DNA of 64,000 nucleotides from assembly GCF_031760065.1 (NCBI RefSeq), contig NZ_CP134500.1:992001-1056000 (forward strand). The letters run 5' to 3'. The notes beneath the pieces are model-generated. The model was not told where the DNA came from. It was given only the letters and a program-made list of their open reading frames with translations, and searched no databases. The position numbers were made by a program, and so were the translations under genes. Shown one piece after another: positions 1 through 64,000 of this stretch. Within the stretch, counting starts at the first letter, position 1. Every line of letters starts with the position of its first letter. The stretch is from Streptomyces durocortorensis. GTDB lineage: Bacteria; Actinomycetota; Actinomycetes; Streptomycetales; Streptomycetaceae.

Positions 1-2
1 GC

Positions 3-542
3 ACGGTGACCTGGTGGGAGCGGCGCGGCGGCAGATGGACGAAGGCCGGTTCCGCGCCCGCGCGGTTCGGGGCGAACGGGCTGGCCGAGGGGGCGGCCCG
101 TGAGCAGGGCACCAGCACCACGCCGACCGGCCTGTACGACCTGCCGTACGCCTTCGGCGTCGAGGAGGCCCCGGCGGGCACGACGTACCCGTACCGGAAG
201 GTGACCGAGGACTCCTGGTGGTGCCAGGACAACGCCTCGCGCGCGTACAACCGGTGGGTGGAGCCGCGCCCCGCCGACTGCCGGGCGGACGAGGCCGAGC
301 ACCTGGTCACCTACGGCACGCAGTACGCCCGGGCGCTGGTCATCGGCTTCAACTACGACGAGCCCGTACGCGGCCGGGGCGCCGGAATCTTCCTGCATGT
401 GAACGGGCGCGGGGCGACGGCCGGATGCGTCTCGGTCCCCGCGGAGGCCATGGCCAGGATCCTGGCCTGGGCCGAGCCGGAGCGGCGCCCGCACATCGCG
501 GTCGGGACCTCATCGGGCCCGACCGCGATCACGCGCTACTGA
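3..542 (+). CDS. L,D-transpeptidase (YkuD-type) domain protein, 5' end outside the window
   Basis: C-terminal part of a secreted L,D-transpeptidase-like enzyme that would cross-link or anchor to peptidoglycan outside the membrane. The diagnostic stretch near residues 128-143 reads HVNGRGATAGCVSV, which matches the catalytic pattern H-x(n)-GC of the family, with the Cys as nucleophile. No signal peptide is visible and the frame is open to the window edge, so the GTG at 6 is probably internal and the true start lies upstream. The gene converges on argR with only 10 bases between the stops. Many actinobacterial members of this group are lipoproteins; that cannot be checked here. Confidence 0.75.
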   Translation, partial: TVTWWERRGGRWTKAGSAPARFGANGLAEGAAREQGTSTTPTGLYDLPYAFGVEEAPAGTTYPYRKVTEDSWWCQDNASRAYNRWVEPRPADCRADEAEHLVTYGTQYARALVIGFNYDEPVRGRGAGIFLHVNGRGATAGCVSVPAEAMARILAWAEPERRPHIAVGTSSGPTAITRY

Positions 543-552
543 ACGGGGCCGC

Positions 553-1089
553 TCAGCGGTCGTTCTGAGCGAGCCTCAGCAGATGGTCGGCGAGCGCCTG
601 GCCGCCGTTCGGGTCGCGGCTGATGAGCATCAGCGTGTCGTCGCCCGCGATGGTGCCGAGGATGTCGTGCAGCTCGGCCTGGTCGATCGCCGAGGCGAGG
701 AACTGGGCCGCGCCCGGCGGCGTACGGAGCACCACGAGATTGGCCGACGCCTCCGCCGAGATGAGCAGTTCGGCCGAGAGCCTGCGCATCCGCTCCTCCT
801 TGGCCGAGCCGCCCAACGGGGCCTGCGGGGTGCGGAATCCGCCCTCGCTGGGCACCGCGTAGATCAGCTCGCCGCCGGTGTTGCGGATCTTCACCGCGCC
901 CAGCTCGTCGAGGTCGCGGGAGAGCGTCGCCTGAGTGACGCTCAGCCCGTCGTCGGCGAGCAGCTTGGCCAGCTGGCTCTGCGAGCGGACCGGCTGCCGG
1001 TTCAGGATGTCCACGATCCGGCGGTGGCGGGCGGTGCGGGTCTGCGGCACGGACGGTCCGCCGTGCTCGGTTTCCTGCGCCTCGGTCAT
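553..1089 (-). CDS. argR: Arginine repressor ArgR
   Basis: Transcriptional repressor of arginine biosynthesis that binds ARG boxes with L-arginine as co-repressor. The 178-aa product has the N-terminal winged-helix DNA-binding domain (about residues 20-85, with SQSQLAKLL and [17 protein letters not shown]) and a C-terminal arginine-binding and hexamerisation domain ([12 protein letters not shown] near the end), the usual ArgR layout and length. An in-frame GTG 108 bases upstream exists, but ATG at 1089 follows GAGG at a 7-base spacing and gives the family length. It is the last gene of argC-J-B-D-R, starting 25 bases after the argD stop, so the repressor is made from the operon it controls. 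Confidence 0.93.
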
Positions 1090-1114
1090 CGTCGTCGCCT
1101 CATTCTCCGGAGGG

Positions 1115-2320
1115 TCATGCTCCGGATCGTCCGTCCCCGTGTGCCGCGTCGAGAGCGCTCGGCAGGATCTCCAGGAACGCGTCCACCTCCGCGTCACCGA
1201 TGATCAGCGGCGGCATGAGCCGTACGACATCGGGGGCGGGCGCGTTCACCAGGAGGCCGGCTCCCTGGGCCGCCTGCTGCACCTGCGGTGCGAGGGGTCC
1301 GGTGAGCACGATACCCAGCAGCAGGCCACTGCCGCGGACATGGGATACGAGCGGGTGGCCCAGCGCCTCGACTCCGTCGCGGATCTTCTCGCCGAGCCGC
1401 TTGACGTCGTCGAGCACGCCGTCGGCCGCGAGGGTGTCCAGGACCGCCAGTCCGGCGGCGCAGGCGACCGGGTTCCCGCCGAACGTCGTGCCGTGGTGAC
1501 CCGGCTTCAGCAGGTCCGCCGCCGGCCCGAACGCGACGGTCGCACCGATCGGCAGACCGCCGCCGAGCCCCTTGGCAAGGGTGACGAGGTCGGGCTCGAC
1601 GCCCTGGTGGGCCTGGTGCTCGAACCACTGGCCGCAGCGCCCGATCCCGGTCTGCACCTCGTCCAGTACCAGCAGGGTCCCGGTCGCTCGGGTGATCTCC
1701 CGGGCGGCCTCCAGATAGCCCTTGGGCGGCACGACGACACCGTTCTCGCCCTGGATCGGCTCGATGATGACGAGGGCGGTGTCGGTGGTCACCGCCGCCC
1801 GCAGGGCGTCCACGTCCCCGTACGGGACATGGGTGACGTCACCGGGGAGCGGGCGGAACGGCTCCTGCTTCCCCGGCTGTCCGGTGAGGGCGAGCGCACC
1901 CATCGTCCGGCCGTGGAAGCCGCCGTCGGTGGCGACCATGTGGGTGCGCCCGGTGAGCCGGCCGATCTTGAAGGCGGCCTCGTTGGCCTCCGCGCCCGAG
2001 TTGGCGAAGAAGACCCGGCCCTCGCGGCCGAACAGCTGGAGCAGCCGCTCGGCGAGCGCGACGGGCGGCTCGGCGATGAACAGGTTCGATACGTGGCCGA
2101 GGGAGGCCACCTGGGTGGAGACGGCCTCGACGACGGCAGGGTGGGCGTGGCCGAGGGCGTTGACCGCGATCCCGCCGACGAAGTCGAGGTGGCGGTTGCC
2201 GTCCTCGTCCCAGACGTGGGCGCCCTCGCCGCGGACCAGGGGCAGGCGGGGGGTGCCGTAGTTGTCCATCAGCGCGCCCTGCCAGCGCGAGGTGAGCCCT
2301 TCGGCTCCGGTGCCGGTCAT
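1115..2320 (-). CDS. argD: Acetylornithine aminotransferase ArgD
   Basis: PLP-dependent transaminase converting N-acetylglutamate semialdehyde to N-acetylornithine. The 401-aa protein shows the class III aminotransferase landmarks: NSGAEANE near residue 108, GFHGRT near 134, the [10 protein letters not shown] cofactor-binding motif around 219-228 and the Schiff-base Lys at about 250 in [10 protein letters not shown]. The ATG at 2320 overlaps the argB stop as ATGA, implying translational coupling. The same frame is open far upstream, but that part is only antisense-like shadow of argB. Confidence 0.95.
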
Positions 2321-3266
2321 GATTCCCCCTGCTGCTGGTGTCCGTCGGTTGTCCGTACGCCGGCTGCCCGTACGTCGGTGGAGGCGTCCGGCACGACCAT
2401 GGTTCCGATGCCCTCGTCGGTGAAGATCTCCAGCAGGATCGAGTGCTGGACCCGGCCGTCGATGACGCGGGCGGTCTCGACGCCGTTGCGCACGGCGTGC
2501 AGACAGCCCTGCATCTTGGGGACCATGCCGCTGGACAGCTCGGGCAGCAGCTTCTCCAGCTGGCTGGCGGTGAGCCGGCTGATCACGTCGTCGCTGTTGG
2601 GCCAGTCCTCGTAGAGCCCTTCGACGTCCGTGAGGACCATCAGCGTCTCGGCGCCCAGGGCGGCGGCGAGCGCGGCGGCCGCGGTGTCGGCGTTGACGTT
2701 GTAGACGTGGTGGTCGTCGGCGGAGCGGGCGATGGAGGAGACGACCGGGATGCGGCCGTCGTCCAGCAGCGCCTGGATGGCCCCGGTGTCGATGGCGGTG
2801 ATCTCGCCGACCCGGCCGATGTCGACGGATTCGCCGTCGATGGTGGGCCGGTGCTGGGTGGCGGTGATGGTGTGGGCGTCCTCGCCGGTCATGCCGACGG
2901 CGAGCGGGCCGTGCTGGTTGAGGAGACCGACCAGCTCGCGCTGGACCTGTCCGGCGAGCACCATCCGTACGACGTCCATCGCCTCGGGAGTGGTGACCCG
3001 CAGCCCGGCCTTGAACTCGCTGACCAGGCCCTGTTTGTCGAGCTGAGCGCTGATCTGGGGGCCGCCGCCGTGCACGACGACGGGCTTGAGGCCGGCGTGG
3101 CGCAGGAAGACGACGTCCTGGGCGAAGGCGGCCTTCAGCTCCTCGTCGATCATGGCGTTGCCGCCGAACTTGATGACGACGGTCTTGCCGTTGTGCCGGG
3201 TCAGCCAGGGCAGCGCCTCGATGAGGATCTGCGCCTTCGGGAGTGCGGTGTGCTTCCGCGCGGCGC

Positions 3267-3270
<4 letters not shown>
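2317..3270 (-). CDS. argB: Acetylglutamate kinase ArgB
   Basis: Phosphorylates N-acetylglutamate, the committed and usually arginine-inhibited step. The 317-aa product has the amino-acid-kinase fold signatures KFGGNAM (about 34-40) for phosphate binding and VHGGGPQI (about 66-73) for substrate binding, then the central TGEDAHT and C-terminal GMVPKM segments of the family. ATG 3270 overlaps the argJ stop (ATGA), and its own stop overlaps the argD ATG. The N-terminal extension before the core (about 28 residues) is of the kind seen in arginine-sensitive enzymes; sensitivity is inferred, not shown. Confidence 0.95.
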
Positions 3271-5501
<2,231 letters not shown>

Positions 5502-5776
5502 CGAGTGATCATCGAGCGGCCAGGAAGGCGACATCGGGAAGGACGGGGGCGCTCAGAACCACGGTGATGGCCACCAAGTCGGGGACATGCGGGGACATGA
5601 CGGTGGACGTACTGCCGGAACGCCGCCTCCGGGGCGAAGTCGTCGACCGGGGATCACGCCGTCGTGCGATGGGCGGTGTGCGTGGACGCCGTTCCGAGGC
5701 CCGCTCCCCGCGAATCGCTGCGAGCGATGTGCGCGGCGCGGAACCGCAGCCGGGCGGCAGGGCTCCGGGAGGGGGC
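5502..5776. other. Gene-free stretch between argC promoter and the ankyrin-repeat gene
   Basis: No coding region is supported here. Open frames are short or antisense shadows of the neighbouring gene. It holds the upstream flank of the arginine promoter and the region after the stop of the ankyrin/HEAT gene. No convincing terminator hairpin was seen. Confidence 0.4.
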
Positions 5777-7150
5777 TCACCGCTCGGCGGAGCGGGCCTC
5801 CGGGCGGTCCTCCCGGGCCCACTCCCATCTCCAGAACGCGGCGAGGCGGTGGTCGTGCTCGTAGCCGGGGCGCATGTGGGACCCCACGCGTTCGATCGCC
5901 TCCCCGGTACGCGGGTCGTTCCGGCGCAGGAGGCCGTAGGCGGCGTTGAGCCGCGTCCCCAGGTCGTCCTCGTCGAGCAGGGCCACCAGGGCGTCGGCGA
6001 CGGCGACCGTACGGTCCGCGCCGTCCGCGACAGCCTCGGCGGTGAGGGCCCGCACGTCGGCCGCCGGATCCTGGAGCAGCGCGACGATGGCGTCCGTGAC
6101 CTCGGCGCCGCCGTCATGAGCCGCGACCAGAGCCCGGCCGGCCCCGGCGCGCACCGTCCCGTGCCCGTCCCCGGCGAGCTCCAGCAGGGCGGCCCGGGCC
6201 GCCGCGCCGAGGACGGTGCCAGGCGCGTCCCGGCTGAGCAGGAGGCCGGGGACCTCCGCGCGGACGCGCGGGTCCGGGTGGTCGGCGTACCGCAGTCCCA
6301 CCGCGTCCGTCGCCCGGTGCTCCGTCTCGCTCAGGACGTTGAGCACCTCCGCGAGGACGGCCGGGTCGTCCTCGCCCTCGTCGGCCCAGGCTTCGAGCAG
6401 CTCCGCCGTCTCCTTCCGGTAGGAGTTCCGCCGGCTCGACCGCGTCAGCTCGTACCAGCGGAGGACGTCGAGGGCGAAGCGACGGCACTCCGGATGCGGG
6501 CTGTGGCGGTGCGCCGCGACGGCGGACCAGGTCTCCTTGCTGCGGCGTTCGCTGAGGACCCATCGGGCGGACGACCAGTCGACGTGGTCCGCGTCCGGCT
6601 GCGCCACGGCCCTGGCCACCAGCTCGTCCACGGGCGTCAGGACGCGGAAGGCCCACTCCAGATCGGTCAGGATCGCACCGTGCCCGGCGCGGACCGTGGC
6701 GCCTTCCAGCGTCAGCTGCGTCACGTGGTCGTACTCGTCGTCCTTCACCCGGGCCCGGTGCACGGGGCCGGTTCCGCTCGTCCTGCTCCGGAGCCCGGCT
6801 TCCGCGCCCCGCTCGTACCGGTCCCGGGCCAGGGAGAGCAGGTGCTGCCGTTCGGCCTCCGGGAGGCGCAGCCGGGGTTCCCGGCCCAGCACGGCCTTCA
6901 CCATCGCCGGAGAGCCTCCGTCGATGGCCCGTACCAGCGGGGTCGTGCCGTCCGGAAGCCTGCGGTCCGGGTTCGCGCCGCCCTCGACCAGAGCCTCGGC
7001 CACAGCGACGTGATAGGCGCCGACCGCCAGGCACAGCACCGGCAGGCCGTCCTCCGTGGCCGTGTCCGGGACCGCCCCCGCCTCCAGCAGCGCGGTCACC
7101 GCCTCGGCGTCCCCCCGCCGGACCCCCGCGATCAACTCCTTGGCGTTCAA
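5777..7150 (-). CDS. Ankyrin-repeat and HEAT-repeat protein of unknown function
   Basis: A 457-aa repeat protein, probably cytoplasmic and used for protein-protein contact. Residues about 1-95 form ankyrin units (DGLPVLCLAVGAYHVAVAEA, then GGANPDRRLPDGTTPLVRAI). Residues about 255-430 form HEAT-like helical pairs with repeated motifs such as HPDPRVRAEVPGLLLS, DGHGTVRAGAGRALVAAH and DPAADVRALTAEAVADG. No ATG or GTG lies near the domain start. TTG at 7150 has AGAGGGG eight bases upstream and starts exactly at the ankyrin region, so it is the best start. No enzymatic motif was seen; an immunity or scaffold role cannot be judged from sequence. Confidence 0.75.
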   Translation of the reverse strand: MNAKELIAGVRRGDAEAVTALLEAGAVPDTATEDGLPVLCLAVGAYHVAVAEALVEGGANPDRRLPDGTTPLVRAIDGGSPAMVKAVLGREPRLRLPEAERQHLLSLARDRYERGAEAGLRSRTSGTGPVHRARVKDDEYDHVTQLTLEGATVRAGHGAILTDLEWAFRVLTPVDELVARAVAQPDADHVDWSSARWVLSERRSKETWSAVAAHRHSPHPECRRFALDVLRWYELTRSSRRNSYRKETAELLEAWADEGEDDPAVLAEVLNVLSETEHRATDAVGLRYADHPDPRVRAEVPGLLLSRDAPGTVLGAAARAALLELAGDGHGTVRAGAGRALVAAHDGGAEVTDAIVALLQDPAADVRALTAEAVADGADRTVAVADALVALLDEDDLGTRLNAAYGLLRRNDPRTGEAIERVGSHMRPGYEHDHRLAAFWRWEWAREDRPEARSAER

Positions 7151-7477
7151 TGTGCCGTTCCCCTCTGTTCCGTGACTGCCGTCGCCTGCTCGGCCCGTAC
7201 CCCCCCGTCCCGTACTCGGGGCACCGTCACCACCACCGTGACCGGGAGGACGACGGCGAACTCGGAGACAACGGCGGAGGCGTCCGCGGCGTTCCCTACG
7301 GGCTGGACCGGACGGTCGTCGGTGCGAGCGATCGAGGCGTGGGAGAAGGTGAGCACCGCGGATCAGGGGCGGGGGGCGATACTGGTCGTGGCAGTCACCT
7401 CGCCGCCGATCCGGCCCCGGGCCGGTCTCGGCCGGTGGGGTCCCGTCCTCGGCCGACGCTCTTGAGGGGAGCCGTTC
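7151..7477. other. Divergent intergenic region
   Basis: It holds the upstream regions of the ankyrin/HEAT gene (minus) and the GPP34 gene (plus). A GATACT box near 7378 could be a -10 element for the GPP34 gene. A 69-codon minus-strand frame (7147-7356) ends so that its TGA overlaps the TTG start at 7150, but its composition is not clearly coding. Confidence 0.35.
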
Positions 7478-8083
7478 ATGACCACGGCGAAAGACCTGTT
7501 CATCATCGCGATGGACCCGGCGCCGGAACACACCGTGGGGCAGGGCGACCTGTCGCTCGCACTCGCGGGAGCCGAGCTGCTCGATCTCATCGGTGCGGGA
7601 GCCGTCACCGTGGACGACGACCGCATCGTGCCGGGCGGGGCGTCCGCGCCGGACGATCGGCTGCTCGGCGAGGCCGCGGGGCTGATCACCCCGCAACCCC
7701 CCTACGAGCGGATCGAGGACTGGCTGTGGCGCCGCGGCCGGGACCTGTCGGCCACCTACCAGGACGCCCTGGAGGCGGACGGCGAGCTGACGCAGCGGAG
7801 GAGCGGCCGGCTGCCCTTCGGCCCGAAGCACGTGGAGCTGGTGGATACGCCCGGCCGCCGCCGGGCCGTCGGCCGCCGGGAGGAGGGGGAACCCGTCCTG
7901 GCCGCCCTCGCGTCGGTCGTGGGCCTCGACGGCGGACCGCCCGACGACGAACTCCGCCTCGACGACGAGACGGTGACCACCGTGGTCGCCGCCGTTCACG
8001 ACGCGGTGATGGAGCTGGAGGCCGTACGTCAGCGGCGGACCATCGAGAACACGGCCTTCGCCAATGTCTGGCGCGGCCCCTGA
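7478..8083 (+). CDS. GPP34 (GOLPH3) family phosphoprotein
   Basis: A 201-aa protein of the Golgi phosphoprotein 3 family; eukaryotic members bind phosphatidylinositol-4-phosphate, while bacterial members are uncharacterised and common in Streptomyces. The order of blocks matches: FIIAMDP near the start, GDLSLALAGAELLDLI, a central WLWRRGRDL region and a C-terminal helical part (ALASVVGLDG, then VAAVHDAVMELE). ATG 7478 follows TTGAGGGGAG. Its last 55 bases overlap the 3' end of the convergent membrane-protein gene. Confidence 0.8.
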   Translation: MTTAKDLFIIAMDPAPEHTVGQGDLSLALAGAELLDLIGAGAVTVDDDRIVPGGASAPDDRLLGEAAGLITPQPPYERIEDWLWRRGRDLSATYQDALEADGELTQRRSGRLPFGPKHVELVDTPGRRRAVGRREEGEPVLAALASVVGLDGGPPDDELRLDDETVTTVVAAVHDAVMELEAVRQRRTIENTAFANVWRGP

Positions 8084-9351
8084 TCCGCGTCGGTCACCGA
8101 GGCGTCCGGCCGGGCCGGCCCCGGCCGGGGCGGCCGGTCCAGGAGCAGCGGGATCGCCAGGACGGGCAGCAGCCAGACGAACACGATCAGGCGGTAGCCG
8201 AGAAGTTGGGCCAGGTTCGGGTGGCCCGCCTGGTTGAGGAGGCCCGCCGCGCCTGCCGCCAGGGCCACGGGCAGCACCACGGAGCGCCGCCGCAGCAGCG
8301 CCCAGGCCGAGAGTGCGAGCAGGGCGGGAAGAACGGGGTACGTGGCCTGGCGGCCCAGCCAGGCCGTCCAGAAGACCCACTCCTGAGCGAAGAACTCGGG
8401 CCAGGGGTTCGGCAGGTCGGGGCGCCGGTAGTGGTGGGTCAGCAGATCCTGGGCGCTGTCCTGGCCCGTCGGCCAGGACAGGAGGTGGACGCCCGCGTAG
8501 ATCGAGGCCGCCAGGACCCCGCACAGGACGGCCGCCGCGCCGGTACGGGCCACCGGTCGCCCCCTCAGGCGGCACCACCCCCACCAGAGCGTGAACCCGG
8601 CCGCCAGCGCGGCCGCCAGCAGCAGGGCCTGCGAGTAGCGCACCGGGAACATCAGTGCCAGCCCGCCCGCGACGAGCGCCGCACCGAGGCGCGGCCGGTC
8701 CCGCAGCAGCAGGACACAGCCGAGGACGACCGCCGTGCCCAGGGCGAGGGTGAGCCCGTCGCTGAGCGGGTTCATGGCGACGGTGCCGGTGGGCAGGGCG
8801 AGATACAGCGCCTGACCGGCCAGTCCCGCACGCCAGGAGGCGCCCGAGCAGCGGAGGGCGAGCAGAACGCAGACACTCCCCGCCAGCGCGACGGCCAGCC
8901 CGGCGAGCCAGAGGCCCCACACCACGCCGAAGAGGGTCAGGAAGGGGACGAGGAGGAGCGGGTAGCCGGGGCGGGCCTCGAAGATGGCCATGAACCGGTG
9001 GTTCGCGAACGGCGCGGTCATTCCCGAGGTGTTGCCGTTACGGGACCAGTGGGCGACCGAGTCGGTCAGTCGGCGTACGCATGCGGCCTCCGTCTCCCCC
9101 GCCGCCTTCCTGCTGGTCCAGGGGATGGTGGACAGGGGCGCGCGCTGCCCGCTGTCGCAGGAGTAGGCGATGGCCCGCCGGCCCGCTTCCTCCCGGCTCT
9201 CACCGCTGAGGCTCAGGGCGTAGGAGAGGTAGTTCTTGGTGTCGGGCGAGGCCCGTCCGGTGACCGCTGTCAGCTGGAGTCCGGTGAAGGCCACGGCGAT
9301 GAGCAGCATCCCGATGAGGACCAGGTGCTGGGTTCTGCGGGTGTTCGGCAT
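8029..9351 (-). CDS. Polytopic membrane protein, possible GT-C glycosyltransferase-like
   Basis: A 440-aa integral membrane protein with about nine or ten hydrophobic segments: one at residues 12-30, then a soluble loop (about 35-135), then a dense series from about 130 to 420. The long first extracytoplasmic loop, with PDTKNYLSYALSLSG near its start, resembles the acidic-loop layout of GT-C mannosyltransferases that use lipid-linked sugars. This is a weak topological similarity only. ATG 9351 has GGGGAG about a dozen bases upstream. The 3' ends of this gene and the GPP34 gene overlap tail to tail by 55 bases, so the two mRNAs are antisense there. Confidence 0.65.
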   Translation of the reverse strand: MPNTRRTQHLVLIGMLLIAVAFTGLQLTAVTGRASPDTKNYLSYALSLSGESREEAGRRAIAYSCDSGQRAPLSTIPWTSRKAAGETEAACVRRLTDSVAHWSRNGNTSGMTAPFANHRFMAIFEARPGYPLLLVPFLTLFGVVWGLWLAGLAVALAGSVCVLLALRCSGASWRAGLAGQALYLALPTGTVAMNPLSDGLTLALGTAVVLGCVLLLRDRPRLGAALVAGGLALMFPVRYSQALLLAAALAAGFTLWWGWCRLRGRPVARTGAAAVLCGVLAASIYAGVHLLSWPTGQDSAQDLLTHHYRRPDLPNPWPEFFAQEWVFWTAWLGRQATYPVLPALLALSAWALLRRRSVVLPVALAAGAAGLLNQAGHPNLAQLLGYRLIVFVWLLPVLAIPLLLDRPPRPGPARPDASVTDADQGPRQTLAKAVFSMVRR

Positions 9352-9412
9352 CGGACGGGCGCTCCCCTGCGTACGGCGGTTGTCCCATCAACGAGAGAAC
9401 CGGCGCGGGGTG

Positions 9413-9445
9413 GCGTTCCGAGGGGAGAAGTCCCCGCCGGAACGC
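9413..9445 (-). terminator. Hairpin terminator after the LysR-like gene
   Basis: Arms GCGTTCCG (9413-9420) and CGGAACGC (9438-9445) pair, with an inner AGGGGA/TCCCC stem, 24 bases past the stop of the LysR-like gene. No U tract, as usual in Streptomyces. Confidence 0.5.
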
Positions 9446-9468
9446 GTGCGGCCCGACCGCTCGGGGCG

Positions 9469-10275
9469 CTACCGGCCGCGCGGCTTTCCGCGCTTGCCGC
9501 TCTGGCCGCCTGCCCGGCCGCCCGCCTGGGGCTTCCTGCCCGACGCGGACTTGTGCCGGGCACCGCCCGGTCCGCCGCCCTTGGCCTTCCCGGTGGCCTT
9601 GGCCCTGTCCCTCGCCTTGTCCTTGGCCTTCGCCTTCGCCGTCTGCTGCGGCGGGGTGGCCGCGCGGCCACGGGTGCTGTTGACGGTGCGCCCCCGGACG
9701 ATGCCGATGAACTCCTCCACCAGGTCGGGGGTGATCTCCGCCTCGGGCCAGGAGAGGGCGATGCGCGACTCGGGGGCCTCCAGGACCGGACGGTAGGTGA
9801 GGTCCTTGCGGTGGTGCAGCCGGGCCAGGGACTGGGGCACGAGGAGGACGCCGACGCCCGCCGCCACCAGTTCGATCGCGTCCGCCGTGGTGGCCGGGCG
9901 CTCGATCGCGGGGCGGCCCGGGAGGGTCTCCCAGCCGAGGACGTCGTCAAGCGGGTGCAGCACGATCTCGTCGGCCAGCTCGTCGAGCGAGAGCTCCTCC
10001 GCGGCGGTCGCGACGTGGTCCTTGGGGATCACGACGACGGTCGTCTCGGTGTAGAGGGGGATGGCGCTCAGGACGTTCCGGTCGACCGGCAGCCGTACGA
10101 GGCCCGCGTCCGCGCCGCCGTCCGCCAGCAGCTCCGGTGCCTCGGCCGCCGTGGCCTGGACGAGCTCCAGGGGGGTGCCGGGCAGCCGCTCGCGCCAGAC
10201 CCTCACCCACTTGGTGGGCGTCACGCCGGGGACGTACGCGAGCCTGAAGGATGAGGGGATGTCCGAGCCTGTCAC
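9469..10275 (-). CDS. LysR-type substrate-binding domain protein lacking the DNA-binding domain
   Basis: A 268-aa protein starting directly with a LysR-family effector domain (FRLAYVPGVTPTKWVRVWRE at residues 10-29, then DAGLVRLPVDR and AIPLYTETTVVVIPKDH). There is no helix-turn-helix before it. ATG 10275 is the only sensible start and no HTH is encoded in any frame upstream. After about residue 205 the protein becomes a basic low-complexity tail rich in Lys, Ala, Gly and Arg, likely able to contact nucleic acid. It is divergent from DUF5997 with 58 bases between starts. This pairing recurs in actinobacteria as far as I recall, and suggests a joint role. Function unknown. Confidence 0.75.
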   Translation of the reverse strand: MTGSDIPSSFRLAYVPGVTPTKWVRVWRERLPGTPLELVQATAAEAPELLADGGADAGLVRLPVDRNVLSAIPLYTETTVVVIPKDHVATAAEELSLDELADEIVLHPLDDVLGWETLPGRPAIERPATTADAIELVAAGVGVLLVPQSLARLHHRKDLTYRPVLEAPESRIALSWPEAEITPDLVEEFIGIVRGRTVNSTRGRAATPPQQTAKAKAKDKARDRAKATGKAKGGGPGGARHKSASGRKPQAGGRAGGQSGKRGKPRGR

Positions 10276-10321
10276 GGGTTCAGGCTACCGGTCCGTGGTC
10301 GGAGGTATGTCCCACGGTCGA

Positions 10322-10327
10322 TACCCT
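10322..10327 (+). promoter_or_regulatory. -10 box for a leaderless DUF5997 transcript
   Basis: TACCCT followed by six bases and then ATG at 10334, with no Shine-Dalgarno. The spacing would put the transcription start at or next to the A of the start codon. Confidence 0.45.
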
Positions 10328-10333
10328 GGACCC

Positions 10334-10726
10334 ATGACGTCGCACAAGACCGCCCAGACCATGAAGCCCGCCACCGCGGCGAAGAAGCTGGGTGTGTACC
10401 TCCAGGCCACCCCCGCCGAGTTCCAGGAGGGTGCCGTCTCGCGCACCGAGCTCAACGCCCTCCAGACCGACCCGCCCGCCTGGCTGGTGGAGCTGCGCCG
10501 CACCGGCCCGCACCCCCGCCCCGTCGTCGCGGCGAAGCTCGGCATCTCCATCGCGGGGCTCGCCCGCGGCGGGGTCACCGAGCCGCTCACCACCGAGCAG
10601 ATCGACCAGCTGAAGAACGAGATGCCCGAGTGGCTGCAGAAGGAGCGCGCCACCCAGGCGGAGGTCCGCAAGGAGGCCGCCCGGATCAAGGAGCGCAACG
10701 CGGAGCGGGCCGCCCAGGCGGACTGA
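10334..10726 (+). CDS. DUF5997 family protein
   Basis: A 130-aa small basic protein conserved in actinobacteria, function unknown. Residues about 10-100 include TAAKKLGVYLQATPAEFQEG and RRTGPHPRPVVAAKLGIS, and the C-terminus is a charged helix (WLQKERATQAEVRKEAARIK). ATG 10334 was chosen because the family begins there and a TACCCT box lies six bases before it. It is divergent from the HTH-less LysR-like gene, whose basic tail and this protein's basic surface hint at a shared nucleic-acid or protein complex, an inference only. Confidence 0.75.
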   Translation: MTSHKTAQTMKPATAAKKLGVYLQATPAEFQEGAVSRTELNALQTDPPAWLVELRRTGPHPRPVVAAKLGISIAGLARGGVTEPLTTEQIDQLKNEMPEWLQKERATQAEVRKEAARIKERNAERAAQAD

Positions 10727-10737
10727 CCCCCGCGGTA

Positions 10738-10799
10738 CCGACAGCGCAACGGAATGCCCGGCCGACGCCATCGCGTCGGCCGGGCATTCCGGCTGTCGG
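10738..10799. terminator. Strong bidirectional terminator between DUF5997 and cyclophilin genes
   Basis: A perfect 18-bp stem (10751-10768 with 10773-10790) closes a 4-base CATC loop. An outer stem CCGACAGC (10738-10745) with GCTGTCGG (10792-10799) extends it. It lies between two convergent stops. Confidence 0.85.
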
Positions 10800-10838
10800 G
10801 CCCGAGGGCCTGACGTGGGTCAGAGGACCTGACGCAGG

Positions 10839-11336
10839 TCAGAGAACGCCGGACTCGGCGATGGTGACCTTGGCGCTGGTACGGCCGCTGGAGGAGCCGA
10901 GCGCCTCGATCTTGCGGACCAGGGCCATGCTGTCCTCGTCTGCGACCTCGCCGAAGACCACGTGCTTGCCGTCCAGCCACGGGGTGAGCACGGTGGTGAT
11001 GAAGAACTGCGAACCGTTGGTGTTCGGTCCGGCGTTGGCCATCGAGAGCAGGCCCACGCGGTCGTGCTTGAGCTTGAAGTTCTCGTCGGCGAACTTCTCG
11101 CCGTAGATGCTCTTGCCGCCGGTGCCGTCGCCGCGGGTGAAGTCCCCGCCCTGGAGCATGAAGTCCGTGATGACGCGGTGGAAGGACGAGCCGGCGTAGC
11201 CGAAGCCCTTCTCGCCGGTGGCGAGCGCGCGGAAGTTCTCCGTCGTCTTGGGGACGACGTCGTCGAACAGGTTGAACGTGATCCGCCCTGCGGGCGCGTC
11301 GTCGATGGTGATGTCGAAGTAGACCTTGGTTGTCAT
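10839..11336 (-). CDS. Cyclophilin-type peptidyl-prolyl cis-trans isomerase
   Basis: A 165-aa cytoplasmic cyclophilin that catalyses proline isomerisation during folding. It is complete: [16 protein letters not shown] carries the active-site Arg-Phe-Gln set, followed by [16 protein letters not shown] and [14 protein letters not shown], all textbook cyclophilin A motifs. No signal peptide. ATG 11336 follows GAGGA at good spacing; an upstream in-frame extension is not conserved in type. Confidence 0.95.
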
Positions 11337-11446
11337 GCTGACATCCTCACATTCCTGGCAACCGCAGGGGAAACCCGGGTGGGTGCGGCACGTCGGATGT
11401 CCGCCTCCGTCCACCCCCCGGCGGTATCCCGGTGGCATCCCGGCGG

Positions 11447-12022
11447 TCAGCGGATGCCTGCCTGCAGGCTGAGACTCCAGCGGCCGGGCAGGCCCGTCAG
11501 CGTGACGTTGGAGAGCGGGCGGACGTCCACGTTCCAGTACGCGGCGGGCGGGGCGTTCAGCGCGTAGACGAGGGCCGCCCGGATCACGGCGGGTTCGGCG
11601 ACGGCGACGATGAGGCCGTCGCTCGCGGGTCGGGTGTCGAGCCAGCCGCCCACCCGCCCGATGAAGCCGAGCAGGGACTCCCCGCCGTGCGGGGCGCTGC
11701 GCGGGTCGGCGAGCCAGGCGTCGACGGCGGCCGGTTCGCGGGCGGTGACCTCGCCCAGGGTCAGCCCCCGCCAGCGCCCCATGTCGCAGTCGCGCAGGGC
11801 GGGCTGCGCCATCGGGGCGAAGCCGAGGGCGTCCCCGGTGGCGCGGCTGCGCGGCGTGGGCGAGCAGTAGCGCAGCTCGGCCGCGCCGAGCGGGATCAGC
11901 GTGTGGGCGACGAGCTGCACCTCGTGCCAGCCGGCCTGGTCGAGCGGCCGGTCGTCGTCGAAGCGTTCGGCCAGCCGGGAGGAGCTGCGCGCCGCTGCGA
12001 CCAGGGAGACCCGAAGCGTCAT
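11447..12022 (-). CDS. Histidine-phosphatase-fold protein lacking both catalytic histidines
   Basis: A 191-aa protein aligning by order of blocks with phosphoglycerate-mutase-like histidine phosphatases: a beta strand ([14 protein letters not shown]), [11 protein letters not shown], a [15 protein letters not shown] segment like the usual SxxxRAxxTA, and [12 protein letters not shown] with [15 protein letters not shown]. The RHG triad that should follow the first strand is AARSSS, and the late TH pair is AEPAVIRA, so both catalytic histidines are gone. It is probably a ligand-binding pseudoenzyme. ATG 12022 is at the start of the first strand. Confidence 0.65.
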
Positions 12023-12268
12023 GGCGGGATCGTGGGGCCGAACGCCTGTCCGGTCAAGGGGGCTCGCACCGGCACGGTCCCGGCCGTCCGCCGTCCCCCT
12101 TCGGGCCCACCCCCCATCAGCCGTACGGGCCAGGCGAGTTCGCCCTGCGGCGCGATGCCCCCGGGCTCCCCTGGCTGGCACCTTGGTCACCGGACAGGCC
12201 GGACGTCGGCCCGCCGGACCGTCGCCGCACCGGACCGGGCCGGCGCTGCACCGGGAACGAGGACGCTC

Positions 12269-12850
12269 ATGAAGCTGTCACCCCCCGTCAAGGACTCCGC
12301 GGCCATCCGCCCCGGACGGTTCCGGGGTGCTTGGCGGGCGGCGCACGAGCCCGTGGCCGGAGTGTCCCGGCCGATGCGGTTCATCGCCTATGCCGTGCCC
12401 CTCACCGTTCTGCCCTCGGCCCTCTGGCGCCTGCCGATCCTGGTCGACGGCACGGTCCCGCTCGGCGAGCGGGCCTATGTGGCCCTGCTGTCGGTCGTGT
12501 CCGAGGCGCTCGCGTTCACCGCGGTGGGCCTGGTCGCCCGCTGGGGCGAGGTGGTACCCCGCTGGGTCCCGGGGCTGGGGGGCCGCCGCATCCCGCCGCT
12601 GGCCGCCGTCGTTCCGGCCGCCTCGGGGGCCGCGGCCCTCACTCTGCTGTGGACCGTGCTCACCCTCGTCACCGAGCTCATGGGCACCACCATCCGGGGC
12701 GACGAGCTGCCCAGCAACTTCCCGGGCCAGGCAGGTGGCTGGGAAGAGGCCTGGTTCCACATCTGCTACATACCGTTGACCCTGTGGGGGCCGTTGCTGG
12801 CCGTGCTCACGGTCGCGTACGCGGTGCGGCGTCGGCGGACGCGTACGTGA
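12269..12850 (+). CDS. Small integral membrane protein, unknown function
   Basis: A 193-aa protein with about four hydrophobic segments (near residues 38-58, 65-90, 108-135 and 165-187), a Pro/Arg-rich cytoplasmic N-terminus and an Arg-rich C-terminus. No family recognised beyond generic actinobacterial membrane proteins. ATG 12269 has GAGG seven bases upstream. The 3' end overlaps the convergent MocR gene by 44 bases. The 246 bases before it, shared with the divergent phosphatase-fold gene, show nothing distinctive. Confidence 0.7.
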   Translation: MKLSPPVKDSAAIRPGRFRGAWRAAHEPVAGVSRPMRFIAYAVPLTVLPSALWRLPILVDGTVPLGERAYVALLSVVSEALAFTAVGLVARWGEVVPRWVPGLGGRRIPPLAAVVPAASGAAALTLLWTVLTLVTELMGTTIRGDELPSNFPGQAGGWEEAWFHICYIPLTLWGPLLAVLTVAYAVRRRRTRT

Positions 12851-14312
12851 CCGGCGCCTCGGGGCCCGCCAGCGACTCGTACGCGGTACGGAGCCGGCGG
12901 ACGCCCTCCGCGATCTCGGCCGCCCCGGAGACCGCGGCGAAGCTCAGGCGAACGTGTCCGGCCGGGGGTTCGGCGCAGAAGTAGGGGCGGCCGGGGGCGA
13001 TGGCGACCGAGGCGCGCAGGGCGGCGGAGACGACGGCGGGTTCGTCGGCCCCCGTGCCCGCGCCGCTGCCCGGCAGCCGGAGCCAGAGGCTGCCGCCGCC
13101 CGCCGGGAGGTGCGGCAACGTGAGGGCGGGCAGCTCTCTGCGGAGGGCGGCCGCCATGACCGTACGGCGCTGGCCCAGCTCCCTCGCGACGGCCGCCAGG
13201 TGGCGGCCCCAGGACGGGGAGCCGACCAGTTCCAGCGCGGCTTCCTGGAGCGGCCGGGGCACGAAGAAGCTGTCGACGACCTGGATGGCGCGGAGGCGCT
13301 CCAGCACCGGGCCTCTGGCGGCCAGCGCACCGACCCGGAGGCTGGGCGAGGTGACCTTGGTGAGCGAGCAGACGTGCACGACGACGCCGTCGGGGTCGTC
13401 GGCGGCCAGCGGCGCGGGCAGCGGCCCGGCGTCGTCGTGGACGAGCCGGCGGGCGAAGTCGTCCTCGATGACGAAGGCCCCGGCCGCACGGGCGATGGCC
13501 AGGACCTCCGCGCGGCGGGCGGGGGCGAGCGTGGCGCCGGTGGGGTTCTGGAAGAGCGGCTGGGTGACGAAGACCCGGGCTCCGGTGGCCCGGAACGCGT
13601 CGGCGAGCAACTCCGGGCGGACCCCGTCGGCATCCATCGGGACGGGTACGGGACGCAGTCCGGTGGCACGGGCGACGGCGAGCATCCCGGGGTAGGTGGG
13701 CGACTCCACGAGGACCGGGGCGCCGGGCGGGGCGAGCGCGCGCAACGCGGTGGCCAGCGCACTCTGGCCGCCCGCGGTGATCAGGACGTCGGTGCCGGAG
13801 ATGGCGGGCCCGATCTCGCGGGCGAACCAGGACCTCAGTTCGGGCAGTCCGTCCGTCGGGGGGCGCCCCCAGGCTCCCGGTCTGCGGCCCGCACGGGCCA
13901 GGGCCGCGGAGAGGGCCCGCTCGGGCTGGAGCGAGGTGTGGAGGTAGCCGCCGTTGAACTCGATGACGCCCGGCGGCGGTTCGGCGAGGGTGACCAGCAC
14001 TCCGGAGGCGTCCACGGTACGCGGCACCACCTCGGGACCGCCGTCGCCGCTCAGCGACACCTCCTGCCAGGACGTGTCGCCCGGCTCGGGCAGCTCGGTG
14101 CGGGGCTGCGCGCGGAAGGCGCCCGAGCCGGGGCGGGTGACGACGAGCCCTTCGGCGGCGAGCTGCGCGATGGCCCGGGAGACGGTGACGGGGCTGACCC
14201 TGAACCGTTCGACGAGTGCACGACTGGACGGCAGCTTTCCACCTGGAGAGTAGCGGTTGAGCTCCGCCCGCAGGGAAGCCGCCAGTTCCGCAACACTGCT
14301 ACGCTCATGCAT
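12807..14312 (-). CDS. MocR-type GntR/aminotransferase transcriptional regulator
   Basis: A 501-aa fusion of a GntR winged helix (residues about 1-75: LPSSRALVERFRVSPVTVSR and AAEGLVVTRPGSGAF) with a fold-type I aminotransferase domain (about 110-490). PLP signatures are TAGGQSALATALRAL, QNPTGATLAPARR and the Schiff-base Lys in SLTKVTSPSLRVG. Such regulators bind PLP or amino-acid adducts and usually control a neighbouring transporter or PLP enzyme. ATG 14312 shares bases with the start codon of the divergent EamA exporter, the likely target. Confidence 0.88.
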   Translation of the reverse strand: MHERSSVAELAASLRAELNRYSPGGKLPSSRALVERFRVSPVTVSRAIAQLAAEGLVVTRPGSGAFRAQPRTELPEPGDTSWQEVSLSGDGGPEVVPRTVDASGVLVTLAEPPPGVIEFNGGYLHTSLQPERALSAALARAGRRPGAWGRPPTDGLPELRSWFAREIGPAISGTDVLITAGGQSALATALRALAPPGAPVLVESPTYPGMLAVARATGLRPVPVPMDADGVRPELLADAFRATGARVFVTQPLFQNPTGATLAPARRAEVLAIARAAGAFVIEDDFARRLVHDDAGPLPAPLAADDPDGVVVHVCSLTKVTSPSLRVGALAARGPVLERLRAIQVVDSFFVPRPLQEAALELVGSPSWGRHLAAVARELGQRRTVMAAALRRELPALTLPHLPAGGGSLWLRLPGSGAGTGADEPAVVSAALRASVAIAPGRPYFCAEPPAGHVRLSFAAVSGAAEIAEGVRRLRTAYESLAGPEAPVTYASADAAPRTRP

Positions 14313-14326
14313 GAGAGTAGAGAATA
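14300..14326. promoter_or_regulatory. Face-to-face leaderless promoters of the MocR/EamA pair
   Basis: For the plus gene TACGCT (14300-14305) lies five bases before ATG 14311. For the minus gene TATTCT (14326-14321) lies eight bases before ATG 14312. The two start codons overlap within the palindrome ATGCAT. Further in, ATAGCGCTAT (14324-14333) and a second GATAGCG (14345) could be regulator half-sites. Confidence 0.5.
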
Positions 14327-15336
14327 GCGCTATCCCGTCCTCCGCGATAGCGGCCAGGGGCCCCGCAAGCGCCCTGGCGCCCACACTGTCCGCGCCGGAC
14401 TCCGCGGCCGCGGCGGCCGCTCCGGCCTTCCCCGCGCCGACGACCGGCCGCGGCGGCACCGTCCTCGCCGGGCTCGGCGTCGTCGCGTTCTCGCTCACCT
14501 TCCCGGCGACCGCCTGGGGCCTGGAGAGCTTCGGCCCGTGGTCCCTGGTCGCCCTGCGCAGCGTCCTCGCCGCCGTGATCGCGGGCAGCTTCCTGCTGGC
14601 GGCGCGCGTCCCGTTGCCCGAGCGCCGCCACTGGGCCGGACTCGCGGTGGTGGCGGGCGGTGTGGTGGTGGGCTTCCCCCTGCTGACGACGCTGGCGCTC
14701 CAGACCTCCACCACCTCGCACGCGGCCGTCGTCGTGGGCCTGCTGCCGCTGACCACGGCGGTCCTGGGGTCCCTGCGTACCGGCGAACGCCCGTCCCGGG
14801 CGTTCTGGGTCGCGGCCCTCGCCGGGGCCGCGATAGTGATCGTCTTCACCGTGGGACAGAGCGGCGGGGCCCTGACCTCGGGTGATCTGTATCTGTTCGG
14901 CGCGCTGCTGGTGTGCGCCGCCGGGTACACCGAGGGCGGACGGCTGGCCCGGCTGATGCCGGGCTGGCAGGTGATCGGCTGGGCGCTGGTCCTGTGCCTG
15001 CCGCTCGCGGTGGCGGGCAGCGCGGTGGCCCTGCCGCTCGAACCGGTGCACCTCAACGCCCACGGCGTCCTCGGCCTGGTCTGGGTGGCCGCGGGCTCCG
15101 CCTTCTTCGGGCTGTACGTCTGGTACCGGGGCATGGCCGCGATCGGCGTCGCCCGCGCCAGCCAGCTCCAGCTCGCCCAGCCGCTGCTGACGCTGGTGTG
15201 GTCCTTCTTCCTGCTCGGCGAGGAGGTGTCGGCGAGCGCGCCCGTCGCGGCGGTGGCGGTCCTCGTCTGCATCGCCGCCACCCAGCGGGCGGGCCGCCGC
15301 CGCACAGGACGGGAATCCCGGTCCGTACGGCCCTAG
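14311..15336 (+). CDS. EamA/DMT-family transporter
   Basis: A 341-aa exporter-type membrane protein of the drug/metabolite transporter superfamily. About ten hydrophobic segments from residue 49 on form two EamA repeats: the first includes SLTFPATAWGLESFGPWSLV and the second FGLYVWYRGMAAIGVARAS. The first 45 residues are Ala/Pro/Ser-rich and not part of the fold. ATG 14311 is the last possible ATG before the domain. It is divergent from and probably controlled by the MocR regulator; amino-acid or related efflux is a guess from that context. Confidence 0.82.
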   Translation: MRVENSAIPSSAIAARGPASALAPTLSAPDSAAAAAAPAFPAPTTGRGGTVLAGLGVVAFSLTFPATAWGLESFGPWSLVALRSVLAAVIAGSFLLAARVPLPERRHWAGLAVVAGGVVVGFPLLTTLALQTSTTSHAAVVVGLLPLTTAVLGSLRTGERPSRAFWVAALAGAAIVIVFTVGQSGGALTSGDLYLFGALLVCAAGYTEGGRLARLMPGWQVIGWALVLCLPLAVAGSAVALPLEPVHLNAHGVLGLVWVAAGSAFFGLYVWYRGMAAIGVARASQLQLAQPLLTLVWSFFLLGEEVSASAPVAAVAVLVCIAATQRAGRRRTGRESRSVRP

Positions 15337-15395
15337 ACTGGTCGATACGGATCGATACGGATCACCCTCGCCCACTCGTGAGGAGGTCACTCCCG

Positions 15396-15605
15396 ATGGA
15401 GGCACACGCGGGCGACCGGCTGCTGATGCACGGCAGGACCGTGGGACAGCACGACCGGGTCGCAGAGATCATCGAAGTGCTCGGGGACGGGGGCGCTCCG
15501 CCCTACCGGCTCCGTTTCCCGGACGGCCATGAGCATCTGATGTCCCCTGGTCCCGACAGCGTCGTCCAGCACATCGAGGCGCCGAAGGACCGGCAGCCGC
15601 AGTAG
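15396..15605 (+). CDS. DUF1918 domain protein
   Basis: A 69-aa small protein matching the actinobacterial DUF1918 pattern: GDRLLMHGRTVGQHDRVAEI, then GAPPYRLRFPDGHEHLMSPG. The fold is predicted as a small beta barrel; function unknown. ATG 15396 follows GAGGAGG. It lies 60 bases after the EamA gene and is followed by a strong hairpin. Confidence 0.85.
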   Translation: MEAHAGDRLLMHGRTVGQHDRVAEIIEVLGDGGAPPYRLRFPDGHEHLMSPGPDSVVQHIEAPKDRQPQ

Positions 15606-15633
15606 ACACACGGCCGCTGCGGACGGACCGTGC

Positions 15634-15666
15634 CCCGGGGGCAGGGCACCGGGCCCTGCCCCCGGG
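15634..15666. terminator. Terminator hairpin after DUF1918
   Basis: Perfect 14-bp stem, 15634-15647 with 15653-15666, closing a 5-base loop, between two convergent genes. Confidence 0.8.
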
Positions 15667-15734
15667 CCGCTCCCGTCCCGGGTTTCCTGCCCCGGGCCCG
15701 AGTCGCTTCTGCCCGGGCCGCTCCGGGCCCCGGC

Positions 15735-17015
15735 TCACCTCGACCGGCCGTGCTCCGGATACAGCCGCACCCGGTCCGTGTAGTGGTCGGCCACCACGCG
15801 CCGCATCGCGCCGATGCGGTCGGCCACCACGCTCCTGCCGGAGAAGAAGACATGGCCACGCACCTCCTCGCGGTCCCGGGCTAGGGTGAGGTGGCGGGAG
15901 AGTTCCGCGGGGTCCTGCCAGGCCGCGGGCTGGGCCGGGTCGCCCGCCTTGTACAGCGCCTCGCCGACGTACAGGTCGACGCCCGTACCCCGGACGGTCT
16001 CACTCCACCAGGCGAGGAGCTTGGCGTAGTCAGCGGCCTCGAATCCGATGTTCCAGTAGATCTGCGGGCAGATGTAGTCGACCCAGCCCCGCTTGATCCA
16101 CTTACGGGTGTCGGCGTGCAGGTCGTCGTAGGTCTGGACACCCGCCCGGGTGTCCGAACCCAACGGGTCCGTCGCGGCGTTGCGCCAGACGCCGAAGGGG
16201 CTGATGCCGAAGCGGACGTGCGGCTTGATCCACCGGATTCGCTGGGCGGTCTCACGCACCAGGCGGTCCGTGTTGTCACGCCGCCAGGCCGCCCGGTCCG
16301 CGAAGCCCCCGCCGTACCGTTCAAAGGCCGCGTCGTCGTCGAAGCTCTGACCTGCCACCGGATACGGGTAGAAGTAGTCGTCCCAGTGCACCGCGTCGAT
16401 GTCGTAGCGGCGCACCGCGTCCAGCATCGCGTCCTGCACGAAGCGGCGGACCTGCGGCAGCCCCGGGTTGTAGTAGAGCTTCCCGCCGTACGGCACGACC
16501 CACCCCGGGTTCAGCCGGGCCGGGTGGGAGGCGACGAGGCGGCAGGGGTCCGTGTGGTTCGCCACCCGGTAGGGGTTGAACCAGGCGTGCAGCTCCAGGC
16601 TGCGGTCGTGTGCCGCGCGCACCGCCGTGCCGAGCGGGTCCCAGCCCGGGTCCCGCCCCTGCACCCCGGTGAGGCATTCGGCCCACGGCTCGTACGGCGA
16701 GGGCCACAGCGCGTCGGCGGTCGGCCGGACCTGGAGCACCACCGCGTTGAGCCGCAGCTCGACCGCCCGGTCCAGATACGCGAACAGCTCGGCCTCCTGC
16801 CGCGCCGCGCTCAGGCCCGGCTTCGAGGGCCAGTCCACGTTGGCGACCGTCGCGACCCACATGCCCCGCAACCGCCCGGGCTCCTCCCCGGGCCGACCGC
16901 CGCCACCCTTCGCCGCCGCCGGGGAGGCGGCCGCGCCACCGGCCGGGGTCATCGCCGCCAGCAGTCCGGCAGCGCTCAGCACGAAGGCCCTTCTGGCCAC
17001 TCCCGTGCGCCCCAT
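15735..17015 (-). CDS. Secreted glycoside-hydrolase-like 10 (GHL10) family protein
   Basis: A 426-aa exported TIM-barrel protein of the family near DUF187/GHL10, thought to act on cell-wall-type glycans. A twin-arginine-like signal (GVARRAFVLSAAGLLAAM) occupies residues 5-25. The mature protein starts the barrel with LRGMWVATVANVDWPS, then AVVLQVRPTADALWPS, ELHAWFNPYRV, HWDDYFYPYP (probable catalytic acids) and YICPQIYWNIGFE. A GTG 30 bases upstream is possible, but ATG 17015 has GGAGAGGGG upstream and gives a proper signal peptide. Confidence 0.82.
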   Translation of the reverse strand: MGRTGVARRAFVLSAAGLLAAMTPAGGAAASPAAAKGGGGRPGEEPGRLRGMWVATVANVDWPSKPGLSAARQEAELFAYLDRAVELRLNAVVLQVRPTADALWPSPYEPWAECLTGVQGRDPGWDPLGTAVRAAHDRSLELHAWFNPYRVANHTDPCRLVASHPARLNPGWVVPYGGKLYYNPGLPQVRRFVQDAMLDAVRRYDIDAVHWDDYFYPYPVAGQSFDDDAAFERYGGGFADRAAWRRDNTDRLVRETAQRIRWIKPHVRFGISPFGVWRNAATDPLGSDTRAGVQTYDDLHADTRKWIKRGWVDYICPQIYWNIGFEAADYAKLLAWWSETVRGTGVDLYVGEALYKAGDPAQPAAWQDPAELSRHLTLARDREEVRGHVFFSGRSVVADRIGAMRRVVADHYTDRVRLYPEHGRSR

Positions 17016-17202
17016 CCTGGTCCACCCCTCTCCGCTCTCCCGCACTAAGCTCCGATGGCTGTGCGTAACCGCATCATGCCCACCCGTAGCCGCGATGACC
17101 CGCAGGTCGTCCGTGTCGGCGCGCGGAGTAACGTCGTGGGGTCGAGGCGGGCACCGGAATCACACGGGACCCTGCGATACGGAGATCAGCGAAAGGCACG
17201 AG

Positions 17203-18072
17203 GTGACGGACTCTATGGCCGACATTGCACGCGTCGGAGTGGTGGGCTGTGGCCAGATGGGCGCAGGTATCGCGGAGGTGTGCGCGCGCAGCGGCCTCGA
17301 AGTGATGGTCGCCGAGACCACCGGCGAGGCCCTGGAGATCGGCCGCACCCGTCTGCACAACTCGCTCTCGAAGGCCGCCGAGCGCGGCAAGATCAGCGTG
17401 GAGGAGCGGGACGAGACCCTGGCCCGGCTGAGCTTCACCACCGACCTCGGGGAGTTCGCCGACCGCGATCTCGTCATCGAGGCCGTCGTGGAGAACGAGC
17501 AGGTCAAGACCGAGATCTTCCAGGTGCTCGACCAGGTGGTGACCCGGCAGGACGCGATCCTGGCCTCCAACACCTCCTCGATCCCGCTGGTCAAGCTGGC
17601 CGTCGCCACCTCGCGCCCGGACCGGGTCATCGGCATCCACTTCTTCAACCCGGCCCCGGTGCAGAAGCTCGTCGAGCTGATCCCGGCGCTGACCACGTCG
17701 GACGAGACCATCAAGCGCGCCGAGGCAGTGGTCCACGATGTGCTGGGCAAGCACGCGATCCGGGCCCAGGACCGGTCCGGGTTCGTCGTGAACGCGCTGC
17801 TGATCCCGTACCTCCTCTCCGCGATCCGGATGTTCGAGTCCGGCATCGCCAGCCGCGAGGACATCGACAACGGCATGGAGATGGGCTGCGCCCACCCGAT
17901 GGGCCCGCTCAAACTCGCCGACCTGATCGGCCTGGACACCGTGGCCTCCGTGGCGGACTCCATGTACGCCGAGTACAAGGAGCCGCTGTACGCCGCTCCC
18001 CCGCTGCTCCAGCGGATGGTCGACGCGGGGCGCCTCGGCCGCAAGACGGGCTCGGGCTTCTACCCGTACTGA
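17203..18072 (+). CDS. 3-hydroxybutyryl-CoA dehydrogenase
   Basis: A 289-aa NAD(P)-dependent enzyme reducing acetoacetyl-CoA or oxidising 3-hydroxybutyryl-CoA. Rossmann motif GVVGCGQMGAGIAEV lies near the N-terminus, then ASNTSSIPLVKLA (catalytic Ser), IHFFNPAPVQKLVE (catalytic His), DRSGFVVNALL and CAHPMGPLKLADLIGLD. The GTG at 17203 has AAGG six bases upstream; ATG at 17215 is the alternative. In Streptomyces such enzymes feed butyryl-CoA and ethylmalonyl-CoA supply for polyketides or acetate assimilation. No partner genes are adjacent. Confidence 0.9.
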   Translation: MTDSMADIARVGVVGCGQMGAGIAEVCARSGLEVMVAETTGEALEIGRTRLHNSLSKAAERGKISVEERDETLARLSFTTDLGEFADRDLVIEAVVENEQVKTEIFQVLDQVVTRQDAILASNTSSIPLVKLAVATSRPDRVIGIHFFNPAPVQKLVELIPALTTSDETIKRAEAVVHDVLGKHAIRAQDRSGFVVNALLIPYLLSAIRMFESGIASREDIDNGMEMGCAHPMGPLKLADLIGLDTVASVADSMYAEYKEPLYAAPPLLQRMVDAGRLGRKTGSGFYPY

Positions 18073-18077
18073 CCGTC

Positions 18078-18428
18078 CTACCGGCGGGCCCGGCGCTCAC
18101 GCAGCCGCGCCCGCCGGGGCACGTTCCCCGAGGTCAGGACCAGGCGGTGCAGCAGACGCACCCAGCATGAGCGGCTCGCGGGCCAGGCCACCCGGTCTCC
18201 CGAGCTGCGATGGAGGTTGTCCAGGGCTTCCTCGACGACCGTGTCGTGCAAGTGGCCCACCACGAGCGGCCAGCGCAGCAGATCTGCGCCGGGGGTGCCG
18301 ATGAGCATGTCGTGGCGGGCCAGGCAGCGGCCGTCGTCCAGAGGGTGGATCGAGAACTCGTGGTAGCCCGCGCGGGGCGGGCCGAACCGGAGGCGGGCCC
18401 GGGCCCGGGCCAGATCAGACGAACTGGC
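18078..18428 (-). pseudogene. Truncated SRPBCC/polyketide-cyclase-like gene (5' part missing)
   Basis: The minus frame from 18428 to the stop at 18078 reads RLRFGPPRAGYHEFSIHPLD, then DGRCLARHDMLIGTPGADLL and VVEEALDNLHR. This is the C-terminal two thirds of a START-like lipid-binding domain. An in-frame TGA at 18429-18431 closes the frame upstream and there is no start codon before the domain, only an internal ATG at 18308. The missing N-terminus abuts the equally truncated TetR remnant on the other strand. Confidence 0.6.
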
Positions 18429-18825
18429 TCAGATCCAGTGGATTGCCGACTTCCGGAACGAGAACGCCGACGACGGTCTGCGTTCGGTCGCTCGATCGCT
18501 GTGGCAGTGGCTGTCCGAAGACTCCCGCCGCGGCCTGCTTACGCTCTGGGTCGAGAGCTACGCCCACTCCCACTCCTTCGTCCACCCGGACGGGCCATGG
18601 GCACGCTTCGCCCCGCGACACGGTCGACGACTGGCTGAACCTGCTCGCCGCCTGACAGCCCGCCACGCCGCGCGACACCGCGGCCGGGGCCACACAGCGC
18701 ACTCTCGTCCTCGCTGTCCCGCGTGGAGCTCTGCTCGACCTGCTGGCCACCGGCGACGTCATGCGCGCCACCGCAGCGGTACGCCTCCAGCTGGCGCGGC
18801 CGGAAATTGGACGAGCGCCTCCGGC
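18415..18825 (+). pseudogene. Frameshifted C-terminal fragment of a TetR-family regulator
   Basis: The plus frame beginning near 18415 reads DELAQIQWIADFRNENADDG and LLTLWVESYAHSHSFVHPDG, typical of a TetR ligand-binding domain. At about 18611-18614 one extra C in GCCCCG shifts the frame. The continuation RDTVDDWLNLLAA is then cut by TGA (18653-18655). Beyond it homologous-looking text resumes (PRGALLDLLATGDVMRATAA) to about 18825. The DNA-binding N-terminus is absent. The remnant, the residual antisense frames and the stretch 18826-18953 contain no intact gene. Confidence 0.65.
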
Positions 18826-18953
18826 CCCTGGCTGCCGCCGCGGCAGGCCGCTGACCGGCAGCGGATCCGGCGGCCGAAGGAGAGACGAGGTGAAAGGGTG
18901 ATCCGTCGCCGGCGAGTGCCGGGAGCCGGCCCTTGCCTTTTCCCGTCAGGTGT

Positions 18954-19727
18954 TCACGGCCCCGGAGAGGAAGGTCCGGGCACTTTGGCCGCTTCGGGCC
19001 CCGGTGCGACTGCGAGCCGCGCGACCTCGGCCCGCAGTGCGGTGACTTCCGCGGTCAGGGCCTCCAGGAGGGCTGTCTGCCTGCGTTCCTCGGCGTTGTC
19101 CCGTTCGAAGCGGGAGATGAACCAGGCCGCGATGTTCGCCGTCACGACACCGAGCAGTGCGATGCCGGAGAGCATCAGCCCCACGGCGAGCAGCCGGCCG
19201 AGCCCGGTGGTGGGCGCCAGGTCCCCGTACCCGACCGTCGTCATGGTGGTGAATGACCACCACACCGCGTCGCCCAGCGTGCGAATGTTGCCATCGGGTG
19301 CGTCCCGCTCCACCTGGAGCACCGCGAGCGAGCCGAACATCATGAGCCCGACGACCGAGCCCGCGACGTAGACCGTCATCGTGATCTGCGGCGCGTGCCT
19401 GGCCCGTCGGCCCACCAGGAGCAGGGTGGAGACCAGCCGCAGCAAGCGCAGCGGCTGAAGCAGCGGCAGGACGACGGCCAGCAGATCCAGCGGATGGCTC
19501 CGGACGAACGCCCACTTGCCGGAGGCCAGTGCCAGCCGAACCGCGTAGTCGACGGCGAACGCCGTCCAAACGCTCCACTCGGCGGCACGGCACGCAGCGT
19601 GCACCCAGTCCGGCGCATCCGGAGCGAGGACAGGGAAGGCGTATGCGACGGCGAACAGCACTGCCAGCAGCAGAAGGGGCGTACGCGTGCGCTGTTCCCA
19701 TCGGCTCAGCCTGGTTCCATGCTTCAT
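18954..19727 (-). CDS. Voltage-gated-type potassium channel protein
   Basis: A 257-aa membrane protein with a Kv-like layout: hydrophobic segments near residues 18-35, 50-70, 80-115 (PLDLLAVVLPLLQPLRLLRL, an S4-like Arg-bearing segment), 130-150 and 190-215. The pore helix and selectivity filter TMTTVGYGDLAPTT carry the K+-selective TVGYGD signature. A C-terminal coiled coil (LLEALTAEVTALRAEVARL) likely assembles the tetramer. ATG 19727 lies just before the first segment. Confidence 0.9.
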   Translation of the reverse strand: MKHGTRLSRWEQRTRTPLLLLAVLFAVAYAFPVLAPDAPDWVHAACRAAEWSVWTAFAVDYAVRLALASGKWAFVRSHPLDLLAVVLPLLQPLRLLRLVSTLLLVGRRARHAPQITMTVYVAGSVVGLMMFGSLAVLQVERDAPDGNIRTLGDAVWWSFTTMTTVGYGDLAPTTGLGRLLAVGLMLSGIALLGVVTANIAAWFISRFERDNAEERRQTALLEALTAEVTALRAEVARLAVAPGPEAAKVPGPSSPGP

Positions 19728-19803
19728 ACGGGCATCGTAGGATCCGGGAAGGAGAGAGGCCCCAGAGGGCCTCGGGGTATGAAGCAGGGGTTCCGCGTTG
19801 CGC

Positions 19804-19902
19804 CGATCTGGTTCACCTCGCGGCCCCACAGATGCTTGAACCCTTCGGCATCGGCGTGGATACCGCTGCCGAGGTCCTCGTCGCGACCGGCGACAACCCC
19901 GA
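19804..19902 (+). mobile_element. Remnant of an IS110-family transposase
   Basis: A short plus-strand run, QMLEPFGIGVDTAAEVLVAT followed by GDNPE, matches the conserved Transposase_20 block of IS110 proteins (usually LxxLxGVGxDTAAxLLVxxGDNPE). The text before and after does not continue as transposase, and no ends or second domain were found, so this is a fossil of about 33 codons. The rest of the gene-free stretch 19728-20173 holds only the channel promoter region and no recognisable coding sequence. Confidence 0.6.
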
Positions 19903-20173
19903 AACCCCAGGTCACTACCACAACCTGATGTCTCCACCGAACCCGGAGCGGTTCACTACTGATCACCCCGCTGAGCCTGGCCGCCGAGATCCAGCACCGG
20001 CCGCTGCCACGTCGCCGGCCTGTGAGGCGGCCCGGTTCGCGGTCGCCGGGGCCTTGGAGCCTCCCGTCCCGGCCGTACCGCTCACAGGGGGTTCAGCGCC
20101 TTCAGCCACAGGGGCCTCAGCGCCGTCCAGCCCGGAGCGGCCACCGCAGGAAAGCAGTCCGTCGGTCGACGAA

Positions 20174-20179
20174 TATGAT
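20174..20179 (+). promoter_or_regulatory. -10 box TATGAT for a leaderless transcript
   Basis: TATGAT lies seven bases before ATG 20187 and there is no Shine-Dalgarno. This spacing argues for ATG 20187 rather than the ATG at 20175 inside the box. Confidence 0.5.
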
Positions 20180-20186
20180 TGGCCGC

Positions 20187-20546
20187 ATGTCGAAGCCTGA
20201 CGCGCTGCTCGTTGACGTTGCCGCCCTGGTGGAGTCCGGGCGCAGCAATCAGATGTCGTTGACCGTGGTCGCCGGTGGTGCTGTCATCACGGGCCGGCTG
20301 GCTCCCGAAGCCGTCTGGAGGCAGCGGGTGTCGGAAGTCCTTGCGGACTCGGCCCGCCTGAGCGCCTTTTCCGGCCTGTTCACCACCACTGCACCCGAGG
20401 ACGGGCCGCCCACGCATCTGCACTTCCACGTGGCGCGGATTCTGCAGGGCGCGGTGGGGATCCCGGAGACGGGCGGGATGTACCGGGTCGCGATCGAGGA
20501 CGTCAGTGCCTGGACGATGGGCGACTTCAGCTACTCCGACAACTGA
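20187..20546 (+). CDS. Small conserved hypothetical protein, weak GvpU resemblance
   Basis: A 119-aa soluble protein: LLVDVAALVESGRSNQMSLT, VVAGGAVITGRLAPEAVWRQ, then a helical middle and THLHFHVARILQGAVGIPE near the C-terminus. The pattern of an N-terminal helix, then a strand, VxGxVITGxL and a long helix resembles gas-vesicle accessory GvpU proteins, but no other gas-vesicle gene is near and the resemblance is faint. Start chosen from the -10 spacing. Followed by a strong terminator. Confidence 0.55.
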   Translation: MSKPDALLVDVAALVESGRSNQMSLTVVAGGAVITGRLAPEAVWRQRVSEVLADSARLSAFSGLFTTTAPEDGPPTHLHFHVARILQGAVGIPETGGMYRVAIEDVSAWTMGDFSYSDN

Positions 20547-20576
20547 CCGGCTGACTCGCCGGGAATCCCGGGTACG

Positions 20577-20617
20577 CGGTGAGGGTCCGGCCGGATGCTC
20601 CGGTCGGACCCTCACCG
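20577..20617. terminator. Terminator between the small hypothetical gene and the SCO5918-like gene
   Basis: A 12-bp perfect stem (20577-20588 with 20606-20617), extended by an inner GGCCGG/CCGGTC stem with one wobble around a 5-base loop. It separates convergent genes. Confidence 0.8.
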
Positions 20618-20649
20618 CCGCTCGTTGACGGCTCACGCCTGTCTGTCGC

Positions 20650-20961
20650 TCAGGCGGCCACAGGGGCGCCGAGCATCGCGGACGCCTGCTGCAACGGGTC
20701 GAGAACCCGAGTGGGTGCGGGGGCCGGGGCCAGGTTGCGGCAGGTGAAGCCGAGCTGGGTCATGGCCCGCAGGACTTCTCCCGCGCTGAAGTCGCGGCGG
20801 TCCTGGCGTGTGATGACCTGGCCGACCTGTTTGACGGGGTAGGTGCGTCGGCCGATGACCACGGACTCGCCGGATACTTGCTCGGGTTTGACGCCCTTCA
20901 TCGATTCCAGGACACCGCTCTTGGTCAGGTCGAACGGGAAGCGGGCGATGACACAGCGCAT
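20650..20961 (-). CDS. SCO5918-family small protein
   Basis: A 103-aa protein beginning MRCVIARFPFDLTKSGVLES, with IGRRTYPVKQVGQVITRQDR and FSAGEVLRAMTQLGFTCR. This is the pattern of the Streptomyces family named after SCO5918, which in S. coelicolor also sits beside a DEAD-box helicase and a cold-shock gene. Function unknown; the position at the end of this RNA-metabolism cluster suggests a cold or RNA-related role. ATG 20961 follows GTGAGG. It lies 57 bases after the CBS-protein stop. Confidence 0.75.
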   Translation of the reverse strand: MRCVIARFPFDLTKSGVLESMKGVKPEQVSGESVVIGRRTYPVKQVGQVITRQDRRDFSAGEVLRAMTQLGFTCRNLAPAPAPTRVLDPLQQASAMLGAPVAA

Positions 20962-21018
20962 GATGCCTCACAGGGAGAGGAACGGAGAGGGGGGTGTTTC
21001 TGCTGCGGATGGGACGGC

Positions 21019-21423
21019 TCAGCGGGCGAGGGCGAACACGCCCAGCGCGCTGCCGTGTTCGTCGACCACGGGCAGGGCATCGACGTCGCTGTAGCGCATC
21101 ATGTGCCCGGCTTCGGCCATGGTGGTCACCGGTGAGATGAACGGCCCCCGGTCGCCGAGGATGTCCCGCAGCTGGACCCTGTCCGAGTACGCGGAGCCGT
21201 CACGGACTACTGCGAGCCTGGACCGGGTGACCAGTCCGGTACACCGGCCGCTGTCGTCGCAGACGAGCAGATGCCCGGTACGGGCACTGGCCATGACGGA
21301 CAGGGCGACCTCGACGGTCATGTCATCACAGACCTGCGGCCCGGCGGTGTCCATGGTGTCGGCCACCGTCCCGCCTGCGGGCGTGGCGTGCGTCGAGCCC
21401 GGCCGAATCTGGACCAGCGTCAA
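21019..21423 (-). CDS. CBS-domain-pair protein
   Basis: A 134-aa protein made of two CBS repeats: VADTMDTAGPQVCDDMTVEV with GHLLVCDDSGRCTGLVTRS, and LRDILGDRGPFISPVTTMAE with DALPVVDEHGSALGVFALA. CBS pairs sense adenosine nucleotides. A GTG start at 21462 is possible, but TTG 21423 has a perfect AGGAGG six bases upstream, while nothing suitable precedes the GTG, so TTG is preferred. It directly follows the helicase gene in the same operon direction. Confidence 0.75.
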   Translation of the reverse strand: MTLVQIRPGSTHATPAGGTVADTMDTAGPQVCDDMTVEVALSVMASARTGHLLVCDDSGRCTGLVTRSRLAVVRDGSAYSDRVQLRDILGDRGPFISPVTTMAEAGHMMRYSDVDALPVVDEHGSALGVFALAR

Positions 21424-21468
21424 AAGGTGCCTCCTGCACAGATGGGTCAGCTTCCGGATCACGAAGTT

Positions 21469-22995
21469 TCAGGCAGCCGCGTCGAAGGAGGACTGATGTG
21501 CGGTCACGCGCCGGGCCGCGGAGGCGGGGCTGCGCCGGCCCCGTGAGGACGCGCTGCGGCTGCGCTCACGCCGCGCGGCCACCGGGGCGGTGATCGTCAC
21601 GGGAATGCCGGAGGGCGTCCGGGCGCCGGTGATCCGGCCGAGTGCTTCTTCGCCGGAGCGGACCGGGGTGGTCTGGGGCACGATGCCGGCGGCGGTCATG
21701 AGTCGGGTCATGTCGCGGCGCTGGCTGGGGGTGACCAGGGTGACGACGCTGCCGGACTCCCCTGCCCGGGCGGTTCGTCCGCCGCGGTGGAGGTAGTCCT
21801 TGTGGTCGGTCGGCGGGTCGACGTTGACGACGAGGTCGAGGTTGTCGACGTGGATGCCGCGTGCGGCGACGTTCGTGGCCACGAGCACGGTGACGTGCCC
21901 GGTCTTGAACTGGGTCAGGGTCCGGGTGCGCTGCGACTGCGCCTTCCCGCCGTGCAGAGCCGCGGCCCTCACACCGCTGGCCAGCAGGTGGTCGGTGAGC
22001 TTGTCCACGGCCAGCTTGGTGTCCAGGAACATGATCACCCGACCGTCGCGGGCTGCGATCTCGGTGGTCGTACGGTTCTTGTCCGCGCCGTGCACGTGCA
22101 GCACATGGTGCTCCATCGTGGTGACCGCCCCGGCGGAGGGGTCGACGGAGTGGACGACCGGGTCGCTGAGGTAGCGGCGGACCAAGCGGTCGACGTTACG
22201 GTCCAGGGTGGCGGAGAAGAGCATCCGCTGCCCCTCGGGACGGACCTGGTCCAGAAGCTCGGTGACCTGGGGCATGAAGCCCATGTCAGCCATCTGGTCG
22301 GCCTCGTCCAGAACAGTGATCGCGACCTGGTCAAGTCGGCAGTCACCACGGTCGATGAGGTCCTTGAGCCGGCCCGGCGTCGCCACGACGACCTCCGCGC
22401 CACCGCGCAGTGCGTTGGCCTGCCTCCCGATCGACATTCCGCCCACGACGGTGGCCATGCGCAGCCTCACCGAGCGGGCGTAGGGGGCCAGGGCGTCGGT
22501 CACCTGCTGGGCCAGCTCGCGCGTCGGCACGAGGATCAGGGCCAAGGGCTGCCGGGGCTCGGCACGCTGACCGGCGGTGCGGGCCAGCAGAGCCAGGCCG
22601 AAGGCGAGGGTCTTGCCGGAGCCGGTGCGCCCGCGTCCCAGGGCGTCGCGGCCCGCGAGGGTGTTGGGCAGGGTCGCCCCCTGGATCGGGAACGGGACGC
22701 TCACCCCCTGCGCGGTCAGCGCCGCCAGCAGCGGCCCCGGCATGTCGAGATCGGCGAACGCCTCGACCGCCGGCAGCGCGGGAGTGACCGTGACCGGCAG
22801 GGCGAACTCGCCCTGGACCGCGGCGGGCCGCCGCCCATGGCCACCCGAGCGGCCCGAACCGCCGGAACGGGCCGGCGCAGCGGAACGGGCCGGGGCGGCG
22901 GAACGGGCCGGGGCGGGCGAGTTGAAGCGGCTGCCGGAGTCGGCGGTACGGCTGCGGGCACGGGAAGAGCGATTGTTCGTACGTGTGGGGTTCAT
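21469..22995 (-). CDS. DEAD-box RNA helicase
   Basis: A 508-aa ATP-dependent RNA unwinding protein. All motifs are present in order: Q-motif FPIQGATLP, Walker A GRTGSGKT, PTRELAQQ, GG, TPGRLKDLI, LDEADQMADMGF (DEAD), SATLD, then ARGIHVDNLDLVVN and HRGGRTARAG. The first about 65 residues are an Ala/Pro/Arg/Ser-rich tail with repeated AAPARS units, and the C-terminus is basic (RRERSRSASSRGRRS); both suit RNA binding. ATG 22995 follows GGAAGG, part of which lies in a long inverted repeat. Cluster with csp suggests cold induction. Confidence 0.93.
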   Translation of the reverse strand: MNPTRTNNRSSRARSRTADSGSRFNSPAPARSAAPARSAAPARSGGSGRSGGHGRRPAAVQGEFALPVTVTPALPAVEAFADLDMPGPLLAALTAQGVSVPFPIQGATLPNTLAGRDALGRGRTGSGKTLAFGLALLARTAGQRAEPRQPLALILVPTRELAQQVTDALAPYARSVRLRMATVVGGMSIGRQANALRGGAEVVVATPGRLKDLIDRGDCRLDQVAITVLDEADQMADMGFMPQVTELLDQVRPEGQRMLFSATLDRNVDRLVRRYLSDPVVHSVDPSAGAVTTMEHHVLHVHGADKNRTTTEIAARDGRVIMFLDTKLAVDKLTDHLLASGVRAAALHGGKAQSQRTRTLTQFKTGHVTVLVATNVAARGIHVDNLDLVVNVDPPTDHKDYLHRGGRTARAGESGSVVTLVTPSQRRDMTRLMTAAGIVPQTTPVRSGEEALGRITGARTPSGIPVTITAPVAARRERSRSASSRGRRSPASAARRVTAHQSSFDAAA

Positions 22996-23003
22996 TCAGA
23001 ACC

Positions 23004-23030
23004 TTCCTTGATACGGCACGTATCAAGGAA
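23004..23030 (-). promoter_or_regulatory. Perfect 12-bp inverted repeat overlapping the helicase Shine-Dalgarno
   Basis: TTCCTTGATACG (23004-23015) and CGTATCAAGGAA (23019-23030) are exact inverse copies with a 3-base loop. In the mRNA the 3' arm supplies the first bases of the AAGGAAGG ribosome-binding site. The hairpin would mask it, and unwinding would expose it; alternatively it is a DNA operator. Confidence 0.65.
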
Positions 23031-23260
23031 TTCCCGCAGCGGAAGAACAGCGCGGGGAATCACAAGAACGGGCCGAGCGGATGCAAAATCAAATGAGACC
23101 TGCAGTTAATCCCGGAGCGGGATGCAGACCATGGGAGGAGTGGCGCCATATAGGCGAGGAATCCAGTTCCACCGGTGATGGGACTCGGGAGGAGTGAGCA
23201 GCGAGAGGACTCTGCGGGCGGAGGTTCTGCCGCAGGTGGCACCACTCCGGAAGCATGGCC
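23031..23260. other. Upstream region of the helicase gene
   Basis: No coding region. It must hold the helicase promoter, but no confident -35/-10 pair was identified. Confidence 0.35.
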
Positions 23261-23302
23261 GTAGCTGGGTCCCGCACCCCGAGGGATACGGGACCCAGCT
23301 AC
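23261..23302 (-). terminator. Terminator of the cold-shock gene
   Basis: Perfect 14-bp stem, 23261-23274 with 23289-23302, enclosing a 14-base loop, beginning 17 bases beyond the csp stop. Confidence 0.75.
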
Positions 23303-23318
23303 GAAGTACGCGCCAGTA

Positions 23319-23522
23319 TCAAGCGGGAACGATGTTCTCGGCCATCGGGCCCTTCTGGCCCGGCGCGATGTCAAAGGTGACCCTCTGGCCTTCGAGCAGG
23401 TCACGGAGGCCCTGGGCGGCGATGTTCGAGAAGTGGGCGAACACGTCAGCGCCGCCGCCGTCCTGCTCGATGAAGCCGAAGCCCTTGGCCGCGTTGAACC
23501 ACTTGACCGTGCCTGACGCCAT
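23319..23522 (-). CDS. Cold-shock domain protein (CspA family)
   Basis: A 67-aa single-domain RNA chaperone. It begins [18 protein letters not shown], with RNP1 (KGFGFI) and RNP2 (DVFAHF), and ends [12 protein letters not shown], the standard length and ending in actinobacteria. ATG 23522 follows AAGGAG at 8 bases. It is followed by its own terminator and then by the helicase gene on the same strand. Confidence 0.95.
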
Positions 23523-24142
23523 GTCACATCTCCTTCGAGGGCAGTGCGCCGAGACCCGTGATGCACAGATCCCGCGTCGCCGTGATGATGCCCCGACCGG
23601 AGGGAACCGGAAATACAAAAAGCTCTTCGGGCCGGAAGGCCTCGCCCGAAAGCTCAGAAATTTGGGTACCACAACTGCAACTGAGATCGACAGTAGCACG
23701 CCGTAATGGTCCGCGTACGATGAAAAAACTCCACTCTATTTGCCGCGTCAAGAATACTCCCGGCACGGCGCATTGAACCCTCACCCCGTGGCCATAGATA
23801 TTGGCCCGCCCCGGGCGCAGCGTTGCAGGAAGGATGCTTGCGCTTCACAGCGCGAGGGTGCCGACCGCTCGCATGCAGGCCGGCGCACCAGTGCGTCGTC
23901 CGTCAGGACGGAGGTCAGGGAAGGGCGCAACCGAAGCCCCTCACCGTGGTGAATACGCCCCGCGGACGCCGCCGCGACCGGCCGATGGGCATCTTGCGCG
24001 AAGCAGCAGCACAACAGAGCACCTACGCCGAAGACAAGAGCAAGCTTCCGGGCATGACCACCGGGGGAAGGGAGACGGCCGACGAGCGCACTTCCGGGCA
24101 GGGGGTTCGGCACCTGCCGGTTGTCCACCGGCCGCGCAGGCT
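23523..24142. other. Long upstream region of the cold-shock gene
   Basis: About 620 bases without a supported gene and visibly poorer in G+C near 23590-23780. A TATTCT box (23756-23751, minus strand) would give a leader of about 220 bases, in keeping with the long 5' leaders known for csp mRNAs, but no good -35 was found. A 115-codon minus frame (23781-24128) has a hydrophobic segment but only about two thirds G/C third positions, so it is not called. Confidence 0.4.
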
Positions 24143-24481
24143 TCAGGCTACGGGCGGCGTGCTGGGTGGCTTGGCGGCTCGGTGGTGTTCGGCGTTGATG
24201 CGCTGGGCTTCTTCGAGTTGGTCCTCAAGGATGATGATGCGGCAGGCGGCCTCGATCGGGGTCCCGCCGTCGACCAGCTCGCGGGCGCGGGCGGCAATGC
24301 GGAGCTGATAGCGGGAGTAGCGGCGGTGGCCGCCCGCGGAGCGCAGTGGGGTGATGAGGCGGGCTTCGCCGATGGCGCGGAGGAACCCTTGTGTGGTGTT
24401 GAGCATCTCGGCTGCCCGGCCCATGGTGTAGGCGGGGTAGTCGTCGTCGTCGAGGCGGCCGAACGAGTCGTCTGCTGTCAT
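24143..24481 (-). CDS. Short MerR-type helix-turn-helix protein
   Basis: A 112-aa protein with a MerR-like winged helix at residues about 17-85: YTMGRAAEMLNTTQGFLRAI, RLITPLRSAGGHRRYSRYQL and ARELVDGGTPIEAACRIIIL, the GHRRY motif being typical. Only a short helix follows and there is no effector domain or cysteine cluster. ATG 24481 has GGAAGG five bases upstream and is preferred to an upstream GTG. It lies before the cold-shock gene in the same direction. Regulatory target unknown. Confidence 0.8.
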   Translation of the reverse strand: MTADDSFGRLDDDDYPAYTMGRAAEMLNTTQGFLRAIGEARLITPLRSAGGHRRYSRYQLRIAARARELVDGGTPIEAACRIIILEDQLEEAQRINAEHHRAAKPPSTPPVA

Positions 24482-24509
24482 CTGTACCTTCCTGTGGAAC
24501 ACGCGTCGG

Positions 24510-24542
24510 GGGGCCCGGGTGCCATTTTGGCACCCGGGCCCC
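24510..24542. promoter_or_regulatory. Strong hairpin in the leader of the MerR-like gene
   Basis: GGGGCCCGGGTGCC (24510-24523) and GGCACCCGGGCCCC (24529-24542) form a perfect 14-bp stem with an ATTTT loop, 28 bases upstream of the start codon. It could be an attenuator in the leader, or a terminator for RNA coming from the low-G+C region upstream. Confidence 0.6.
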
Positions 24543-25425
24543 GAAGGAACTGCTACACCATCAGCCGGCCTTGATCGGCTACGCCGGCTCTCTGTTTCCG
24601 CATACCTGCCGGAAGAGATCCGGGGGCTGCGGGGATCGCGGTTGCTTGACCGGAGACCACCTCACTATCGATGTCCTGCGGTACCCGGGCCCAACACTTC
24701 CGCCCGGGCGATCCTGATGGCGCTCAACTCCTCCGTTCTTTCCCTCTGGCCAACTACTTCCGTACTCCTGGTGGCCTCTCACAGCGCCACTTCGGCAGCC
24801 AGCCCCGTCGCCCGTCCTGCATCTGCTCTGGCTTAGAACCCCACTGCCGAACTCCCCGGTACGCGCGCCGCAGCCTGACGCCATTTACCGAGGGACCACT
24901 GGTACTGCGGACTGCACTTGGGTCCTGCGGTTGTGCTCACGGCAGCCCCTGAAAACTGCGGGCCACCCGGTCCGGTCGTCAGCCCCGTCGCCATCCTGCA
25001 AGAACCCCGGCTTCGGAACTCCACCACCGCACCGACCTGCGTACTGCAACTGCTGATTACTACCGCCCGGCAGTTCATCTCTGCCAAGCTCTTCTGTCCC
25101 TCTTGGATACGAGAGAAACCATAACCACCCCGCATCCCAATGTCTACCCCAGTCAGCATAGATTTCGAGATGTTGGCCAGGAAGACTTTCTGCATGAACC
25201 ACCGACGGAGCGCGAGCGGGTCACCCTGGCCGAGACCATTGCATCCGGCCAGAACCGTTACCCACAGCCGCCCTCTCCGGCTGCGCCGCAGCCGGGGCGC
25301 AGCCGGTCGGAGCGCGGCCCGCCAGGGCACAAGCCCCGCCCGGGCGGCCAGGAGGAGCCGGTCCCGGGCACCCCGGGGGCCGGCTCCTCGTGCGTGGAGG
25401 CGTACGGGACACCCGTGCGGGACGG
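24543..25425. other. Low-G+C gene-free region with diverged repeats
   Basis: About 880 bases with no credible coding frame on either strand. Four 60-base lines I counted (from 24721, 24901, 25081 and 25141) give 58, 63, 53 and 48 percent G+C, far below the surroundings. No transposase, tRNA or phage motif was recognised. It contains at least two diverged copies of one block (listed separately). Candidates are an untranslated RNA gene or foreign DNA. Confidence 0.5.
24802..25022. repeat. Two diverged direct copies of a 45-55 base block
   Basis: At 24802 and again at 24981 the sequence AGCCCCGTCGCC is followed within a few bases by TCCTGCA, then GAACCCC and GAACTCC (at 24849 and 25016). A third, weaker match (GATCCTG then CAACTCC) ends at 24731. 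Spacing between the shared words differs through small insertions. Confidence 0.5.
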
Positions 25426-25977
25426 TCAGCCCAGTCTGAGGTGGTGCAGCATCAGCAGCGCGGCTGCCATGTTCGCGGCGGGCACCTCGCCCCGGGCGAT
25501 CATGTCCGGGACCACCTTGAGCGGTATCCACTCGCGCCGGGACGACTCGAAGGCGTCCTGCGGAGGCCCGGTCCAGTGCGCCTCGTCGGACCAGTAGAGG
25601 TGGTGCCGGGCGTCGGTGAGACCGTTGGCGGGCTCGACGGTGAGCAGCCGGCGCAGCTCGCCGGGGCGCCAGCCGGTCTCCTCCTCCATCTCGCGGGCCG
25701 CGGCGGCCGCGAGGTCCTCGCCGTCCTCGACGACGCCCGCGGCCAGCTCCCAGCCCCAGCTGTCGGTGATGAAGCGGTGCCGCCACAGCAGCAGCACCTC
25801 GTTGGCCTCGTTGACGACGGTGGCCGCCGCGACCGGGCGCAGCCGGATGACGAAGTGGTCGAGGTGGCTGCCGTCGGGCAGCTCGACATCGGCCAGATTC
25901 ACCCGGAACCAGGGGTTCTGATACACATTCTGTTCGCTTAAGTTCGTCCACTGCACGGTTCTGCCGCCTTTCGACAT
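25426..25977 (-). CDS. NUDIX hydrolase
   Basis: A 183-aa nucleotide-sugar or nucleoside-diphosphate hydrolase. The Nudix box is complete: Gly, five residues, Glu, seven residues, then REMEEETGW (around residues 80-102). The N-terminal WTNLSEQNVYQNPWFRVNLA and FVIRLRPVAAATVV resemble ADP-ribose-type pyrophosphatases. ATG 25977 gives the family N-terminus. A GTG at 26046 overlapping the upstream stop as GTGA would add 23 residues of no family similarity. The start codon lies inside an inverted repeat. Confidence 0.85.
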   Translation of the reverse strand: MSKGGRTVQWTNLSEQNVYQNPWFRVNLADVELPDGSHLDHFVIRLRPVAAATVVNEANEVLLLWRHRFITDSWGWELAAGVVEDGEDLAAAAAREMEEETGWRPGELRRLLTVEPANGLTDARHHLYWSDEAHWTGPPQDAFESSRREWIPLKVVPDMIARGEVPAANMAAALLMLHHLRLG

Positions 25978-25992
25978 GTTGGGGTCAACATG
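25975..25992 (-). promoter_or_regulatory. Inverted repeat covering the NUDIX start codon
   Basis: CATGTTG (25975-25981) and CAACATG (25986-25992) are exact inverse copies with a 4-base centre. The first arm contains the start codon. It may be an operator or a start-masking hairpin. Confidence 0.45.
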
Positions 25993-26042
25993 CCAGCAGG
26001 GTCGGCTCAGAAGCGGAACGAACGGCGGGGCGTCGCCGGAGC

Positions 26043-27389
26043 TCACAGAGGCACTCGGAGCGCCCCCTCGATAAGACCGGCGGTCTGTACGGCGTCGGCG
26101 CAGCCGCTCTCGGCCAGCTGAGCCCGGACCTGCCGCAGCCGGTCGCGCAGCCGCTGGGACTCCATCCCCCGGGCCCGTTCGGCCATTTCGGCGGCGGTAC
26201 CGGCCGCGCGGTCCGGCTCACCCTGGAGCAGTTCGATATGGCTGAGCATCGCAAGACGGTGCACGCGCCCCCGGTCGTGCGCCGGGGCGCGCACCGCGGA
26301 GGCCGCGTGCTCCCTCGCCCCGGGCAGATCCCCGAGGCTGAGCAGGGCTTCCGCCACCTGGACGTCCACCAGGCCGGGCTGGACGTACCCCGTCTCGTCC
26401 GGTTCGCGTCCCGTGTGGATGCGGCCCGCCTGGGCCTCGGCCCGGCCGATGCAGACCCGGGCGCTCGCCGCGTCGCCGAGGCGGCCGTACGCCTTGGCCT
26501 GCATGGCGTGCAGATCGGCGGCCAGGGCGGGGGTGATGTGGTCGCCGGCGGCCCGCAGCGCGGCCTCGGCGAAGGCGATGGAGCGGCGGTAGTCGCCGAG
26601 GAACAGGGACTGGGTGACCAGCAGGGCGATCACATAGCCGCCGAGCGCCCGGTCGCCGCTGGACTTGGCGAGCCGCAGCGCCTGGTGGAAGTAGCGCTGG
26701 GCGAGCCCGTGGGCGTCGGAGTCGTAGGCGCAGATGCCCGCCACCGCCACCAGACCCGCCGTCGCCCGGTGCAGGCTCCGGCCCAGGGCGTCGCTGTAGC
26801 CGCCGCGCAGCAGGGGCGCGGCCTCCGCGTTGAGGAAGCGGACGATCCGGGACCTGGTCGCGACGCCCCCGGTCTTGCGGTACATCTGCTCGTAGTGGTC
26901 GCGGGCCGCCCTGAGCATCGCTATGTCGGCCTCACTGACCCGGCCGGGGCCCGGCCGCGAGACATCGGTGTCCTCCGGGGGGTTCTCCCACTCCCAGACC
27001 GGCATCACCGCCGTGGTGCCGGTGACGGCGGGCACGGTGGCCAGATGCGGGCGCTGCTCGTCGGAGCGCCACAGCGCGGTGGCCCGGTCGACGAAGCCGG
27101 AGAGGGACGTGCACTCGGCGGCGCCGTCCGTACCGGAGGCGGCCGCGGCGCCCAGGCCGATGTCGTCGAGCCCGACCGGCCGTCCCAGCCGGCCGCCCAA
27201 CACCTCGCAGATCAGGTCCGGCACCTGGCCGCGCGGCCGCTGGCCCTTCAGCCAGCGGGAGACCGCGGTGTGTTCGTACCGCAGGCTCAGGCCACGGCTC
27301 CGGCCCGCCCGGTTGACGTGACCGGCGAGGCCCGCCCGGGACACACCGGCCTCCTCGATCAGGGATTCGAGCAGGACATTGGGCTCCAT
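26043..27389 (-). CDS. NsdA-like HTH and tetratricopeptide-type regulator
   Basis: A 448-aa regulator beginning MEPNVLLESLIEEAGVSRAG, with RYEHTAVSRWLKGQRPRGQV and CEVLGGRLGRPVGLDDIGLG. This is the signature N-terminus of the Streptomyces family containing NsdA, a negative regulator of differentiation and antibiotic production. Residues about 215-430 are helical repeats (AQRYFHQALRLAKSSGDRAL, YRRSIAFAEAALRAAGDH, LHAMQAKAYGRLGDAASARV) like TPRs. ATG 27389 is behind GGGGGG. The NUDIX gene follows closely and may be co-transcribed. Which paralogue this is cannot be decided here. Confidence 0.8.
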   Translation of the reverse strand: MEPNVLLESLIEEAGVSRAGLAGHVNRAGRSRGLSLRYEHTAVSRWLKGQRPRGQVPDLICEVLGGRLGRPVGLDDIGLGAAAASGTDGAAECTSLSGFVDRATALWRSDEQRPHLATVPAVTGTTAVMPVWEWENPPEDTDVSRPGPGRVSEADIAMLRAARDHYEQMYRKTGGVATRSRIVRFLNAEAAPLLRGGYSDALGRSLHRATAGLVAVAGICAYDSDAHGLAQRYFHQALRLAKSSGDRALGGYVIALLVTQSLFLGDYRRSIAFAEAALRAAGDHITPALAADLHAMQAKAYGRLGDAASARVCIGRAEAQAGRIHTGREPDETGYVQPGLVDVQVAEALLSLGDLPGAREHAASAVRAPAHDRGRVHRLAMLSHIELLQGEPDRAAGTAAEMAERARGMESQRLRDRLRQVRAQLAESGCADAVQTAGLIEGALRVPL

Positions 27390-27753
27390 CGTCCCCCCAG
27401 GTACGTGTCGCAATGAGCCTAGTGGAGCACGATTCACACGGGGTGTGAACGGAATGCCCGAACCCTCCTGCTGTGCGCTCTGCCGCGCCGCTCCCGGTCT
27501 CGGTTGAATGAACACCCTCGCAAGAGGCGGCCGGGTCGTCGGCTCCCCCTCGTAACGGTTGACGACCCGCACCGCGCCGTCCGCACTGCTGACCTGCCCG
27601 ACACTCCGTGGCAGCGCGGACGGCGCCAGGACCGCACGGCCCACTGACCGACGACGAAGGAGGGTGGCTGCGGAACGGAGGCTCGGAACCGCGTTCCTCC
27701 CGGTTCCCCTCCGGATCCGGCGTGTGGTCCCTCCGCCACTCGGCGGGAGAAGG
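27390..27753. other. Intergenic region upstream of the NsdA-like gene
   Basis: About 360 bases without supported genes, between the pheT terminator and the regulator. Presumed regulator promoter; no clear boxes or repeats seen. Confidence 0.35.
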
Positions 27754-27790
27754 AGAAGGGGCGTATCCGGTGGCCGGATACGCCCCTTCT
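27754..27790 (-). terminator. Terminator of pheST
   Basis: Perfect 17-bp stem, 27754-27770 with 27774-27790, with a 3-base loop, starting 17 bases after the pheT stop. Confidence 0.9.
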
Positions 27791-27807
27791 CAACGCCTTC
27801 GCAGCTA

Positions 27808-30320
27808 CTACGCCCCGCGCAGCACCGCGCCCGTGCGCTCGGCGGCCAGGGCCACCGCGCTGTCGCGGGCGGCCGAGGCCTCCTCCACGGTCAGCGTGCG
27901 GTCGGCGGCGCGGAAGCGCAGCGCGTACGCCAGGGACTTGTTGCCCTCGCCGATCTGCTCGCCGGTGAAGACGTCGAACAGCCGCAGCGATTCGAGGAGT
28001 TCACCCGCGCCCTCGCGCAGCGCCCGCTCCACGTCGGCGGCCGGGACGTCCCCGGCGACGACGAGGGCGACGTCCTGGGTCGCCACCGGGAAGGTGGAGA
28101 TCCGGGGCGCCTGGAGCGCTCCGTCGACGGCCTGCTCCAGGACGTCGAGCTCGATCTCGGCGGCACAGGTCCGCTCGGGCAGGTGGAGCGCCTTGATGAC
28201 GCGCGGGTGCAGTTCGCCCGCGTGTCCGAGGAGGGTCTCCTCGCCGTTCACGGTGACGTACAGCGCGGCGCAGCGGCCCGGGTGCCACGGGGCGTGCTGG
28301 TCGGCGCGGACGACGACCTCGACACCGGCCTCCGCGGCGATCGAGCGGGCGGCCTCGACGGCGTCCGCCCAGGTCGCCGGGGTGCCCTTGCCCCACCAGC
28401 CGGCCTGCTCGCGGGCGCCCGCGAGAACGACGGCGGCGCGGCGCGGCTGACGCGGCAGGGCCGCGTTCAGTCCGGCGATCTCCTCGTCGGTGGGGCGGCG
28501 GTCGACGGGCAGCCGGACAGCCTGGGTCTCCTCGCCGGTGGGCCGGAAGACCAGGCCCGTCTCGAAGAGCGCGAGGTCGTGGCTGCCGCGGCCGTCGTTG
28601 CGCCGCAGTGCGCCGAGGAGGCCCGGCAGCAGCGTCGTGCGCAGCGACGGCTCCTCGTCGGAGATCGGGTTGACGAGCTTGACCGTGCGGCGGCGCGCGT
28701 CATCCGCCTCCAGGCCCAGCTGGTCCAGGACCGCGTCGCCGATGAACGGGTAGCTCAGCGCCTCGACGTACCCGGCTCCGGCCAGCACCCGGCCGATGCG
28801 GCGGTGGAGCCGCTGGCGGTCGGTGAGACCGCGGCCGGAGGGGGGCGTCGGCAGGGTGGAGGGCAGGTTCTCGTAGCCCTCCAGCCGGATGACCTCTTCG
28901 GCGAGGTCGTTCGGCTCGTTCAGGTCGGGCCGCCAGGACGGGACGGTGACGATCAGCTCGTCCTGCCCGTAGACGTCGCAGCCGACCTGCTGGAGGCGGC
29001 GGACGACGGTCTCGCGGCCGTACTCCACACCGGCGACCTTGTCCGGGTGGTTCGCCGGCATGGCGATGGTGCGGGGCGCGTGGGGCGCGGTGATCTCGGT
29101 GACCCCGGCCTCGGCGGTGCCGCCCGCGAGCAGGACCAGCAGGTCGACGGTGCGCTGCGCCGCTGCTGCGGCGGCCTGCGGGTCGACGCCGCGCTCGAAG
29201 CGCTTGGACGCCTCGGAGGACAGCTTGTGGCGGCGCGCGGTGCGGGCGATCGAGATCGCGTCGAAGTGCGCGGCCTCGATGACGACCTCGGTGGTGAGGG
29301 CGTGCTCGCCGTCCGCGTCGGCGATCTCGGTGTTGGCGCCGCCCATGACGCCCGCGAGGCCGATCGGCCCGCGGTTGTCGGTGATGACCAGGTCCTCGGC
29401 GTCCAGCACGCGCACGGTGCCGTCAAGGGTGGTGAGCTTCTCGCCCTGCTGGGCGCGGCGCACACCGATGGGGCCTTCGACCCGGGTGCGGTCGTAGGCG
29501 TGCAGCGGCTGGCCGAGCTCCAGCATCACGTAGTTGGTGATGTCGACCGCCAGCGAGATGGGCCGCATCCCGGCCTTCTGGAGGCGGCGCTGCAGCCAGA
29601 TCGGGGAGCGGGCCTCGGGCTGGAGCCCGGTGACGGTACGGGCGGTGAAGCGGTCGCAGCCGATCGGGTCGGAGATCTGGACCGGGTAGCCGTACGCGTT
29701 GGGCGCGGGCACGTCCAGCAGCGCCGGGTCGCGCAGCGGCAGCCCGTAGGCGGTCGCGGTCTCGCGGGCGACACCGCGCATCGAGAGGCAGTAGCCCCGG
29801 TCCGGGGTGACGGCGATGTCGAGGACCTCGTCGACGAGCTGGAGCAGCTCGATCGCGTCGGTGCCGACCTCGTGCTCCGGCGGCAGCACGATGATGCCGT
29901 GCGTTCCGTCGTCGCCCATGCCCAGCTCGTCGGTGGAGCAGATCATGCCGTGGGAGGTCTTGCCGTACGTCTTGCGGGCGGCGATCGCGAAGTCGCCGGG
30001 CAGGACAGCGCCCGGGAGGACCACGACGACCTTGTCGCCGACCGAGAAGTTACGGGCGCCGCAGACGATCTCCTGCGGTTCGCCGGTGCCGTTGGCGGTG
30101 CCGACGTCGACGGTGCAGAAGCGGATGGGCTTTTTGAAGCCCTCCAGCTCCTCGATGGTCAGGACCTGTCCGACGACCAGGGGGCCCTTGAGGCCCGCAC
30201 CGATCTGCTCGACGGTCTCGACCTCAAGGCCGACGGAGACGAGCTTGGCCTGTACATCACGGCCGGTCTCCGTCGCCGGCAGGTCGACGTACTCCCGCAG
30301 CCAGGAAAGCGGGACGCGCA

Positions 30321-30321
<1 letters not shown>
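27808..30321 (-). CDS. pheT: Phenylalanyl-tRNA synthetase beta subunit
   Basis: An 837-aa beta chain of the alpha2-beta2 PheRS. Domains in order: N-terminal [15 protein letters not shown]; an OB-fold tRNA-binding domain (about 40-160, with VVCGARN-like [19 protein letters not shown]); a B3/B4 editing domain (about 215-395, with [18 protein letters not shown]); B5 (about 400-500); a catalytic-like core ([20 protein letters not shown]); and the C-terminal anticodon-binding domain ([20 protein letters not shown]). ATG overlaps the pheS stop by one base. Full length. Confidence 0.96.
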
Positions 30322-31541
<1,220 letters not shown>

Positions 31542-31629
31542 AAGGCCGCAGGACGGTCGGGGAGCCCGTGGGCTGCTCACACCCTCCCGTCGCCCACCAC
31601 CACCCTGCCTGATTGCTGCGCAAACCCCT

Positions 31630-32790
31630 CTACTTCAGATAGGCGGGCATGCTCACAGGCAGAATAAATCGGAACTCGGCTCCGCCGCCGGGCCCCCGGT
31701 CGACGGTGATGGTGCCGCCGTGGGCCTCGACGATGCCCTTGACGATATAGAGCCCGAGGCCCGTGCCGCCGCGCTTGCTCCCCCGCCAGAAGCGGGTGAA
31801 GACACGGCCCATCGACTCCTCGGGGATGCCGGGGCCCTCGTCGCTCACGGTGACAGCCGTTCCCATCTCGTCGCTCGTCCCCGGCGCGGGTGCCGGGGCG
31901 ATCTCAATGGTGACGGTTCCCTCGCCGTGGCGCACCGCGTTTTCCAGGAGGTTGCCAAGGACCTGGTCGACCTTGTCGGGGTCGGCCCAGAGGGCGGGCA
32001 GCGGCCCCCCGGCGCGGACACGGAAGCGTTCGGGAGCCTGGCCGCCCGTGATCAGGCCCTGGACGTGGCGGGCGACGGCGGCGGAGACGTCGACGGGCTG
32101 GCGGCGCAGCTCCAGCCTCCCGGAGTCGATCCGGGAGATGTCGAGCAGTTCCGCGATGAGCCGGGTGACCCGCCCGGCGTCCGCGTCGACGGTCTCCAGC
32201 ATCAGCCGCTTCTGGTCGTCGGTGAACCGCTCCCACTTGGCGAGGAGGGTGGCGGTGAACCCTTTGACGGAGGTCAGCGGGGAGCGCAGTTCATGGGCGA
32301 CGGTCGCGATCAGCTCGGCGTGGCTGCGTTCGGTACGCCGACGGGCCTCGGTGCCGCGCAGCGAGACCACCACCCGGCGCACGGGCCCGGTGGGCGTCTC
32401 GCGTACGTAGCGGGCGGAGACGAGGACCTCGCGGCCGCCGGGGAGCAGCAGATTGCGCTCAGGCTGGCCGCTGCGGGTGGCGAGACCGCCGTACGGGTCG
32501 GTCAGCGGCCACCAGCGCTTGCCCTTGAGGTCCTCCAGCGGGAGAGCCGCGTCCAGGGGGCGGCCGATCGCGTCGGCGCGGGAGGTGTCGGTGATGCGGG
32601 AGGCGGCGGCGTTGAAGCAGATGACGCGCCCGCTCTCGTCGGCGACGACGAGAGCGTCGGGGAGATCGTCCGGGTCGATCCCGAAGCCGTCGAGGCCGTC
32701 CGGACCCGTCTTCGCGCCGTCCGGGTCCTCGCCCGCGGCGCTTACGACGGCGGTGTGCGCCGGTCGCGGCGAGCTCATGCCGACAGCCAT
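31630..32790 (-). CDS. Cytoplasmic PAS-domain sensor histidine kinase (orphan)
   Basis: A 386-aa kinase without membrane segments. A PAS domain occupies about 45-150 (LPDALVVADESGRVICFNAA), HisKA about 155-225 with H-box TVAHELRSPLTSVKGF, and HATPase_c about 265-380 with N-box NLLENAVRHG, DEGPGIPEES and GGTGLGLYIVKGI. No response regulator is next to it. ATG 32790 was taken; ATG 32778 is an alternative. It lies between the SpoU/TrmH gene and pheS, all on the minus strand. Signal unknown. Confidence 0.88.
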   Translation of the reverse strand: MAVGMSSPRPAHTAVVSAAGEDPDGAKTGPDGLDGFGIDPDDLPDALVVADESGRVICFNAAASRITDTSRADAIGRPLDAALPLEDLKGKRWWPLTDPYGGLATRSGQPERNLLLPGGREVLVSARYVRETPTGPVRRVVVSLRGTEARRRTERSHAELIATVAHELRSPLTSVKGFTATLLAKWERFTDDQKRLMLETVDADAGRVTRLIAELLDISRIDSGRLELRRQPVDVSAAVARHVQGLITGGQAPERFRVRAGGPLPALWADPDKVDQVLGNLLENAVRHGEGTVTIEIAPAPAPGTSDEMGTAVTVSDEGPGIPEESMGRVFTRFWRGSKRGGTGLGLYIVKGIVEAHGGTITVDRGPGGGAEFRFILPVSMPAYLK

Positions 32791-32952
32791 ATTCCCGTAT
32801 CCCCACCTCTCGAACCGGTGCAGTGGGCCCCCGAGTTCGTCACCCTACTAGCCGCCGGTGAACCGGCGACACCCTGTGGGGGCGCGGACAGGAGTGCGCC
32901 GGTGGGCGGGGCGCGGGATTGGCCGGGATCGTACGCTGACGGGCCGTCGGGG

Positions 32953-32980
32953 CGCTGCTCCGGCGGGGGCCGGAGCAGCG
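32953..32980 (-). terminator. Terminator after the rRNA methyltransferase gene
   Basis: CGCTGCTCCGG (32953-32963) pairs with CCGGAGCAGCG (32970-32980), with a 6-base loop, 13 bases past the stop. Confidence 0.7.
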
Positions 32981-32993
32981 GGCGGATGCTCCG

Positions 32994-33839
32994 TTACGCG
33001 CCGGGGGCGCGCCGCGGCCGCTGCGCGCGGGCGGAGGCGTAGAGGCAGACGGCGGCCGCGGTGGCGAGGTTGAGGCTCTCCGCCTTGCCGTGGATCGGGA
33101 CCCGGACGACGGCGTCGGCGAGCGCGCGGGTCTCCTCGGGCAGCCCCCAGGCCTCGTTGCCGAAGACCCAGGCGGTGGGGCCGCCCATGGTGCCCGCGTC
33201 CAGTTCGTCGTCCAGGTCGTCGGCCCCGGCCCCGTCGGCGGCGAGGATGCGCACCCCGGCGTCGCGGAGCCCCTGCACGGCCTGTTCGACGGGCACGCCG
33301 ACGGCGACGGGCAGATGGTAGAGCGAACCGACCGAGGCGCGCACCGACTTGGGGTTGTAGAGGTCGACGGATGCGTCGGTCAGGACCACGGCGTCCGCGC
33401 CCGCCGCGTCGGCGCAGCGCAGTACCGTACCGGCGTTCCCGGGGTCGCGGACGTTGGCCAGAACCGCCACCAGGGTGGGCTTCGCGTCCAGGATCTCCTG
33501 GAACGGGGAGTCCAGGAAGCGGCAGACGCCGATCAGGCCCTGCGGGGTGACGGTCTGCGAGACGTCGGCGAGGACGTCGTCGCCGGCCAGGTGGACCCGG
33601 GCCCCCGCCGCGTGGGCCGCCTCGACGATGTCGGCGTACCGGTCGGCGGCCTCGGGGGTGGCGAACAGCTCGATCAGGGTCGGCTCGCCGTCGCCGCCCC
33701 GGTGCGCCGCGGCCTCGCGTACGGCCTGCGGCCCCTCGGCGATGAACCGGCGCTCCTTGCCGCGGAAGTTCCGTCTGGCCAGCCGGCGGGCGGCGGCGAC
33801 GCGCGGGGAACGCGGGGAGATCAGTTCGGGGGTGCCCAT
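32994..33839 (-). CDS. SpoU/TrmH-family RNA 2'-O-methyltransferase
   Basis: A 281-aa knotted SPOUT enzyme, probably a 23S rRNA ribose methyltransferase. An N-terminal substrate-binding domain (NFRGKERRFIAEGPQAVREA) precedes the SpoU core with its three motifs: LANVRDPGNAGTVLRCADAA, WVFGNEAWGLPEE and HGKAESLNLATAAAVCLYAS. These form the trefoil knot that binds S-adenosylmethionine. ATG 33839 has GAGAGG upstream. The neighbouring ribosomal-protein operon fits a role in ribosome biogenesis; the exact nucleotide target is unknown. Confidence 0.88.
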   Translation of the reverse strand: MGTPELISPRSPRVAAARRLARRNFRGKERRFIAEGPQAVREAAAHRGGDGEPTLIELFATPEAADRYADIVEAAHAAGARVHLAGDDVLADVSQTVTPQGLIGVCRFLDSPFQEILDAKPTLVAVLANVRDPGNAGTVLRCADAAGADAVVLTDASVDLYNPKSVRASVGSLYHLPVAVGVPVEQAVQGLRDAGVRILAADGAGADDLDDELDAGTMGGPTAWVFGNEAWGLPEETRALADAVVRVPIHGKAESLNLATAAAVCLYASARAQRPRRAPGA

Positions 33840-33890
33840 GGTCGGCGGCGAGCCTCTCTGCGTACGGCGGTGGGGGTCGGCGGCAACGCA

Positions 33891-33925
33891 CCGGACCCGC
33901 AGGCGGCGTGCGCCTGCGGGTCCGG
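33891..33925 (-). terminator. Terminator of infC-rpmI-rplT
   Basis: Perfect 15-bp stem, 33891-33905 with 33911-33925, with a 5-base loop, 27 bases beyond the rplT stop. Confidence 0.88.
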
Positions 33926-33952
33926 TTCGCGTACCTGGAAGGAGCGCCTGGG

Positions 33953-34336
33953 TCAGGCGGCCTTCGGGGCGTTGACGTCGCTCGGGAGGGCCTTCTGAGC
34001 GACCTCGACGAGGGCGGCGAACGCGTTGGCGTCGTTGACCGCGAGCTCGGCGAGGATCTTGCGGTCCACCTCGATGTTGGCGGCCTTCAGACCCTGGATG
34101 AGGCGGTTGTACGTCATGCCGTTCTGGCGGGCAGCGGCGTTGATGCGCTGGATCCACAGCTGACGGAAGTCGCCCTTGCGCTTCTTGCGGTCGTTGTAGT
34201 TGTAGACCAGGGAGTGGGTGACCTGCTCCTTGGCCTTGCGGTACAGGCGCGAGCGCTGACCGCGGTAGCCGCTGGCGGCTTCGAGGATTGCCCGGCGCTT
34301 CTTGTGGGCGTTGACTGCCCGCTTGACGCGTGCCAC
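33953..34336 (-). CDS. rplT: Ribosomal protein L20
   Basis: A 127-aa large-subunit protein binding 23S rRNA early in assembly. [20 protein letters not shown] and [20 protein letters not shown] are standard L20 blocks. Last gene of infC-rpmI-rplT. In other bacteria L20 represses this operon by binding leader RNA, so it is a candidate regulator of the leader upstream of infC. Confidence 0.97.
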
Positions 34337-34443
34337 TTGTTAACTCCTTGTAGCGGGGCCGTGGGTGTCCTCACACGGCCCGGAAACGAATTGGTCCCGG
34401 TGTGATCGAGGTCGTGCCTCCGGGGCGAGCCGGAGGCCGGACC

Positions 34444-34638
34444 TCACTTGCCGAGAAGCTTCTTGATCTTCTTGGCGTCGGCCGGAGCCACGACGACCGT
34501 GCCGGTCAGCGAGCGGGTCTTCTTGGACGACTTGTGCTCAAGAAGGTGGCGCTTGCCGGCCCTCTCGCGGAGCACCTTGCCGGAACCGGTGATCTTGAAG
34601 CGCTTGCTGGCACCGCTGTGCGTCTTGTTCTTCGGCAT
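34444..34638 (-). CDS. rpmI: Ribosomal protein L35
   Basis: A 64-aa basic protein, [20 protein letters not shown] through to KKIKKLLGK, the complete L35 family length. Middle gene of the operon, 107 bases before rplT and 120 bases after infC. Confidence 0.96.
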
Positions 34639-34758
34639 CGCGCCGTTCTCTCCTCGTCAGTGGCGCCCCTCACGGTGCGGGGCACCGGACAGCAGGGGCG
34701 TCAGATCTCTATGGGATTCCGGGGGGACCCGGGGCCGCCTGGATGGCAGCCCCTGAGG

Positions 34759-35418
34759 TCACGCCTCGGAAGGTGTCTCGGCCGGAGCCTCGGCCGCGTC
34801 GGCCGGAGCCTCGGCGGTGTCGCCCTGGGACGGTGCGTCGGACGAACCCTGACGCTCCGCCTTGCGGGCGGCCTGGGCCTCACGGGCTTCGGCCATGGCT
34901 TCGGTCTTCTTCTTGTGCGGGCCCAGAACCATGATCATGTTCCGGCCGTCCTGCTTCGGGTTCGACTCGATGAAGCCGAGGTCCTCGACATCCGAAGCGA
35001 GACGCTGAAGCAGTCGGAAGCCCAGCTCGGGGCGGGACTGCTCACGACCACGGAACATGATCGTGATCTTGACCTTGTCGCCCTGCTTGAGGAACCGGAC
35101 GACATGACCCTTCTTGGTGTCATAGTCGTGCGGGTCGATCTTCGGCCGGAGCTTCATCTCCTTGATGACCGTGTGCGCCTGGTTCTTGCGCGCCTCACGG
35201 GCCTTCATGGCCGACTCGTACTTGAACTTCCCGTAGTCCATGAGCTTGCACACGGGCGGACGGGCGGTCGCCGCCACCTCGACCAGGTCGAGGTCGTACT
35301 CCTGTGCGAGCTCCAGGGCCTTGGCAAGCGGAACAATCCCGACCTGCTCGCCGCTGGGACCGACAAGTCGCACCTCGGGAACGCGAATCCTGTCGTTGAT
35401 GCGGGGCTCGGCGCTGAT
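34759..35418 (-). CDS. infC: Translation initiation factor IF-3, with an apparent ATC start
   Basis: Binds the 30S subunit, prevents subunit joining and proof-reads start codons. An N-domain ([35 protein letters not shown]), linker and C-domain ([34 protein letters not shown]) are all present, plus a C-terminal Ala/Glu-rich tail of about 40 residues. The family N-terminus SAEPRIND lies upstream of the first GTG (35373). Reading it in frame starts at ATC (35418-35416), four bases after AGGAGG. IF-3 genes elsewhere use AUU or AUC starts for autoregulation, so ATC is the best call. A GTG start would remove the conserved RIND helix. Confidence 0.88.
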
Positions 35419-35708
35419 GGATCCTCCTCGGTAGCACCACGCGACCGCCTGGCAGACAGCCGCGTAACGTCTGTTTCGTCAAGACCAACCGAGCCGGAAG
35501 CACAAAAATGCCCCGGACGGGACACAGGCGGGGCTCCAGGAACTACCGGAACACCGCCGCGGTGAACCGCGGGGCTATCGGGCGGGCCCATCGTCCGTAC
35601 GGAACGATGGTCGCCGCCTGACCGGTGACCCGCCGTCCTTCACGGACAGCCAGGTGGGAGATCGGAGCCTCCACTTGCGGGCCGGGCACATAGATGTCCG
35701 GCCGGTCG
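35419..35708 (-). promoter_or_regulatory. infC operon leader with terminator-like hairpin
   Basis: A possible -10 box TAGCCT (35721-35716) would start an RNA near 35708. The leader then contains a hairpin CCATCGT/ACGATGG (35588-35610), a CCGCGG-type hairpin near 35555-35575, and GCCCCG (35534-35529) pairing with CGGGGC (35515-35510) followed directly by ATTTTTG, the one U-rich hairpin tail seen in the window. The layout resembles attenuation leaders of ribosomal-protein operons. Confidence 0.55.
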
Positions 35709-35815
35709 TTGTACGAGGCTAGCACCCTGTGCACGCATGCGCTAATCCCGAGCCTTCCCCGTCGCCCCCGCCTCCCGCGCGCGGGAGGGCGATGGCCTGG
35801 CCTTATCGTGTGGGC

Positions 35816-36178
35816 ATGAGTGACGCGACCCCCAGCAGTGAGAACCCCGGCTTCGACGACATGGCCCGCGACATCGCGGAGGTCCCCGCGGTCGAGGTGA
35901 TCGTGACGGTCGCCGTCAACCTGATGAGCGCCGCCGCCGTCAAGCTCGGCCTGACCGAGGAGGGCGAGCTGCACAAGGACCTCGACGAGGCCCGCAAGCT
36001 GGTCCACGCGCTGGCCGGACTGCTGGACGCGAGCGCCACGGAGATCAGCACCTTCCACGCCTCGCCGCTGCGCGACGGCCTGAAGTCCCTCCAGCTGGCC
36101 TTCCGCGAGGCCTCGCTGGTACCGGACGACCCGGGCCAGGGTCCCGGCGAGAAGTACACCGGCCCGGTCTACGGCTAG
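35816..36178 (+). CDS. DUF1844 domain protein
   Basis: A 120-aa protein conserved in actinobacteria, function unknown: VEVIVTVAVNLMSAAAVKLG, DLDEARKLVHALAGLLDASA and LRDGLKSLQLAFREAS. It often neighbours infC or rplT. TATCGT lies six bases before ATG 35816 and there is no strong Shine-Dalgarno, so a leaderless transcript is likely. Confidence 0.85.
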   Translation: MSDATPSSENPGFDDMARDIAEVPAVEVIVTVAVNLMSAAAVKLGLTEEGELHKDLDEARKLVHALAGLLDASATEISTFHASPLRDGLKSLQLAFREASLVPDDPGQGPGEKYTGPVYG

Positions 36179-36205
36179 CCACCCCCCTCCCCGTACGCGC
36201 CCGTA

Positions 36206-36248
36206 CGCGAGAGCCCGCCGTCCCCCCGTGGGGCGGCGGGCTCTCGCG
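36206..36248. terminator. Bidirectional terminator between DUF1844 and aquaporin genes
   Basis: Perfect 15-bp stem, 36206-36220 with 36234-36248, enclosing a 13-base loop between convergent stops. Confidence 0.85.
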
Positions 36249-36275
36249 CGTGCGGCATCGGGGCCGGGCGGAGCC

Positions 36276-36998
36276 TCACAGGGCGTCCTCGGTCTCGGCG
36301 GCCTCTCCGGGCAGCGGGTTGGGGTGTGGGTGGGTCAGCCGGTGTACGTAGGCGGCGATCACCCCGCCGACGAGGGGCGCGACGATGAACAGCCAGAGCT
36401 GGGAGAGCGCTGCGCCGCCCGCGAAGAGCGCCGGGCCCAGGCTGCGCGCCGGGTTGACCGAGGTGCCGGTCAGCGGGATGCCCACGAGGTGGATCGCGGC
36501 GAACGCCAGACCGATGGGCAGTCCGCCGAAGCCTGTGATCGCGACCTTGCGGGTCACCGCGAGAACGACGTAGACGAGCAGGAACGTCAGCATCACCTCG
36601 GCGAGGAACGCGCCGCCGATGTTGATGCCGACGGCCGACCGGTCTTCGTAGCCGTTGGTGCCGAACTCGCCGCTGGTCTCCAGTCCCGGGATCTGCTTCG
36701 CGAGCAGGAAGAGCAGGGCCGCGCCGACGATCGCGCCGAGGAACTGGGCCGCCCAGCGCTCGACGGCGCTGCGGAGGTCGATCCGGCGGGCCATCAGCAT
36801 GCCGAGCGTCACCGCCGGGTTCACATGGCAGCCGGAGATCGGGCCGAGCGCGTAGGCCAGCGCGAGGAGGGTGAAGCCGAAGGCGAGGGCGATGCCCACC
36901 GTGCCCAGGTACTCGACGGCGACCACCGCGGACCCCACGGCGAAGAACACCAGCAGCAGGGTGCCGAGGAACTCTGACGCCACGATCCGCACGTTCAT
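36276..36998 (-). CDS. Aquaporin / MIP-family channel
   Basis: A 240-aa six-helix water or solute channel. The two half-helix motifs are HVNPAVTLG (about 58-66) and SVNPARSLG (about 181-189), both intact NPA boxes. The residue set around them (ISGCHVNPA, GTSVNPARS) is more like water-selective channels than glycerol facilitators. A Cys sits next to the first NPA. ATG 36998 follows GAGG. No operon partner. Confidence 0.93.
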   Translation of the reverse strand: MNVRIVASEFLGTLLLVFFAVGSAVVAVEYLGTVGIALAFGFTLLALAYALGPISGCHVNPAVTLGMLMARRIDLRSAVERWAAQFLGAIVGAALLFLLAKQIPGLETSGEFGTNGYEDRSAVGINIGGAFLAEVMLTFLLVYVVLAVTRKVAITGFGGLPIGLAFAAIHLVGIPLTGTSVNPARSLGPALFAGGAALSQLWLFIVAPLVGGVIAAYVHRLTHPHPNPLPGEAAETEDAL

Positions 36999-37103
36999 GC
37001 GACCACCTCGCGAGCTCGGTCGATTGTTCGGATTCCTCCGAATTTCTCGACAATTCTCACCGCGGCGGGCGCGTTGCGCGCGTCGGAGCCGGACGGCGGC
37101 CTC

Positions 37104-37832
37104 TCAGCGTGCGAACAGGGGCTCACCCGGAGTGTTCGTCCCGGCGGGCAGCAGAGCCAGGTCCAGCCCGTTCACCAGACGGGCCCGCAGGACCTCGCTG
37201 TCCGCCAGCGCCTCGCCGATGCGGCGGGCCGCCTCGGCGGGGACCGCGTCCGGCGCGAGGACGAGCGCGAGGGTGCCGTCGGCGCTGCCGGGCCCGAGGT
37301 GGGCGCGGACGACGGCGGGGTCGGCGGCGGCGATCTCCCGCACGGCCCCGATGACGGCGGGGTCCTGGAGCGGGTCGGTGCTGGTGCGGTTCTCGGCGAG
37401 GGCCAGGAGCGCCCGCCCGGACAGCTCGAAGGCGACGGGACCGGCGAGGTCCAGCACGACGGTGTCGGCCTTCTCGTGGGCGGCGGCCTGGAGCGCCTGG
37501 TGCAGCGGCACGGCGACGGGGCGCGCCTCCGGGTCCCAGCGGGCCAGCGAGTCCGTCGAGGTGAAGGCGGGCAGCGCGCGCCGGTCGCCCGCGTGGAGGG
37601 TCGGCACGGCCATGTCGCTGGTCTTCTCGCGCCGCAGCCCCTTCTCGTCCTCCTCGACCTCGCCGAGGACGGCGACGACGGGGACCAGGAGCCGGGCGTC
37701 GCGCAGGGCCGCGAGGACCGGGCCGACAGCGCTCCGGTCCCGGGACCAGGCCTCCAGTGCCCGGGTCAGGGCGGGGGATGCCGAGCCGTCGTCGTCGGAG
37801 AAACCGGAGTCCGGGATGTTCTTGAGCGCCAC
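37104..37832 (-). CDS. SseB-family protein
   Basis: A 242-aa soluble protein with an SseB-type N-terminal domain: ALRDARLLVPVVAVLGEVEE, DMAVPTLHAGDRRALPAFTS and STDSLARWDPEARPVAVPLH. The second half (LVLAPDAVPAEAARRIGEAL) is a separate alpha/beta part. Name from Salmonella SseB is by homology only; the actinobacterial function is unknown. GTG 37832 lies six bases after a TACCCT box, so it is probably leaderless. Confidence 0.8.
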   Translation of the reverse strand: MALKNIPDSGFSDDDGSASPALTRALEAWSRDRSAVGPVLAALRDARLLVPVVAVLGEVEEDEKGLRREKTSDMAVPTLHAGDRRALPAFTSTDSLARWDPEARPVAVPLHQALQAAAHEKADTVVLDLAGPVAFELSGRALLALAENRTSTDPLQDPAVIGAVREIAAADPAVVRAHLGPGSADGTLALVLAPDAVPAEAARRIGEALADSEVLRARLVNGLDLALLPAGTNTPGEPLFAR

Positions 37833-37956
37833 GGGACGAGGGTAGTACCTGGGGCTTCGCCGGTTGTCCGCAGGTCGCGCTGAGCGGAGATCGGGAGCTG
37901 TGCCCGTGCGCGCGACGGCGTGGGCCGATCGGGTGGGCGGAGGCGGTGTTGCTCGT

Positions 37957-39144
37957 TCAGCGGCGGCCGGGGGCGTGGGCGTCGCGGCCGCGCCACAGGA
38001 CGACGGCGACGACCAGCAGGGCGGCGCCGAGGCCGCCCGCGAGGGGGGCCGCCCAGTGGGCGGCCTCCTCGTCGGTACGGGACGGGGCCGGGCCCGCGCC
38101 GAAGTACCGCCCCCGGTGTCCTGTCCGCGCCGCCTGGGCGTTCAGGTCGGCGGGGCGCAGCCGGGAGCCCGCCTCGATGGCCTCCGCCGGATCGACGATG
38201 CCGTAGCCGCGGGCGTCGTCGCGGCCCTCGGCGGGGGCGTCCCGGGCGGTGTCGGCGAGCAGCTTCTTGATCTGGGCGGGGTCGAGGCCGGGGTGGGCGG
38301 CGCGGACCAGGGCGACCGCGCCGGAGACGAAGGCGGCGGCGGCCGACGTGCCCCACTCGATGTAGTAGTGCCCGTCGGGGTTGGCGACCACGATGTCGAC
38401 GCCGGGGGCGCTGACGGTGGCGTACCAGCGGCGGGTGGAGAACGAGGCGTGGGTGCCGTACTTGTCGACGGCGGCGACCGCGATCACCCCGGGGTAGGCG
38501 GCGGGATAGGAGATCCGGTCCCCCTTCTCACCGCCGTTGCCCGCCGAGGCCACCACGGGGATGCCCTTGGACAGGGCGTACTGGATGGCGGAGTCCTCGC
38601 CCGGGTCGGGATGGGCGGACTTGCTGTCGTCGCCGAGGGAGAGGTTGATGACGTCGGCGCCGTTGTCGGCGGCCCAGCGGATGCCGTCGGCGAGCGCGGA
38701 GCCACGGGTCTTGCGGGCCTTGGCGCGGGCCGGGTCCTTGGACTCCAGGATCACCCGGACGGGCAGGATGCGGGCCTCGGGGGCGATGCCGAGGATGCCG
38801 TCGGCGCGGTCCGGACCGTTTCCGCGTCCGGCGATGATCCCGGCCATCGCGGTGCCGTGCAGGGCCCAGGAGGAGTCGCCGCGGGCGGCGCCGAAGCCGA
38901 TGAGGTCCCTGCCGGGGAGCACCTGGCTGGTGAGGTCGGGGTGGGCGTCGTCGACGCCGGTGTCCAGGACGGCGACGGTCACGCCCTGCCCCCGGGTGGT
39001 GGCCCAGGCCCGGTCGGATCCCAGGGCCTCCAGGGCCCACTGCTGGTCGCGGATCGCGTCCGCGTGGGCGGGGGCTGCCGGGGTGAGCGCGAGGACGGCG
39101 GCGGCGCAGACCGCGGCGAGGACGCGGTGGGGTCGTCGGGTCAT
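37957..39144 (-). CDS. Mycosin-type secreted subtilisin-like protease
   Basis: A 395-aa S8 serine protease anchored by a C-terminal membrane helix (about 365-385). A signal peptide occupies residues 1-28 (ending APAHADA). The catalytic triad is visible: Asp in VAVLDTGVDDAHPDL, His in SWALHGTAMAGIIAG, Ser in EWGTSAAAAFVSGA. This is the architecture of mycosins (MycP) associated with type VII secretion. No esx or ecc gene is in the window. ATG overlaps the upstream stop (ATGA), tying it to the Pro-rich membrane protein. Confidence 0.9.
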   Translation of the reverse strand: MTRRPHRVLAAVCAAAVLALTPAAPAHADAIRDQQWALEALGSDRAWATTRGQGVTVAVLDTGVDDAHPDLTSQVLPGRDLIGFGAARGDSSWALHGTAMAGIIAGRGNGPDRADGILGIAPEARILPVRVILESKDPARAKARKTRGSALADGIRWAADNGADVINLSLGDDSKSAHPDPGEDSAIQYALSKGIPVVASAGNGGEKGDRISYPAAYPGVIAVAAVDKYGTHASFSTRRWYATVSAPGVDIVVANPDGHYYIEWGTSAAAAFVSGAVALVRAAHPGLDPAQIKKLLADTARDAPAEGRDDARGYGIVDPAEAIEAGSRLRPADLNAQAARTGHRGRYFGAGPAPSRTDEEAAHWAAPLAGGLGAALLVVAVVLWRGRDAHAPGRR

Positions 39145-40547
39145 CCGGGCCGCTCCGTGAGGTCGTCGACGGTCGTCCGCAGCCGCCGCTCCACCCGGTC
39201 CGCGATGCCCTTCGCCTCGTGGCCGAGCCCGGCCTGTGCGATGTCCGTGGTGGCGCCCGCCGCCATCGCCTCGGCCGCGGGCTGGGGTGCGGCGACGGTA
39301 CGGCCGTCCGCGAAGCCGGAGACGGCGAGGACGACGACGGGGATCTCGGTGAGCGGGTTGACGGTCCAGCTGGCGCGCTGCCCGTCACCGAAGGAGGCGG
39401 CGACGGTGCCTTCGGGGGCGTACGTACGGGGCATGAGGTCCTTGCGCGCGGTGAGCCTCTGCTCGGTGAACCGGGTGCGCAGGGCCTCCATGGCGGGGGC
39501 GTCGGCCTCGGTGAAGACCAGGCCGACGGTGGTGACGCTGGAACGGGTCGCGTCGGTGTACGTGGCGCGCACGAGCCGTTCGCAGCCGACGGACCTGAGG
39601 GTGGTTCCGAGCAGCGGGTCCAGTCCCTGGCCGCAGGTGCTGTCGGCGGCGACGGCGACCCGCTTCCAGGTGCGGTGGGTGCCGCCGGGGCCCGCGCCCC
39701 TGCCGTCGAGTGTGCGCGGGAAGAGCGTGTCGACGGGAACGCTGTGCCAGGCGGTCCTGCCGGTGCTGTACGGGGTACGGGTGGGCTCGGCCGAGGAGTC
39801 GCCGGTCAGCCAGGCGCCGGTGGCCGCCCCGCCGATCAGCCCGAGCCCGAGCACGACGCAGGCGGCGGCCGACGCTGCCCGCCCCCGCTGCCGGGGCCCC
39901 GGCGGGACGGGCCGCAGCCGCGTGGTGGTCTCGACGGGCGTCTCCGGGTAGCCGTAGCGGTCCGGTGCGCGGTACGGGGGCCGGGGCGGGTGGGCGGCTT
40001 CCGGTGCCGGCGTGAGGTCGACGGCGCCGACGGGCCTGCGCCGGGTGGTGGCGGGGGGCGGGCCCACGTGCGGGGCGCTGGGGGTGTCCTGGTGCGGAGG
40101 GCACGCGGGGGCGGGTGCGGGGGCGCTCCGGTGCGGAGGGGCGGGCGTCCCGGTCGCGGGCGCGGCAGAGGCCGCAGGTGCGGCCGGGCGCGGCGGGGGC
40201 GCGCCGGGCGGGGTCTGCGGACGCGGTGGGGCCGACGGGGGCGCCGAGGCCGGTCGGGCCGATGAGGCCGGCGGCTGCGGCGGGGCCGACGAGGTGGCAG
40301 GGGCGGGCGGGGACACCGGGGCGGGAGCGGCCGTCGGGGCCGCAGAGGCCCTCGGGGCCCCCGGAACCGACTCGTCCGCGGAGGTCGGCAGGACCGGCGC
40401 GGCCGGAGGGGTCGTCGGGCGGGGGGCGGCCGTCGGGGCCGGAGCGGTCCTCGCGGCCGGAGCGGCCGTCGGAGCCACGGCGGTCCCTGATGCCGGAGGG
40501 GTCGTCGGGCGGGGAGGCACGGGAGCGCGTTGCGCTTCGGTACTCAT
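39141..40547 (-). CDS. Pro/Ala-rich membrane-anchored protein paired with mycosin
   Basis: A 468-aa protein. Residues about 1-215 are low-complexity Pro/Ala/Thr, predicted disordered and cytoplasmic. One hydrophobic segment (AAACVVLGLGLIGGAATGAW) sits near residue 235, followed by an extracytoplasmic domain with VDTLFPRTLDG, a Cys pair (STCGQGLDPLL, SVGCERLVRATY) and GQRASWTVNPLTEIPVVVL. No family function known. ATG 40547 follows GGGGG. Translational coupling to the mycosin suggests they act at the same membrane site. Confidence 0.75.
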   Translation of the reverse strand: MSTEAQRAPVPPRPTTPPASGTAVAPTAAPAARTAPAPTAAPRPTTPPAAPVLPTSADESVPGAPRASAAPTAAPAPVSPPAPATSSAPPQPPASSARPASAPPSAPPRPQTPPGAPPPRPAAPAASAAPATGTPAPPHRSAPAPAPACPPHQDTPSAPHVGPPPATTRRRPVGAVDLTPAPEAAHPPRPPYRAPDRYGYPETPVETTTRLRPVPPGPRQRGRAASAAACVVLGLGLIGGAATGAWLTGDSSAEPTRTPYSTGRTAWHSVPVDTLFPRTLDGRGAGPGGTHRTWKRVAVAADSTCGQGLDPLLGTTLRSVGCERLVRATYTDATRSSVTTVGLVFTEADAPAMEALRTRFTEQRLTARKDLMPRTYAPEGTVAASFGDGQRASWTVNPLTEIPVVVLAVSGFADGRTVAAPQPAAEAMAAGATTDIAQAGLGHEAKGIADRVERRLRTTVDDLTERPG

Positions 40548-40733
40548 CCGGCCCCCTGCATACACGTTCTCGTACCGACCACGGATCACCATGACTGACA
40601 GGCCCGTTGGTGCTCGCGTGCACGTCACTCTACGGGCTGCGGGCGGGCGGCGGGGAACGGGACGCCCCGGGCGCGGGGATCTGTCCCGATCGTCCCCTAC
40701 CCAGTCGTCGCGGCTCTCTGGCAAGCTGCGGCC

Positions 40734-41936
40734 ATGACTGCCCGCGCCGCTGACCGGGCCCGCTACAACCGGGCCACCGCTCATCTCGACGCCCCGATCG
40801 CCGTCGTCGATCTGGACGCCTTCGACGACAACGCAGACGATCTGGTGGGCCGGGCGGGCGGGAAGCCGGTCCGGGTGGCGAGCAAGTCGGTGCGGTGCCG
40901 GGCCCTGCTGGAGCGGGTGCTCGCGCGGCCCGGGTTCGCCGGGATCATGTCGTTCACGCTGGCGGAATCGCTGTGGCTGGCCCGGGCCGGTTTCGACGAC
41001 GTCCTGCTCGCCTATCCGTCGGCGGACCGGGGCGCCTTCGCGGAGCTGGCCGCCGATCCGAAGCTGGCCGCGGCCGTGACGGTGATGGTGGACGACCACT
41101 CCCAGCTGGAGCTGATCGACGCCTCCCGGGGCGGCGGGGGCGAGGAGATCCGGGTCTGTCTGGAGCTCGACACCTCGTTGCGGATGCTGGGCGGGCGGAT
41201 CAGGATCGGTGCCCTGCGCTCGCCGCTGCGCTCCCCCGCGCAACTCGCCGAGCTGGCCCGTTCGGTGGCGCGCAGGCCGGGCTTCCGGCTGGTGGGGCTG
41301 ATGGCGTACGAGGGCCATGTCGCCGGGGTCGGCGACGCGCTGGCGGGGCGGCCGCTGCGGTCCCGGGCGATCCGGCTGATGCAGGCCACCGCGCGTAAGG
41401 AGCTGGCGGTCCGGCGGGCCGAGGTGGTGCGGGCCGTGCGGGCGGTCGCGCCGGAGCTGGAGTTCGTCAACGGCGGCGGCACGGGCAGCGTGCAGCACAC
41501 GGCGGCCGAGGACGCGGTCACGGAGATCGCCGCCGGGTCGGGGCTGTACGTCCCCCGGCTGTTCGACAACTACACCTCGTTCACCGGCCGTCCGGCGGCA
41601 CTGTTCGCGCAGCCCGTGGTGCGGCGGCCCGGCGTGGGCGTGGTGACGGTGCTGGGCGGCGGCTATCCGGCGTCGGGGGCGGCCGGGGCTGACCGCTCGC
41701 CGGTGCCGTATCTGCCGGAAGGGCTGCGCTACGACCCGCAGGAGGGCGCGGGCGAGGTGCAGACGCCGCTGCTGGGGTCCCCCGCCGACGATCTGCTGAT
41801 CGGCGACAAGGTGTGGTTCCGCCACGCCAAGGCCGGAGAGCTGTGCGAGCGCTTCGACACGCTGCACCTCATCGAGGGCGACCGGGTCACGGCGAGCGTT
41901 CCCACGTACCGGGGCGAGGGGCGGACGTTCCTCTGA
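40734..41936 (+). CDS. PLP-dependent amino acid deaminase/aldolase (alanine-racemase fold)
   Basis: A 400-aa fold-type III PLP enzyme resembling D-threonine aldolase. The N-terminal barrel carries the PLP Lys in PVRVASKSVRCRALL (about residues 44-58). Further family blocks are GLMAYEGHVAGVGDA, FVNGGGTGSVQHTA and the C-terminal metal-site region KVWFRHAKAGELCERFD. Substrate is not predictable; D-amino-acid cleavage is the family's known activity. ATG 40734 was used. The stop lies within the first unit of a tandem repeat. Confidence 0.85.
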   Translation: MTARAADRARYNRATAHLDAPIAVVDLDAFDDNADDLVGRAGGKPVRVASKSVRCRALLERVLARPGFAGIMSFTLAESLWLARAGFDDVLLAYPSADRGAFAELAADPKLAAAVTVMVDDHSQLELIDASRGGGGEEIRVCLELDTSLRMLGGRIRIGALRSPLRSPAQLAELARSVARRPGFRLVGLMAYEGHVAGVGDALAGRPLRSRAIRLMQATARKELAVRRAEVVRAVRAVAPELEFVNGGGTGSVQHTAAEDAVTEIAAGSGLYVPRLFDNYTSFTGRPAALFAQPVVRRPGVGVVTVLGGGYPASGAAGADRSPVPYLPEGLRYDPQEGAGEVQTPLLGSPADDLLIGDKVWFRHAKAGELCERFDTLHLIEGDRVTASVPTYRGEGRTFL

Positions 41937-42060
41937 CGGGACGGTCCGGGCCGCGCTCGTATCCCTGACGAGGTGGAACCGGCCGCGCTCGTATCCCTGA
42001 CGGGACGGACCCGGACCCGTCCGTATCCCTGACGGGACGGCCCCGGCCGCGCTCGTATCC
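41933..42060. repeat. Four tandem 32-bp repeats
   Basis: Units at 41933-41964, 41965-41996, 41997-42028 and 42029-42060 are all exactly 32 bases. Each begins CTGACG and ends CGTATCC; units 1 and 4 differ at two positions and 2 and 3 have a few more changes. The first unit includes the stop codon of the aldolase gene. No spacers, so not CRISPR. The repeat ends five bases before the stop of the convergent DUF2510 gene. Confidence 0.93.
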
Positions 42061-42065
42061 CCGTC

Positions 42066-43031
42066 TCAGGGGCCGATCGACGCGCCCACTCCCCCGCTCG
42101 TCCCGCTGTCGCCCAGCGGCCGGATGCCCCGCATGATCGTGTCCATCAGCGAGAGCGGCAGCTCCGCCACGTCCGCGTCGAAGGCGAACCGGACGATCAC
42201 CGGGGTCTCGCTGCCCACCGTCGAGGGGAAGGCGAGGGACTGCACGACACCGCCGGGGCCCTTGCCCGTGGTGACCCGCCAGCGCACGAGGTAGCCGGTG
42301 CGTCCGGCGACGGTGACCTCCTGCGCCTTGAGCACCTTGTGGGACGTGATGCCGCCGTGGATGCGCCGGCCCACGGTGTCCTCCTCGTAGGCGTTGTCGG
42401 CGGCGGTGACGATGTCGGCCTCGGCCAGGGCCTTGGGGTCGCTCTCGCCCGACTGCGCGGTCCGGGTGCTGACCGTGCCGTGGTAGCAGAAGGACGACCC
42501 GCCGGGGCAGTCGTAGGAGTCCTTGGTGCGGATGGTGGGCACGTCGTTGAGGGTGCTTCCCGGCTTCTCCCAGCCGTCGGGCACCGGCAGCGTGATCCCG
42601 TTGAGCTGGTCGACCAGGACGGTGGGGTCGTCGTCGGGGTCCGCCTCGGCGGACGGGGTAGCGGTGGCCGTCGGGGTGGTGACGGGGGCCGGTGCCGATG
42701 TGGTCGTCGTCGGGGCCGCCGGCGTACCGCTGTCGTCACGGCCGAGGAGGACGGCCCCGGTGACGGCCGCGCCCAGCACCAGCACCCCGCAGAGCGCGAT
42801 CGCGACGGCCTTCGTGCGGCTGCCGGCCCCGGGCCCGTCCTGGGCGACGCGCTGGTGCGGCAGGGGCACCGACGGGGGCCCGAACCCCGACGGGGTCTGC
42901 GGCTGCCGGGGGTCGGGGTGGGCGGCGGCCAGCGGGCGGGTGTGCGCGGTCCAGGCCGTGCCGTCCCACCAGCGTTCGGTACCGGGGGCTCCCTCGTCCG
43001 GGTACCAGCCGGGCGGCGTCGCGTAACTCAT
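42066..43031 (-). CDS. DUF2510-domain membrane-anchored protein
   Basis: A 321-aa protein with an N-terminal DUF2510 motif (PPGWYPDEGAPGTERWWDGT and WTAHTRP), a proline-rich linker, a membrane helix at about 75-95 (VAIALCGVLVLGAAVTGAVL), a Thr/Ala/Pro linker and an extracytoplasmic domain (LNGITLPVPDGWEKPG, a Cys pair in DCPGGSSFCYHGTV). Function unknown. ATG 43031 lies six bases after TAGAGT, indicating a leaderless transcript; GTG 43037 is less likely. Confidence 0.82.
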   Translation of the reverse strand: MSYATPPGWYPDEGAPGTERWWDGTAWTAHTRPLAAAHPDPRQPQTPSGFGPPSVPLPHQRVAQDGPGAGSRTKAVAIALCGVLVLGAAVTGAVLLGRDDSGTPAAPTTTTSAPAPVTTPTATATPSAEADPDDDPTVLVDQLNGITLPVPDGWEKPGSTLNDVPTIRTKDSYDCPGGSSFCYHGTVSTRTAQSGESDPKALAEADIVTAADNAYEEDTVGRRIHGGITSHKVLKAQEVTVAGRTGYLVRWRVTTGKGPGGVVQSLAFPSTVGSETPVIVRFAFDADVAELPLSLMDTIMRGIRPLGDSGTSGGVGASIGP

Positions 43032-43065
43032 CCCCACACTCTAGGGAGTGGGGCCGTACGCGGGG

Positions 43066-44001
43066 TCAGGAGTCCCGGCCCGTCAGGGTCAGCAGGTCAC
43101 GGGCCGGGCCGGTGGGGCGGTGGCCCGCGGGCCAGACGGCCCGCAGTTGGCGGCGCAGCCGTACGCCCGCGACCGGAACCTGGACGAGGCGGCGGGCCGA
43201 CAGCTCCTCGCCGAGGGCCAGTTCGCTCAGGACGCACGGGCCCGCGCCGCTCTCCGCCGCGCTCTTGACCGCCGTGGTGGAGGAGACCTCCAGGAGGGGC
43301 TGGGCGAGGCCGCCGTGCACGGCGAGCGCGGCGTCCAGGACCTGGCGGGTGCCGGAGCCCTGTTCGCGCAGGATCAGCGGTGTGGCGGCGAGTTCGCCGG
43401 GGAGCAGCGGGGTTCGGCGGCGGGCCCACCGATGGGTGGGGGCGACCACGACGACGAGGCGGTCGTGGGCGATGACGGTGCCGTCGAGGCCCTCCGGTAT
43501 CGACAGGCCCTCGACGAAGCCGAGGTCGGCCTCGCCAGTGACCAGGCGGCGGGCGACGGCCGCGGAGTTGCCGGCGAGGAGCGAGACCGCGGTGTCGGGG
43601 CGCTCGGCCCGCAGGGCGATCAGCCAGCCCGGCAGCAGGTACTCGGCGATCGTCATGCTGGCGGCGACCCGCAACCGGGAGTCGCGGCGGTCGCGCAGCG
43701 CCTGGGCCCCCGCGTCGAACGCCTCGGCGGCCTCGACGATCCGGCGCGCCCAGTCGGTGACCAGTGCGCCCGCGTCGGTGAGCCGGGAGCCGCGCGGGGA
43801 GCGGTCCAGCAGGGCGACGCCGAGCTGCCGCTCCACGGACCGCACACGGCTGGAGGCGGCGGGCTGGGTGATGCCGACGTCCCGGGCGGCCCGGCCCAGA
43901 CTGCCGTGGCGGGCGACGGCGAGCAGCAGTTCCAGCGCCCCGAGGTCGGGGACGCGGTGGGAGAGGGGGGCGGGGGGAGTGTGTACGTCGTCGCCGGTCA
44001 T
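43066..44001 (-). CDS. LysR-family transcriptional regulator
   Basis: A 311-aa regulator. The winged helix is at about 18-78 (LGALELLLAVARHGSLGRAA, ITQPAASSRVRSVERQLGVA, LLDRSPRGSRLTDAGA). The effector domain follows (LRVAASMTIAEYLLPGWLIA, EADLGFVEGLSIPEGL, LREQGSGTRQVLDAAL), like CysB/CbbR-type members. It is divergent from a TDT-family transporter with two palindromes between them. The start codon lies within the first palindrome, so it probably represses itself. Confidence 0.92.
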   Translation of the reverse strand: MTGDDVHTPPAPLSHRVPDLGALELLLAVARHGSLGRAARDVGITQPAASSRVRSVERQLGVALLDRSPRGSRLTDAGALVTDWARRIVEAAEAFDAGAQALRDRRDSRLRVAASMTIAEYLLPGWLIALRAERPDTAVSLLAGNSAAVARRLVTGEADLGFVEGLSIPEGLDGTVIAHDRLVVVVAPTHRWARRRTPLLPGELAATPLILREQGSGTRQVLDAALAVHGGLAQPLLEVSSTTAVKSAAESGAGPCVLSELALGEELSARRLVQVPVAGVRLRRQLRAVWPAGHRPTGPARDLLTLTGRDS

Positions 44002-44023
44002 AACTCCAGCTTATGACCTCATA
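43996..44023. promoter_or_regulatory. Overlapping LysR-type operators
   Basis: GGTCATAA (43996-44003) and TTATGACC (44011-44018) are inverse copies seven bases apart, containing a T-N11-A core. TATGA (44012-44016) and TCATA (44019-44023) form a second palindrome overlapping the first. They sit over the LysR start and upstream of the transporter. Confidence 0.65.
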
Positions 44024-44071
44024 GGGACGGGGCCTCTGGTGGGCCGGTGCACCCCCACGAAGAATCGTGGC

Positions 44072-45253
44072 ATGGCCATCTTTCCGCAGACCCGGACCTC
44101 GGTTCCGCCGCCCTCCGCCGCCGCACTCCCCCCGCCCCGCCCGGCGGGCACGACGCGGCTGCCGTCCCTGCGGCACATCGGCCCGAACTGGTACGCGAGC
44201 GTCATGGGCACCGCGATCGTCGCGGGTGCCGGCGCCGCGCTCCCGGTGGACGTGCCCGGTCTGCGCGCCGCGTGCACCGTGGCCTGGGCCCTGGCGGCCG
44301 TGCTGCTCCTGACCGTCCTGACCGCCCGGGCCGGGCACTGGCTCTGCCACCGCGACCAGGCCCGCGCCCATCTGATGGACCCGGCCGTCGCCCCCTTCTA
44401 CGGCTGCCTGGCGATGGCCCTGCTCGCGGTCGGCGGGGCGACTCTGACGGTCGGCCGGGACGTCGTGGGCGCGCAGGCGGCGCTCGCGGTGGACGTGGTG
44501 CTGTTCGCGGCGGGTACGGCGGTGGGGCTGGCGGCCGCCGTCGTGGTGCCGTACCTCATGGTCGTACGCCACCGTCCCGCCCCCGGGACCGCGTCGCCGG
44601 TCTGGCTGCTGCCGCTGGTCGCGCCGATGGTGTCGGCCTCGCAGGGCGCGCTGCTGGTGCCCCATGTCGCGGCCGGGCAGGGGCGCGAGGCGCTGCTGCT
44701 GGCCTGCTACGCGATGTTCGGCCTGTCGCTGCTGGCCACGCTGGTGGTGCTGCCGCTGGTCTTCTCCCGTCTGGTCCACCACGGCCCGCTGCCGCTCGCG
44801 CTGACCCCGACGCTGTTTCTGGTGCTGGGGCCGCTCGGGCAGTCGACGACCGCGGTCAACCAGCTGGCCGACGCGGCCCCGGGCGCGGTCGGGGCCCCCT
44901 ACGCCTCGGCGTTCGGCGCGTTCGCGGTGCTGTACGGGGTGCCGGTGATGGGCTTCGCGCTGCTGTGGCTGGCCCTGGCGACCGCGATGGTGGTGCGGGC
45001 CGCGCGGGACGGGATGGGGTTCGCGATGACGTGGTGGGCGTTCACCTTCCCGGTCGGTACGTGTGTGACCGGCGCGGCGGGTCTGGCGCGGCACACCGGG
45101 CTCGACGCGTTCACGTGGCTGTCCGTGGCGCTGTACGTGTTCCTGGTGGGGGCGGTGGCGGTGGCCGGGGCGCGGACAGTGGGCGGGGTGCTCAGCGGAG
45201 CGCTGACGGCAGCTCCCGTGCCGCCTCGGCCAGCGACGGCCCGTACCAGGTGA
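44072..45253 (+). CDS. TDT-family (tellurite/dicarboxylate, SLAC1-like) transporter
   Basis: A 393-aa membrane protein with about ten hydrophobic segments. IGPNWYASVMGTAIVAGAGA at residues 36-55 is the first-helix signature of TehA/SLAC1-type channels. QSTTAVNQLADAA and WWAFTFPVGTCVTGAAGLA in later helices fit sulfite or organic-anion exporters. Control by the divergent LysR (CysB-like effector domain) makes a sulfite-type substrate plausible, but this is inference. The last 62 bases overlap the convergent gene. Confidence 0.85.
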   Translation: MAIFPQTRTSVPPPSAAALPPPRPAGTTRLPSLRHIGPNWYASVMGTAIVAGAGAALPVDVPGLRAACTVAWALAAVLLLTVLTARAGHWLCHRDQARAHLMDPAVAPFYGCLAMALLAVGGATLTVGRDVVGAQAALAVDVVLFAAGTAVGLAAAVVVPYLMVVRHRPAPGTASPVWLLPLVAPMVSASQGALLVPHVAAGQGREALLLACYAMFGLSLLATLVVLPLVFSRLVHHGPLPLALTPTLFLVLGPLGQSTTAVNQLADAAPGAVGAPYASAFGAFAVLYGVPVMGFALLWLALATAMVVRAARDGMGFAMTWWAFTFPVGTCVTGAAGLARHTGLDAFTWLSVALYVFLVGAVAVAGARTVGGVLSGALTAAPVPPRPATARTR

Positions 45254-45908
45254 GCAGCCGCCCCCCGACGAGGGCGGCGGGCAGGGCGGGGAAGGCCTCG
45301 GGCCCGTCGTCGGCGGTGAACCGGTAGGGCTCGTCGGGCAGGACGACGAGCTCGGCGCCGGACGCGTTCAGCTCGTCGATCGGGATGCGCGGGTAGCGCT
45401 CGGGGTGGTCCGCGTACACGTTGCGGACGCCGAGGCGGGCGAGCAGGTCCCCGGCGAAGGTGTCGCGGCCGAGCACCATCCAGGGCCTGCGCCAGATCGG
45501 TACGACGGCGGGGCGCGGCTCTCCGGCCGGGGCGGGGAGAGCGGCCCAGGCGGCCTCGGCCTCGTCCAGCCAGGAGGGCCGGGCGAGCCCGCAGCCGCCG
45601 ACGAGGACCCGGTCCAGCTCGGTGAAGGCCTGGTGCAGGGTGCGGACCTCGGTGACCAGGACGGTCAGCCCGGCGGCCCGGAGCTCGGCGAGGTCGGGGG
45701 CCCGGTTCTCCTCCTCGTTGGCGATCACGAGGTCCGGGGCGAGGGCGGCGATCGCGGCCACGTCCGGGTTCTTCGTGCCGCCGATCCGGGCGGCGCTCAG
45801 ACCCGCGGGGTGCGTGCACCAGTCGGTGACCCCGACGAGCAGCCCCGGCGCGGTGTGGGCGACGGCCTCGGTGAGCGAGGGGACGAGGGAGACGACGCGC
45901 ACGGGCAC
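45192..45908 (-). CDS. Helical-backbone metal receptor-like (BtuF-type) protein without signal peptide
   Basis: A 238-aa protein of the periplasmic-binding type used for corrinoids or siderophores: RVVSLVPSLTEAVAHTAPGL, GVTDWCTHPAGL, ALAPDLVIANEEENRAPDL and ELVVLPDEPYRF. There is no signal peptide or lipobox and no ABC permease nearby, so it is probably cytoplasmic. GTG 45908 or GTG 45902 (with GGAG five bases before it) is the start. It follows the XRE-cupin gene by 13 bases, and its 3' end overlaps the TDT transporter. Confidence 0.75.
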   Translation of the reverse strand: MPVRVVSLVPSLTEAVAHTAPGLLVGVTDWCTHPAGLSAARIGGTKNPDVAAIAALAPDLVIANEEENRAPDLAELRAAGLTVLVTEVRTLHQAFTELDRVLVGGCGLARPSWLDEAEAAWAALPAPAGEPRPAVVPIWRRPWMVLGRDTFAGDLLARLGVRNVYADHPERYPRIPIDELNASGAELVVLPDEPYRFTADDGPEAFPALPAALVGGRLLTWYGPSLAEAARELPSALR

Positions 45909-45921
45909 TCCGCTCAGGCCC

Positions 45922-46467
45922 TCAGCGCCGCGAGTCGTACGTGGCGTCGATGTGTTCGGCGACCGCGACGACCAGGAGCCGCGTGCCGGGCGCGGTGGCG
46001 CGCCAGCGGTGGCGGACCCCGCCGGAGAGGAACAGCGTGTCTCCGCTCTCCAGGCGGTGCACCTGCCCCTCGGCCTCGACGTCGACGGCGCCCGCGACGA
46101 CGTACATCAGCTCGTCGTTGCGGTGCTGGAACTCGCGGCCGAGGTCCGGCTCGCCGGAGAACTCCAGGGCGCTGAGCTGGTGGCGGCCGCGCACCAGCCG
46201 GCGTACGCCCTCGCCCTCCTCGCCCCGGACGACGTCCACGGCGCGCGCCGAGTCGGCGGCGGCCCGCAGCCGTGCGGTGGTGGTCTCCAGCGCTTCGGCG
46301 ACCCGGTCGAGGGAGCGGGCGCTCGGGCGGGCCCGTTCGTTCTCGACCTGGCTGAGGAAGGGCACGGAGAGCCCGCTGCGCGCGGCGACCGTGGCCAGCG
46401 TGAGCCCCAGGGTTCTGCGCCGACGGCGGACCGCGGCACCTACCCGCGGTGTGTCCTTGTCGTCCAT
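45922..46467 (-). CDS. XRE-family regulator with cupin domain
   Basis: A 181-aa regulator: HTH at about 10-65 (VRRRRRTLGLTLATVAARSG, VPFLSQVENERARPSARSLD) and a cupin effector domain at about 110-175 (REFQHRNDELMYVVAGAVDV, HRLESGDTLFLSGGVRHRWR). This layout controls amino-acid, polyamine or antibiotic genes elsewhere. ATG 46467 with GGAG close upstream gives the family N-terminus. Probably co-transcribed with the metal-receptor-like gene. Confidence 0.85.
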   Translation of the reverse strand: MDDKDTPRVGAAVRRRRRTLGLTLATVAARSGLSVPFLSQVENERARPSARSLDRVAEALETTTARLRAAADSARAVDVVRGEEGEGVRRLVRGRHQLSALEFSGEPDLGREFQHRNDELMYVVAGAVDVEAEGQVHRLESGDTLFLSGGVRHRWRATAPGTRLLVVAVAEHIDATYDSRR

Positions 46468-46564
46468 CTCCGAGCTCCCTCCCGCCCCCGCCATCCTCCC
46501 GGTTGCCAGCACCTTACGCACATGGTTGCGCACGACGTCCGGTAAACGACCTTCGGGCAGCCGG

Positions 46565-46600
46565 AAGGGGTGGCCCCGCCCGACGGCGGGGCCACCCCTT
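46565..46600. terminator. Terminator of the glycine-betaine transporter operon
   Basis: Perfect 16-bp stem, 46565-46580 with 46585-46600, with a 4-base loop, 31 bases past the stop. Confidence 0.88.
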
Positions 46601-46630
46601 GCGACCTGTGCTTTCGTGTCCGTGGAGCCC

Positions 46631-49252
46631 CTACTGGGGTGCCATGGTGTCCGCGATGCCCGGGTTGTCGTCCATCCAGGCCTTCACGGCTTCCTCCTCG
46701 TGACCCGCGCCGTGCTTCTGGATCTCGTTCTCCAGTCCGGCGAGCTGCTTCTCGCTGAGCTTGAAGTCCTTGAACCACTCGGTCAGCTGCGGGTACAGCT
46801 TCGGGAACTCCTTGGAGGCGATGGTGTGCAGCCGGTCGCCGTCACCGAACGCCTTCTTCGGGTCCTTGAGCTTGGTCATGCCGTACTCGTTGTACGCCCA
46901 GTGCGGGGTCCACAGCAGGACCGCGATGGGCTCCTTCTTGGCGTAGGCACGCTTCAGCTCGGCGAGCATGCCGGGCGTGGAGGAGTCGAGGACCTCGAAC
47001 TCCTTGTCCAGGCCGTACTGCGGCAGGACGTTCGTCTTGAGGTTCTCCATGGCGGCGGCGCCGGGCTCGATGCCGACGATCCGGCCCTTGAAGTCGGAGC
47101 CCTTGCCCTTGAGGTCGTCGAGGGACTTGACGTCCTTGACGTAGTCGGGGACGGCGATCTCGACGGAGGTCGGCCCGTACCAGGAACCGATGTCGGTCAG
47201 CTTGTCGCCGTACTTGTCCCAGTAGTTCTTCTGGGTGTACGGCAGCCAGCCGTCGAACTGCACGTCGATCTGGCCGCGCGACATCGCCGCGTACATGGGC
47301 CCGACATCGAACTGCTTGAGGTTGATCTTGTAGCCGCGCTCCTCCAGGACCGCCTTCCACAGGTACGTGGCGGCGATGTCCTCCTCCCAGGGGAACCAGG
47401 CGATCTCGACGGCACGGTCACGCTCGTCCTTGCCGTCGGCGGCCCGGTCCTCCTTCGGAAGCGGGGACCACTTGTCGGCGACGCCCGGGTTGGCCTTCAG
47501 CCAGGTGCGGACGGCCTCCTGCTCCTTGCCCGAGCCGGCCTTCTGGATCTCGGCCTCCAGGCTGGTGAGCTGGTCCTCGGTCATCTTGAAGTTCTTCAGC
47601 CACTTCCCGACCTCGGGATTGTCGGCGGAGAAGCCCTTGCGCGCCAGGGTGTGGATGCCGTCGCCCTTGCCCCACAGACCCTTGGGGTCCTCAAGCTTGG
47701 TGAGCTCGTACGCGTTGTACGCCCAGTGCGGCGACCAGAGCGGAACGACGATCGGTTCCTTCTTGGCGTACGCGCGCTTCAGCTCGGCCAGCATGGACGG
47801 CGTGGAGCCGTCGAGGAGCTTGTACTCCTCGTCGAGGCCGTAGCCCGGCAGGAGCTTGTCCTTGAGCAGTGCCGTCTCTCCGGCGCTCGGCTCGATGCCG
47901 ACGATGCGGCCCTTGAACTCGGAGGCCCGGCCCTTCAGGTCCTCCATCGACCGGACGTCCTTCATGTACGCGGGGACGGCCAGCTCCAGCGAGGTGGGTC
48001 CGTACCAGGAGCCCAGGTCCTCCAGGTCCTCCCGGTACTTCTCCCAGTAGCTGGCGTGGGTGACCGGCAGCCAGGAGTCGGTCTGGAAGTCGATCTGTCC
48101 GTTGGCCATACCGGTGTACAGCGCGCCGGCCTCGTACTGCTTGACGTCGACCTCGAAGCCGCGCCGTTCCAGCATCTCCTTCCAGAGGAAGGTGGAGGCG
48201 ATCCCCTCGTCCCACGGGATGTAGCCGATGGAGATCTTCTTGCCGTCGCCGATCCGCGCGCTCCCGCCCGCGGTGTCGTCCTTGGAGCCGCCGAAGACGC
48301 CCATGCCTCCCGCGACGAGCGCGAGGGCGACGACCCCGGCGACCGCGACGAGCGGCTGCGGGCGGTAGGTCCAGATCTTCCAGCCCTCGGCCGCGGCCTG
48401 CGCCTTGGCGACCGCGCGGCGGCCCAGCGGGGAGACCTCGGTGCCGAGCGCGCCGGTCATCCGGTCCAGGTACATGGCGAGGATGACGATGGAGATGCCC
48501 GCCTCGAAGCCGAGACCGACATCGACGTTGCCGATGGCACGGTAGACGGAGCCGCCGAGGCCGCCGCCGCCGACCATGCCCGCGATGACGACCATGGACA
48601 GGCCGAGCATGATGACCTGGTTGATGCCCGCCATGATCGTGGGCAGGGCGAGCGGCAGCTGGACGCGCAGCAGGGTGTTGCGCGAGGTGGTGCCGAAGGC
48701 CTCGGCCGCCTCGACGAGTTCGCCGTCGACCTGGCGGATGCCGAGTTCGGTCATCCGGACGCCCGGGGGCAGCGCGAAGATGATGGTGGCGATGATGCCG
48801 GGGACCACGCCGACGCCGAAGAAGATGACGCCGGGGATCAGGTAGACCATGGCGGGCATGGTCTGCATGAAGTCCAGGACCGGCCGGGTCACCGCGCTGA
48901 CGGCCTTGGACCGGGAGGCCCAGATGCCCAGCGGTACGGCGATGACGAGCGTGACGAGGGTCGCCACCAGCACCAGGGTGAGCGTGTCCATCGCTTCGTC
49001 CCACAGCTCGACGGAGTCGATGAGGGCGAACCCGGCGAAGGTGAGCAGGGCCGCGGGCAGACCGCGCAGCCACCAGGCGATGATGGCGACGATGCCCGCG
49101 AACAGCAGCGGTGCGGGGGCGGACAGGACGGCGGCTATGCCGTCGAACATGCCGCTGACGATCGAGCTGATGGCGTCGAAGAGCCAGGCGAGGTGGGTCT
49201 GCAGCCAGTCGACCGCGGAGTCGACCCATTCGCCGAGGGGGAGCCTAAACAC
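46631..49252 (-). CDS. Glycine-betaine/proline-type ABC permease fused to two tandem binding domains
   Basis: An 873-aa fusion. A permease domain (residues about 1-290, with the EAA loop ELVEAAEAFGTTSRNTLLRV) is followed by a membrane helix at about 303-325 and two OpuAC-type binding domains (about 335-595 and 612-873). The copies align: IGYIPWDEGIASTFLWKEML against IAWFPWEEDIAATYLWKAVL, and DLGSWYGPTSLELAVP against DIGSWYGPTSVEIAVP, with matching Trp residues that cage quaternary ammonium. GTG 49252 overlaps the ATPase stop by eight bases. Role: uptake of compatible solutes under osmotic stress. Confidence 0.93.
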   Translation of the reverse strand: MFRLPLGEWVDSAVDWLQTHLAWLFDAISSIVSGMFDGIAAVLSAPAPLLFAGIVAIIAWWLRGLPAALLTFAGFALIDSVELWDEAMDTLTLVLVATLVTLVIAVPLGIWASRSKAVSAVTRPVLDFMQTMPAMVYLIPGVIFFGVGVVPGIIATIIFALPPGVRMTELGIRQVDGELVEAAEAFGTTSRNTLLRVQLPLALPTIMAGINQVIMLGLSMVVIAGMVGGGGLGGSVYRAIGNVDVGLGFEAGISIVILAMYLDRMTGALGTEVSPLGRRAVAKAQAAAEGWKIWTYRPQPLVAVAGVVALALVAGGMGVFGGSKDDTAGGSARIGDGKKISIGYIPWDEGIASTFLWKEMLERRGFEVDVKQYEAGALYTGMANGQIDFQTDSWLPVTHASYWEKYREDLEDLGSWYGPTSLELAVPAYMKDVRSMEDLKGRASEFKGRIVGIEPSAGETALLKDKLLPGYGLDEEYKLLDGSTPSMLAELKRAYAKKEPIVVPLWSPHWAYNAYELTKLEDPKGLWGKGDGIHTLARKGFSADNPEVGKWLKNFKMTEDQLTSLEAEIQKAGSGKEQEAVRTWLKANPGVADKWSPLPKEDRAADGKDERDRAVEIAWFPWEEDIAATYLWKAVLEERGYKINLKQFDVGPMYAAMSRGQIDVQFDGWLPYTQKNYWDKYGDKLTDIGSWYGPTSVEIAVPDYVKDVKSLDDLKGKGSDFKGRIVGIEPGAAAMENLKTNVLPQYGLDKEFEVLDSSTPGMLAELKRAYAKKEPIAVLLWTPHWAYNEYGMTKLKDPKKAFGDGDRLHTIASKEFPKLYPQLTEWFKDFKLSEKQLAGLENEIQKHGAGHEEEAVKAWMDDNPGIADTMAPQ

Positions 49253-50381
49253 CGGCCACCTTCTTCACGCTGTCGTCCGCCGCCGGTTCGGCGTCGCGGG
49301 GGCCCTCGGCCGGAGGCATCGGCTCGCCGAGGACGGCGAGCAGCCGGGAGCTGGGGACCACGCCGACGAGCTTGCCCTCGGCGTCGGTCACGGCGACCGG
49401 GTTCGTGCTCTGCGAGCAGGGCGTGAACAGGTCGATGATCGGCGTGGACTCGGAGACCGCGGCGGGGGCCGCGGCGAGCACGTCCTGCGGGGTACGCAGT
49501 TCCTTGCCGTCCTCCGCGGTGGAGCCCATGGCGGTGTGCGGTTCGGCCATGATCGCGCCCGCGGTGAGCACCCGGGAGCGGTCGACGTCCTGGGTGAAGG
49601 AGGCGACGTAGTCGTTGGCCGGAGTGACGAGGATGTCCTCGGCGGTGCCGAGCTGGACGATCTCCCCGTCGCGCATCACGGCGATCCGGTCGCCCAGGCG
49701 CATGGCCTCGTTGAGGTCGTGGGTGATGAAGACGATGGTCTTCTTCAGCCGCTTCTGGAGTTCGAGGAGCTGGTCCTGCATGTCACGGCGGATCAGCGGG
49801 TCGAGCGCGCTGAAGGACTCGTCCATGAGCAGCAGGTCGGCGTCGGTGGCCAGGGCGCGGGCGAGGCCCACGCGCTGCTGCATGCCGCCGGACAGCTCGT
49901 CGGGCCAGGACTTCTCCCAGCCTTCGAGTCCGGTCAGCCGCAGCGCCTCAGCGGCGCGCGCCTCACGCGCCTCACGCGGTACGCCCTGGACTTCGAGGCC
50001 GTACGCGGCGTTCTCCAGGACGCTCCGGTGGGGGAAGAGCGCGAAGTGCTGGAAGACCATGCTGATCTTGGTGGAGCGGACGTGCCGCAGCTCGCGGGGG
50101 GTGAGGGCGGTCAGGTCCTGGCCGTCGAACAGCACACGGCCCGCGGTGGGGTCGAGGAGGCCGTTGAGCATCCGCAGCAGGGTGGACTTGCCCGAGCCGG
50201 ACAGCCCCATGACGACGAAGATCTGTCCCGGCTCGACCGTGAACGAGGCGTCGATCACCGCTGCGGTGGTTCCGTCGGCGCGCAGCTCGTCGCGGTCCGC
50301 GCCGCCTTCGAGCTTCCGCACGGCTTGATCGGGTCGTCTGCCGAACACCTTGTACAAGTGCTCGGCTTGCAGCCTTGACAC
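49245..50381 (-). CDS. Glycine-betaine ABC transporter ATP-binding protein with CBS tail
   Basis: A 378-aa ATPase: Walker A MGLSGSGKST, signature LSGGMQQRVGLARAL, Walker B LLLMDESFSALDP, H-loop FITHDLNEAM. A QDVDRSRVLTAGAI linker and a CBS region (PVAVTDAEGKLVGVVPSSRL) follow, which in OpuA senses ionic strength. GTG 50381 behind GAGG fits the N-terminus SRLQAEHLYKVFG; a longer frame upstream is not conserved. The 244 bases upstream hold the operon promoter; an A/T-rich block near 50470-50485 is the likely site. Confidence 0.9.
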   Translation of the reverse strand: MSRLQAEHLYKVFGRRPDQAVRKLEGGADRDELRADGTTAAVIDASFTVEPGQIFVVMGLSGSGKSTLLRMLNGLLDPTAGRVLFDGQDLTALTPRELRHVRSTKISMVFQHFALFPHRSVLENAAYGLEVQGVPREAREARAAEALRLTGLEGWEKSWPDELSGGMQQRVGLARALATDADLLLMDESFSALDPLIRRDMQDQLLELQKRLKKTIVFITHDLNEAMRLGDRIAVMRDGEIVQLGTAEDILVTPANDYVASFTQDVDRSRVLTAGAIMAEPHTAMGSTAEDGKELRTPQDVLAAAPAAVSESTPIIDLFTPCSQSTNPVAVTDAEGKLVGVVPSSRLLAVLGEPMPPAEGPRDAEPAADDSVKKVAGV

Positions 50382-50625
50382 ATACACCTCACGCGTTGAA
50401 CCGAGAACGGTCTGCCACCCCCACCAGCAGGCCGTGGAGCGGTGCGGATTCGGCCCGCATGGCACATGCACTAGTTGAAAAAGCGACGTGGTCCACTCCG
50501 GTGCCGCGCCTGCCCGTCCTTACGCCCACCAAACGCGGGAGTGACCCACCTCACCAGGGAACTACGCGGCGCCCGCGAGAGGTCACCCACGGCGACTGTC
50601 GGTGCCGTGGGGCATCATCGGGTCT

Positions 50626-51549
50626 GTGACGCGACGCCTGATGCTCCTCGACACCGCTTCCCTGTACTTCCGCGCCTATTTCGGGGTCCCCGACTCGGTC
50701 CGCGCCCCCGACGGCACGCCCGTCAACGCCGTGCGCGGGCTGCTGGACTTCATCGGCCGCCTGGTGCACGACCACCGGCCCGACGAACTGGTCGCCTGCT
50801 GGGACAACGACTGGCGTCCGCAGTGGCGCGTCGACCTGATCCCGACGTACAAGGCGCACCGGGTCGCCGAGGAGACGCCCGCCGGACAGACCGACGAGGA
50901 GGAGATCCCCGACACGCTCTCCCCGCAGGTCCCGATCATCGAGGACGTGCTGGCGGCACTCGGTATCGCCCGCGTCGGCGTCACACCGTACGAGGCGGAC
51001 GACGTCATCGGCACGCTCACCGCGCGCGCGACCGGCCCCGTGGACATCGTCACCGGCGACCGCGACCTCTATCAGCTGGTCGACGACTCCCGCGGGGTGC
51101 GCGTGCTCTACCCGCTCAAGGGCGTCGGCACGCTCCAGGTGACCGATGAGGCGTGGCTGCGCGAGAAGTACGGAGTGGACGGCGCCGGGTACGTGGATCT
51201 GGCCCTGCTCCGCGGCGACCCGAGCGACGGCCTCCCGGGCGTGCCCGGCATCGGCGAGAAGACCGCGGCGAAGCTGCTGGACGCCTTCGGCGATCTCGAC
51301 GGGATCATGGCGGCGGTGGACGACCCGAGGGCGAAGCTGACTCCGTCGCAGCGCAAGCGCCTGGACGAGTCGCGGGACTATGTGGCCGTCGCCCCGAAGG
51401 TGGTCCGGGTCGCGAAGGACGTCCCGCTCCCCGCATTCGACCCGGCGCTGCCGCGCGAGCCGCGCGACCCGGCCGCGCTGGAGGCGCTGGCGGAGCAGTG
51501 GGGCCTCGGCGGGGCGCTGTCGCGGCTCCTGACCACTCTTCAGCCCTGA
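50626..51549 (+). CDS. Stand-alone 5'-3' exonuclease (flap nuclease family)
   Basis: A 307-aa nuclease like the N-terminal domain of DNA polymerase I. Acidic metal-binding residues appear in LMLLDTASLYFRAYFG, EADDVIGTL and DIVTGDRDLYQLVDD, with VDLALLRGDPSDGLPGVPGI and GEKTAAKLL forming the helix-hairpin-helix. Removes RNA primers and flaps. GTG 50626 precedes the first motif by six codons; ATG 50641 is an internal alternative. No close partner gene. Confidence 0.9.
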   Translation: MTRRLMLLDTASLYFRAYFGVPDSVRAPDGTPVNAVRGLLDFIGRLVHDHRPDELVACWDNDWRPQWRVDLIPTYKAHRVAEETPAGQTDEEEIPDTLSPQVPIIEDVLAALGIARVGVTPYEADDVIGTLTARATGPVDIVTGDRDLYQLVDDSRGVRVLYPLKGVGTLQVTDEAWLREKYGVDGAGYVDLALLRGDPSDGLPGVPGIGEKTAAKLLDAFGDLDGIMAAVDDPRAKLTPSQRKRLDESRDYVAVAPKVVRVAKDVPLPAFDPALPREPRDPAALEALAEQWGLGGALSRLLTTLQP

Positions 51550-51560
51550 GCCCCGAGGTG

Positions 51561-51580
51561 TTAGCTTAGGTATACCTAAG
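51561..51580 (+). promoter_or_regulatory. Iron box (DmdR/DtxR-type operator)
   Basis: TTAGCTTAGGTATACCTAA (51561-51579) contains the perfect palindrome CTTAGGTATACCTAAG (51565-51580) and matches the actinobacterial iron-box form TTAGGTTAGGCTAACCTAA. It lies 22 bases before the siderophore-interacting protein start, so iron should repress it. Confidence 0.85.
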
Positions 51581-51602
51581 TAATCGAACCAGGGAGTACC
51601 TC

Positions 51603-52454
51603 GTGGCAGAGCGGCCGGCCCGGCAGGGACCCAAGGCCCAGGGGGCGCAGGTCGTGCGCACCGAGCAGATCACCCCGCACATGGTGCGTGTGGTCCTCGG
51701 CGGCGAAGGGCTCGCGGACTTCACCCTCTCCGGCTTCACCGACCACTACATCAAGCTGTGCTTCGCGCCCGAGGGCGCGGACTACGCCCACCCGTTCGAC
51801 ATGGCCGCCATCCGCGAGAACTACCCGCGCGAGCTGTGGCCCACCACCCGCACCTACACGGTGCGCTCGTGGGACCCGGTCGCCCGGGAGATGGCCGTCG
51901 ACTTCGTCGTGCACGGCGACGAGGGCCTCGCCGGGCCGTGGGCGCGGCGGGCGCAGGCCGGCGAGCAGGTGACCTTCCTCGGCCCCGGCGGCGGTTACGG
52001 GCCGGAGGCCTCGGCCGACTGGCATCTGCTGGTGGGCGACGAGAGTGCGCTGCCGGCGATCGCCGCCGCGCTGGAGCAGATGCCGACGGGCGCGCTGGTG
52101 CACGCCTTCGTCGAGGTGCCGGACGCCTCGGAGGAGCAGAAGATCGTGACGCCCGACGGGGTGGCCGTGACCTGGCTGCACCGCGGCGACCGGCCCGTCG
52201 GCGAGCTGCTGACCGCGGCCGTGAAGGAGCTGGACTTCCCCGACGGCGAGATCCAGGCGTTCGTGCACGGGGAGGCGGGCTTCGTGAAGGAGATCCGCCG
52301 CCATCTGCGCGTGGAGCGGCAGATCCCGCTGGCTCAGCTGTCGATCTCGGGCTACTGGCGCCTCGGCCAGAACGACGACGCCTGGCGCGCGGTGAAGCGC
52401 GAGTGGAACGAGCAGGTGGAGCGCGAACAGGAGAGCGGCACGACGGCCGCGTAG
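51603..52454 (+). CDS. Siderophore-interacting protein (ferric-siderophore reductase, FAD-binding)
   Basis: A 283-aa ViuB-type flavoprotein that releases iron from siderophores in the cytoplasm. The FAD-binding barrel has RTYTVRSWDPVAREMAVDFV and VHGDEGLAGPWARRAQAGEQ; the NAD(P)-binding part has LLVGDESALPAIAAALEQMP. The C-terminus ISGYWRLGQNDDAWRAVKRE is a family hallmark. GTG 51603 follows GGGAG. It is preceded by an iron box. Confidence 0.93.
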   Translation: MAERPARQGPKAQGAQVVRTEQITPHMVRVVLGGEGLADFTLSGFTDHYIKLCFAPEGADYAHPFDMAAIRENYPRELWPTTRTYTVRSWDPVAREMAVDFVVHGDEGLAGPWARRAQAGEQVTFLGPGGGYGPEASADWHLLVGDESALPAIAAALEQMPTGALVHAFVEVPDASEEQKIVTPDGVAVTWLHRGDRPVGELLTAAVKELDFPDGEIQAFVHGEAGFVKEIRRHLRVERQIPLAQLSISGYWRLGQNDDAWRAVKREWNEQVEREQESGTTAA

Positions 52455-52583
52455 GCCCGCCCCGGCGCCGGCACGCCCGGAGCGGCCGCCCCAGGGCCGC
52501 CGAGCCCCGCCCCGGGAGGCCGGCACACCCGGAGCGGCCGCGCCCTGAGCACCCGCCCCGGGCCGCCCGGCGAGCAGACCGTC

Positions 52584-52620
52584 GGACCCCGTCCGCCGCA
52601 CATCGCGGCGGGCGGGGTCC
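52584..52620. terminator. Bidirectional terminator after the siderophore-interacting protein gene
   Basis: A 16-bp stem with one wobble, 52584-52599 with 52605-52620, with a 5-base loop. The 130 bases before it hold two diverged copies of a GCCGGCAC/CCCGGAGCGGCCGC block about 50 bases apart. It also ends the minus-strand hypothetical gene 12 bases away. Confidence 0.75.
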
Positions 52621-52631
52621 GTGCGTCGGCC

Positions 52632-52967
52632 TCAGACCTCCGCAGTGCCTTCCGGAGCGCCTCCCCGAGCGCCTTCGTCCGACGGAGCCGCACGGTCGTC
52701 CGCCGACCGGTTCCCCTCCGCCGGCCCGTTCCCCTCCGCCGGGCCGGAGAGGTGCCCCGGGGACTCGAAGAGCCGGTAGGACGCGTCGATGTGCGCCAGC
52801 CTCCGCAGTGCGCCGAGCATCGCCTCGCCGAGGTCGCCGTTCGGGCTGCTGATCTTCCTCGCCGTCCGCGCCGTCCGGCCGCGGCGGCGCGAAACGCCCG
52901 CCGGCCGAGTCGCGCGTCCTCCCGGGGCCCGCTCTGAAAAGATCGCCCGCACCCGACCAATCCACAC
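52632..52967 (-). CDS. Small hypothetical protein, start uncertain
   Basis: From about residue 38 the frame reads SSPNGDLGEAMLGALRRLAH and IDASYRLFESPGHLSGPAEG with over 80 percent G/C third positions, unlike an accidental frame, and a terminator follows its stop. The first about 35 codons (GTG 52967 onward) look non-coding and overlap the sigK promoter, so the real start may be ATG 52820 (62 aa) or just upstream. It contains an internal GPAEGN duplication. No family recognised. Confidence 0.45.
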   Translation of the reverse strand: MWIGRVRAIFSERAPGGRATRPAGVSRRRGRTARTARKISSPNGDLGEAMLGALRRLAHIDASYRLFESPGHLSGPAEGNGPAEGNRSADDRAAPSDEGARGGAPEGTAEV

Positions 52968-52984
52968 GGCCGTCCGCTCCGAAC
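52957..52984 (+). promoter_or_regulatory. Predicted SigK-dependent promoter of sigK-rskA
   Basis: CCAATCC (52957-52963), a 15-base spacer and CCGAAC (52979-52984), 39 bases before the sigK GTG. The same pair at the same spacing precedes the fasciclin gene and the FAD-oxidoreductase operon. It resembles the mycobacterial SigK consensus CCATCC...CCGAAT and implies autoregulation. Confidence 0.75.
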
Positions 52985-53023
52985 CACTGCCGGAAGCGAC
53001 GATCGTCCCGGGAGGAAACCCGC

Positions 53024-53608
53024 GTGAAGGAAGCCGTACACATCAGTGGGGTGCCCTCGCCCGGTCCCGACCTCCAGGAACTCCTGGGGCGGGTCGCGCG
53101 GGGCGACCAGGACGCGTTCGCCGCGGTGTACGACGCGGTGAGCGGGCCCGTGCTCGGCCTGGTGCGCAGCGTGCTCCGCGACCCGGCGCAGTCGGAGGAG
53201 GTGGCGCAGGAGGTGCTGGTGGAGGTGTGGCGTACCGCACCCCGTTTCCAGGCCTCCCGGGGCAGCGCGATGAACTGGGTGCTGACCCTGGCCCACCACC
53301 GGGCCGTCGACCGGGTCCGCGCGGCCGAGGCCGCGGCCGCCCGGGAGCACAAGGCGGCGCTGCTGGACCGGACGCCCGCCTTCGACGAGGTGTCCGAGCA
53401 GGTCGAGACCCGGTTGGAGAGAGAACAGGTACGACGCTGTATGCGCACCCTGTCCGAGCTGCAGCGGGAGTCGGTGACGCTGGCCTACTACCGGGGCCTG
53501 ACCTACCGTGAGGTTTCCGAACTCCTCACCGTGCCGCTGGGCACCATCAAGACACGGCTCCGTGACGGCCTCATCCGCCTTCGCGACTGCCTGGGGGTGA
53601 GCGCGTGA
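53024..53608 (+). CDS. sigK: ECF RNA polymerase sigma factor, SigK-type
   Basis: A 194-aa ECF sigma factor. Region 2 is at about 25-95 (DAFAAVYDAVSGPVLGLVRS, EEVAQEVLVEVWRTAPRF, SAMNWVLTLAHHRAVDRVR); region 4 at about 130-190 (LSELQRESVTLAYYRGLTYR, VPLGTIKTRLRDGLIRLRD). Its stop overlaps the GTG of an RskA-type anti-sigma gene. The facing gene set matches the M. tuberculosis sigK locus (Rv0444c-Rv0449c). GTG 53024 follows GGAGGAAA. Likely controls its own promoter and the two others nearby. Confidence 0.9.
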   Translation: MKEAVHISGVPSPGPDLQELLGRVARGDQDAFAAVYDAVSGPVLGLVRSVLRDPAQSEEVAQEVLVEVWRTAPRFQASRGSAMNWVLTLAHHRAVDRVRAAEAAAAREHKAALLDRTPAFDEVSEQVETRLEREQVRRCMRTLSELQRESVTLAYYRGLTYREVSELLTVPLGTIKTRLRDGLIRLRDCLGVSA

Positions 53609-54357
53609 ACACGGCCGAGCTGCACACACTGACCGGGGCCTATGCCCTGCATGCGCTGCCGGAGTCCGAACGGCAGGCGTTCGAACGGCATCTGGAGGAC
53701 TGCGAGGCCTGCGCCCAGGAGGTGCGGGAGCTGTCGGCCACCGCCGCCCGGCTCGGCCTCGCCGTCGCCGAGTCCCCTCCGCGCGAGCTGCGCGCGAGGG
53801 TGCTGCGGGCGATCACGACCGTACGCCAGGAGACTCCGGCGCCCGGCAGACGGGAGCGGACCGGCGGGGGCGGACGCACCGGCCGACGGTACGCCTACGC
53901 TCTCGCCGCCTGCATCGCGGCGGCCGCCGCGTTCGGCGGGGTCGCGGTCTGGCAGAACCAGGTGGCGCAGGACGCACGGCAGGAGGCGCGTCAGGCGCAG
54001 CGGCAGAACGAGCAGCTGGCCCAGGTGCTCTCGGCCCCGGACGCGAAGACCGCCTCGGGCGAGCTGACCGGCGGCGCGCGCGGCACCGTCGTCGTCTCGC
54101 AGAGCCAGAACCGTGCGGTGTTCCTGGCCTCGGGGATGCAACGGCCGCCGAGCGGCAAGGTCTACCAGATCTGGTTCAACGACGAGGGCACGATGCGCTC
54201 CGCCGGTCTGATGGACCCGACCGCGAGCGACGACGCAGTCCTGCTGGACGGGCCGGTCGACCAGGCGTCCGGGATGGGCATCACGGTCGAGCCCGCCGGG
54301 GGGTCCGCCGAGCCGACCTCGTCGCCCGTGGCGCTGATGGACTTCCCGACGGCCTGA
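53605..54357 (+). CDS. rskA: RskA-type membrane anti-sigma factor
   Basis: A 250-aa single-pass protein. The N-terminal zinc anti-sigma motif HLEDCEAC (H-x3-C-x2-C, about residues 30-37) follows the LHTLTGAYALHALPESERQA helix. A membrane helix lies at about 98-113 (YALAACIAAAAAFGGVAVW), and the extracytoplasmic RskA domain contains VVVSQSQNRAVFLASGMQ, KVYQIWFNDEGTMRSAGLMD and GMGITVEPAGGS. GTGA overlap with sigK. It should hold SigK at the membrane until released by a redox or proteolytic signal. Confidence 0.92.
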   Translation: MNTAELHTLTGAYALHALPESERQAFERHLEDCEACAQEVRELSATAARLGLAVAESPPRELRARVLRAITTVRQETPAPGRRERTGGGGRTGRRYAYALAACIAAAAAFGGVAVWQNQVAQDARQEARQAQRQNEQLAQVLSAPDAKTASGELTGGARGTVVVSQSQNRAVFLASGMQRPPSGKVYQIWFNDEGTMRSAGLMDPTASDDAVLLDGPVDQASGMGITVEPAGGSAEPTSSPVALMDFPTA

Positions 54358-54396
54358 CCACTCACCCACGAAATCCTGCAAGGGAGCACCCGTTCC

Positions 54397-55764
54397 ATGA
54401 GTGTCGCGGTGGTGCTGTTCACCTCCGATCTGCGAGTCCACGACAACCCGGTGCTGCGTGCCGCACTGCGGGACGCGGACGAGGTCGTCCCGTTGTTCGT
54501 CCGGGACGAGGCCGTCCACCGGGCCGGGTTCGACGCGCCCAACCGGCTGGCGTTCCTCGCGGACTGCCTGGCGGATCTGGACGCCGGACTCCGGCAGCGG
54601 GGCGGCAGGCTGATCGCCCGCCAGGGCGAGACGGCCCGCGAGGTGAGACGGGTCGTCGAGCGGACCGGGGCGGCCTGCGTGCACGTCGCCGCCGGAGTCA
54701 GCCGGCACGCGGCGCGGCGCGAGCAGCGGATCGGTGAGGCTCTGGCGGGCACCGGCTGCGCACTGCGCGTCCATGACGCGGTGGTCACCGCGCTCGCGCC
54801 GGGCCGGGTGGTACCGACGGGCGGCAAGGACCACTTCGCGGTGTTCACCCCGTACTTCCGCCGTTGGGAGACGGAGGGAGTGCGGGGCACCGTGACGGCT
54901 CCGCGTACGGTCCGGGTGCCGGACGGCGTGGCGAGCGACCCGCTCCCGGACCGGGACGCGGTCGGGAACCTCTCCCCCGGTCTCGCCCGGGGCGGCGAGG
55001 ACACGGCCCGCAAGCTGGTCACGTCCTGGCTGCACGGACCGATGGCCGGCTACGAGGACGGCCACGACGATCTGGCCGGGGACGCGACGTCCCGGCTCTC
55101 CCCGCATCTGCACTTCGGTACGGTCTCCGCCGCCGAACTGGTGCACCGCGCGCGGGAGAAGGGCGGGCCCGGCGGCGAGGCGTTCGTGCGGCAGCTGGCC
55201 TGGCGCGACTTCCACCACCAGGTCCTCGCGGCCCGCCCCGACGCCTCCTGGTCCGACTACCGGCCGCGCCGGGACCGCTGGCGCTGCGACGAGGAGGAGA
55301 TCGACGCATGGCGGACCGGGCGGACGGGCTATCCGCTGGTGGACGCGGCGATGCGGCAGCTCGCGCACGAGGGCTGGATGCACAACCGGGGCCGGATGCT
55401 GGCCGCGAGCTTCCTCACCAAGACGCTGTACGTGGACTGGCGGGTGGGCGCCCGGCACTTCCTCGACCTGCTGGTCGACGGCGACCTGGCGAACAACCAG
55501 CTCAACTGGCAGTGGGTGGCGGGCACCGGCACGGACACCCGGCCCAACCGGGTCCTCAACCCGGTGATCCAGGGCAAGCGCTTCGACCCTCGGGGCGACT
55601 ACGTGCGGCGCTGGGTCCCGGAGCTGGCGGATCTGGAGGGGGCGGCGATCCACGAGCCCTGGAAGCTCCAGGGCCTGGACCGGGCGGGCATCGACTATCC
55701 GGACCCGGTGGTGGACCTGGCCGAGGCCCGGTCCCGGTTCGAGCGCGCCCGCGGCCTGGACTGA
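54397..55764 (+). CDS. phr: Deoxyribodipyrimidine photolyase (CPD, class I)
   Basis: A 455-aa light-dependent DNA repair flavoenzyme. The N-terminal alpha/beta domain (VAVVLFTSDLRVHDNPVLRA) binds the antenna pigment; the C-terminal helical domain binds FAD (LSPHLHFGTVSAAELVH, GEAFVRQLAWRDFHHQVL, YPLVDAAMRQLAHEGWMHNR and LNWQWVAGTGTDTRPNRVLN). Trp residues for electron transfer are present. It starts 39 bases after rskA and is probably transcribed with it, which ties light or oxidative damage to SigK. Confidence 0.94.
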   Translation: MSVAVVLFTSDLRVHDNPVLRAALRDADEVVPLFVRDEAVHRAGFDAPNRLAFLADCLADLDAGLRQRGGRLIARQGETAREVRRVVERTGAACVHVAAGVSRHAARREQRIGEALAGTGCALRVHDAVVTALAPGRVVPTGGKDHFAVFTPYFRRWETEGVRGTVTAPRTVRVPDGVASDPLPDRDAVGNLSPGLARGGEDTARKLVTSWLHGPMAGYEDGHDDLAGDATSRLSPHLHFGTVSAAELVHRAREKGGPGGEAFVRQLAWRDFHHQVLAARPDASWSDYRPRRDRWRCDEEEIDAWRTGRTGYPLVDAAMRQLAHEGWMHNRGRMLAASFLTKTLYVDWRVGARHFLDLLVDGDLANNQLNWQWVAGTGTDTRPNRVLNPVIQGKRFDPRGDYVRRWVPELADLEGAAIHEPWKLQGLDRAGIDYPDPVVDLAEARSRFERARGLD

Positions 55765-55780
55765 CCGGACGACGGGACGC

Positions 55781-55819
55781 GCAAGGGCCCGCACCGCTCG
55801 CTGCGGAACGGGCCCTTGC
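55781..55819. terminator. Terminator between photolyase and DUF1295 genes
   Basis: GCAAGGGCCCG (55781-55791) pairs with CGGGCCCTTGC (55809-55819), enclosing a 17-base loop, between convergent stops. Confidence 0.75.
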
Positions 55820-55827
55820 CGATGTGC

Positions 55828-56631
55828 TCAGGTGCCGCGCGGCGGCCGGGGGAGGAAGCCGCTGGTCCGCGCGACGTATGCGGCGAACCCGGGCCGGTCG
55901 GCCATATGGCGCTCCAGCAGGGCCGCACCGCTGCCCTTGGTCAGCAGGAAGCTCATCACGAGCGGGGCGACGACGGTGGCGGCAGCGGCGGCCGGGGCCT
56001 GGCAGACGAGAAGGAACAGGCCCCACCACACGCAGAAGTCGCCGAAGTAGTTCGGATGGCGGGTCCAGGACCACAGCCCCCGGTCCATGATCTTCCCCCG
56101 GTTGGCGGGGTCGGCCTTGAACCGGGCCAGCTGTGCGTCACCGATCGCCTCGAAGGCGAGGCCGACCGCCCACAGAAGCACCCCGGCCCAGGCCCACCAG
56201 GCCAGTGGCGCGGTGAGGTACTGCGCGGCCTGCACCGGGAGCGAGACGAGCCAGACCAGCGCGCCCTGGAGCAGATACACCTTGCGCAGGGCGTACAGGT
56301 TCGGGTTGCCGGGGGCCTTGGCCAGCATCTTCGCGTAGCGCGGGTCCTCCCCGTGGCCCCGGCCGCGCCGCCCGATGTGGAAGGCGAGGCGCAGCCCCCA
56401 GATCACGGTCAGCGCGGTCACCAGGAGCCGGCGGCCGTCGTCGCCCGCACCCGCCGAGAGGCCGTAGGAGACCAGGGCGACGGCGGCGAACGCGACGCCC
56501 CAGGCGATGTCGACGATCCGGTGCACCCCCTTGTTCAGGGCGACGGCGAAGGTGACGAGCATGACGCCGAGGGCGGCGACGGCCGCCCCCGCGAGCCCGT
56601 TCGCGAACGCGGCCCAGGCGAAGCCGCTCAC
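55828..56631 (-). CDS. DUF1295 membrane protein (steroid-reductase-like)
   Basis: A 267-aa polytopic protein homologous in layout to Rv0446c. About six hydrophobic helices, then the NADPH-binding reductase motif GLWSWTRHPNYFGDFCVWWG (about 192-211) and GSGAALLERHMADRPGFAAY near the end, as in DUF1295/C14-reductase-like proteins. Probably modifies a membrane lipid made by the cyclopropane synthase upstream. GTG 56631 overlaps the stop of the small ORF before it (GTGA). Last gene of the operon. Confidence 0.88.
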   Translation of the reverse strand: MSGFAWAAFANGLAGAAVAALGVMLVTFAVALNKGVHRIVDIAWGVAFAAVALVSYGLSAGAGDDGRRLLVTALTVIWGLRLAFHIGRRGRGHGEDPRYAKMLAKAPGNPNLYALRKVYLLQGALVWLVSLPVQAAQYLTAPLAWWAWAGVLLWAVGLAFEAIGDAQLARFKADPANRGKIMDRGLWSWTRHPNYFGDFCVWWGLFLLVCQAPAAAAATVVAPLVMSFLLTKGSGAALLERHMADRPGFAAYVARTSGFLPRPPRGT

Positions 56632-56828
56632 CGGTCCGCTCCCGGGTTCCCGGCTCCGCGGGTCCGCGCGGGGACGGTGGGGGCCTCATGGGGTCCGGTA
56701 TCGCGCCCGCCCCGCATCCGCACCCCCAGGGGCGGCCCGCCGCCGGGGGAGCGCTCGGTCGGCGGTTCGGCGCGTTGGGCGGCCCCGGCCGGGGTGCGCC
56801 GGGCGGAGGGCCTGGGGGCGGCGGTCAC
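56628..56828 (-). CDS. Undescribed 66-codon ORF coupled on both sides
   Basis: A small frame of 66 codons, rich in Arg, Pro, Gly and Ala (VTAAPRPSARRTPAGAAQRA and so on), with about 90 percent G/C third positions. Its GTG start overlaps the cyclopropane-synthase stop as GTGA and its own TGA overlaps the GTG of the DUF1295 gene, so it fills the gap exactly. No family, no membrane segment. Either a real small protein or a decayed linker that keeps ribosomes moving to the next gene. Confidence 0.5.
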   Translation of the reverse strand: MTAAPRPSARRTPAGAAQRAEPPTERSPGGGPPLGVRMRGGRDTGPHEAPTVPARTRGAGNPGADR

Positions 56829-58090
56829 GCGGTCTCCTCGCGGGTCAGCAGCAGTTGCTGCACATCGAGATACCCGGAGCGGAAACCCGCTTCGGAGTAG
56901 GCGAGATAGAAGGTCCACATCCGGCGGAAGACGGCGTCGAAGCCGAGGGCGTCGACCTCGGCGGCCCGTTCGGTGAACCTCTCCCGCCACAGCCGGAGCG
57001 TCTCGGCGTAGTGCGCGCCGAAGCGGATGCGCCGGGTGGTGCGCAGGCGGGTGTGGCCGGTGGTGATCCGCTCCACCGCCTCGGTGGAGGGCAGCAGCCC
57101 GCCGGGGAAGATGTACTTCTGGATCCAGGTGTACGTGGCACGGCTGGCGCGGAGCCGGTCGTCGGGCATGGTGATGGCCTGGAGGGCGATCCGGCCGCCG
57201 GGGGCCAGCAGGCGGTCCAGGGTCCCGAAGTAGACCGGCCAGAACTCCTCGCCGACCGCCTCGACCATCTCGACGCTGACGATCGCGTCGTAGTCGCCGG
57301 TGACCTGGCGGTAGTCGCTCAGTCGCACCTCGACGCGGTCCTCGTACCCGGCCTCGCGGATGCGGGTGCGGGCCAGTGCGCGCTGTTCGGCGGAGAGCGT
57401 GACGGTGACGACCCGGGCGCCGCGGGCGGCCGCGCGGATGGCCAGTTCGCCCCAGCCGGTGCCGATCTCCAGGAGGCGGGTGCCCTGGCCGACCCCGGCC
57501 GCGTCCAGCAGCCGGTCGATCTTGCGGTGCTGGGCGGCGGGCAGCAGGTCGTGCTCGGCGGGGAAGCCGCGGAAGACGGCGGAGGAGTAGGAGAGCGTCT
57601 CGTCGAGGAAGAGGGCGAAGAGCTCGTTGGAGAGGTCGTAGTGGTGGCTGATGTTGTCCCGGGAGCCCTCGGGGGTGTTCATCTGCGCCGCGGGCCTGCG
57701 CGGCGCCCAGACGCCACGCAGGCGTTGTAGCGGCCGGGGGACGAGGTCGGCGGCGTTGTCGGCGAGCACGGTCAGCACGCCGACCAGGTCCGGCGCGTCC
57801 CACTCCCCCGCCATGTAGGACTCGCCGAAGCCGATGAGCCCGCTCGCGCCGATCCGCCGGAAGAAGGCGTCGGGGTCGCGGATGTCCATGAGCGGCCCGC
57901 CGAGGCCGATGTCCTTCCTGCCCGCGAGCCGGGCGCGGATCGGAAGCCGGCCGAGCGCGTGGCGGACGACGCGTTCGGCGACGGCCGTCCGGGCGCGGGA
58001 GGCCCGGGGCAGCGCGACGATGTCGGGCCAGCGTTCCGGGTCGGCCCCGGGGGTGTGTTCTGCCGGCGGCGCAGAGGTGGGCGCGGTCAC
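56825..58090 (-). CDS. Cyclopropane-fatty-acid-phospholipid synthase (UfaA1-like)
   Basis: A 421-aa S-adenosylmethionine-dependent methyltransferase acting on unsaturated acyl chains of membrane lipids. Family blocks: GFGESYMAGEWDAPDLVGVL, NISHHYDLSNELFALFLDET, SAM motif RLLEIGTGWGELAIRAAARG, VEMVEAVGEEFWPVYFGTLD, and YIFPGGLLPST. It corresponds in position to ufaA1 (Rv0447c). GTG 58090 overlaps the DUF1365 stop. Product may be cyclopropane or mid-chain methyl fatty acids. Confidence 0.92.
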   Translation of the reverse strand: MTAPTSAPPAEHTPGADPERWPDIVALPRASRARTAVAERVVRHALGRLPIRARLAGRKDIGLGGPLMDIRDPDAFFRRIGASGLIGFGESYMAGEWDAPDLVGVLTVLADNAADLVPRPLQRLRGVWAPRRPAAQMNTPEGSRDNISHHYDLSNELFALFLDETLSYSSAVFRGFPAEHDLLPAAQHRKIDRLLDAAGVGQGTRLLEIGTGWGELAIRAAARGARVVTVTLSAEQRALARTRIREAGYEDRVEVRLSDYRQVTGDYDAIVSVEMVEAVGEEFWPVYFGTLDRLLAPGGRIALQAITMPDDRLRASRATYTWIQKYIFPGGLLPSTEAVERITTGHTRLRTTRRIRFGAHYAETLRLWRERFTERAAEVDALGFDAVFRRMWTFYLAYSEAGFRSGYLDVQQLLLTREETA

Positions 58091-58809
58091 TGCATGCCTT
58101 CCTGTGGGCGGTGCGGGGGACGGGGCTGCACGGGGAGCCCGCGCAGGTAGAGCCGGATGCCGTGCAGGCGGATCGCGGCGGAGACGAGGACGGTGGAGAG
58201 GGGGTGGCGGAGGGCGAGGCGCACCAGTTCGCGAGGGGTGGCCGGCCGGCGGCAGCCCCGTACGGTCGCGGTGAACGGGCGGTTCCCCTCCCGCTCCAGA
58301 CAGACACTCAGGTCGAGACGGGGCCCGGGCTCGGGCAGCCGCATCCGGTAGCCGCCGTCCACGGGGAAGAACGGCGAGACGTAGAACTCCTTGCCGGTCA
58401 CGGCTCGGTGGTCCCCGTCGGGACGCAGCAGGTAACCGTGCCGTCCGCCGTACGTGTTGTGCACCTCGGCGACGACGCAGAGCGCAGTGCCGTCGGCGCG
58501 GTGGCACCAGTAGACGGTGATGGGGTTGAAGACGTACCCGAACACCCGGGCCTGGGTGAGCATGGTGACGGTCCCGTCGCCGAGCTCCACCCCCCGCGCA
58601 CGCAGGAAGCGCTCCAGCCCGGCCCGGATCGTGGGCGCGGTACCGCCGAAGTGGTCGCGGGCCTCGAAGCGGGCCAGCGGCCGCAGGGCGCGCGGCAGCC
58701 GGGGTGGCCGGTCGGGGTCGATCAGCCACAGATACGTGCGGTGGCGGAACGCGTACTTCCCGGGGCGGGTCCGTACGTGCGTGATGGTGCACGGGTAGAG
58801 GGCGTTCAC
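58087..58809 (-). CDS. DUF1365 domain protein
   Basis: A 240-aa protein whose layout fits Rv0448c: ALYPCTITHVRTRPGKYAFR, FGYVFNPITVYWCHRADGTA, VVAEVHNTYGGRHGYLL and the KEFYVSPFFPVDGGYRMRL block. The family always travels with the FAD oxidoreductase and cyclopropane synthase and is presumed to act in the same fatty-acid modification. Both ends overlap neighbours as GTGA. Confidence 0.9.
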   Translation of the reverse strand: MNALYPCTITHVRTRPGKYAFRHRTYLWLIDPDRPPRLPRALRPLARFEARDHFGGTAPTIRAGLERFLRARGVELGDGTVTMLTQARVFGYVFNPITVYWCHRADGTALCVVAEVHNTYGGRHGYLLRPDGDHRAVTGKEFYVSPFFPVDGGYRMRLPEPGPRLDLSVCLEREGNRPFTATVRGCRRPATPRELVRLALRHPLSTVLVSAAIRLHGIRLYLRGLPVQPRPPHRPQEGMQ

Positions 58810-60080
58810 CACCTCACCCCCAGGGCGGCCGCGGCCTCGACCCCCGAACGGCAGCCGTCCTCGTGGAACCCCCAGCCGTGGTACGCCCCCGCGTAGGCGG
58901 TGACGGGACCTGACAGGGCGGGCAGCCGGGCCTGGGCGGCGACCGACTCCGGGGTGTAGACGGGGTGTTCGTAGACCATGCGGGCGCGGACGGTGTCCAG
59001 GTCGACCCGGTCGGAGCCGTTCAGCGTGACCACGAAGGTCTCGGGCGCGTCGAGCCGTTGGAGCCGGTTCATGTCGTAGCTGACGGTCACGTGCTCGGCG
59101 TCCGCGGCGCACGAGGGCATCAGGTAGTTCCAGGACGCCCTGGCTCTCCGGGCGCGCGGCAGCAGGGCGGTGTCCGTGTGCAGCAGCGTCGGATTGCGGG
59201 AGTACCGGAACGCGCCGAGTGTGCCGCGCTCGGCGTCGGTCGGGTCGGCGAGCAGCCGCAGCGCCTGGCCGGGGTGGGTGGCGATGACGACGGAGTCGTA
59301 CGGGGTGGTCGTGCCGTCCTCGGTGGTGACGTCGACGCCCTCCGCGTGCCGGGTGACGGCGCGCACCGGGGTCGTGGTGTGCACGGTGGTGAGCTGCTTG
59401 ACGACGCGGTCGACGTACGCGCGGGAGCCGCCGGTGACAGTGCGCCAGACCGGGGAGCCGCCGACGGTGAGCATGCCGTGGTGATCGAGGAACCGGAAGA
59501 GGTAGCGGGCCGGGTAGCGCAGGGCGGTGACCGGGTCGCAGGACCAGACGGCGGAGACCATGGGGGTGAGGAAGTGGGCGCGGAAGTACGGCGAGAAGCG
59601 CCCGCGCCGGGCGAACTCCCCCAGCGTCATCGCGCTCGCACCGCTTTCCGGCTGCGCCAGCAGGGCCCGGGCCGCACGGTGGAAGCGCGGCACCTCGGCG
59701 AGCATCCGCAGATAGCGTCCGCGCACCGCTGAGCCCGGCTGTGCGAAGAGCCCGGCGGGGCCGCGTGCCCCCGCGTATTCGAGGCCGCACCCCTCGCACC
59801 GTACGGACATCGACATCTCGGACTTCTGGGTGGCGACCCCGAGTTCGTCGAAGAGCCGCAGCAGATACGGGTACGTCCGCCGGTTGTGCACGATGAACCC
59901 GGAGTCGACGCGGTGCACCCGGCCGTCGGACGCGCCCAGATCATGCGTGTGGGCGTGCCCCCCGACGCGGTCGTCCGCTTCGTACAGCGTCACCTCATGA
60001 GCCTGCCTGAGAACGTGGGCGGCGGTCAGTCCCGCCACTCCGGCTCCCACCACGGCCGTCCGCCGCCGTTCCCCTGTCAT
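58806..60080 (-). CDS. FAD-dependent amine-oxidase-type oxidoreductase
   Basis: A 424-aa flavoprotein corresponding to Rv0449c. The Rossmann motif AVVGAGVAGLTAAHVLRQAH is at residues about 9-28, then YEADDRVGGHAHTHDLG, GFIVHNRRTYPYLLRLFDEL and the C-terminal FAD motif AYAGAYHGWGFHEDG. First gene of the operon; ATG 60080 follows GGAGGGAA. It probably oxidises or desaturates the lipid-bound acyl chain worked on by the cyclopropane synthase. It has its own SigK-type promoter. Confidence 0.92.
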   Translation of the reverse strand: MTGERRRTAVVGAGVAGLTAAHVLRQAHEVTLYEADDRVGGHAHTHDLGASDGRVHRVDSGFIVHNRRTYPYLLRLFDELGVATQKSEMSMSVRCEGCGLEYAGARGPAGLFAQPGSAVRGRYLRMLAEVPRFHRAARALLAQPESGASAMTLGEFARRGRFSPYFRAHFLTPMVSAVWSCDPVTALRYPARYLFRFLDHHGMLTVGGSPVWRTVTGGSRAYVDRVVKQLTTVHTTTPVRAVTRHAEGVDVTTEDGTTTPYDSVVIATHPGQALRLLADPTDAERGTLGAFRYSRNPTLLHTDTALLPRARRARASWNYLMPSCAADAEHVTVSYDMNRLQRLDAPETFVVTLNGSDRVDLDTVRARMVYEHPVYTPESVAAQARLPALSGPVTAYAGAYHGWGFHEDGCRSGVEAAAALGVRW

Positions 60081-60142
60081 TCCGGTTCCCTCCGGGTCTT
60101 TCCACTCCGGTCGGAGTGCTGCTGGAGCGCTGCTCACCCTCC

Positions 60143-60170
60143 ATTCGTTACCGGTGCCCGGAAGGATTGG
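60143..60170 (-). promoter_or_regulatory. Predicted SigK-dependent promoter of the FAD-oxidoreductase operon
   Basis: On the minus strand CCAATCC (60170-60164), a 15-base spacer and ACGAAT (60148-60143), 63 bases upstream of the FAD-oxidoreductase ATG. Confidence 0.72.
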
Positions 60171-60216
60171 TCGGGTCTCCGACCTCTGCTCCGATCGGGT
60201 GAAGGGGAGCCCGGGA

Positions 60217-60244
60217 CCAATCCGCCGGCCGACCGGCGCCGAAC
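60217..60244 (+). promoter_or_regulatory. Predicted SigK-dependent promoter of the fasciclin gene
   Basis: CCAATCC (60217-60223), a 15-base spacer and CCGAAC (60239-60244), about 140 bases before the fasciclin ATG. It is back to back with the minus-strand promoter. Confidence 0.72.
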
Positions 60245-60383
60245 CCCCCGTGTGAGAACAGAGCGGAACGACGCGCGGACGGACGGGGCGCTGCTGCCCC
60301 GGTCGGTCACGCTCGGCGCGTGGCCCTCGCCCCCCCACTCCGCTCCGCTCCGCTCACCGAACCTTCGATCCAGGAGAAACGCC

Positions 60384-61031
60384 ATGAACACGCTCCTCTT
60401 CCGCCGCGCAGCCGTCGCCGTTTCCGCAGCAGCCGTGCTGCCGCTGACGCTGACCGCCTGCTCGTCGGACGACTCCTCCAAGGACTCGGCGGCCGGCTCG
60501 ACGCCCAGCGCGTCCGCGCCGGTGAGCCCCTCGGCCGATGAGTCGATGCCCATGGACGGGCCGTTCGGCCCGGCCTGTTCGTCGGTGCCGAAGCAGGGCG
60601 CGGGCTCGTTCGACGGCATGGCGAAGGACCCGGTCGCCACGGCGGCCTCGAACAACGAGGAGCTGTCGACGCTGGTGGCCGCCGTGCAGCAGGCCGACCT
60701 GGTCGACACGCTCAACAACGCCGAGAACATCACGGTGTTCGCCCCGACCAACGACGCGTTCGCGAAGGTCCCGAAGGCAGACCTGGACGCGCTGCTGGCG
60801 GACAAGGCCGCGCTCACCAAGGTCCTCACCTACCACGTGGTGGGCGAGAAGCTGACCCCGCAGCAGCTGGAGAAGGGGTCCTTCGACACGCTGGAGAAGA
60901 GCAAGCTGACGACGGCCGGCTCGGGCGTCGAGTACACCGTGAACGACTCCTCGAAGGTCGTCTGCGGCAACGTCCCGACCGCCAACGCGACGGTCTACAT
61001 CGTCGACACGGTCCTGATGCCCCCGAAGTAG
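60384..61031 (+). CDS. Fasciclin-domain lipoprotein (MPT70/MPT83-like)
   Basis: A 215-aa exported lipoprotein: signal sequence with lipobox LTLTAC (Cys at about residue 26), a Ser/Pro linker, then a fasciclin domain (DPVATAASNNEELSTLVAAV, NITVFAPTNDAFAKVP, LTYHVVGEKLTPQQLE, NATVYIVDTVLMPPK). In the M. tuberculosis complex the fasciclin antigens MPT70 and MPT83 are SigK targets. Adjacency to a sigK locus plus a matching promoter fits. ATG 60384 follows AGGAG. Confidence 0.93.
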   Translation: MNTLLFRRAAVAVSAAAVLPLTLTACSSDDSSKDSAAGSTPSASAPVSPSADESMPMDGPFGPACSSVPKQGAGSFDGMAKDPVATAASNNEELSTLVAAVQQADLVDTLNNAENITVFAPTNDAFAKVPKADLDALLADKAALTKVLTYHVVGEKLTPQQLEKGSFDTLEKSKLTTAGSGVEYTVNDSSKVVCGNVPTANATVYIVDTVLMPPK

Positions 61032-61052
61032 CGCTCACGCAAACCCCACGGA

Positions 61053-61095
61053 CGAGGGGCGGAAAGTCGCACCGAGGTGCGGCTCCCGCCCCTCG
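61053..61095 (+). terminator. Terminator after the fasciclin gene
   Basis: CGAGGGGCGG (61053-61062) pairs with CCGCCCCTCG (61086-61095); an inner GCACC/GTGC hairpin occupies the loop. Confidence 0.75.
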
Positions 61096-61126
61096 CCGCG
61101 CGCGGGCGCTGCCTTAGCCTGACCGG

Positions 61127-62131
61127 ATGACGGATCGTGAATCCCCGAGCCGTGCCGACCGGGTGTCCGGCGCCGTGGTCGGCTCCGCTGTCGGTGACGC
61201 GCTCGGCGCCCCCTTCGAGTTCGGCGCCCCAGGGGTGTTCACCGACCGCTTTCCGGACGGCGTCGGGACGTTGTGCGGAGGCGGCGGCTGGGACCCGGGC
61301 GAGGCGACGGACGACACACAGATGGCTGTGCTGGTCGGGGAGTCACTGCTGGAACAGGACGGCCTCGACCCGCCGGACGTGTTCGACAGGTTCCGGCGCT
61401 GGGCGGCGGGCGCTCCGAAGGACATCGGTCTCCAGACCGAGGACGTGCTGACCAACGGCGAACCGTGGGACCTGGCCGCGGCCCTGCACTTCCAGCTCAA
61501 CGGACGGGCAGCGGGCAACGGTTCACTTATGCGGGCGACCACGTCGGGCGTGTATTTCGCCCACGCGGGGCGCGCGGCCACGATGGAGGCGGCACGGCGG
61601 ATCGCGGCGCTCACCCATGGCGACCGGGCGGCCTGGGAGGGCACCGCCGTCTTCCACGAACTGATCCGGGCGGCGCTGCGGGGCGACGATCCCCTCGGCG
61701 CCGTCCCCGGGGCACTGGACGAGGTGCACGCCGATCACCGGACGCGCTGGGCGACGGTTCTGGCGCCCGACTGGCACCCGGGGCTGGCGACCGAGTTCAA
61801 CGGGGCGGTGTGGCCCTGCCTCGGCACGGCGCTGTGGGCCCTGCGGACGACGGACACCCTCGAACGGGCCCTTGCGGCCGCCGTCGACGTGGGCGGGGAC
61901 ACCGACACGGTGGCAGCCGTGACGGGCGGGCTGGCGGGAGCGGTGTACGGCATCGGCGCCGTCCCGGGCCGCTGGCGCACGCCCTTGCACGTGCCGCTGC
62001 CCGGGTACGGGGACCGCGTGCTGCGTACGGCGGACCTGATCACCCTGGCCGACCGGCTGGACCGTCAGGGAGAACAGGCAGCCGGTACCGGAGATCCACC
62101 CAGATCCGTATCGCCGGAAATGTACACATAA
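61127..62131 (+). CDS. ADP-ribosylglycohydrolase family protein
   Basis: A 334-aa all-helical hydrolase removing ADP-ribose from proteins or metabolites. Metal-binding motifs are complete: GSAVGDALGAPFEFGAPGV near the N-terminus, EATDDTQMAVLVGESLLEQD, NGSLMRATTSGVYFAH, and the late VDVGGDTDTVAAVTGGLAG with the di-magnesium aspartates. TAGCCT lies six bases before ATG 61127, a leaderless arrangement. Confidence 0.93.
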   Translation: MTDRESPSRADRVSGAVVGSAVGDALGAPFEFGAPGVFTDRFPDGVGTLCGGGGWDPGEATDDTQMAVLVGESLLEQDGLDPPDVFDRFRRWAAGAPKDIGLQTEDVLTNGEPWDLAAALHFQLNGRAAGNGSLMRATTSGVYFAHAGRAATMEAARRIAALTHGDRAAWEGTAVFHELIRAALRGDDPLGAVPGALDEVHADHRTRWATVLAPDWHPGLATEFNGAVWPCLGTALWALRTTDTLERALAAAVDVGGDTDTVAAVTGGLAGAVYGIGAVPGRWRTPLHVPLPGYGDRVLRTADLITLADRLDRQGEQAAGTGDPPRSVSPEMYT

Positions 62132-62219
62132 GCGCCGGATAAGCGCACTATGGGTATGGGTGCCTGCCGCACCCTCCGTACAGCGGCAGGGCCCGCAGGA
62201 CCGAAGGAGACGAGAACTC

Positions 62220-62657
62220 ATGAGCAACGTCTCACACGCGAGGAGCGACATATCGGGCCACCCCGATGCCTCCGAAATGCGCGCGCGGTATGACCGGATG
62301 ATGGGCGGCCGCGATGTGGCTCTGGTGGACGCGCCGGTGTTCCTGGTCGGCCTGTACTGCGCTGTCTCCCCGTGGGTGCTCCACTTCACGGCCAGCCAGC
62401 CGGCCCTGGTGACGCACAACCTGGTGATGGGTATCGCCATCGCGGTACTGGCCCTCGGCTTCACCGTGATGCCCGAGCGCATGTACGGGCTGAGCTGGGC
62501 GATGTGCGCCATCGGCGCCTGGGTCATCGTGTCGACCTGGGTGGTCGGGAGCAGCCCGGACGCCGGGATCATCATCAGCAACATCATCGTCGGCGGACTG
62601 ACCATCCTGCTGGGCATGGCCTGCGCCGGGGCGGCGGCCAGGAGCCGCAGCACCTGA
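62220..62657 (+). CDS. SPW-repeat membrane protein
   Basis: A 145-aa protein with four hydrophobic helices in two SPW-type repeats. The first holds VGLYCAVSPWVLHF (about 43-56); the second is the related AIGAWVIVSTWVVGSSP. Function unknown; common in actinobacteria. ATG 62220 follows AAGGAG. It stands alone after the ADP-ribosylglycohydrolase gene. Confidence 0.85.
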   Translation: MSNVSHARSDISGHPDASEMRARYDRMMGGRDVALVDAPVFLVGLYCAVSPWVLHFTASQPALVTHNLVMGIAIAVLALGFTVMPERMYGLSWAMCAIGAWVIVSTWVVGSSPDAGIIISNIIVGGLTILLGMACAGAAARSRST

Positions 62658-62701
62658 CGCCGACCCCCACCAGGCCCCGCCTCTCAGGCGCCTCCGCTTC
62701 C

Positions 62702-62778
62702 AGCCCCTACGGCGCTTGAGGAGCGGGGTCTGCTCCGGCCCCTACGGCGCTCGGCGCCTTCCAGCCCCTACGGCGTTC
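62702..62778. repeat. Three copies of a GCCCCTACGGCG element
   Basis: AGCCCCTACGGCGCT (62702), GGCCCCTACGGCGCT (62738) and AGCCCCTACGGCGTT (62763) recur in the gene-free stretch before the convergent helicase gene; the first and third are followed by GAGGAGCGGG or CAGGAGCGGG. Likely a dispersed intergenic element of this genome. Confidence 0.6.
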
Positions 62779-62873
62779 CAGGAGCGGGCTCCGGGGCGGC
62801 GCGCCGGTTTCGGGAAGGGGCGGGCGGGGAACAAGCCCGCCGCGGGCGCCCCACACCCGCGCCCAAGCCCCCC

Positions 62874-64000
62874 TCACCCCACAGAGCTGTACGCCACAAC
62901 CCCCCGCAGCACCGCGTCAACCGCCTTCCTCGCATTCCGAGCCACAGAACCGGCCGCCCCCGCAGGCCCGGCCCCCTCCCGAGGAGCCGCCGCGGCGACC
63001 TGCCCCAGCACATCGATCACCTGCTTGCACCACCGCACGAAGTCCCCCGCCGGCATCTCCGCCTCGCGCAGCACCTCGTCCAGCGTGCGGCCGGAGGCCC
63101 ACATGTAGACCGCCCAGGCGAAGCCGAGATCGGGCTCGCGCTGCCCGACCCCCTCCGTCTGATTGATCTTGAAGTCCTCCTCCAGGGCATCCAGCCGCCC
63201 CCAGATCCGCACCATCTCGCCCATAGCGACCTTGGCCGGCCCGGACGGCAGCTTCGGCGCGACCGCGTCATCGGCCTGCCGCGCCTCGTACACCAGCGCC
63301 GAGACGCACGCGGCGAGTTCGGCGGGGTTGAGCCCCTCCCACACACCCTCCCGCAGGCACTCGCTGGCGAGCAGATCCAGCTCCCCGTACAACCGGGCCA
63401 GCCGCCTTCCGTTCGCGGTGACCTCGTTGCCCCGGAGGTAGTCCAGCTCGGTGAGGAGCGCGACGATCCGGTCGAAGGTGCGGGCGATCGTGTTCGTCCG
63501 CCCCTCGATCCGCTTCTCCAGCTGCCGGGTGTCCCGCTGCAACCGGTGGTAGCGCTCGGCCCACCGCGCGTGGTCCTCACGCTCGTCGCACCCGTGGCAC
63601 GGGTGGGCGCGCAACTCGGTCCGCAACCGGCTGATCTCCCGGTCGTCGGCCGCGGCCGCCCGCTGCTTGCGGTGCCGCTCGGGCGCGATGTGCCCGGCCT
63701 TCGTCCGCAGCGCGGAGGCCAGATCGCGCCGGGACTGCGGCGAGCGCGGATTGAACGACTTCGGGACGCGCATCCGGTCCAGCGCCTCCACCGGCACCGG
63801 GAAGTCCATCGAGGCCAGCCGCTTGACCTGTCGCTCGGCGGTCAGCACCAGCGGACGCGGCCCGTCGTGGTGGTCGAACCCGCGGTGCCCGTTGGCCCGC
63901 CCGGCGGGCAGTCCGGGATCCAGCACCAGCGCCAGACCCGCGAACTTCCCCGTGGGCACATGGATGACGTCCCCCGGCTTCAGCTTCTCCAGCGACGAGG
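62874..64000 (-). CDS. DEAD/DEAH-box RNA helicase, C-terminal part (5' end outside window)
   Basis: The last about 375 residues of a large Ski2/Mtr4-like helicase. SSLEKLKPGDVIHVPTGKFA continues from beyond the window edge. An arch-like helical insertion contains RAHPCHGCDEREDHARWAER (a Cys pair), and the C-terminal DSHCT domain has LIASECLREGVWE-type LLASECLREGVWEGLNPAEL, GFAWAVYMWASGRTLDEVLR and DFVRWCKQVIDVLGQVA. The helicase core lies outside the window. Role: RNA processing or decay. The GTG at 63959 is internal. Confidence 0.85.
   Translation of the reverse strand, partial: SSLEKLKPGDVIHVPTGKFAGLALVLDPGLPAGRANGHRGFDHHDGPRPLVLTAERQVKRLASMDFPVPVEALDRMRVPKSFNPRSPQSRRDLASALRTKAGHIAPERHRKQRAAAADDREISRLRTELRAHPCHGCDEREDHARWAERYHRLQRDTRQLEKRIEGRTNTIARTFDRIVALLTELDYLRGNEVTANGRRLARLYGELDLLASECLREGVWEGLNPAELAACVSALVYEARQADDAVAPKLPSGPAKVAMGEMVRIWGRLDALEEDFKINQTEGVGQREPDLGFAWAVYMWASGRTLDEVLREAEMPAGDFVRWCKQVIDVLGQVAAAAPREGAGPAGAAGSVARNARKAVDAVLRGVVAYSSVG

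Follow-up and report, generated by a model that had tools for sequence, protein, structure and literature searches.

The sigma factor SigK and its anti-sigma factor RskA control the antigens MPT70 and MPT83, and their stimulus is described in published text as obscure (PMC9861118). A sigK-rskA locus in Streptomyces durocortorensis raises the question of which genes such a pair governs outside mycobacteria and which signal would set SigK free. The window, by which we mean the whole 64,000-nucleotide stretch of DNA that was analyzed, had been described in a first-pass annotation as carrying a self-contained SigK regulon joined by one promoter motif and responding to light or oxidants. The reading that we favor, with a probability of roughly 0.6 for the account as a whole, is that the SigK-RskA regulon is a photo-oxidative (light or singlet-oxygen) stress response of these Streptomyces. 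The features on which it rests are collected in Table 1.

Table 1. Genes and predicted regulatory features of the sigK locus (window coordinates).
Feature	Position	Strand	Details
SigK-type promoter 1 (predicted)	52957..52984	+	CCAATCC-N15-CCGAAC; upstream of sigK-rskA-phr
sigK, ECF sigma factor	53024..53608	+	NF007228; Cys139 and Cys189
rskA, anti-sigma factor (RskA_N, RskA_C)	53605..54357	+	4-nt overlap with sigK
phr, DNA photolyase	54397..55764	+	starts 39 nt past rskA; PF03441
Strong hairpin, probable shared terminator of both convergent operons	55778..55821		fold of 55766-55825, -35.3 kcal/mol
DUF1295 membrane protein	55828..56631	-	last gene of lipid operon
CMAS/SAM-dependent fatty-acyl methyltransferase, predicted UfaM-like	56825..58090	-	GTG start at 58090
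DUF1365 protein, predicted UfaO-like	58087..58812	-	PF07103, 1e-66; no further DUF1365 match genome-wide
FAD-dependent oxidoreductase, amino-oxidase family, predicted UfaD-like	58806..60080	-	first gene of lipid operon; ATG at 60080
SigK-type promoter 2 (predicted)	60143..60170	-	CCAATCC-N15-ACGAAT; upstream of FAD-DUF1365-CMAS-DUF1295
SigK-type promoter 3 (predicted)	60217..60244	+	CCAATCC-N15-CCGAAC; upstream of fasciclin gene
Part of fasciclin leader resembling 5' end of relatives' molybdopterin-oxidoreductase gene	60251..60331	+	blastn 75%/83 nt, E 5e-8 versus locus L172
Fasciclin lipoprotein, MPT70/83 type	60384..61031	+	MPT70 1nyo, E 1.1e-34

The composite motif CCAATCC-N15-[AC]CGAA[CT] is found at exactly three places in the window and nowhere in 100 dinucleotide-preserving shuffles, and the triple occurrence on which the first-pass annotation was built is thus borne out. 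The bare 7-mer CCAATCC shows no significant enrichment (4 copies versus 4.6 expected), and its remaining copy (32916-32922, minus strand) lies outside any composite match, as had been noted. A promoter scan found no ordinary sigma-70 promoters within 52600-61200. When the scan for the motif was extended to the whole 7.30-Mb genome, as had been proposed, it returned four exact composite sites. The fourth, at 6,416,447, is 5.4 Mb from the window sites and precedes a molybdopterin oxidoreductase-fasciclin pair, and for this reason the regulon cannot be called self-contained. Sites with one mismatch numbered 17 versus 10 in the control, so that further targets past the four exact ones are indistinguishable from noise. 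Two other sites were considered as targets and rejected: one at 682,770, which is probably due to chance, as the two ORFs flanking it are both on the opposite strand, and one at 4,292,280, with a spacer 1 base short, ~100 nt upstream of an ORF with an unconfirmed, by-eye resemblance to an alpha/beta hydrolase.

Across 101 Streptomyces genomes the motif occurs at 158 sites, compared with 3 for a backwards control. It was found in 66 of the 78 genomes with a SigK match and in 5 of the 23 without one (Fisher p 3.7e-8; three of the 23, G089, G090, and G098, were assigned to that class by elimination). We also compared 116 distinct sigK loci (121, minus 5 whose sigK sequence was identical to one already counted), which were picked by sigK similarity and are therefore related rather than independent. 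For 174 of their 180 exact sites, the nearest recognized downstream gene encodes SigK, the FAD protein, molybdopterin oxidoreductase, or fasciclin, and 166 of the 180 lie at most 250 nt from one of these four gene types (backwards control, 0). An exact site stands upstream of sigK in 74 of 115 scorable loci, one upstream stretch being too short to score, and upstream of fad in 48 of 65 scorable genes. These proportions reach 40/43 and 32/33, respectively, in the close clade, and for sigK they are 8/22 and 16/37 in two lower identity classes. At 32 of 33 molybdopterin-gene sites a GTG lies 8 nt past the -10 box, the pattern of a leaderless transcript; this was seen at 0 of 75 sigK sites and 0 of 48 fad sites. 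Judged from sequence, the composite motif behaves as a conserved promoter, and these genes and sites almost certainly belong to one SigK regulon, much as the first-pass annotation had it.

The gene identities proposed earlier (SigK, RskA, photolyase, DUF1295, CMAS, DUF1365, FAD protein, and fasciclin) hold by HMM. SigK scored 293.7 bits against NF007228 (cut-off, 226) and matched the SigK structure PDB 4nqw (E 1.2e-47), with C139 and C189 aligned to the 4nqw cysteines (M. tuberculosis C133/C183). Both cysteines are kept in 116/116 Streptomyces SigK proteins, and each is absent from 3 of 20 sigK loci of a wider class. RskA possesses RskA_C (5.6e-32) and RskA_N (3.4e-7) domains and a predicted zinc-type motif formed by His7, His29, Cys33, and Cys36. 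H29-C33-C36 (H-x3-C-x2-C) is present in 114/114 Streptomyces RskA proteins, and H7 is invariant among 40 aligned sequences; in the wider class the H-C-C motif is absent from 2 of 15 alignable RskA proteins. A fold search with RskA gave no match at E <= 0.001, and its match to the anti-sigma factor RslA (3hug_B; E 0.51, probability 0.91, 29% identity over 65 columns) is too weak for use. The photolyase gene, the sole PF03441 match in the whole genome, does lie within the sigK operon, as had been claimed. Among 110 loci (6 of the 116, without a scorable rskA neighbor, were omitted), a photolyase gene directly follows rskA in 36 and does not in 74; at 6 of the 36, no other operon gene falls within the stretch. 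The hairpin between the convergent operons is absent from a scan for T-run terminators, which called 3 versus 1.6 expected.

The fasciclin gene, which had been likened to the MPT70/83 targets of SigK and is indeed of that type, sits behind a predicted SigK-type promoter. Its leader retains a GTG at +8 past that promoter, and the adjoining segment that resembles relatives' genes is, by sequence similarity, probably a fossil of a molybdopterin-oxidoreductase gene. No motif site was seen at a third fasciclin gene, located at 6,806,478. A promoter study of S. griseus assigns an ambiguously identified fasciclin gene to another predicted regulon (PMC8914203), and this assignment is given no weight here.

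What signal might such a regulon serve? Its gene set coincides with known photo-oxidative regulons, which supports as plausible the light or oxidants named in the first-pass annotation. As excerpted, the R. sphaeroides RpoE regulon includes rpoE, chrR, cfaS, phrA, RSP_1090/1091, and a fasciclin gene, and 13 of 15 RpoE-regulon genes are induced by 1O2 (PMC7074977). The sigmaE-ChrR systems (ECF11) of Rhodobacter, Shewanella, and Vibrio share with the Streptomyces regulon their targets (sigma, anti-sigma, cfa/ufaM, FAD/ufaD, DUF1365/ufaO, photolyase, and fasciclin) and an anti-sigma domain bearing a zinc-type motif, H-x3-C-x2-C, predicted in the case of RskA. The window sites also fit their promoter geometry, ATCC-N16-CG[A/T]A (PMC4336711, in its Table 1), although the -10 element is CGAA in the Streptomyces sites versus CGTA. 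The anti-sigma factor differs as well, being an RskA_C protein without the cupin-like domain of ChrR (PF12973), which the Mesorhizobium and Azospirillum proteins have.

In 6 of 10 proteobacterial regions the lipid operon adjoins a sigma/anti-sigma pair (of ChrR type in five), with promoters of like geometry; the other four regions around FAD genes have no sigma gene annotated nearby. Twelve plasmid regions were hand-picked from the 40 listed of 134 records. Mesorhizobium terrae carries sigma-ChrR, DUF1295, FAD, DUF1365, two CMAS, fasciclin, and msrPQ genes in one cluster, its msrP having no motif site. Of 22 chosen first genes, 14 have ATC[CT]-N16-CG[AT]A within the 200 nt upstream (0/22 in the backwards control), a count whose p-value is only indicative, as the genes were chosen after annotations and sites were seen. 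The comparison of the predicted UfaD-, UfaO-, and UfaM-like proteins covered uncharacterized ChrR-linked proteins, to which they showed homology.

The lipid operon itself had been given an envelope-lipid role, for which a more specific reading is now available, a predicted furan-fatty-acid pathway. According to the excerpted source (PMC7380195), RPA2571-2570-2569 of R. palustris is UfaD-UfaO-UfaM, and UfaO belongs to the DUF1365 family, which is why the operon is better read in this way. Both pathways place a CMAS-type methyltransferase, an FAD oxidoreductase, and a DUF1365 protein in one operon with the same gene order, the Streptomyces operon differing in its additional DUF1295 gene and in actinobacterial fatty-acid substrates. 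For the likeness to the M. tuberculosis sigK neighborhood claimed in the first-pass annotation, the comparison covered other genomes, and at one locus (L113, family f4) FAD-DUF1365-CMAS-DUF1295-sigK-rskA follow one another consecutively. DUF1365 relatives numbered 4081, and the 120 listed are named "DUF1365," hypothetical, or not at all, with no functional name among them. We consider a furan fatty acid somewhat favored as the product.

Under the photo-oxidative reading, the membrane-bound anti-sigma factor RskA, whose N-terminus carries a zinc-type motif, would hold SigK until photo-oxidative damage to the membrane leads to its inactivation, probably by regulated proteolysis. Freed SigK would then bind and transcribe from CCAATCC-N15-(A/C)CGAA(C/T), at its own operon, including the photolyase gene, and at the divergent operon (UfaD-UfaO-UfaM type, with DUF1295 added), predicted to make methylated furan fatty acids that would shield the membrane and may in turn act on RskA. 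Its other targets would be the fasciclin surface lipoprotein and the distant molybdopterin oxidoreductase-fasciclin pair, which may repair oxidized envelope proteins.

Three alternatives bear on different parts of this account. That the shared boxes are a coincidence or an unrelated operator might be argued from the unenriched CCAATCC and the near-noise count of one-mismatch sites; set against the empty shuffles, the 158 versus 3 sites, their placement before the same gene types, and their co-occurrence with sigK, a chance motif is rejected and this explanation is extremely improbable. The lipid operon could instead make a simple branched acid of the 10-methylstearic type, or a cyclopropane fatty acid, with SigK as a general envelope-lipid regulator. 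The CMAS family match (query, 56825-58078) points in this direction, as do matches to NCBIfam cyclopropane-synthase models, though these are far under cut-off, and M. tuberculosis UfaA1 has been reported as a maker of 10-methylstearate. However, we would not expect DUF1365 and amino-oxidase-type FAD genes in the RPA2571-2570-2569 order for such acids, and this product seems doubtful.

The last alternative concerns the signal: SigK-RskA may sense thiol/disulfide or envelope-redox state (reductant, disulfide stress, copper, or reactive chlorine), the photolyase being an incidental passenger. The invariant Streptomyces SigK cysteines and RskA H-C-C motif are consistent with this, as are the molybdopterin oxidoreductase among the targets, a DipZ-like thiol-redox gene that follows the motif at locus L066 of a different Streptomyces, and the loci, the larger part, where no photolyase directly follows rskA. 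In M. tuberculosis, by a published passage, an oxidized SigK disulfide stabilizes SigK-RskA and reduction frees SigK (PMC7509140), which is opposite in sign to a photo-oxidative signal. Excerpted M. kansasii data cut both ways: light raises mpk83/mpk70, only 6- and 3-fold, whereas sigK is outside the 14 light-induced genes given, dipZ is uninduced, and phrB is induced at a different locus. Also counting against the photo-oxidative reading are the missing ChrR cupin, the proteobacterial regions without a nearby sigma gene, the site-less msrP and third fasciclin gene, the sigK sites often missing outside the close clade, and the wider-class loci lacking SigK cysteines or the RskA motif. Nevertheless, photolyase, predicted furan-fatty-acid genes, and fasciclin are the set known from photo-oxidative regulons; we regard thiol-redox sensing as unlikely and a photo-oxidative signal as probable.

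The mycobacterial SigK-RskA pair of M. tuberculosis and M. bovis (ECF19; mpt83-sigK-rskA cassette) resembles that of Streptomyces in both protein families, in the cysteines, in an MPT70/83-type fasciclin, and in a cognate RskA encoded directly behind sigK; the L113 gene order and the DipZ-like gene of L066 add to the likeness. The Streptomyces locus differs in its divergent operons, three promoter sites, photolyase behind rskA, H-C-C motif in RskA, and unlinked fourth site upstream of a molybdopterin oxidoreductase. The SigK cassette with its site, Yersinia included, was already described in part of an earlier report (PMC7509140). Related responses, in favor of a photo-oxidative signal, are seen elsewhere: RskA drops under UV in Nesterenkonia, and in Pseudomonas light induces phrB and ufaM, which share a unit with an FAD gene, 25- to 33-fold. 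The Pseudomonas genes have a similar grouping of phrB, FAD oxidoreductase, and ufaM, but their regulator is LitR/CarH (MerR-type), linked to a LOV photoreceptor, and no sigma factor.

Tentatively, SigK-RskA and sigmaE-ChrR may share an ancient photo-oxidative module, with a common promoter geometry and with photolyase, furan-fatty-acid synthesis, fasciclin, and molybdoenzyme repair as its targets, in which the anti-sigma factor was swapped. The furan fatty acid from the UfaD/UfaO/UfaM-like operon would then be a shield and also an amplifier, promoting proteolysis of RskA in the way that RSP_1090 promotes that of ChrR. Mycobacterial SigK would likewise answer to membrane photo-oxidation, and the ufaA1 operon would be a furan-fatty-acid pathway. 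The locus offers a setting in a harmless Streptomyces for the question of the SigK signal, where the promoter is defined, the transcription units number four, and one particular signal is expected, and a testable product is now proposed for a lipid operon whose genes bear mostly DUF annotations. It also draws a link between two sigma-factor systems, SigK-RskA and sigmaE-ChrR, that are commonly treated apart.

Three copies of CCAATCC-N15-[AC]CGAA[CT] occur in the window exactly where the first-pass annotation had placed them, and none was found in 100 shuffles of the window; CCAATCC by itself was ordinary there (4 found versus 4.6 expected). Across the whole 7.30-Mb genome, the strict motif has four sites, the window's three and one distant site, and a slightly looser motif gives six versus one for the reversed pattern run on the same DNA (the backwards control). 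Because allowing one mismatch yields 17 sites versus 10 in the control, the exact four are the only ones standing out genome-wide. The distant site precedes a molybdopterin oxidoreductase gene and then a second fasciclin gene, and the regulon is therefore not self-contained, contrary to what had been supposed.

Coordinates of motif sites and associated features (L numbers, DNA stretches of compared loci; G000, the window's genome)
Feature	Location	Strand
Site before sigK	window 52957-52984	+
Site before FAD operon	window 60143-60170	-
Site before fasciclin gene	window 60217-60244	+
Fasciclin gene	window 60384-61031	+
Remnant like molybdopterin gene 5' end	window 60251-60331	
Gap between CMAS and DUF1295	window 56632-56824	
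Palindrome	window 51566-51579	
Siderophore-interacting protein gene	window 51603-52454	
Distant strict site	genome 6,416,447	
Second fasciclin gene	L077 6177-6824	
Third fasciclin gene	G000:C1:6806478 (L274)	
DsbD_TM-AhpC-Thioredoxin_10 gene	L066:4501-6309	-

Conservation was assessed in the window, 80 named loci (79 Streptomyces or Streptomycetaceae and 1 Actinacidiphila), and 40 loci from further Streptomyces genomes. The 116 of these with distinct sigK sequences (2.08 Mb) contained 180 exact sites, with any base allowed beside CGAA, versus none backwards. Sorted by the nearest recognized gene downstream, 75 sites belonged to sigK, 48 to the FAD gene, 33 to the molybdopterin gene, 18 to fasciclin, 2 to CMAS, and 1 to DUF1295; 3 were unassigned. 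All assigned sites lay within 600 nt of their gene, and 166 of the 174 assigned to the four main genes lay within 250 nt. Within the close clade, defined by a sigK identity of at least 87%, 40/43 sigK, 32/33 FAD, and 21/22 molybdopterin genes were preceded by the site; where sigK was <80% identical, just 24/59 sigK genes had an exact site, and a few others had near variants (GCAATCC or CGTA). Among 101 Streptomyces genomes, the strict motif gave 158 sites versus 3 backwards and was present in 66/78 genomes that have a SigK match at E <= 1e-40 versus 5/23 that have none (Fisher p 3.7e-8); 3 of those 5 are <85% complete, and part of the 158 sites adjoin genes of a second SigK-like group (~65% identity). 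Judged by these sequence comparisons, the window cluster is a real, conserved SigK regulon. In 20 sigK loci sampled from 12 numbered families of the class, the motif lay within 250 nt before sigK in 6, by a looser pattern with no control run, and molybdopterin and fasciclin genes stood beside sigK-rskA in 6. The whole lipid operon was next to sigK in at least 2 (L113 and L129), a lower bound because the stretches extended just 3 to 4 kb upstream.

The gene directly 3' of the distant site encodes a 531-aa molybdopterin oxidoreductase (PF00174) whose top-scoring solved relatives are sulfite dehydrogenases, and the fasciclin gene that follows is 74% identical to the window's. The distant site was examined in the window's genome and in four relatives already seen to have a comparable one: the molybdopterin gene came next in 5/5 and fasciclin also in 4/5; in the remaining one, no fasciclin gene followed within the 6-kb stretch (L264). 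Relatives such as L041 and L044 have the cluster's own rightward site, then the molybdopterin gene, then fasciclin. The window cluster does not carry the molybdopterin gene; a short segment matching the 5' end of that gene remains (75% over 83 nt, E 5e-8), and because of this retained likeness the gene was probably deleted in place, with its promoter kept. A GTG lies 8 nt past the site in 32/33 sites before the molybdopterin gene, versus 0/75 before sigK and 0/48 before the FAD gene, and should mark the start position expected of a leaderless molybdopterin transcript. This GTG is retained in 16/18 sites now nearest fasciclin, the window's included, which fits the reading of a fossil.

The photolyase gene phr, the genome's only PF03441 match, begins 39 nt after rskA. 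A photolyase gene follows rskA in 36/110 scorable loci, six of which (L059, L064, L069, L218, L222, and L228) have no lipid-operon gene in the stretch. The divergent operon reads FAD oxidoreductase, DUF1365, CMAS, and DUF1295. In Rhodobacter sphaeroides, the furan ring is formed by the DUF1365 protein UfaO; UfaD is an NAD/FAD-binding desaturase and UfaM a SAM-dependent fatty-acyl methylase. In Rhodopseudomonas palustris, UfaD, UfaO, and UfaM are RPA2571, RPA2570, and RPA2569 (PMC7380195). The window operon shares the families and their order with this R. palustris set, and the likening is by family and order. In many relatives, CMAS and DUF1295 are separated by another CMAS gene in divergent orientation; the window has only a 193-nt gap at this place. 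L047 and L145, both from one genome (G057), lack FAD, DUF1365, and CMAS and have the leftward SigK site directly before DUF1295, another deletion that spared the promoter.

Several other features were observed around these loci. The palindrome TTAGGTATACCTAA (1 match in the window versus 0 in shuffles), which resembles an actinobacterial iron box, lies just 5' of the siderophore-interacting protein gene, a sigK neighbor in many relatives. In the second SigK group, found in many Streptomyces, the same motif precedes a DUF4331 gene (L139, L144, and L155), divergent from sigK in some genomes, and a separate zf-HC2 (anti-sigma-like) gene (L137, L142, and L150); these identities were HMM tested in L139 and L137 only. 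Near sigK in L066, a Streptomyces locus without the lipid operon, a site with its CGAA core kept precedes a gene for a DsbD_TM-AhpC-Thioredoxin_10 protein, the domain makeup of DipZ. In three genomes, exact sites also precede small alpha/beta hydrolase genes that are related to each other (L267, L268, and L075; identity HMM tested for the latter two), and the whole-genome scan found none before such a gene in the window's genome. The third fasciclin gene of that genome has no SigK site; in two relatives, additional fasciclin genes elsewhere in the genome (L270 and L271) have exact ones.

Earlier publications describe SigK regulons, the mpt83-sigK-rskA cassette and its site, and the core regulon of sigmaE-ChrR, the proteobacterial photo-oxidative system. 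Among the matches listed from the open-access literature, PMC7074977 alone joined SigK with singlet oxygen; none of those listed linked DUF1365 or UfaD to Streptomyces or Mycobacterium, or ECF19 to fasciclin. PMC7074977 likens R. capsulatus RpoE/ChrR to SigK/RskA and includes rpoE, chrR, cfaS, phrA, RSP_1090, RSP_1091, and a fasciclin in the R. sphaeroides RpoE regulon. We compared 12 plasmid regions with an FAD-protein relative, chosen among 40 listed of 134 records (10 proteobacterial, 1 Rhodococcus, and 1 S. clavuligerus, the last without annotated DUF1365 or CMAS). A sigma-70-family gene was nearby in 6/10 proteobacterial regions. Its partner is named ChrR or has the ChrR cupin in the regions from Mesorhizobium, Phyllobacterium, Aminobacter, Pseudoalteromonas, and Azospirillum, and is an RskA_C protein in the one from Burkholderia anthina; anti-sigma domains were checked for three of the six. 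Of the other four, one had a MerR regulator and phrB and three had neither a sigma gene nor MerR. A photolyase or cryptochrome gene was nearby in 4/10. In Mesorhizobium terrae, almost the entire set stands together in a single cluster, msrPQ taking the place of the Streptomyces molybdoenzyme; the stretch examined has no photolyase. The M. terrae and Streptomyces versions of FAD, DUF1365, CMAS, DUF1295, and fasciclin are homologous; beyond sharing PF00174, the molybdoenzymes have little in common (30% over 158 residues, E 2e-7).

Shewanella RpoE2-ChrR promoters read TGATC[CA]...CGTAA, that is, ATC[CA]-N16-CGTA (PMC4336711, Table 1); those in the window have ATCC-N16-CGAA. Across 11 of the 12 plasmid regions (S. 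clavuligerus omitted), ATC[CT]-N16-CG[AT]A occurred 37 times versus 6 backwards and lay within 200 nt of 14/22 first genes versus 0/22. All 14 are in sigma-gene regions or Rhodococcus (14/15 there, the exception being msrP, versus 0/7 elsewhere); the calculated p of 2e-19 is indicative only, because the genes were chosen with annotations and sites already known. The B. anthina plasmid (L247), with its sigma factor and RskA_C-type anti-sigma, carries GCATCC-N16-CGTAT three times, once each in front of sigma, DUF1295, and the FAD operon, mirroring the Streptomyces layout in a betaproteobacterium.

Outside evidence on the SigK signal is mixed. In Mycobacterium kansasii under light, mpk83 rises 6-fold and mpk70 3-fold, and so does phrB respond, from another locus; sigK is absent from the 14 light-induced genes listed, and dipZ is not induced (PMC9861118). 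Nesterenkonia RskA falls under UV (PMC8965627), and blue light works via ChrR in Vibrio cholerae (PMC5241685). Oxidation tightens the M. tuberculosis SigK-RskA complex (PMC7509140, Introduction), which argues against simple oxidant release via the SigK cysteines, both of which are kept in 116/116 Streptomyces loci and each in 17 of the 20 wider ones. RskA H29-C33-C36 is kept in 114/114 Streptomyces loci, and its histidine and first cysteine in 13/15 alignable wider loci. A ChrR-like peptide can lose its zinc through the action of singlet oxygen (PMC6852236), and ChrR loss driven by singlet oxygen requires RSP_1090/1091 and DegS/RseP-type proteases (PMC3818230); the authors of the latter already proposed like behavior for sigma factors that have such genes as neighbors in other genomes, in a text with no mention of Mycobacter-, Streptomyces, or SigK. 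RIP1 cuts M. tuberculosis RskA (PMC7509140, Introduction), and site-2-protease-family matches occur at two places in the window's genome.

From the conserved cysteines and histidine, the ChrR zinc and proteolysis data, RIP1, and the site-2-protease matches, we favor a chain beginning with light or singlet oxygen. The signal and lipid product of this SigK regulon are a well-supported proposal: light or singlet oxygen would lead to loss of RskA and hence to SigK, SigK would then bring about photolyase, furan lipids, and envelope proteins, and the furan lipid may form a positive loop.
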